This document shows, in pieces, positions 1 to 21,477 of a stretch of DNA of 21,477 bases (position 1 is the first letter of the stretch; each line of letters opens with the position of its first letter). The DNA comes from a virus, in the IMG/VR virus record IMGVR_UViG_3300010885_027884, positions 1 to 21,477 of that record. One strand, given 5' to 3'. A program made the translations under genes and the position numbers. Below the pieces are notes generated by a model that saw only the letters and a list, made by a program, of their open reading frames with translations, made no database searches and was not told the DNA's origin.

Positions 1-1397
1 TAGTTGTAACTGGCACCGGTGCCAACGTTGCAGGTACTTTAAGTGCTAGCGGCAATGTCAGTGGTGGCAACCTAAGTGGTACTAACATTGTGGGAACATT
101 GACCACAGCGGCACAGACCAATATTACTTCAGTGGGTACTTTGGGTGCATTGAGTGTTACTGGCAACATTACTAGTGGCAACCTAAGTGGTACTAACATT
201 GTGGGAACATTGACCACAGCGGCACAAACCAATATCACAAGTGTGGGCACATTGGGCTCATTGAGTGTTACAGGTAACGTAACGCCAGGTGGTATATCCA
301 CAGCTGGTAACATCACTGCTGGTTACTTGTTTGGTAATGCTAGCTTGGTAACTGGACTTAGTGCTAGCAAGATTGTTAACGGCACAAGTGAAGTTAACGT
401 TGCAACCAGTGGTGGTAACATTACAGTTAAAGTTGGCGGCGATTCAGTTGTTACATTTGCAGGCGCCAACCTTTTAGCAAATGTAATACCTAACTATGGT
501 ATTGTTGCAAGTGGTAACATCACTGGCAGTTATATTTTAGGTAATGGTAGCCAGCTGACAGGTATTGATGCTACAAGTATTCAAAGCGGCACCAGTAACG
601 TAAGAGTTACAAGTTCAGGTGGTAATGTGACAACCAGTGTTGGCGGTACTGCAAACGTGGTAGTTGTAACTGGCACAGGTGCCAATATTGCAGGCACCAT
701 AAGTGCAAGTGGTAACATCACTGGTGGCAACTTAGCCACAGGTGGTACAGTAAGTGCAACCGGCAATGCCACAGTTGGTAATATCAGTGCCACAAATCAC
801 ACAGGTACTACTGTAAGTGTAACAGGTAATGTGTCAGGCGGTAACCTAACCACTGGTGGATTAATTTCTGCAACTGGTAACATCACTGGTGGCAACTTGA
901 GTGTAAGCACTGGTACAGTAACATTGGGCAACATTGTTAATAGCAATGCTAACGGAGTAGGTAACATTGGTAGCTCAGGCACCTACTTTAATACGGTGTT
1001 TGCTAAGGCAACGTCGGCACAATACGCTGACTTGGCAGAAAAGTACATAGCAGATGCAGAATACGAACCAGGTACTGTTGTGGCATTTGGCGGCGAACAC
1101 GAAGTTACAATCGGTGCATTTGATTCTGATCGAGCAGTAGCTGGTGTGGTTTCTACAAATCCAAGTTATATCATGAATGGAACATTACAAGGCGAATTTA
1201 TTGCCACAGTAGCATTAACTGGGCGTGTTCCGACTCGTGTTGTGGGCAAAGTACGCAAAGGAGATTTAATGGTATCGGCAGGCAACGGTTGTGCTCGTGC
1301 CGAACTAGATCCTCGAGTTGGCACTGTAATTGGTAAAGCTCTTGAAAACTTTGATGGTGTAGAAGGTGTAATTGAAGTTGTTGTAGGACGAGTCTAA
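1..1397 (+). CDS. Tail fibre protein, 5'-truncated by window edge
   Basis: The frame is open from the first full codon at base 3, so the true start lies outside the window; 464 residues are visible. About the first 320 residues are Gly/Thr/Ser/Asn-rich repeats (GNITGGNL, TNITSVGTLG, SVTGN), the pattern of trimeric beta-rich fibres in aquatic T4-like phages. The repeats end near SSGTYFNTVFAKATSAQYAD, followed by a non-repetitive C-terminal domain of about 130 residues ending VIEVVVGRV. This domain, with its AGVVSTNP and VIGKALE segments, is common at the end of marine phage fibres and may act as a trimerisation or self-processing head; that role is inferred. The product would sit at the tail tip and contact the host. 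A strong terminator follows. Fibre identity is confident; which fibre it is (long, short or accessory) is unknown. Confidence 0.85.
   Translation, partial: VVTGTGANVAGTLSASGNVSGGNLSGTNIVGTLTTAAQTNITSVGTLGALSVTGNITSGNLSGTNIVGTLTTAAQTNITSVGTLGSLSVTGNVTPGGISTAGNITAGYLFGNASLVTGLSASKIVNGTSEVNVATSGGNITVKVGGDSVVTFAGANLLANVIPNYGIVASGNITGSYILGNGSQLTGIDATSIQSGTSNVRVTSSGGNVTTSVGGTANVVVVTGTGANIAGTISASGNITGGNLATGGTVSATGNATVGNISATNHTGTTVSVTGNVSGGNLTTGGLISATGNITGGNLSVSTGTVTLGNIVNSNANGVGNIGSSGTYFNTVFAKATSAQYADLAEKYIADAEYEPGTVVAFGGEHEVTIGAFDSDRAVAGVVSTNPSYIMNGTLQGEFIATVALTGRVPTRVVGKVRKGDLMVSAGNGCARAELDPRVGTVIGKALENFDGVEGVIEVVVGRV
65..234 (+). repeat. Direct repeat, 111-bp period, inside fibre gene
   Basis: Two copies, starting at 65 and 176, are almost identical over about 58 bases (one difference, G/A, near the end) and encode GNLSGTNIVGTLTTAAQTNI twice, a 37-residue period. 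A second, more diverged long-range repeat links bases 1-70 to about 660-730 (both encode VVTGTGAN followed by a SASGN step), so the fibre has grown by duplications at more than one scale. In-frame coding repeats like these favour recombination that changes fibre length. Confidence 0.85.
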
Positions 1398-1407
1398 CCA
1401 ACAATCC

Positions 1408-1438
1408 AAAATAGGGCAGGCGACTGCCCTATTTTTTT
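1408..1438 (+). terminator. Rho-independent terminator after tail fibre gene
   Basis: A 12-bp perfect stem (1408-1419 with 1424-1435, core TAGGGCAG/CTGCCCTA) closes a 4-base GCGA loop and runs into a T tract at 1432-1438. It starts 11 bases after the fibre stop codon. It separates the intact fibre gene from the fibre relic and the 1542 gene, which then need the late-promoter motif just downstream. Confidence 0.9.
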
Positions 1439-1439
1439 G

Positions 1440-1447
1440 GATAAATA
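1440..1447 (+). promoter_or_regulatory. Late promoter motif GATAAATA
   Basis: Seven of eight bases match the T4 late consensus TATAAATA. It lies directly behind the terminator and about 95 bases upstream of the next start at 1542, so it would restart late transcription for that gene. Confidence 0.5.
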
Positions 1448-1461
1448 TACAATGGCAGCCG

Positions 1462-1542
1462 GGCTGTGTGATTGGTAAAGCACTGGGAGAATACAACAGT
1501 GATGAACCAGGTGTGATTGAAGTAGTAATAGGGAGACTATAA
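1462..1542 (+). pseudogene. Relic of a second tail-fibre C-terminus
   Basis: Reading in the frame of the codon at 1468, this stretch encodes VIGKALGEYN...GVIEVVIGRL followed by TAA. The intact fibre upstream ends VIGKALENFD...GVIEVVVGRV: 14 of about 24 residues are identical. There is no start codon or ribosome site for so short a piece, and the homology fades just upstream of 1462, near the terminator and late-promoter motif. Its stop codon overlaps the next start as TAATG, the coupled arrangement expected if a full fibre gene once ended here. I read it as the stump of an older fibre gene displaced by the present one, or of a C-terminal duplication. It could still be translated as a short peptide, but nothing suggests function. 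Confidence 0.8.
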
Positions 1543-2204
1543 TGTTAACAAAGTATCGTGAACACTACGAAGGAGAGTTTGTACTAACAAATACTACCAT
1601 TCGTGACGGAGAAAAAATTGAACAACGTGAGTGGGTACCAAACCCTATCACCAATCAGCACGTATCTAACTATGCGGCTGTTATTGGCAGTGACAATAAC
1701 AAAGAGTGGTTTGACCATGAAATTTTGCAAAATCATCGTGGTGGTATTTTGAGCACACGCCGTATGCAGACTTATGGTTGCAACGAGGTATGGCGCAATA
1801 CCAAATTAGATTTCTATGTTACTAGAAAACCAGCCGAATTGGAAGATATCAAGGTCGCTGGATATCACAACAACCACATTGTTTATACAACAGTCAGACA
1901 AACATTACGAAATCCAGGATCATTTTATGTTGTGCCACATGCACCTGCGTATGATGAGTTGGCGCTAGCAGTTTACTTGGCTGCATTTGATGGACACAAA
2001 GAAATATTTTTACTTGGCTATAACAAAGATACACAAGGTGTTGACAACGACTGGGTACAGCAAGTATCCGATGTTATTAAATCCTATCGTAATTGCAAAT
2101 TTTATCTAGTTGGACCCACAGCCAACTTGCATGAAGTTTGGAGAGCACACCGCAATGTTGACTGTTTAACGTTTAGAGATTTTATCACTCATTGTGACAT
2201 TTGA
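1542..2204 (+). CDS. Conserved-looking protein of unknown function, downstream of tail fibre
   Basis: A 220-residue protein with start ATG 1542, preceded by AGGGAG at good spacing and overlapping the stop of the fibre relic (TAATG). I see no transmembrane segment or signal peptide. The middle (YAAVIGSDNNKEW, about residues 44-56) and the later DELALAVYLAAFDGHKEIFLLGYN segment look like alternating strands and helices of a Rossmann-like fold. The latter is loosely reminiscent of DUF115/MptE-like or glycosyltransferase-type proteins, but no catalytic motif can be asserted. Its place directly behind a fibre gene would suit a fibre modification or assembly role (inference). It converges with, and overlaps by 16 bases, the Nudix gene on the other strand. 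A real gene, function unassigned. Confidence 0.8.
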   Translation: MLTKYREHYEGEFVLTNTTIRDGEKIEQREWVPNPITNQHVSNYAAVIGSDNNKEWFDHEILQNHRGGILSTRRMQTYGCNEVWRNTKLDFYVTRKPAELEDIKVAGYHNNHIVYTTVRQTLRNPGSFYVVPHAPAYDELALAVYLAAFDGHKEIFLLGYNKDTQGVDNDWVQQVSDVIKSYRNCKFYLVGPTANLHEVWRAHRNVDCLTFRDFITHCDI

Positions 2205-2629
2205 AATTGTTGTTTGATTAGTGCGATTTTTTCTAACACAACATCAAAGTTGACGGTGTTCCACAACCCAGGATGCATGGGCCTGGGATACGCATCACCG
2301 TCGATCCAAGCATATCCCAGATGTTCAAAATTTAAGTTGGGTTTAAACTCATCTTGTACACAGCAAAAAAATGTGTGATAGGCAAAGGCGTCATCGGGAC
2401 TGGTGAATTTTTCAATCGGAACCAAGGCCAAATGTTCTGGCATACTGCCCAACTCTTCAGTGCATTCTCGAGTTATAGTGTCGATCAAACTTTCGCCTGG
2501 TTCAATTTTCCCGCCAGCAAGCCCCCATGTCATGGGATGACGAGAATCATTACGCATTAGATACAAATAACGTTGAGTGTTTAGGCTGTAAAACCATACT
2601 CCAACTGCACTCACAGTACCAAGCTCCAT
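2189..2629 (-). CDS. Nudix hydrolase
   Basis: A 146-residue protein carrying a complete Nudix box at residues 40-61: G40-x5-E46-x7-R54-E55-x2-E58-E59-x-G61. The paired glutamates bind the metal used to cleave nucleoside-diphosphate-X substrates. Nudix enzymes clean up oxidised or surplus nucleotides or act on capped or NAD-linked molecules; the substrate cannot be told here. I chose ATG 2629 because GGAG lies just upstream and the N-terminus (MELGTVSAVGVWFY) matches the usual start of the fold; a longer reading from 2668 would only add out-of-frame gp15 sequence. It overlaps the end of gp15 by 19 bases, so it is probably translationally coupled as the last gene of the gp14-gp15 late operon. 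Confidence 0.9.
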   Translation of the reverse strand: MELGTVSAVGVWFYSLNTQRYLYLMRNDSRHPMTWGLAGGKIEPGESLIDTITRECTEELGSMPEHLALVPIEKFTSPDDAFAYHTFFCCVQDEFKPNLNFEHLGYAWIDGDAYPRPMHPGLWNTVNFDVVLEKIALIKQQFQMSQ

Positions 2630-3996
2630 TCTCCGCCAACATACAACCCTTCGTAACTCTTGACCCAATTAGATCCAGTCCATCGATACTGTACATCAGT
2701 AGTTAAGTTGGTTACAAACTGAGTGTTATCGTAATGCTCTCCAGCTTCAAATACCACAACCCAATCTGTGCCGTTGAATTGAATAATGTTGTTGGCCTTG
2801 CCAACTAGATATCCCCAGGCCTGTGGCGGAATAGGATTTGACAAATCACCAACGTCTTCTAGAATCAAGTAGCGGGTGCCTGTTGTGGCCACTGGAAGGC
2901 CAGCCCCAGGGCCACTCAACAGTGGATTGATAATTGCATTAATTGGGTCTAGAGTATTTTGTGGAAGAGTGTCGGCATCAATATCAACTAGTAAAAAGTG
3001 ATCATTTGTTGGATCGTAGGTAACTGTTCCAATTATTTCAGTATCATCGCCCCACTGGCTGGCCAGTCGAATTTGGCTAATACCATCACGCAACGTTCCA
3101 TACAGACCTACAACAGCATGCCAGAATACATTACTGTTGGGAAATGCCGGTATATTAATACTACTGTTAGGGGCATCAATTGTGGCCGATTGTGTTAGTA
3201 CCTGAAGTTTGTTTCCAATTAACAATGTTTGATAACCATATGGAGTAAACATCTGACGGGTGCCAAGTAAAAGATCACTGTTGGTAATTGCGTCAACTGC
3301 GTCACCCTTGGTATTATATACTGATGCAACAATTTTTTCTATGACTCCAAGCTTTTTGACCTTTGCTGGGCTTGAGATCCAAATTGGCAATGTAAATCGC
3401 ATGGTCATGATATCAATGGGATTTTCTGTGCCTTGTGGAATAGTGCGACTGCTCCAGGTAGTTGATTCAAGTTCAACAACACTTAAACTGGTCCAATCAA
3501 GATAACTGTCGGTGCTCTGCACTTCCAAACTTGGATTAAACAATGTAGCAATTTGTTCAAACAACTGCATTTTTTGATTTGTATTACTGGTCCAAAAATC
3601 ACAGTTAATGGTCATCTTGTAAGGTACTGGCATCAATCTTTCAATTGTAAATGCATTGCCTTGTGTGGTCTCATAAGTCTCTGTCTCAGCATCATATGTT
3701 CTTTGCCGCACGGTTGTTCGATTCACAAAGTATGGTTCTTGCATGCGTGGACGATCGTAGTCCATGCCTGCAATGTAAAATGTAATCAACGGTGTACTAG
3801 GTAACGCACTAGATGAGTTGTTTTGCATCACTGTGGCAACTTGTCGGGATGCATCGCCGTATCGCACCGGTACTCTTAATAGCGTAGGTGCACCAGTTGT
3901 TTCATCCTTGCCGTATTCAACTTGAAAATTACTAAAGATTCTTGTAAATTGCAGTAAGAATCTTCGTATCTGTTCATCATAAAAAAATTGTTGCAT
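2611..3996 (-). CDS. 15: Tail sheath stabiliser, T4 gp15 family
   Basis: In T4, gp15 forms the hexameric ring that caps the finished tail tube and sheath and joins tail to head. The N-terminus MQQFFYDEQIRRF, the IFSNFQVEYG step, the RVPVRYGDASR strand and the long segment of target-sheet residues up to about 215 follow the T4 gp15 plan (T4: MFGYFYNSSFRRY, then RVPITY). The protein has 461 residues against 272 in T4. The extra C-terminus (about 270-461) carries two short repeats ending F/W-x-G-x-x-WV (QFNGTDWV near 406, RWTGSNWV near 438), also seen once in the neighbouring gp14-like protein. Start ATG 3996 is only 3 bases after the gp14-like stop, with CAGGA as ribosome site. Same operon as the neck protein, late class. 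Confidence 0.88.
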   Translation of the reverse strand: MQQFFYDEQIRRFLLQFTRIFSNFQVEYGKDETTGAPTLLRVPVRYGDASRQVATVMQNNSSSALPSTPLITFYIAGMDYDRPRMQEPYFVNRTTVRQRTYDAETETYETTQGNAFTIERLMPVPYKMTINCDFWTSNTNQKMQLFEQIATLFNPSLEVQSTDSYLDWTSLSVVELESTTWSSRTIPQGTENPIDIMTMRFTLPIWISSPAKVKKLGVIEKIVASVYNTKGDAVDAITNSDLLLGTRQMFTPYGYQTLLIGNKLQVLTQSATIDAPNSSINIPAFPNSNVFWHAVVGLYGTLRDGISQIRLASQWGDDTEIIGTVTYDPTNDHFLLVDIDADTLPQNTLDPINAIINPLLSGPGAGLPVATTGTRYLILEDVGDLSNPIPPQAWGYLVGKANNIIQFNGTDWVVVFEAGEHYDNTQFVTNLTTDVQYRWTGSNWVKSYEGLYVGGEWSLVL

Positions 3997-3999
3997 TGA

Positions 4000-5367
4000 T
4001 TATCGTCCTGGTGGTCTTGGGTTTGGTGGTAAGTTACCGTTGTCATCGCCATTATCAGCTTTGGGTTTAAGCAACTCGCTAAGGCTTTGTCGACTTGGGA
4101 TATTGCCAAGGTCTGTAGTTGGCACAGTGTATGTATTATTAACAAAGCTCGAGCGTAGAGTTTTGTTAGCTGGACCGTTGGTCAAATCAGTTCTCACATT
4201 GTCCTCGATCTTGACCCAGGATGCACCATTAAATCTAAACAGTCTGTTGGGGAAGTAATCCAAACGCAATGAATAATCACCTTCTCTTGGCTGTGATGGA
4301 AACGATACCCCTGGAGTAACTGGTAATCCATTTGGTGCAATACCATCTCCGGTAAGATAACCCATGGTGTATCCGTCAGACCTTGGTGTTTGAGTAGCGT
4401 CGGCACTGTTGGGATCAGACCCATCAACTGTGTTAAGGTTGTTGTCTGCACTGACGCTGGATGGATCAGCCGGAGTCCCATCCGGATTAGTTGGCCAGAT
4501 ATAAAACTTTACTGTATCGTATCCCGACAATGGAACTTCGATCTCGCTCTGTAACAAGATAGCATCATTGAGTTCGTAGTCTTTGGGACGAGTACTGCCA
4601 TACTGTTCTTCAGTTGGCGGGTCAATTTGTTCCCAATATGTGGTATTGGTGATGTCAGTGCCCACTGGCACATCAACTTTGGCTCGATAATAAGTATCGC
4701 CAGAGTTAACAATACTACCACTGGGGTAGAAATTACCATTGTCCCAGATTTGTTCACTAACAAAAGGCTTGTTAACAATTTCTTGATATTCTTGGGCATT
4801 AACCAAAGGTGTTGCTTTTACACGCCACAAGTGCGGCATCCATGTTTGACTAAACCCTTCGCTGGCAAATGCCGCATCTTGGATTACATAATATCTTGGA
4901 AGTGCTCTAGGTATGGCACTGTTAAGGGGATTCATATCACGCAGATTTGGAATTTCCATCACGTCACCACTCATGAGCTTGCGCCCGATTGTGTCAATCA
5001 TGTCATTGTAGTGAAAAGTAACAAACAATGTATCGTTGTTTAAAAACAATCCAAATTGAGTTAGATCAAAGTCAATATCTTGAGTACGATACACTCCACG
5101 CAATTGATATACATCTGGATCATATGCCCGATCTCTATTTTCTAGCAACAGTAAGTCTTGGATAAACAACGGATTGTCGGTGCTATAGATTGGTTGGGTA
5201 GCATCATAGTTGCCAGACTCAACTGAGTCTTCCCCTCCAGTTTTGGGTCCTAGATACTTGTGCAGGTATATATCTACACCACCGACGGTGTACATTTCGG
5301 ATATAGTTCGGTCAAAAAACCGGTAGTCGTTGGTACGATTTGGACGATATAGGCTGAGTCTTGGCAT
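4000..5367 (-). CDS. Neck protein, gp14-like, with long C-terminal extension
   Basis: A 455-residue virion protein. The first 200 residues (PNRTNDYRFFDRTISEMYTV, GGVDIYLHKYLG, then DLLLLENRDRAYDP, FGLFLNNDTL, LMSGDVMEIP, MPHLWRVKATPLV) follow the layout of T4 gp14, with its short ring-binding start, GDLIYFPM-like strand and tryptophan-rich strand. Position directly upstream of gp15 matches the T4 order 14-15. Residues 207-248 (WDNGNFYPSGSIVNSGDTYY and a closing W) resemble a small carbohydrate-binding module of the CBM5/12 kind. Residues 377-386 hold an RFNGASWVK unit shared with gp15. Start ATG 5367 is preferred over 5400: the longer reading adds only 11 unconvincing residues, and the family usually starts MPRLSLY-like. 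No Shine-Dalgarno is visible; a late motif lies 7 bases upstream. The gp14 name is by position and plan, not by alignment. Confidence 0.72.
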   Translation of the reverse strand: MPRLSLYRPNRTNDYRFFDRTISEMYTVGGVDIYLHKYLGPKTGGEDSVESGNYDATQPIYSTDNPLFIQDLLLLENRDRAYDPDVYQLRGVYRTQDIDFDLTQFGLFLNNDTLFVTFHYNDMIDTIGRKLMSGDVMEIPNLRDMNPLNSAIPRALPRYYVIQDAAFASEGFSQTWMPHLWRVKATPLVNAQEYQEIVNKPFVSEQIWDNGNFYPSGSIVNSGDTYYRAKVDVPVGTDITNTTYWEQIDPPTEEQYGSTRPKDYELNDAILLQSEIEVPLSGYDTVKFYIWPTNPDGTPADPSSVSADNNLNTVDGSDPNSADATQTPRSDGYTMGYLTGDGIAPNGLPVTPGVSFPSQPREGDYSLRLDYFPNRLFRFNGASWVKIEDNVRTDLTNGPANKTLRSSFVNNTYTVPTTDLGNIPSRQSLSELLKPKADNGDDNGNLPPNPRPPGR

Positions 5368-5374
5368 AGTGCAG

Positions 5375-5382
5375 TATTTATG
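5375..5382 (-). promoter_or_regulatory. Late promoter motif CATAAATA (minus strand)
   Basis: On the minus strand this reads CATAAATA, seven of eight with the T4 late consensus. By T4 spacing transcription would begin about 5369, two bases before the gp14-like ATG, giving a nearly leaderless gp14-gp15-Nudix message. Confidence 0.6.
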
Positions 5383-5392
5383 GAAAGCTCGG

Positions 5393-5421
5393 TTGACCAA
5401 ATAATCCCAACCTGCTATAAT
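5393..5421 (+). promoter_or_regulatory. Early sigma70-type promoter
   Basis: TTGACC at 5393-5398, a 17-base spacer and TATAAT at 5416-5421, preceded by TGC (extended -10). Start of transcription is expected near 5428, and AAGGAG plus ATG follow at 5437-5450. The 13-mer CCTGCTATAATTA is repeated exactly at the 5726-5754 promoter. It faces away from the minus-strand late motif 10 bases to its left. Confidence 0.85.
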
Positions 5422-5447
5422 TAGAACTTGTCAACAAAGGAGCTACT

Positions 5448-5705
5448 ATGCTTACAGATGCACAAAGCGAGCAAATTAATAATACTGAAGTATACACTTT
5501 AGATTATGAGGCAGAAGCACTACAAAGTTTTAATGATACCGGGGACGACTTAATGGACGAGCTGGAAGTTCGCGCCACTAATGTTATTTTGGAACAAACA
5601 GGCTGGAACGCTCGCGAGGACCTGGGCGGCATTACAGCTTACTTCAAAGACAATACTTTAGTGGCATTTTACGATTACGAACAGTTTCGGGGCACTGTGT
5701 TCTAA
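5448..5705 (+). CDS. Small acidic protein of unknown function
   Basis: An 85-residue protein, strongly acidic (many D/E, few K/R), without membrane segment or cysteine motif. The C-terminal part (ITAYFKDNTLVAFYDYEQF) looks like a beta-hairpin. AAGGAG sits 5 bases before ATG 5448 and a near-consensus early promoter lies directly upstream, so it is a true, early-expressed gene. Small acidic early phage proteins often bind host proteins or mimic nucleic acid, but that is only a possibility here. It has its own promoter and the next gene has another, so the two are separate units. Confidence 0.75.
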   Translation: MLTDAQSEQINNTEVYTLDYEAEALQSFNDTGDDLMDELEVRATNVILEQTGWNAREDLGGITAYFKDNTLVAFYDYEQFRGTVF

Positions 5706-5721
5706 AAACAAAACTTTTAGC

Positions 5722-5745
5722 GGGATTGACATAAAAATCAATCCC
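5722..5745. repeat. Inverted repeat over promoter -35 and spacer
   Basis: GGGATTGA (5722-5729) and TCAATCCC (5738-5745) are exact inverted copies, 8 bp each, separated by 8 bases. They cover the -35 hexamer and half the spacer of the 5726-5754 promoter. No T tract follows, so a terminator for the 5448 gene is unlikely; an operator for a repressor is more plausible. Confidence 0.6.
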
Positions 5746-5754
5746 TGCTATAAT
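5726..5754 (+). promoter_or_regulatory. Consensus early sigma70-type promoter
   Basis: TTGACA at 5726-5731, exactly 17 bases, then TATAAT at 5749-5754 with TGC before it: both hexamers match the bacterial housekeeping consensus perfectly. Start is expected near 5761, about 20 bases before ATG 5781. It should be recognised by host polymerase at once after infection. Confidence 0.92.
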
Positions 5755-5780
5755 TACAGTTATTGCTTTTTGGAGAACGT

Positions 5781-6923
5781 ATGAAAGTCGCAACCAAACC
5801 TGTTAAGCCCTTGAATCCGCGTAGTGCAGATACTAACGCCATGGGCATGGAACCAACTTGGCAAACTCAACCCGCAGACAATCGGGTCAGTGCTCTGAGC
5901 AGAGCGTTCTCTTGGTACAATTATTTTTACGGCAAAAAAGATGCACGTGATATGATCGTTGCATACCTTGAAGCACACGATCGTAAAGCAGATGTTCGTA
6001 CACTCAAACGCATTCCAGACAGCTCAATACGACTGACCACAGGCTGGTTGTGCCGTATGACTTTGGTGGGACTAGAGCTTAATGACCATGAGCAAATACA
6101 ACTAGACAGTCTTCTTAAAGAGGTCCTTGAGTCTAAACAAGACGATGTAGTAGAAGAAGCACCACCCGTTGAGGACACAGTATCCAAAATTACGATTCAA
6201 GATCGATTGCGTGAAAAAGTAGGTGAGTGCGCCGGCGAGCTTGAGGGACTGTTTGACGAGTTTCTCGACAATGGTGCAAAGATGTCAGCAGACTTTAAAC
6301 CTATTTCGATTATCCGAAGCAAAAACGTTGCACCACAAATGATTGGTACTATTGCTGACATTTGGAAACGTCGACAAACTGAGTTTGAAGAAGTGATTGC
6401 CGGTAAAGACCCCCAGTTGGTCGAAGGGTACAGTCACCTTGGCAAGGTTCAATTGCGTAATGTGCTCAAGTTCTGTGAAACTGTGATTAACGATTGCGGG
6501 GCATACGTACAAATTAAAAAGGTTGAACGCAAGCCACGCAAGGTCCGAGCAGTACCCCCAGAAAAACGTGCGGCCAAGTTCAAGCATATCCTAGAGTTTG
6601 CAGAACTCAAACTCAAGGGATTACCGGCCGCAAGCTTGGTAGACAAATCTGAAGCCTGGTTGTACGATACTAAAAAACGAAAACTGGTTCATATTGTTGC
6701 AGATGAGTACGCCAAAGTGTTTACTGTAAAGTCAAACTCTGTTATTGGCTTTAGCACAACAGAAACTGTGCAAAAAACACTGCGCAAACCAGCCGATGTT
6801 TTGAAACTTCTAGGTGCGGCAGGTAAGCCAGCGGCACGTAAGATTTTCAAAGAAGTTACTACTACTGAAACACCCTGGAATGGACGTGGCACAGAGAACT
6901 TGATCATCCTAAAGAGTTGGTAA
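5781..6923 (+). CDS. Conserved T4-like marine phage protein, function unknown
   Basis: A 380-residue soluble, charged protein. The start is ATG 5781, with GGAG at 5772-5775; an upstream TTG in frame at 5763 has no ribosome site. I recognise the plan from T4-like aquatic phages without a known function: a first part with SSIRLTTGWLCRM (about 75-87), a helical and acidic middle (QDRLREKVGE...EGLFDEFLDN), a basic KKVERKPRKVRAVPPEKR linker near 250-270, and a tail with TLRKPADVLKLL, RKIFKEVTTTET and NGRGTENLIIL. The basic linker could bind nucleic acid (inference). It is driven by the best promoter in the window and lies directly before the gp13-like gene, whose late motif overlaps its stop codon. 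Confidence 0.8.
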   Translation: MKVATKPVKPLNPRSADTNAMGMEPTWQTQPADNRVSALSRAFSWYNYFYGKKDARDMIVAYLEAHDRKADVRTLKRIPDSSIRLTTGWLCRMTLVGLELNDHEQIQLDSLLKEVLESKQDDVVEEAPPVEDTVSKITIQDRLREKVGECAGELEGLFDEFLDNGAKMSADFKPISIIRSKNVAPQMIGTIADIWKRRQTEFEEVIAGKDPQLVEGYSHLGKVQLRNVLKFCETVINDCGAYVQIKKVERKPRKVRAVPPEKRAAKFKHILEFAELKLKGLPAASLVDKSEAWLYDTKKRKLVHIVADEYAKVFTVKSNSVIGFSTTETVQKTLRKPADVLKLLGAAGKPAARKIFKEVTTTETPWNGRGTENLIILKSW

Positions 6924-6926
6924 ATA
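6919..6926 (+). promoter_or_regulatory. Late promoter motif GGTAAATA
   Basis: GGTAAATA overlaps the stop codon (TGG TAA) of the preceding gene. It sits 20 bases before the gp13-like ATG at 6946, so it would separate late expression of the neck protein from the early promoter upstream. The same octamer recurs at 13424, 16056 and 16563. Confidence 0.55.
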
Positions 6927-6947
6927 TTAAGGACAGGAGTCCTTAAT
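6926..6947 (+). promoter_or_regulatory. Hairpin hiding the gp13-like start codon
   Basis: ATTAAGGAC (6926-6934) pairs perfectly with GTCCTTAAT (6939-6947) around the loop AGGA. The right arm ends inside the ATG (6946-6948), and the Shine-Dalgarno AGGAG fills the loop and first stem base. In RNA this would bury AUG while showing the ribosome site, the geometry of a translational operator. Confidence 0.7.
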
Positions 6948-7710
6948 GGCTGACCAAACACTTGATCCACTTAAAAAACAACTTATAGAATATGTGCAAC
7001 TACAGCTTGCAAGTCAAATTATTGATATTGAATTAGACCCAGAGCACTACGAAGCCGCATATCAAAAAACCATTGGTACGTATAGACAACGTGCGCAAAA
7101 TGCCTATGAAGAAAGCTACAGCTTCATGGAATTGATCAACGACGTAAATGAATACACCTTACCACAGGAAGTTACACAAGTTAGACAAATCTTTCGTAGA
7201 ACAATTGGGTTAGGCACTGGCACCGGCGGCTATAGTTTTGATCCGTTTGGAGCCGCTACCTTGAATGTGTACTTGCTTAACTTTAACCAAGCAAGCGGTG
7301 GTATGGCCACATACGACTTTTATCAACAATATGTTGAACTCGCGGCACGTATGTTTGGCGGCTACATCAACTACACATTCAATCCTGTTACCAAAAAACT
7401 ACAACTCATTAGAGACCCAAGAGGAACAGGTGAAGTTGTGTTGTTATGGACATACAACCTGCGCCCAGAAATTGTGCTACTGAGTGATTTTCAAATCAGT
7501 CAATGGATCCGTGATTACATGGTGGCCGCTTGTAAGATGATTATTGGTGAAGCACGTGAAAAGTTTGGAACCATTGCTGGCCCGCAAGGTGGCGGCACTT
7601 TAAACGGAGCACAAATGAAGCAAGAAGCACAAGCGGCCATGGACAAGTGTATTGAGGATCTTAAATTATATGTTGACGGAAGCCAGCCACTCACGCTGGT
7701 GATTGGGTAA
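6946..7710 (+). CDS. Neck / head-completion protein, gp13-like
   Basis: A 254-residue protein of a type very common in aquatic T4-like phages and usually called neck or structural protein. Its plan: a short N-terminal helix, IDIELDPEHYEAAYQKTIGTY (about 27-47), RAQNAYEESYSF, YTLPQEVTQVRQIFRR (about 71-86), DPFGAATLNVYLL, then the KKLQLIRDPRG strand, WIRDYMVAACKMIIGEAREK and AGPQGGGTLNGAQMK. The first helices recall head-tail connector adaptors. In T4, gp13 and gp14 close the filled head so the tail can attach. The gp13 label rests on recall of the family and the presence of gp14- and gp15-like genes nearby on the other strand. AGGAG lies 6 bases before the ATG, in the loop of a hairpin. Its stop overlaps the next start (TAATG). 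Confidence 0.7.
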   Translation: MADQTLDPLKKQLIEYVQLQLASQIIDIELDPEHYEAAYQKTIGTYRQRAQNAYEESYSFMELINDVNEYTLPQEVTQVRQIFRRTIGLGTGTGGYSFDPFGAATLNVYLLNFNQASGGMATYDFYQQYVELAARMFGGYINYTFNPVTKKLQLIRDPRGTGEVVLLWTYNLRPEIVLLSDFQISQWIRDYMVAACKMIIGEAREKFGTIAGPQGGGTLNGAQMKQEAQAAMDKCIEDLKLYVDGSQPLTLVIG

Positions 7711-8417
7711 TGAGTAAAACTTTAATTGTTGGGTGCAGTTATATTGAAAACTTGGACATCGAACAAGTAAGTTCTCGATTTGTACTTTGTGGATCAAGCG
7801 GTGCGGGTAATCAAAGCATTGCAGCCAGGGTGGCATATGAATGCAGTTGTAACAATTACGACCGTGTGATTGTGTTATGGAGCGGCATCTTTAGATTAGA
7901 TTTTCCAGTTAGTCTTGCATTACATAAAACTACCCCTGTAAGTTTGGATGGAAAGCGCAAGTACGAGTATTTTACAGAAATAGGGTCCGCAGTATGGTAT
8001 CACAGTGGCGGATGGGGACTTAGCGGATCCAGCAAAGATAGCCCATGGTTTTTTAGAAATTTTTGTCAGGCCCAATATCAGGGCGCCACTCCGAGATATC
8101 TAAGCGAATTAAGTTTGCTAGGTATATTGCAAACTCAATGCTTTTTGAATCAACAAAACATTCCATATGACATGAGTTTTATATACGATGTCAATCAAAA
8201 TTATACGGACCCAAATGTTGAACCAGGATGCGGCAAACTTGCTCGAGAATCAGCGTACATTAACTTAATAGACTGGACAAAATTTACTCCTACAATTGCG
8301 CCATATGAATTTGCCAAAACAATAGATAACGGATTTGAGCAAGATGGGTTTCACCCAAATTTTGATACCATGAACGCATGGTTCAAAAAATATCTAAACG
8401 AAGATTTAACTAGTTGA
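7710..8417 (+). CDS. SGNH/GDSL-type hydrolase-like protein
   Basis: A 235-residue protein with blocks of the SGNH hydrolase fold: GCS at residues 8-10 (nucleophile Ser10 position), GSSGAGNQS at 28-36 (glycine/asparagine oxyanion block) and D212-x-x-H215 near the C-terminus (catalytic Asp/His). Strand VIVLWSGIFRLD at about 53-64 fits the third core strand. Such enzymes cleave esters or acetyl groups from sugars and lipids; a role in trimming host surface polysaccharide or virion glycans is inferred. I recall similar proteins with GCSF...GGGNQS in other marine phages. Start ATG 7710 overlaps the gp13-like stop by one base (TAATG), so it is translationally coupled to a virion gene. No signal peptide is seen. 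Confidence 0.72.
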   Translation: MSKTLIVGCSYIENLDIEQVSSRFVLCGSSGAGNQSIAARVAYECSCNNYDRVIVLWSGIFRLDFPVSLALHKTTPVSLDGKRKYEYFTEIGSAVWYHSGGWGLSGSSKDSPWFFRNFCQAQYQGATPRYLSELSLLGILQTQCFLNQQNIPYDMSFIYDVNQNYTDPNVEPGCGKLARESAYINLIDWTKFTPTIAPYEFAKTIDNGFEQDGFHPNFDTMNAWFKKYLNEDLTS

Positions 8418-8442
8418 TTTTTTATTGTAAGTGTGTTATAAT
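8414..8442 (+). promoter_or_regulatory. Early promoter with inverted repeat over the -10
   Basis: TTGATT (8414-8419), 17 bases, then TATAAT (8437-8442), with TGT before it as extended -10. The -10 lies in a short inverted repeat, TGTGTT (8432-8437) and AACACA (8444-8449). Expected +1 is 8449, which is the A of the exonuclease ATG. The -35 overlaps the stop of the SGNH gene. Confidence 0.8.
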
Positions 8443-8448
8443 CAACAC

Positions 8449-8970
8449 ATGGACTTAATGATTGACATGGAAGGCCTAGCTACTGGCCCAGAAACTTGCA
8501 TTCTGACAATTGCCGCGCAAGGGTTTGACCCGTTTGGCAATGGGTACTATCCTGATCGATGCTACTATGCCCGGGTTGATTTAGAAAGTCAGCCCAATCG
8601 TAAAATTGAGCAAGGTACTATTGAGTGGTGGGCCACTCAAAAAGAAGCTCAAGCAGAAGCCTTTGCTGAGGATAATCGTATTCCTCTTGATCAAGCACTA
8701 GATGAACTTGGCAAACTTATTTGGCATTCCAAACGTATCTGGGCGCAAGGCCCCACGTATGACATGACTATTTTAGAGCATGCATATAAAAGCTACAACA
8801 AATTAATACCATGGCAATACTATGCTGTGCGCGATAGTCGCACAGTGTTTTCGTTGTGGCCGGGACTAGAAAAACCACCCACAAGCCATCATGCGCTAGA
8901 AGATTGTCGCAGACAAATTGAACTGTTACAGGACACACTCAAATATCTTAATGTAAAGGAATTAGCATGA
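8449..8970 (+). CDS. DEDDh 3'-5' exonuclease, Rv2179c-like family
   Basis: A 173-residue nuclease. The acidic set is visible: D6 and E8 in MIDMEGL, D105 in GPTYDMTIL, and H147-x4-D152 in HHALEDCRRQ, giving a complete DEDDh site. TIEWWATQKEA (about 57-67) and RDSRTVFSL are typical of the phage and bacterial Rv2179c-like branch, which trims 3' ends of RNA or single strands. Role in the phage: RNA or DNA turnover early in infection (inference). Start: ATG 8449 is preferred; a GTG at 8431 lies inside the promoter, and ATG 8458 remains possible. No Shine-Dalgarno precedes 8449, and the predicted +1 coincides with it, so a leaderless message is likely. Its end overlaps the dNMP kinase start (ATGA). 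Confidence 0.88.
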   Translation: MDLMIDMEGLATGPETCILTIAAQGFDPFGNGYYPDRCYYARVDLESQPNRKIEQGTIEWWATQKEAQAEAFAEDNRIPLDQALDELGKLIWHSKRIWAQGPTYDMTILEHAYKSYNKLIPWQYYAVRDSRTVFSLWPGLEKPPTSHHALEDCRRQIELLQDTLKYLNVKELA

Positions 8971-9629
8971 TTATTGGCATTTGCGGACTTATTGGTGCTG
9001 GCAAAGATACCATTGCAGATTATCTAGTAAACATACATCAATATCGCAGGGAAAGCTTTGCTAATAGTTTGAAAGATGCTGTAGCTCAGATATTTGGCTG
9101 GGATAGAACCATGCTAGAGGGGCGCACAAAGCACTCAAGGGAGTGGCGTGAACAAGTGGATACCTGGTGGGCAAATCGATTGAATATACCCGAACTTACT
9201 CCACGGTGGGTGCTACAACACCTGGGCACAGACGTATTGCGTACAAGATTTCACGATGATATTTGGATTGCCAGCTTGGAAAATAAACTACGTAATATCA
9301 CAGACGATGTTGTTATAACTGATTGCAGATTCCCAAACGAAATCAACGCTATCAGGGCTTCGGGCGGAAAAGTAATTCGTGTTATCCGTGGTGTAGAACC
9401 AGACTGGATGCCATATGCAATCAATTACATGAGTGGCCCTCAAACAATTGGGTGGGCGATTGGGAAAGACATGCTAACAAAATTTAATGTGCATGCCAGC
9501 GAGTACAGCTGGGCTGACACTAAATTTGATCAAGTAATTGACAATAACAGTACCATGGATCACTTGTACAAGCAGATCAATGATCTGGTTCAAGATCTCC
9601 AGGCTTCCAAGGAAGGTCAGCTCGGGTGA
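8967..9629 (+). CDS. 1: Deoxynucleoside monophosphate kinase, T4 gp1-like
   Basis: A 220-residue kinase that phosphorylates dNMPs to dNDPs to feed DNA synthesis. The Walker A loop is G7LIGAGK13DT, with the KD-T form typical of T4 gp1-like kinases. WVLQHLGTDVLR (about 81-92) and the DCRFPNE motif (119-125) are further family marks for nucleotide and acceptor binding. It is coupled to the exonuclease by a four-base ATGA overlap, with AAGGA upstream. The two form an early nucleotide-metabolism pair inside a late structural region. Its last 53 bases overlap the end of the HNH gene on the other strand. Confidence 0.9.
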   Translation: MIIGICGLIGAGKDTIADYLVNIHQYRRESFANSLKDAVAQIFGWDRTMLEGRTKHSREWREQVDTWWANRLNIPELTPRWVLQHLGTDVLRTRFHDDIWIASLENKLRNITDDVVITDCRFPNEINAIRASGGKVIRVIRGVEPDWMPYAINYMSGPQTIGWAIGKDMLTKFNVHASEYSWADTKFDQVIDNNSTMDHLYKQINDLVQDLQASKEGQLG

Positions 9630-9921
9630 CCTCAGCGGCACAATTGAGACAGATAGTTTTTAAGTTTCTTAATTCACTGTTGTTTAAATCACCATCAACA
9701 TGATATACCAGTAACTGACTTGAATGTCTTGCCTTGAACCCGCATCGATCACATGCGGTTTTCTTTTTGTAGCCACTGGTTTGCCACCGTGGTTTTTGTG
9801 GTTTGAGCTTCTTGCCTTTGCGTATACAAGCATTGCATTTAGACCGATAATACAGTTTGTTGTTGTGCCAGCCGTTAACAGCGGCTAGGTTCTTGTTGCA
9901 TACTTTACACAGTGGTCTCAT
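9577..9921 (-). CDS. HNH / zinc-ribbon nuclease-like protein
   Basis: A 114-residue protein with four CxxC pairs (C5/C8, C29/C32, C57/C60, C91/C94), enough for two zinc ribbons. Between the last two pairs lies H74-V-D-G-D-x-N80 and N86-L-x-T-x-C, the core of an HNH site (H...N). The usual last histidine is not obvious after C94, so catalysis is uncertain and a purely DNA-binding role is possible. The tail ADLPWKPGDLEPDH is one I recall in related marine phage proteins. Start ATG 9921 is chosen since the extra residues from 10002 are outside the family pattern and a late motif (9927-9934) lies 5 bases upstream; no Shine-Dalgarno is seen. The gene is alone on the minus strand between dNMP kinase and sheath. 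Confidence 0.78.
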   Translation of the reverse strand: MRPLCKVCNKNLAAVNGWHNNKLYYRSKCNACIRKGKKLKPQKPRWQTSGYKKKTACDRCGFKARHSSQLLVYHVDGDLNNSELRNLKTICLNCAAEVTRADLPWKPGDLEPDH

Positions 9922-9926
9922 ACCAT

Positions 9927-9934
9927 TATTTATG
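9927..9934 (-). promoter_or_regulatory. Late promoter motif CATAAATA (minus strand)
   Basis: It reads CATAAATA on the minus strand. With T4 late spacing the first transcribed base is 9921, exactly the A of the HNH start codon. It is paired back to back with the plus-strand motif at 9985-9992. Confidence 0.55.
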
Positions 9935-9961
9935 TTGCGAACCTTAATTAAGGCACCGCAA
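9935..9961. repeat. Extended palindrome between divergent genes
   Basis: The core CCTTAATTAAGG (9942-9953) is a perfect 12-bp palindrome. Outer arms TTGCG (9935-9939) and CGCAA (9957-9961) extend the symmetry after 2-3 unmatched bases. It lies between two oppositely facing late motifs, where a regulator or nicking protein could bind. No T tract, so not a clear terminator. Confidence 0.55.
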
Positions 9962-9984
9962 CCATGCCCGTTTTTACGTTCTTC

Positions 9985-9992
9985 AATAAATA
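9985..9992 (+). promoter_or_regulatory. Late promoter motif AATAAATA for sheath gene
   Basis: AATAAATA, seven of eight to TATAAATA, lies 27 bases before the sheath ATG at 10020. AAGGA stands at good distance from that ATG, so this unit has an ordinary short leader, unlike the HNH side. Confidence 0.65.
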
Positions 9993-10019
9993 TTACTAAC
10001 ATTTTTGAAGGATGCGATT

Positions 10020-13000
10020 ATGGCACTAGTATCTCCCGGCGTAGAAGTTACAGTTGTTGATGAGTCAAATTATATACCAGCGGCAACTAACTCTGTTCCA
10101 TATGTTTTGATTGCGACAGCACAAAACAAAATCTCTGGCACTGGAACTGGCGTAGCAGCCGGTACTTTGGCAGTCAACGCAGGCAAGGTTTATTTAGTAA
10201 CCAGCCAGCGTGATTTGGCAGCAACATTTGGTAACCCGTTCTTTTACAAGACATCGGCTGGTACACCAATTAACGGTTATGAGCTTAACGAATATGGCTT
10301 GTTGGCTGCGTTCTCTGTTTTAGGTATTAGTAATCGCGCTTATATCCAACGTGCAGATATTGACTTATCAGAGTTAACAGCAAGTTTAGTTCGCCCAACA
10401 GGCGCACCAACTGATGGTACTTACTGGTTAGATACATCATCAACATCATGGGGCGTGTTCCAGTGGAATCAAACAACTGGTGCATTCACTAGCAAAACTC
10501 CCACAGTTATTACTAGCACAACACAGTTAACCGGTGGCGTGCCAAGTGCAAACATTGGTAGTATTGGTGACTATGCAGTTGTTGCAACAAATGCAAACAA
10601 TCCTGTATACTACAAAAACTCAGAAAACATGTGGGTACTTGTTGGTAGCGACGCTTGGAAAATGAGCTGGCCTACAATACAGGCATCAAATTCTCTTGAC
10701 GGGGTGAGCCTAACAGCAGGTAACACAATTGTTATTAACGGAACAACGGTTACAGTGCCAGTAGCACCAAACAACAACCTTAATGGTTTGGTAACTGCAA
10801 TTAACAATGCAAGTATTGCTGGTGTGACTGCCGAAGCTGACTCAAGTAGCCGTTTGGTAATTTATGCAGACAGTGACGCAGAAAGTGACGGCTCATCTGC
10901 TAATGGTGGCATTGTACACATTGATGTATTGAGTACTGCTGGACTATTAACAGCATTGGGTGTTAGTGTAGGAAATTACTATGCACCAACATTGCAACAA
11001 AGTCCAAACTACACAGTTCCGCGTTGGAGAACCAGTGACGTTGAACCTCGCCCAACTGGTTCTGTTTGGAACATGTTGACAGCAGTTAACCAAGGCGCAA
11101 GCATTATTATCAAGCGTTATGATTCAGTGCTTGGAGCATTCGTTACACAAAGCGCACCAATTTATGCAAATGGTTGGAGTGCCGACAAAGGACTAGACCC
11201 TGCAGGTGGTGGTAAGAATATTCCAGCTGACACATTATATGTTCAGTACAATACTGATCCAGAATTGTCTGGTACTGGATTGTACAACAACACACTGACT
11301 CTCAAGGCATATACTCGCCTTGCAGCCGGTGCAACGGTCATCACCGGCGATGACACTGCTCCAACATTTACCGCATCAAATACATTTACAATTCAGGCCA
11401 GCACAGCAAATAGCACAAGTTTAACATCTCCAGTAACTGCCACTGTTAATGGTGTTACTCCAGCTGACTTTGTAACAGCAGTTAGTGCAGCCGGCGTACC
11501 AAATGTTTCCGCCAGCGTTACTAGCGATGGCTCAATTGCATTTACACATGCTCTTGGTGGCGACATTGTTTTGATTGATTTAACCGGAAATCCAGTAGCA
11601 GACGCAGGTTTTAATACTACAGTTACCGGTGTGTCTGATGCAACAGGCGAATTAACTGGTGGGTTAATTTTATCTAACTGGATCCCATTAACTTACATTG
11701 CATCCGCAAGTGCTCCAAGCCTTGATCCTGCTGATGGACGCCTATGGTACTACAGTGCAACTAATCAAGTCGATATCATGATTCAAAGTGGTACAGAATG
11801 GCAAGGTTATCGCAATGTTAGCTTGGACGTTCGTGGATATAATTTAACACAAACAGATCCAAACGGACCTATTGTTTCTGCATCTGAACCCCTATTGCAA
11901 AGCGATGGCACAGATTTGGTTTATGGTGATTTGTGGATCGACACCAGCAACTTAGAGTTGTATCCAGTGGTTAAGCGTTGGGAACTGGTCAATGACGTTG
12001 CAACCTGGGTGTCTATTGACAATACCGATCAAACAACAAGCAATGGTATCTTGTTTGCTGACGCACGTTGGGCAACAAACGGCACAACTGATCCAATTAC
12101 TGATAACTTCCCAACAATCAAGAGTTTGTTAACTAGTGATTATTTAGACTTGGATGCACCAGATCCAACACTGTATCCAGCTGGGACATTGTTGTGGAAC
12201 ACACGCCGAAGTGGTTTTAACGTAAAATCATTCCAGGTTGATTATTTTAACCCAACAACATTCAGTGTTGACAGCTACAGCGCCGCAACAAGTTATGCAG
12301 TTAATGATTTGGTATTGTATGAAGGTATCATTTATATTGCTACTGCCCCTGGCAATGGTAACGTACCAACCGACACCAACTTCTGGAGCCCACTGGAAAC
12401 CAATGCTTGGGTAACTGCTACTGGAAACAAAGCAGATGGCAGTCCATACATGGGTCGTTTGGCACAGCGTCAATTGGTAGTGGCTGCAATGAAGAGTGTA
12501 ATTGACACACAAGACACTTTGCGTGAAGAACAAAATGTGTTCAACTTGATTGCCTGCCCAAATTATCCAGAGCTGATTCCTAACATGGTTGCATTGAACA
12601 ACGAACGTAGTAACACAGCGTTCGTTGTTGGTGATACACCATTGCGCTTACCACCAAATGGGGCAGACATCGTGGCCTGGGCAACCAACAACACTGGCAC
12701 TGGATATGTCACTGGCGATGGATTAACAATTGGTGATCCTTATGTTGGCGTGTTCTACCCAAGTTGCCGTACAACAGATCTAGGCGGAAGCCAAGTTGTA
12801 CAACCACCAAGTCACATGATGTTGCGTACTATTGTACGCAGTGACGAAGTTGCTTATCCATGGTTGGCACCAGCTGGTGTACGTCGTGGTGTAATTGACA
12901 ATGCTGAACAAATTGGTTATGTTAATGCGGCAACAGGTGAGTTTGTGACAATTGCCACAGGCCAAGGTCTACGTGACGTATTGTATGTTAACAAGATTAA

Positions 13001-13418
13001 CCCAATTACGTTCATTCCTGGTGTTGGTATTACTAACTATGGTAACAAGACTGAAAGTCCAATTACAAGTGCTATGGATCGTATCAACGTTGCACGTTTG
13101 GTTGCATACATACGTGGACGCCTGAATGAAATTGGTAAACAGTTTGTATTTGAACCTAACGATCAAATCACTCGTAATGAAATCACAAATGCTATCGACG
13201 GTCTCATGGTAGATCTAGTGGCAAAACGTGGTATCTATGACTACTTGATTGTGTGTGATTTGAGTAACAACACACCAGCACGTATTGATCGTAACGAACT
13301 ATATGTTGATATTGCTATCGAGCCTGTTAAGGCAGTTGAATTTATCTACATTCCAGTACGTATTAAGAATACTGGCGAATTGGCTGCAGGCCAAACAGCT
13401 AGCTCTGCTACGGTTTAA
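10020..13418 (+). CDS. 18: Tail sheath protein, gp18 family, unusually long
   Basis: Contractile sheath subunit, 1132 residues against 659 in T4. The start MALVSPGVEV matches the T4 gp18 start (MTLLSPGIEL); ATG 10020 has AAGGA upstream, while a TTG at 10005 has none. Residues about 1-115 (with FGNPF, LGISNRAYIQRADID) and about 805-1132 (MKSVIDTQDTLREEQ, NPITFIPGVGITNYGNKT, RINVARLVAYIRGRL, ELYVDIAIEPVKAVEFIYIP) form the conserved inner sheath core that locks neighbouring subunits. Between them sit about 690 residues of inserted, Thr/Ser/Asn-rich, outward-facing domains. Residues 236-286 (with LNGLVTAINNASIAGVTAEA) resemble the flagellin-hook IN motif, 453-520 is a more diverged similar stretch, and 752-792 resembles a CBM5/12-type carbohydrate-binding module. 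Identity as sheath is confident; domain likenesses are by eye. Confidence 0.92.
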   Translation: MALVSPGVEVTVVDESNYIPAATNSVPYVLIATAQNKISGTGTGVAAGTLAVNAGKVYLVTSQRDLAATFGNPFFYKTSAGTPINGYELNEYGLLAAFSVLGISNRAYIQRADIDLSELTASLVRPTGAPTDGTYWLDTSSTSWGVFQWNQTTGAFTSKTPTVITSTTQLTGGVPSANIGSIGDYAVVATNANNPVYYKNSENMWVLVGSDAWKMSWPTIQASNSLDGVSLTAGNTIVINGTTVTVPVAPNNNLNGLVTAINNASIAGVTAEADSSSRLVIYADSDAESDGSSANGGIVHIDVLSTAGLLTALGVSVGNYYAPTLQQSPNYTVPRWRTSDVEPRPTGSVWNMLTAVNQGASIIIKRYDSVLGAFVTQSAPIYANGWSADKGLDPAGGGKNIPADTLYVQYNTDPELSGTGLYNNTLTLKAYTRLAAGATVITGDDTAPTFTASNTFTIQASTANSTSLTSPVTATVNGVTPADFVTAVSAAGVPNVSASVTSDGSIAFTHALGGDIVLIDLTGNPVADAGFNTTVTGVSDATGELTGGLILSNWIPLTYIASASAPSLDPADGRLWYYSATNQVDIMIQSGTEWQGYRNVSLDVRGYNLTQTDPNGPIVSASEPLLQSDGTDLVYGDLWIDTSNLELYPVVKRWELVNDVATWVSIDNTDQTTSNGILFADARWATNGTTDPITDNFPTIKSLLTSDYLDLDAPDPTLYPAGTLLWNTRRSGFNVKSFQVDYFNPTTFSVDSYSAATSYAVNDLVLYEGIIYIATAPGNGNVPTDTNFWSPLETNAWVTATGNKADGSPYMGRLAQRQLVVAAMKSVIDTQDTLREEQNVFNLIACPNYPELIPNMVALNNERSNTAFVVGDTPLRLPPNGADIVAWATNNTGTGYVTGDGLTIGDPYVGVFYPSCRTTDLGGSQVVQPPSHMMLRTIVRSDEVAYPWLAPAGVRRGVIDNAEQIGYVNAATGEFVTIATGQGLRDVLYVNKINPITFIPGVGITNYGNKTESPITSAMDRINVARLVAYIRGRLNEIGKQFVFEPNDQITRNEITNAIDGLMVDLVAKRGIYDYLIVCDLSNNTPARIDRNELYVDIAIEPVKAVEFIYIPVRIKNTGELAAGQTASSATV

Positions 13419-13423
13419 TAGCA

Positions 13424-13431
13424 GGTAAATA
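13424..13431 (+). promoter_or_regulatory. Late promoter motif GGTAAATA for tail tube
   Basis: GGTAAATA starts 6 bases after the sheath stop codon and 31 bases before the gp19 ATG, with AGGAG between them. Tube and sheath can thus be made from separate late messages. Confidence 0.6.
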
Positions 13432-13454
13432 AACATATACAGGAGATAAAACAT

Positions 13455-14087
13455 ATGGCCGTTGCATCACTAACTAGAATGACAGTGCCTCTGTCTAGCG
13501 ATCAAAGTAATCCTAATCAGGGCTTGTTGATGCCAAAACTCAAATATCGCTTTCGAGTGATATTTGAAAACTTTGGAGTCTCTACTCCAAGAACAGAACT
13601 TACAAAACAAGTGATGGACTTTACTCGTCCATCAGTTACATTTGACGAAATTCCTATTGAAATTTACAACAGTCGTATGTACCTTGCTGGTAAGCATACT
13701 TGGGATATGTTAACTGTTACCTTGCGTGATGATGCTTCTGGCGAAGTAGCACGCCTGGTTGGTGAACAATTACAAAAGCAGTTGGACTTTAATGAGATGG
13801 CATCTGCGGCAGCTGGTATTGACTACAAGTTCCTAACACGTTGCGAAATTCTTGACGGTGGTAATGGAGCCGCTCAACCAGTTGTGTTGGAAAACTGGGA
13901 AATTTATGGTTGCTACTTGAACCAAGTTAACTATCAAGATCTTAACTATGGCGAAAGTGCTCCAGTAACAATTCAAATGCAAATTCGTTTCGATAATGCT
14001 GTTCAGACACCTAACGGTACTGGCCTTGGCACTAGCGTTGCACGTTTGGCAGGTAGTGTTGTAACTGGTGTAGGCACAGCTGGCTAA
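13455..14087 (+). CDS. 19: Tail tube protein, gp19 family
   Basis: A 210-residue tube subunit (T4: 163). Stacked hexamers of this protein form the DNA channel inside the sheath. Family marks: MPKLKYRFRVIFENFG (strand after the flexible start), VMDFTRPSVTFDEIPIE, the MYLAGKHTWDMLTVTLRDD segment and the late strand VLENWEIYGCYLNQVNYQDL followed by PVTIQMQIRFDN. The last 20 residues are a Gly/Thr/Val-rich tail missing in T4. Start ATG 13455 with AGGAG 10 bases upstream. Order sheath-tube is as in T4 (18-19), but here a second tube-like gene follows instead of portal gp20. Confidence 0.93.
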   Translation: MAVASLTRMTVPLSSDQSNPNQGLLMPKLKYRFRVIFENFGVSTPRTELTKQVMDFTRPSVTFDEIPIEIYNSRMYLAGKHTWDMLTVTLRDDASGEVARLVGEQLQKQLDFNEMASAAAGIDYKFLTRCEILDGGNGAAQPVVLENWEIYGCYLNQVNYQDLNYGESAPVTIQMQIRFDNAVQTPNGTGLGTSVARLAGSVVTGVGTAG

Positions 14088-14096
14088 TTAAATTAG

Positions 14097-15257
14097 ATGG
14101 CATTCGGGCAGGATTTTCTAAAGGCATTCTTCGGGAATGACTATGTCAAGGACTACACACATGCAAGCAAGGTGTTTAGATCCAATGGCTACGAAAATTC
14201 TCCCCGATTAAAGTTTTTATTTCACGTTTATTTTAATCTTAATACAACTGCAATTCCCCCGTTGAGAAACATTTTCTCAACGCCCGACACATCAACAATT
14301 GGCTTACTAGTTAAAAACATTGAACTACCTAAGTTCAAGATGGACACTGAAGTATTAAATCAATACAATCGCAAACGTGTAGTACAAAAAAGAATCGACT
14401 ACGATCCAATCAACATCAAGTTCCATGATGATTCTGGCGATTTAATTCGTACAATGTGGTACAATTACTATTCGTACTACTATAAAGATCCCACACAACC
14501 ATATCGTGGACAAAAAAACACAAATGGCAGTATTGGCCAAAGTGCAACATTGCCTAACGGTTTTGACTACAATAATCGAGACATTTATTCTAACGATCGT
14601 TTTGTTAATGATTGGGGTTATGTAGGCGAAAGTTATTTTGATGGCACAAACAGCACAAGTGGAAAGCCACCGTTCTTCAAAGACATCAGCATCTATGGCA
14701 TGAATCAACACAAGTTTGTTGAATATGTATTAGTGAATCCAATGATTAGCCAATGGAATCATGACTCATATGACTACAGCCAAGACAATGGTGTAATGGA
14801 AAACAACGTAACAATAACTTACGAAACAGTAAAATATTACAGTGGTGCAATTGGCGGCGTTAGACCAGATACAAACATTCAAGGTTTTGCAAGTCCAACC
14901 TATTATGATCAACAACAAAGTCCATTAACACGCCCGGGTGGTACTAGAAGTATTATTGGCCAAGGCGGGTTGCTTGATGCTGGCCTTGGCATATATTCTG
15001 ACTTACAATCTGGCAGCGTGGCAGGTGTTATTGGTGCTGTGCAAAAAGCCGGCACAGCTTACAACACATTCAAAGGTGTAAATTTAAAGTCTGTAGCAAA
15101 AGAAGAAGCAGTAGGAGCAGTCCAAGGTGTGTTAAGAGGTACAAGCCAAGGAAATCCATCTAGCACAGCATTGCAATCAATCATTCCTCCAAGCTTTGCA
15201 CAAAACGTAGCAACAACATTACAAAAACCAATTTTTCCGACACCACCTAAGAGGTAA
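14097..15257 (+). CDS. Tube-like virion protein, gp54-like candidate
   Basis: A 386-residue protein built on the tube plan: SPRLKFLFHVYFNLN, GLLVKNIELPKFKMDTEVLN, YNRKRVVQKRIDYDPINIKF and MWYNYYSYYYKD (about 35-145) match the first strands and the long loop of gp19-like proteins, and NNVTITYETVKYYSG (about 237-251) the last strand. The C-terminal 130 residues are Gly/Ala/Gln-rich and low in structure. In T4 the second gp19-fold protein of this size is gp54, which starts the tube on the baseplate (320 residues), so that role is the best guess; a variant tube or terminator protein is possible. It begins 9 bases after gp19 with no Shine-Dalgarno, suggesting coupling. I recall the NQYNRKRVVQKRI segment from other marine T4-like phages. 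Confidence 0.68.
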   Translation: MAFGQDFLKAFFGNDYVKDYTHASKVFRSNGYENSPRLKFLFHVYFNLNTTAIPPLRNIFSTPDTSTIGLLVKNIELPKFKMDTEVLNQYNRKRVVQKRIDYDPINIKFHDDSGDLIRTMWYNYYSYYYKDPTQPYRGQKNTNGSIGQSATLPNGFDYNNRDIYSNDRFVNDWGYVGESYFDGTNSTSGKPPFFKDISIYGMNQHKFVEYVLVNPMISQWNHDSYDYSQDNGVMENNVTITYETVKYYSGAIGGVRPDTNIQGFASPTYYDQQQSPLTRPGGTRSIIGQGGLLDAGLGIYSDLQSGSVAGVIGAVQKAGTAYNTFKGVNLKSVAKEEAVGAVQGVLRGTSQGNPSSTALQSIIPPSFAQNVATTLQKPIFPTPPKR

Positions 15258-15260
15258 TCA

Positions 15261-15626
15261 ATGGCAACAGTAAACGAACCAAATCCTAAATTAGGTAGCA
15301 CAGTTAGGCTTTTTGATCAATTCTATGCATACGAAGTAGATGTGCCAGTTAACGAGTACGATGCAGTTAACAGTTACTTTTTAAGTGTTTTTAAAACTAG
15401 AGAAGCCGCACAGAATTTTACAGTTACTTTATTTAGAGTTTCGCAACAAACAAATGTGCCAGCACTGACTTTGTTGGGACAACTACAAGACGTTGGCACA
15501 GACCAAATAAAACTCACAGCCATTTTGAGTTATTTCTTAAATGGTTTGAGAAGCCCAAGTACTTTACTAGGTGTTAACTCCACGCTAACTCCAAATTTTT
15601 TTACTGCACGTAACGTTTTACCATGA
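15261..15626 (+). CDS. Small conserved virion-cluster protein, function unknown
   Basis: A 121-residue protein: DQFYAYEVDVPVNEYDAVNSYF, then NFTVTLFRVSQQTNVPALTL, then AILSYFLNGLRSPSTLLGVN, ending PNFFTARNVLP. I recall the same layout in T4-like cyanophages at this place between tube-like and gp4 genes, without known role. Mainly helical, no cysteines, no membrane segment. AGAGG precedes ATG 15261, 3 bases after the previous stop. Its end overlaps the gp4 start by four bases (ATGA), so it is co-translated with head and tail completion genes. A baseplate or tail accessory role is inferred from position only. Confidence 0.75.
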   Translation: MATVNEPNPKLGSTVRLFDQFYAYEVDVPVNEYDAVNSYFLSVFKTREAAQNFTVTLFRVSQQTNVPALTLLGQLQDVGTDQIKLTAILSYFLNGLRSPSTLLGVNSTLTPNFFTARNVLP

Positions 15627-16060
15627 CAAATTTTGCACAAGGTGCCTACGTGCCTAAACACCCAAAAAAGTATGTAGGCAAGGGTACTCCTCGTTATCGT
15701 AGCGGATGGGAGTGGGCTTTCTTTCAATTTTGCGACAACAACGATGCAGTGCTTGAGTGGGCGAGTGAAGCAATTGCAATCAAGTACATCAACCCTCTAA
15801 CTGGCAAGATGACAAATTACATACCAGATGTGTTTATTCGTTATCGCACACGCAACAACAAAGTCTGCACGGAATTAATTGAAATTAAACCCAAAAAGCA
15901 AAGTGCTATCACAGAAGGCATGAAAGATCGAGATCGTGCTATCGTAGCAGTAAATCATGCAAAATGGGCGGCAGCACAGGCCTGGTGCAAACGTGCAAAT
16001 ATTGTGTTTCGAGTTATAACCGAAGATCAAATGTTCCATCGAGGTGGAAAAAAGCGGTAA
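15623..16060 (+). CDS. 4: Head completion nuclease, gp4 (gp50) family
   Basis: A 145-residue protein (T4 gp4: about 150). T4 gp4 acts after packaging to finish the head so tails can join; the family has a TnsA/Holliday-resolvase-like nuclease fold. Visible: PKHPKKYVGKGTPRYRSGWE (11-30) with E30, LEWASEAIAIKY with E49, NYIPDVFI with D69, and the E87-I-K89 motif in LIEIKPKKQ, together a full PD-(D/E)xK site. The T4 counterpart has the same order (YRSSWE, WASEE, PDF, ExK). Coupled to the gene upstream by ATGA. The next gene, small terminase, begins 8 bases after its stop. Confidence 0.9.
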   Translation: MTNFAQGAYVPKHPKKYVGKGTPRYRSGWEWAFFQFCDNNDAVLEWASEAIAIKYINPLTGKMTNYIPDVFIRYRTRNNKVCTELIEIKPKKQSAITEGMKDRDRAIVAVNHAKWAAAQAWCKRANIVFRVITEDQMFHRGGKKR

Positions 16061-16063
16061 ATA
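16056..16063 (+). promoter_or_regulatory. Late promoter motif GGTAAATA, in palindrome
   Basis: The octamer overlaps the gp4 stop codon. It lies within GCGGTAAATACCGC (16054-16067), a 6-2-6 inverted repeat directly before ATG 16068. T4 spacing puts +1 at about 16069, so a message from here would be leaderless; there is no Shine-Dalgarno. Confidence 0.5.
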
Positions 16064-16067
16064 CCGC

Positions 16068-16571
16068 ATGACAAGAAAACTCGAAGAACTTTTCAACATC
16101 GAATCTCCCAGTCCCGATGGCATACTTGATAGCCCAGACAGCGAACCTGGAAATGATATCGAGAAGAATTTGCCAGTACTCCCGGAAACTTTGGTGGCCC
16201 TTGACAAGATAGAGTCAGCATTGCCTGCGGTCCGGGGTCTTGAAGCCAGTGACGCTGAAATGGATGATTTGGCAACCAAGGCAACTGAAAGCTTTGACAA
16301 TCTCATGGACCTTGGCATGCAAGTTGACAGTAGATATGCCAGTGAAATTTTTGCTGTGGCCGGCGCTATGCTAGGACATGCTATCACTGCCAAGACAGCC
16401 AAGATGAATAAGAAACTCAAAATGATTCAGTTGCAATTACAAAAAGCAAAACTGGATCAAACCAATGAAACAGATCCTACTCCAACTGCTCAAGGTCGTG
16501 TATTAGATCGTAATGAATTACTAAAGCACTTGGTACAGCGGAGTACTGAAAACCCCAACAGCGGTAAATAA
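16068..16571 (+). CDS. 16: Terminase small subunit, gp16 family
   Basis: A 167-residue protein, the same length class as T4 gp16 (164). Small terminase rings bind DNA and regulate the large-subunit motor that fills the head. Plan: an acidic, Pro-rich N-terminal third; a long helical hairpin TKATESFDNLMDLGMQVDSR...EIFAVAGAMLGHAI (about 75-110); a second helix KMNKKLKMIQLQLQKAKL (about 115-132); and the C-terminal VLDRNELLKHL that in T4-like phages touches gp17. The same core (LMDLGMNV, EVAGSML, KKLKMI, DRNSLL) is known to me from cyanophage gp16. Start ATG 16068 rather than GTG 16044, which only adds eight residues out of the gp4 end. The large terminase gp17 is not in the window. Confidence 0.82.
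   Translation: MTRKLEELFNIESPSPDGILDSPDSEPGNDIEKNLPVLPETLVALDKIESALPAVRGLEASDAEMDDLATKATESFDNLMDLGMQVDSRYASEIFAVAGAMLGHAITAKTAKMNKKLKMIQLQLQKAKLDQTNETDPTPTAQGRVLDRNELLKHLVQRSTENPNSGK
16563..16570 (+). promoter_or_regulatory. Late promoter motif GGTAAATA for internal-protein cluster
   Basis: AGCGGTAAATA repeats the 11-mer seen before gp16. It overlaps the gp16 stop codon and stands 18 bases before ATG 16589, with AGGA in between. It would drive the run of leader-bearing genes to the right. Confidence 0.6.
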
Positions 16572-16588
16572 CATATAGGATTAGTCAC

Positions 16589-17188
16589 ATGAAAACATTT
16601 GCACAATATCTCACAGAAAGTGAAAAAACCTTTGATTATCGCATTAAAATATGCGGTGATGTGCCCTCAGACTTTGTTAACTCTCTGAAAGAAAAACTTA
16701 AAAAGTTTGATCCAGTAAAGATCTCTGAACCAAAGAAAACTCCAATTCAGTCTAAGCCAATTGACTTTCCGTCTTTCACAAACGAACCTGTAACTATCAT
16801 CGATGGCACATTTCGTTATCCAGCCACTCCTCCACAAATTCAACAAATGGTTCGTTTGTTAGGTATGGATGAGAATCGTGTGTGCATTAACGAGTTGCAG
16901 TGGAGTGAAGGCATGGACAAAGAGTTGTTGGGTATTGCCGACCAAAAGGATTTGTTAGTTAGTGACTATCCAGCTGACAATGCTGAACAGAAAGCACTCT
17001 CAAAAGATTATGCCGCTCCTGCCGCTGACAAAGAAGTAGTTAAAAACTCGGCTGCCGATGCCAAGTTCACTATTGCTGGTGGCAAGACACCCCCAGCAGA
17101 AACCACAAACAATTTACCGCAGGGCGTTAAGAGTCCAATGACAACGGTCAAACGTCCGCCTAAGCCAGCAACCGGCCTCCAGAAATAA
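16589..17188 (+). CDS. Putative internal virion protein with capsid-targeting-like leader
   Basis: A 199-residue protein beginning MKTFAQYLTE followed by S. This closely mirrors the capsid-targeting leader of T4 internal protein III (MKTYQEFIAE, then A), which is cut by prohead protease gp21 at [L/I]-x-E. The body has two alpha-beta stretches: FDYRIKICGDVPSDFVNSL (about 14-32) and a second, VTIIDGTFRYPATPPQIQQM (about 67-86), reminiscent of a duplicated ferredoxin-like fold. After about 130 it is Ala/Lys/Pro-rich and probably disordered. I recall DYRIKIAGDV...KKTPIQ...RYPATP proteins in other marine T4-like phages, called structural. Location inside the head is inferred from the leader. AGGA precedes the ATG. 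Confidence 0.72.
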   Translation: MKTFAQYLTESEKTFDYRIKICGDVPSDFVNSLKEKLKKFDPVKISEPKKTPIQSKPIDFPSFTNEPVTIIDGTFRYPATPPQIQQMVRLLGMDENRVCINELQWSEGMDKELLGIADQKDLLVSDYPADNAEQKALSKDYAAPAADKEVVKNSAADAKFTIAGGKTPPAETTNNLPQGVKSPMTTVKRPPKPATGLQK

Positions 17189-17198
17189 GGAAACAACA

Positions 17199-19397
17199 AT
17201 GACATTTTTTTACGACTTAAACAAAAAGCTTAGTGATTTGGCCGCTAAACAAACACTCACCGAAGCCGCTAGCCATCAAGCTAAAACTACAATGAAGCAT
17301 GTTAATGCTAGTGATGCTTCTCCTAAAGTAAAAGCCGCAATTGGCAAGGCAGCCAAAGACATCAAGCCAGGCATCCAAGGTTACAGAGACAGAGCGGCTG
17401 CATTGACTGCTGCCGGAGTCAAAGAAGATGACATGGGCGAAGGCAATGAATTTTCAGGTCAACTAGCCCGGGCCAAAGCTTCTGGTGCTAAATCATTTAA
17501 TGTTGATGGCAAAGAGTATCCAGTCAAAGAAGGCTCCACTGGTGATTACTCGGCCAAAAAAGCCCGGGCTGGTAAAGACATTGGAAAGCCCGGCAAAGCA
17601 TTTGCTAAGATTGCTAAATCAGCAGGCGAAAAATATGGTAGCAAAGCACGTGGTGAAAAAGTTGCCGGCGCTGTGTTGGCAAAGTTACGTGCCAAAGAAA
17701 GCATTGAAGAAACACAAAACCCCAATGTTGGTCAGGTGTTAAAAAACTTTTCGCGTGATGTTAAAGACTTTCAATCCAGTGGCGAGTTGAGTGATAACTT
17801 GTACAGTGCATTGTTTGACGTGTGGTCATCTGAAATGCCATATGGTACTGCAAAAGCACGCACTGGTGATCCATATCAGTGGATCTCTCAGAAACTGAAT
17901 CAAGAATTAGGCATGAGTGAAGGTGTTGACAAACAAGCATTTGCCGCGCTGGCACCTCCGCGAGACAAGATTACATTTGCTGACAAAATTGCTGGGGCCA
18001 AAAAAGAAGTTGACGAAATGCTTGGAGATGTTGCTGCCGAAGCAATGAAGGCAGCATTAGGCAAAGGTAAAAAGATTGTTGCTGACGAAAGCAGAGATGA
18101 TGACGATGACGTCTATACCTATCAAGATCCTGCAAAGAAGAAAACATATAAAACTGCATCCGGTGGTACAGTAACACACCATGGCAATGTTACACGCCAT
18201 CAAGCGGCGCCCGGGCGTTACGGTGGCTATGATCCAGAATCTCATCCAGACAAGGATGACGATAAGCCCGGAACACCTGACGGTGAAAAGCGTGGCAAAG
18301 GGCGTCCAAAAGGAACAGGTAAGAGTCTTGGCGCCAAAGGGCCAAGCGGTAAGTCTAAATTAATGACTCGAGAAGGCGAAGTAAGTACAGGTAATTTGCA
18401 AAAAATGCATCAGTTAGTTACTGGCTTAAAATTGTATATTCAAGACGAAGACGGCAAGGCAGCTCTTAAAGAGCTAACTGCGTTAATCAAGCATTATGTG
18501 AACCAAGGTGGCGAACAAGAACTAGACGAAGAGCAACTTGATGAGCTATCAAAGGATACATTAAAGAGTTATATTGATAAAGCTGCTACTCGTTTAGTTA
18601 GCGGCGACAAGTATAAGGGCATGGATAGATATAATAGAGTTGATGGTATTAAAAAAGCAACTTCTAAGCTTGTTAAACAAGAAGAAACAGAACAAACTGA
18701 TGAAGTCATGTCAAGAAAACAAAAAGATGCCGCAGTTCGTAATTTTATGTCGCATGATCCAGAAGCTGGTGAAAAAATTCTTGCTATGGGCAAGAAAGAT
18801 GCAGAAGACTTTGCATCAACCAAGCACAAAGGCCTACCAGAAAAGAAAGCCAAGAAAAAAGAAGATGTAGAAGAAACTACAACTTCGGGCAGTGTAGCTG
18901 TTGCACCTGCTGGCGGCAAAACAAAAGCAAATGGCATTTTTGGTAAGAGTGTTTATGAAAATAAATTAGCCGAAAGCTTCAACAACAAGTTAAACGCTGT
19001 GCTGTCTGAAGGCATGAGTATTAACATGAGCGTTGGTGAAGATGGAACCAAATCCTTGACAGTCAACGCCACAAACGAAGATGCTGAACAACTAGCACAA
19101 TTGCTTAAAATGGCCGGACTAGGTGGTGAAGGTGGTGCACAAGCTTGCTCTACATGCGGTGAATCTGCATGTGGTTGCGAACAAATGTCCGAAGGTGAAT
19201 TAGCCAACAGCCCTGAGCCAGGATACAGTGATACTGACACCATGGTCAACACATTAAGCGGCGGATTAAATGGTCGTAAAGATACTGGACAAACAGTAGG
19301 AGCTCCGTTTAACCGTCAGTCTGCTCGCCAAGGCCCAGGCATTGCCGAAAACAAAGAAGCAGAACTTTGGAAAATTTACTCACGATATTCAAAATGA
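17199..19397 (+). CDS. Large low-complexity internal virion protein with prohead-protease-like sites
   Basis: A 732-residue, Lys/Ala/Glu/Asp-rich protein. It starts MTFFYDLNKKLSDLAAKQTL and has LTE (20-22) before Ala23, a good match to the T4-type [L/I]-x-E protease site. More such sites: LAE (590-592) before Ser, LSE (602-604) before Gly, IAE (715-717) before Asn. Recognisable blocks: DYSAKKARAGKDIGKPGK (116-133), LDELSKDTLKSYIDKAA (447-463), KRGKGRPKGTGK (364-375, AT-hook-like GRP core), and C650-x2-C653-x4-C658-x-C660. These blocks occur in different combinations in marine T4-like phage proteins; none has a proven role. I read it as a mosaic scaffold or internal head protein bound to packaged DNA (inference). 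AAGGA precedes ATG 17199; its stop overlaps the next start (ATGA). Confidence 0.72.
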   Translation: MTFFYDLNKKLSDLAAKQTLTEAASHQAKTTMKHVNASDASPKVKAAIGKAAKDIKPGIQGYRDRAAALTAAGVKEDDMGEGNEFSGQLARAKASGAKSFNVDGKEYPVKEGSTGDYSAKKARAGKDIGKPGKAFAKIAKSAGEKYGSKARGEKVAGAVLAKLRAKESIEETQNPNVGQVLKNFSRDVKDFQSSGELSDNLYSALFDVWSSEMPYGTAKARTGDPYQWISQKLNQELGMSEGVDKQAFAALAPPRDKITFADKIAGAKKEVDEMLGDVAAEAMKAALGKGKKIVADESRDDDDDVYTYQDPAKKKTYKTASGGTVTHHGNVTRHQAAPGRYGGYDPESHPDKDDDKPGTPDGEKRGKGRPKGTGKSLGAKGPSGKSKLMTREGEVSTGNLQKMHQLVTGLKLYIQDEDGKAALKELTALIKHYVNQGGEQELDEEQLDELSKDTLKSYIDKAATRLVSGDKYKGMDRYNRVDGIKKATSKLVKQEETEQTDEVMSRKQKDAAVRNFMSHDPEAGEKILAMGKKDAEDFASTKHKGLPEKKAKKKEDVEETTTSGSVAVAPAGGKTKANGIFGKSVYENKLAESFNNKLNAVLSEGMSINMSVGEDGTKSLTVNATNEDAEQLAQLLKMAGLGGEGGAQACSTCGESACGCEQMSEGELANSPEPGYSDTDTMVNTLSGGLNGRKDTGQTVGAPFNRQSARQGPGIAENKEAELWKIYSRYSK

Positions 19398-20212
19398 GAA
19401 CATTTAAAGACTACTTGACAGACGCTGAACAGCAGAATCCCTGTGTAGGTGATTCTGTTGGCATTGAAATAGGGTTTGAGGACATTATCGAAACTTACGT
19501 AGTTGATGTGTTTGAAGATGCTGTGGTAATTGAAAGCGACAGCACAACTTTACAACTACTTGAGAGTGCAGGATGTAAATTTGAAACAATAAGACGCTAC
19601 GGTCCTGCAGGCAACAACAATGCCATGGGCTGGAGTGTAGCCGAAGATCAAGATGCGACTGTGCTAGCCCAAAAAGAAATAGCAACAGACATCACAAATC
19701 CTATGCCCGGGGTACATGAATCAGAGCACGAATCTGGCGAGTACGACTACGAAGGCGACATGGCCAAGGATGACTTGCATACTATAATCCGTGCCGCACG
19801 AAAACTAACTGGCATGTTGGATGACAATGAAAACATGCCAGAGTGGGTACAGTCAAAAATCAACAAGGCAGCTGACTATGTTGACACTGCGGCTGACTAC
19901 ATAGAGTCAAACAAAGAACAAGACGAAATTGACTTAGACGAAGCTGAATATCAAGGTCGTAAAGTTCCTTTAGGCAAGCCAATGCGTGGTGATGTAAAGA
20001 AATTCAAAGTTTATGTCAAAGATCCCAGTACTGGTAATATTAAAAAAGTAAGCTTTGGTCATGGTGGTTCCAGTGCAAAACGTGCTGGCCAAAAAACTAT
20101 GAAAATTAAAAAGTCAGATCCGGCACGTCGACGTAGTTTTAGAGCTCGGCACAATTGCGATAACCCAGGACCAAGAACAAAAGCACGATACTGGTCATGC
20201 CGTGCCTGGTAA
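19394..20212 (+). CDS. Composite internal virion protein with leader and basic Cys C-terminus
   Basis: A 272-residue protein; ATG 19394 overlaps the upstream stop. Three parts are visible. (1) Leader MRTFKDYLTD before Ala, like the capsid-targeting peptides but with Asp for Glu, then a beta-rich domain (about 18-95). (2) An acidic link and a helical hairpin DDLHTIIRAARKLTGMLDD ... PEWVQSKINKAADYVDTAADYI (126-170), a module frequent in marine T4-like phages. (3) After LDE (181-183) before Ala, a basic end with KKFKVYVKDPSTGNIKKVSF (202-221) and RARHNCDNPGP...ARYWSCRAW (250-272), a second widespread module with two conserved cysteines. A cut at LDE would free an 89-residue basic peptide. Role in head or DNA packaging is inferred. 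Confidence 0.7.
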   Translation: MRTFKDYLTDAEQQNPCVGDSVGIEIGFEDIIETYVVDVFEDAVVIESDSTTLQLLESAGCKFETIRRYGPAGNNNAMGWSVAEDQDATVLAQKEIATDITNPMPGVHESEHESGEYDYEGDMAKDDLHTIIRAARKLTGMLDDNENMPEWVQSKINKAADYVDTAADYIESNKEQDEIDLDEAEYQGRKVPLGKPMRGDVKKFKVYVKDPSTGNIKKVSFGHGGSSAKRAGQKTMKIKKSDPARRRSFRARHNCDNPGPRTKARYWSCRAW

Positions 20213-20227
20213 AAGGAAAACAACAAC

Positions 20228-20509
20228 ATGAGTCAAGCAAACGTTTATACATCGGCTAGTAGCCAAGCCTGGTACACTGACAAGGCAAGAATATCCACAG
20301 GCACAAACACTGTAACTTACAATGTAAATTTGTTGTACGGGCCTGCAACAGGAAATTTGTATTCAAATCCAATACAAATTCCAGCAAACAATCGCGTCAC
20401 AGTATGGGTAGGAGTTGGCAACCAACTAACAGTCACAGGTGGAAATGTTACTATACAAGAAGTAGGAACAGCAAGTTCGGGACAAGTTGGCGTTTGGCAG
20501 CCGGAGTAA
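20228..20509 (+). CDS. Small beta-rich protein, possible virion decoration
   Basis: A 93-residue protein, rich in Thr, Val, Asn and Gly, with alternating strands (NTVTYNVNLLYG, NRVTVWVGVGNQLTVTGG) and only two Glu and two Lys/Arg pairs; no signal or membrane segment. Unlike its neighbours it has no targeting leader. Its make-up suits an all-beta capsid decoration or fibre-associated protein, but this is only inference; I do not recognise the family. AAGGA stands before ATG 20228. The next start (20513) follows its stop by 3 bases. Confidence 0.72.
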   Translation: MSQANVYTSASSQAWYTDKARISTGTNTVTYNVNLLYGPATGNLYSNPIQIPANNRVTVWVGVGNQLTVTGGNVTIQEVGTASSGQVGVWQPE

Positions 20510-20512
20510 TTG

Positions 20513-20884
20513 ATGCGAGCTAATGAGTTTGTAACCGAGGACAAAGTTGGCAAGATTGGCAAGCGTCGACAGGTGGCCACACGTGGATTAAACAAATTCC
20601 GTGATAACCAATTTGCTGACAGGGTGTATGAACTCAATCGTATCATGATGGCAGTAGCTTCTACTGACGGTACTACTGTGCCTGATATGGACAGTGAGTC
20701 ATGGAGTGGGCGCAACAACGTGGCTGCTCCTTATACTGAAGTTGAGCAACGCATGCTTGAAAAAGCTTTCAAGGCCATAGGGTCAAAACATTGGGATCTA
20801 AATCACGGTGACATGGACAGTGAAGAAGTTAATTCAACTAATAAACAAAGTCCCGTGATGAGTTTCAAAGGCTATCCCCGATGA
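20513..20884 (+). CDS. Small virion-cluster protein with MRANEFVTE leader
   Basis: A 123-residue protein starting MRANEFVTED, a leader of the same pattern as in its neighbours, followed by KIGKRRQVATRGLNKF (basic, about 14-29), a helix, MDSESWSGRN, YTEVEQRMLEKAFKAIGSKH (about 75-94) and the end SPVMSFKGYPR. I recall this family (MRA-x-EF leader, KRRQ-x-ATRGL, DLNHGDM) as very common in marine T4-like phages, where it has no function assigned. The leader suggests packaging into the prohead. ATG 20513 has GGAG upstream; a TTG at 20510 would only add one residue. Its stop overlaps the next start (ATGA), and it shares its last residues with that protein. Confidence 0.78.
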   Translation: MRANEFVTEDKVGKIGKRRQVATRGLNKFRDNQFADRVYELNRIMMAVASTDGTTVPDMDSESWSGRNNVAAPYTEVEQRMLEKAFKAIGSKHWDLNHGDMDSEEVNSTNKQSPVMSFKGYPR

Positions 20885-21270
20885 GAGCACGTGAATTCGT
20901 CACAGAACAAGCCGCCCAATTGCCGGCCGAGCAAGCCGATCCCATGCGTTACACTTACGTAGTTCCTGGTCTCAGTGCCGCTGACCCATACCGCAATTAT
21001 AGATTTGGTGTTGCTCTAGCTCGAGCAAGAAGCGAAGCTGTAAAAGATGATGTAAACCCCGACATTCCTGCATGGCATGATGAAACTGCGTTTGGCGAGC
21101 ATGGCATTGTTGCTGGCATGACGCCAGGTATTGATAAACTTATTGATGCCGCATTGACAATGACAAAAACACCAGGTGGTAAAAAAATGGTGTCAAGTGG
21201 CCCCAGTGAAGAACCCAAATCAGTAGATACAAAAAGTCCTGTAAAGGCATTCAAAGGATACCCAAGGTAA
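20881..21270 (+). CDS. Small virion-cluster protein with MRAREFVTE leader
   Basis: A 129-residue protein. It opens with MRAREFVTEQ and ends SPVKAFKGYPR, so both ends match the preceding protein while the middle differs. Middle: a Pro/Ala-rich part, YRNYRFGVALARARSEA (about 38-54, helical), IPAWHDETAFGEHGIVAGM and DKLIDAALTMTKTPGG. The RFG-x-ALA helix with a following acidic loop is a pattern I recall from other marine phage proteins without function. The start is coupled to the previous gene by ATGA. A shared leader plus shared C-terminus suggests common targeting and a common binding partner (inference). Confidence 0.75.
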   Translation: MRAREFVTEQAAQLPAEQADPMRYTYVVPGLSAADPYRNYRFGVALARARSEAVKDDVNPDIPAWHDETAFGEHGIVAGMTPGIDKLIDAALTMTKTPGGKKMVSSGPSEEPKSVDTKSPVKAFKGYPR

Positions 21271-21276
21271 AATATT

Positions 21277-21477
21277 ATGGCAAACACACCACCACCATAT
21301 GAAAACATCACCGGCATAAGCCGTACAGTGATGAAAGACAATGCTCAAGAGACTTTGGCAAATTATGATGGCAATGCTAGACCAGGCGAACTTGTAGTAA
21401 ATCTTGAAACAGATCCGCCGTTGTTATATGTAGGTAACAACGTTGGTCAATTGACCCTGGTGGCATCAGCTGTTGCA
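21277..21477 (+). CDS. N-terminus of a fibre-like virion protein, 3'-truncated by window edge
   Basis: A frame open to the window end, 67 residues visible, beginning MANTPPPYENITGISRTV. The GNARPGELVVNLETDPPLLY-VGNNVGQL segment (about 33-60) is the short head motif often found at the start of marine phage tail-fibre or trimeric appendage proteins before the GNI-type repeats. Start ATG 21277 lies 6 bases after the previous stop; AAGG upstream is a fair ribosome site, and a GGTAAAATA near-match to the late motif overlaps that stop. It may belong to a gene like the one truncated at base 1, but the window does not show this. Confidence 0.7.
   Translation, partial: MANTPPPYENITGISRTVMKDNAQETLANYDGNARPGELVVNLETDPPLLYVGNNVGQLTLVASAVA

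Follow-up and report, generated by a model that had tools for sequence, protein, structure and literature searches.

T4 gp22 is a classic substrate of the protease gp21. The T4 internal proteins IPI, IPII and IPIII are small proteins encoded by tandem paralogues, and a leader of about 10 residues ending in hydrophobic-x-Glu is conserved before their unrelated or diverged bodies; ipII and ipIII, as annotated in the T4 record, both start with MKTYQEFIAE. It has been reported that gp21 cuts after L/I-X-E, that targeting of IPIII required no more than its first ten residues, that Alt as well as the internal proteins enters the host, and that the T4 core proteins are cleaved into multiple fragments, most of which exit the head (PMC9026906). 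In the gp175/gp245 processing of phiKZ and SPN3US, which are also large phages, many head proteins lose N-terminal propeptides that are cut after Glu, although by diverged proteases. Polyvalent proteins of phages contain several domains and are believed to undergo packaging and processing, and the latter was proposed to depend mainly on built-in zincin-like peptidases (Iyer et al. 2017, PMC5512222).

Here we describe six consecutive genes, P1 to P6, in a 21.5 kb fragment from an uncultured giant freshwater phage of the contractile-tailed type; the whole of this fragment is called the window below. Judged from sequence, they very probably form a head-cargo cassette of the T4 type, carrying tags of the capsid-targeting sequence (CTS) kind, and the phage's gp21 would cut both the tags and the linkers. 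Like the T4 internal proteins, the cassette combines short conserved leaders on unlike bodies with tandem small paralogues and, in relatives, a gp21-type protease. Unlike them, its bodies have no match to theirs, it lies between terminase genes whereas theirs lie beside e/denV, it adds a second leader flavour, MRAxEF[IV]xE, and two of its proteins bear several internal sites. P2 resembles gp22, gp67 and gp68, the T4 core proteins that are cut to pieces, in having many [LIV]xE sites per chain, but recurring modules are present in P2 and P3, and one of them (module E) is a separate protein in other phages. The relatives of the window encode a T4-type S77 protease, gp23 and portal, unlike phiKZ and SPN3US; and in contrast to polyvalent proteins, the window proteins have no recognised enzyme domains and gp21 is the proposed processing enzyme. 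The best reading is that these are fresh members of the CTS kind, with the modular precursor arrangement as the new twist.

Gene layout and N-terminal leaders

The main features, apart from internal modules, are as follows.

10020, tail sheath-like protein
13455 and 14097, tail tubes
15623, gp4-like head closure protein (PHROG 218, E 1e-40)
16068..16571, + strand, probable small terminase (gp16-like), the upstream gene that bounds the cassette (PHROG 445, PHROG 16202, synteny)
16589..17188, + strand, P1, 199 aa
16589..16618, + strand, P1 leader MKTFAQYLTE, predicted cut after E10 (orthologue conservation, predicted helix 4-11)
17199..19397, + strand, P2, 732 aa, multi-module precursor
17199..17264, + strand, P2 leader MTFFYDLNKKLSDLAAKQTLTE, longer class, ending QTLTE (orthologue leaders)
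19394..20212, + strand, P3, 272 aa, with leader, body, module B and module E in that order
19394..19423, + strand, P3 leader MRTFKDYLTD, predicted cut after D10 (orthologue conservation)
20228..20509, + strand, P4, 93 aa, leaderless, the negative control within the cassette
20513..20884, + strand, P5, 123 aa, C-terminus SPVMSFKGYPR
20513..20539, + strand, P5 leader MRANEFVTE (orthologue conservation)
20881..21270, + strand, P6, 129 aa, C-terminus SPVKAFKGYPR
20881..20907, + strand, P6 leader MRAREFVTE (orthologue conservation)

The initial annotation had called the upstream gene the small terminase. This label is based on a weak match to PHROG 445 (terminase small subunit, E 0.0016) and on synteny, the gene having an equivalent position in PA5oct, DSL-LC02 and S-SM2 (PA5oct and cyanophages); PHROG 16202 matched with E 1.4e-10. 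The gene order also matches that of a relative, G001, which has small terminase, P1, P2, P4, P5, P6 and large terminase, with the terminase assigned by PHROG (E 7e-106).

The reading frames and leaders of 16589-21270 were found at the positions given in the initial annotation. Its count of five leaders in six proteins was right for P1, P3, P5 and P6 (4/6), which start with a leader of 9-10 residues that closes with [LIVF]-x-E/D; the leader of P2 is longer and belongs to a different class, not to the IPIII type, and P4, midway in the cassette, lacks one. The P1 leader does resemble that of T4 IPIII, but "nearly superimposable" was somewhat generous, as 4/10 residues are identical and most of the others are conservative. 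The bodies, described there as unrelated to T4 internal proteins, indeed gave no match to them in Pfam, PHROG and NCBIfam searches.

Alignment across homologues, a check proposed at the outset, showed that the leaders are conserved: the hydrophobic residue and Glu are constant at the cut site, and the middle residue is free (Thr, Ala, Val, Ile, Arg or Ser). When rows with starts called within the protein and rows belonging to P2 were excluded, the site was kept in 28/28 distinct P1 orthologues (L-x-E), 19/19 distinct P3 orthologues ([ILF]-x-E, the window P3 having D, not E), 17/17 distinct P5 leaders and 13/13 distinct P6 leaders. In five P5 orthologues, 5 residues are inserted after MRAxEF and the site shifts along with them (MRAREFVSAKITE|TADAK vs MRAREFITE|RDGTI). 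The P2 orthologue leaders are variable (MTFFYDLNKKL.., MDMYDIL.., MNNMYDIL..), and [LIVMF]-x-E is reached within about 27 residues in 26/27 distinct forms. The only clear exception found is the P1 homologue of PA5oct, a phage that encodes S77, which starts MKSFRDYYDAS and lacks the cut site. At P1', the residue following the cut, P5 and P6 frequently have Gln, Arg or Asp, which are less typical there than Ala or Ser.

The whole-genome scan for the leader found it concentrated in the cassette and a few other genes. The strict form M[KR]..[EDQKN][FY][LIV]x[ED] was present in 7 of the 396 genes of G001 vs 0.01 expected and at 0/1692 internal Met positions, and a slightly wider form occurred 22 times in the genomes of six relatives vs ~0.1 expected. 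Loose counting of [LIV]-x-[ED] near starts (about the first 20 residues of each protein) was also tried and gave no enrichment, with 163/396 G001 genes vs 138-154 expected.

P5 and P6 are encoded in tandem and share both ends, MRAxEF and FxGYPR, in alignment, and P6 is a probable paralogue of P5. These common ends would suit the explanation that the leaders resemble each other only as a side effect of recent gene duplication or gene-start recombination and have no protein function. We regard this as highly improbable. Between P5 and P6 of the window, 8/9 leader codons differ, 7 of them silently, suggesting that selection acts on the protein; on such silent-site divergence, recent duplication was rejected as the source of the leaders. 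Leaders are also common to unrelated bodies at far-apart genome positions, and the cut site is kept even where its position has shifted. The structures predicted for P5 and P6 were unusable (AlphaFold mean pLDDT 58.9), and searches of phage-database proteins with P2 and P6 gave no match.

P2 and P3 as mosaics of small modules

The features inside P2 and P3 are listed below.

18288..18320, + strand, AT-hook-like stretch KRGKGRPKGTG in P2 (also in relatives)
18708..18848, + strand, module F (DUF3008-like) in P2 (profile; weak Pfam PF11450 match)
18957..19121, + strand, module L near the P2 C-terminus (profile)
19751..19906, + strand, module B in P3 (profile; cyanophage matches S-WAM2, S-SM2)
19934..19942, + strand, internal predicted cut site LDE before module E ([LIVMF] in 36/40 contexts)
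19943..20209, + strand, module E, basic, P3 C-terminus (PHROG 7595, E 7.8e-13)

What is new here is the mosaic make-up of P2 and P3, which are composed of small modules. Profiles of short segments showed that P2 and P3 homologues consist of recurring modules in varying order; module B, for example, is in P3 in the window and in P2 in G001. For P2 and P3, "multi-module precursor" is a more fitting description than "single internal protein", and they appear to be members of a widespread set of mix-and-match cargo proteins whose modules would be joined at cut sites. P2 has 8 [LIV]xE[GSANT] motifs vs 2.8 in shuffled sequences. An AT-hook-like KRGxGRPKG stretch, present in P2 of the window and of 5/6 relatives, fits a protein that may be located alongside DNA. 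Pfam searches with P2 and P3 found no recognised enzyme domain, and the literature under the DUF names of the modules concerned only viruses of eukaryotes, with no phage function found.

Among distinct contexts in the relatives, [LIVMF]-x-E stood directly before modules E (15/15), F (14/14), I (12/12) and L (19/20), against a background of 24-31%. Modules A (3/3) and D (2/2) were likewise preceded by it, in few contexts. The motif was absent before modules B, C and M and hardly ever present before module H, so the cut-site rule is not universal. The module boundaries came from hand-picked seeds, and for this reason the independent test with module E weighs most. GVAEG-type repeats were considered as a general cut-site signature and rejected, since their five copies are in one G001 protein and are not general.

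In the independent test, a scan of viral contigs found module E at at least 593 loci, and the best 80 of these were dereplicated to 40 contexts. Position -2 from the Glu before the module was hydrophobic ([LIVMF]) in 36/40 of them vs 0.245 at background positions (p about 3e-18); the matches were ranked by similarity from Glu onward, which favours Glu but not the hydrophobic residue. At one locus (L211), the complete protein consists of MKTYREFVTE followed directly by the remainder of module E. In four cultured phages that encode S77 (C48C1, HTVC008M, immuto and Melnitz), module E follows LTE, LEE, LDE or MME. By contrast, 7/9 complete phage records without an S77 match begin the module E protein at the module with its own Met, two of the seven (Kolga and Aegir) being identical in sequence. 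Two records without an S77 match differ, CRP-2 having a short extension and CRP-6 carrying the module fused to an S78 head protease of the XkdF type; phages lacking S77 may possess another head protease. This contrast in the phages examined, module E behind a cut site with S77 and mostly free-standing without it, bears on whether the protease unpacks modular cargo. We slightly favour the view that many aquatic T4-like phages share a pool of small basic modules, among them phrog_7595/module E, DUF6321 and DUF3008, which are arranged in strings after a capsid-targeting leader with gp21 sites as their joints. A single targeting tag would then load many pieces of cargo for the head protease to release, and phages lacking S77 would encode the same module mostly alone.

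Head protease and predicted fate of the cassette proteins

The search for gp21 suggested with the initial annotation found Peptidase_S77 (gp21-type) above the Pfam cut-off in 8/9 large relatives and not in the window itself, a 21 kb fragment. PHROG 207 (E 2e-59) identified gp21 as the head maturation protease. In G001, the S77 gene is flanked on one side by the genes for portal and an acidic protein, and on the other by those for the scaffold at the gp22 position and gp23; gp22 was assigned by position only, its PHROG having no stated function. Proteins of six genomes were then ranked without bias by their excess of [LIV]xE[GSANT] over shuffles, and the gp22-position scaffold was among the eight highest motif densities in 6/6 genomes. 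The top list also held the P2 and P3 homologues, a leader-bearing G001 protein (64466) and gp21. Cut-motif density was mildly raised in ordinary proteins as well, with z of 1.0-5.5 over all control proteins per genome.

P1 has relatives at 62 viral loci, among them ones in records of 342, 345 and 353 kb, and it matched PHROG 14802, virion structural protein (E 2e-4). The cultured jumbo phage PA5oct has a P1 homologue at the equivalent place, annotated in its record as a structural protein by ESI-MS/MS. Together with leader conservation, the leader scan and S77 in relatives, this annotation largely supports the original proposal of a cassette of head-internal proteins.

We infer the targeting, cutting, head location and ejection of the cassette proteins as follows. 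The four short leaders (P1, P3, P5, P6) and the longer one of P2 would act like T4 capsid-targeting sequences and bring the proteins into the prohead core, where the gp21-type S77 protease would remove them after the Glu/Asp of [LIV]-x-E/D. Since P2 and P3 hold further sites between short modules, the protease would generate a number of small and mostly basic pieces within the head. These pieces would remain alongside the packaged DNA in the manner of T4 internal proteins, and some may follow it into the host, a delivery that the T4 precedent makes plausible, at close to even odds.

A less probable, though serious, alternative is that P1, P2 and P3 belong to the prohead core or scaffold, with roles like those of T4 gp67, gp68 or gp22, and are cut and mostly leave the head, so that the leaders and sites serve assembly without any host delivery. 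The high site density of P2 resembles that of the gp22-position scaffold, and T4 core proteins do leave mostly as fragments (PMC9026906). However, the P1 homologue is retained in the PA5oct virion according to its record, P5 and P6 resemble T4 internal proteins in being small paralogues with a single site each, and module E, which is conserved, basic and found alone in other phages, is hard to square with a throw-away scaffold.

The leader is also found on enzyme-like proteins remote from head genes, such as an acetyltransferase-like protein of G001 (73336), as might be expected if leaders were sorting tags for a target other than the head, for instance the membrane, a phage nucleus or a degradation machine. 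This explanation is improbable: T4 Alt is a precedent for enzymes packaged in the head, leader and cut motif match those of T4, gp21 is encoded by most of the large relatives, and module E occurs after a T4-like leader. The head-cargo reading remains the preferred one; counting against it are the absence of gp21 from the 21 kb window, the P1 homologue of PA5oct with no cut site, the P1' residues of P5 and P6, the raised motif density of ordinary proteins and the modules that the motif does not precede. To our knowledge, most proteins packed in the heads of uncultured T4-like phages have yet to be identified, and a leader and cut-site grammar readable from sequence would give head-cargo lists and candidate injected proteins for thousands of aquatic phages and predict exact N-termini.

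Searches of solved structures with P1 and module E gave no significant match. We draw no function from the fold of P1, which is predicted with modest confidence to be S6-like ferredoxin. Its AlphaFold model (mean pLDDT 70.8) has a predicted ferredoxin-like/S6-like core after the leader, and its best solved-structure matches were ribosomal protein S6-like ferredoxin folds (Foldseek E about 5e-4, low TM-scores).

Conserved ends of the cassette proteins

The cassette proteins P5 and P6 share the C-terminal motif F.GYPR, which was invariant in their relatives, usually in the setting SP[VI]..F.GYPR.
Window 20864-20881, F.GYPR of P5
Window 21250-21267, F.GYPR of P6
The C-terminal end of P1 was likewise conserved, as an SPM..-KRPP.PATGF stretch. 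At the N-terminus, the virion-detected P1 homologue of PA5oct retained the MKSF.DY start, but its leader lacked the [LIV]xE site, although PA5oct encodes a gp21-type S77 protease.
PA5oct (L071) 12001-12603, P1 homologue

Module E and a head protease

In Roseobacter phage CRP-6, a head protease of the XkdF type (Peptidase_S78_2 in Pfam, E 7e-18) carries module E, the basic module ending P3, at its N-terminus, tying head assembly to module E by an independent route.
CRP-6 (L251) 538-1227, module E/protease fusion

Leader genes in other loci

Further leader-bearing genes were found in the large relative G001, whose piece L076 covers both regions below, and in viral locus L211.
G001 64466-66094 (L076 4466-6094), 542-aa protein, leader MKAREFITE
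G001 67-74 kb (L076 7037-13914), second leader-gene cluster
L211 4277-5458, leader MKSFDQFLTE, then P-loop-like GGPGSG stretch
The five GV[AT]E[GS] repeats spread over the 542-aa protein are possibly repeated protease sites. Proteins of the second cluster are candidate packaged enzymes; one (L076 13336-13914) resembled GNAT acetyltransferases (Pfam, E 9e-4). This cluster is distant from the head genes and adjoins a large protein, parts of which are nucleotidyltransferase-like or HExxH-like. The L211 gene adjoins one for a minimal leader plus module E.

Tail genes of the window

Two adjacent genes were called tail-tube-like, the second being much longer.
Window 13455-14087, called by eye
Window 14097-15257, called by PHROG
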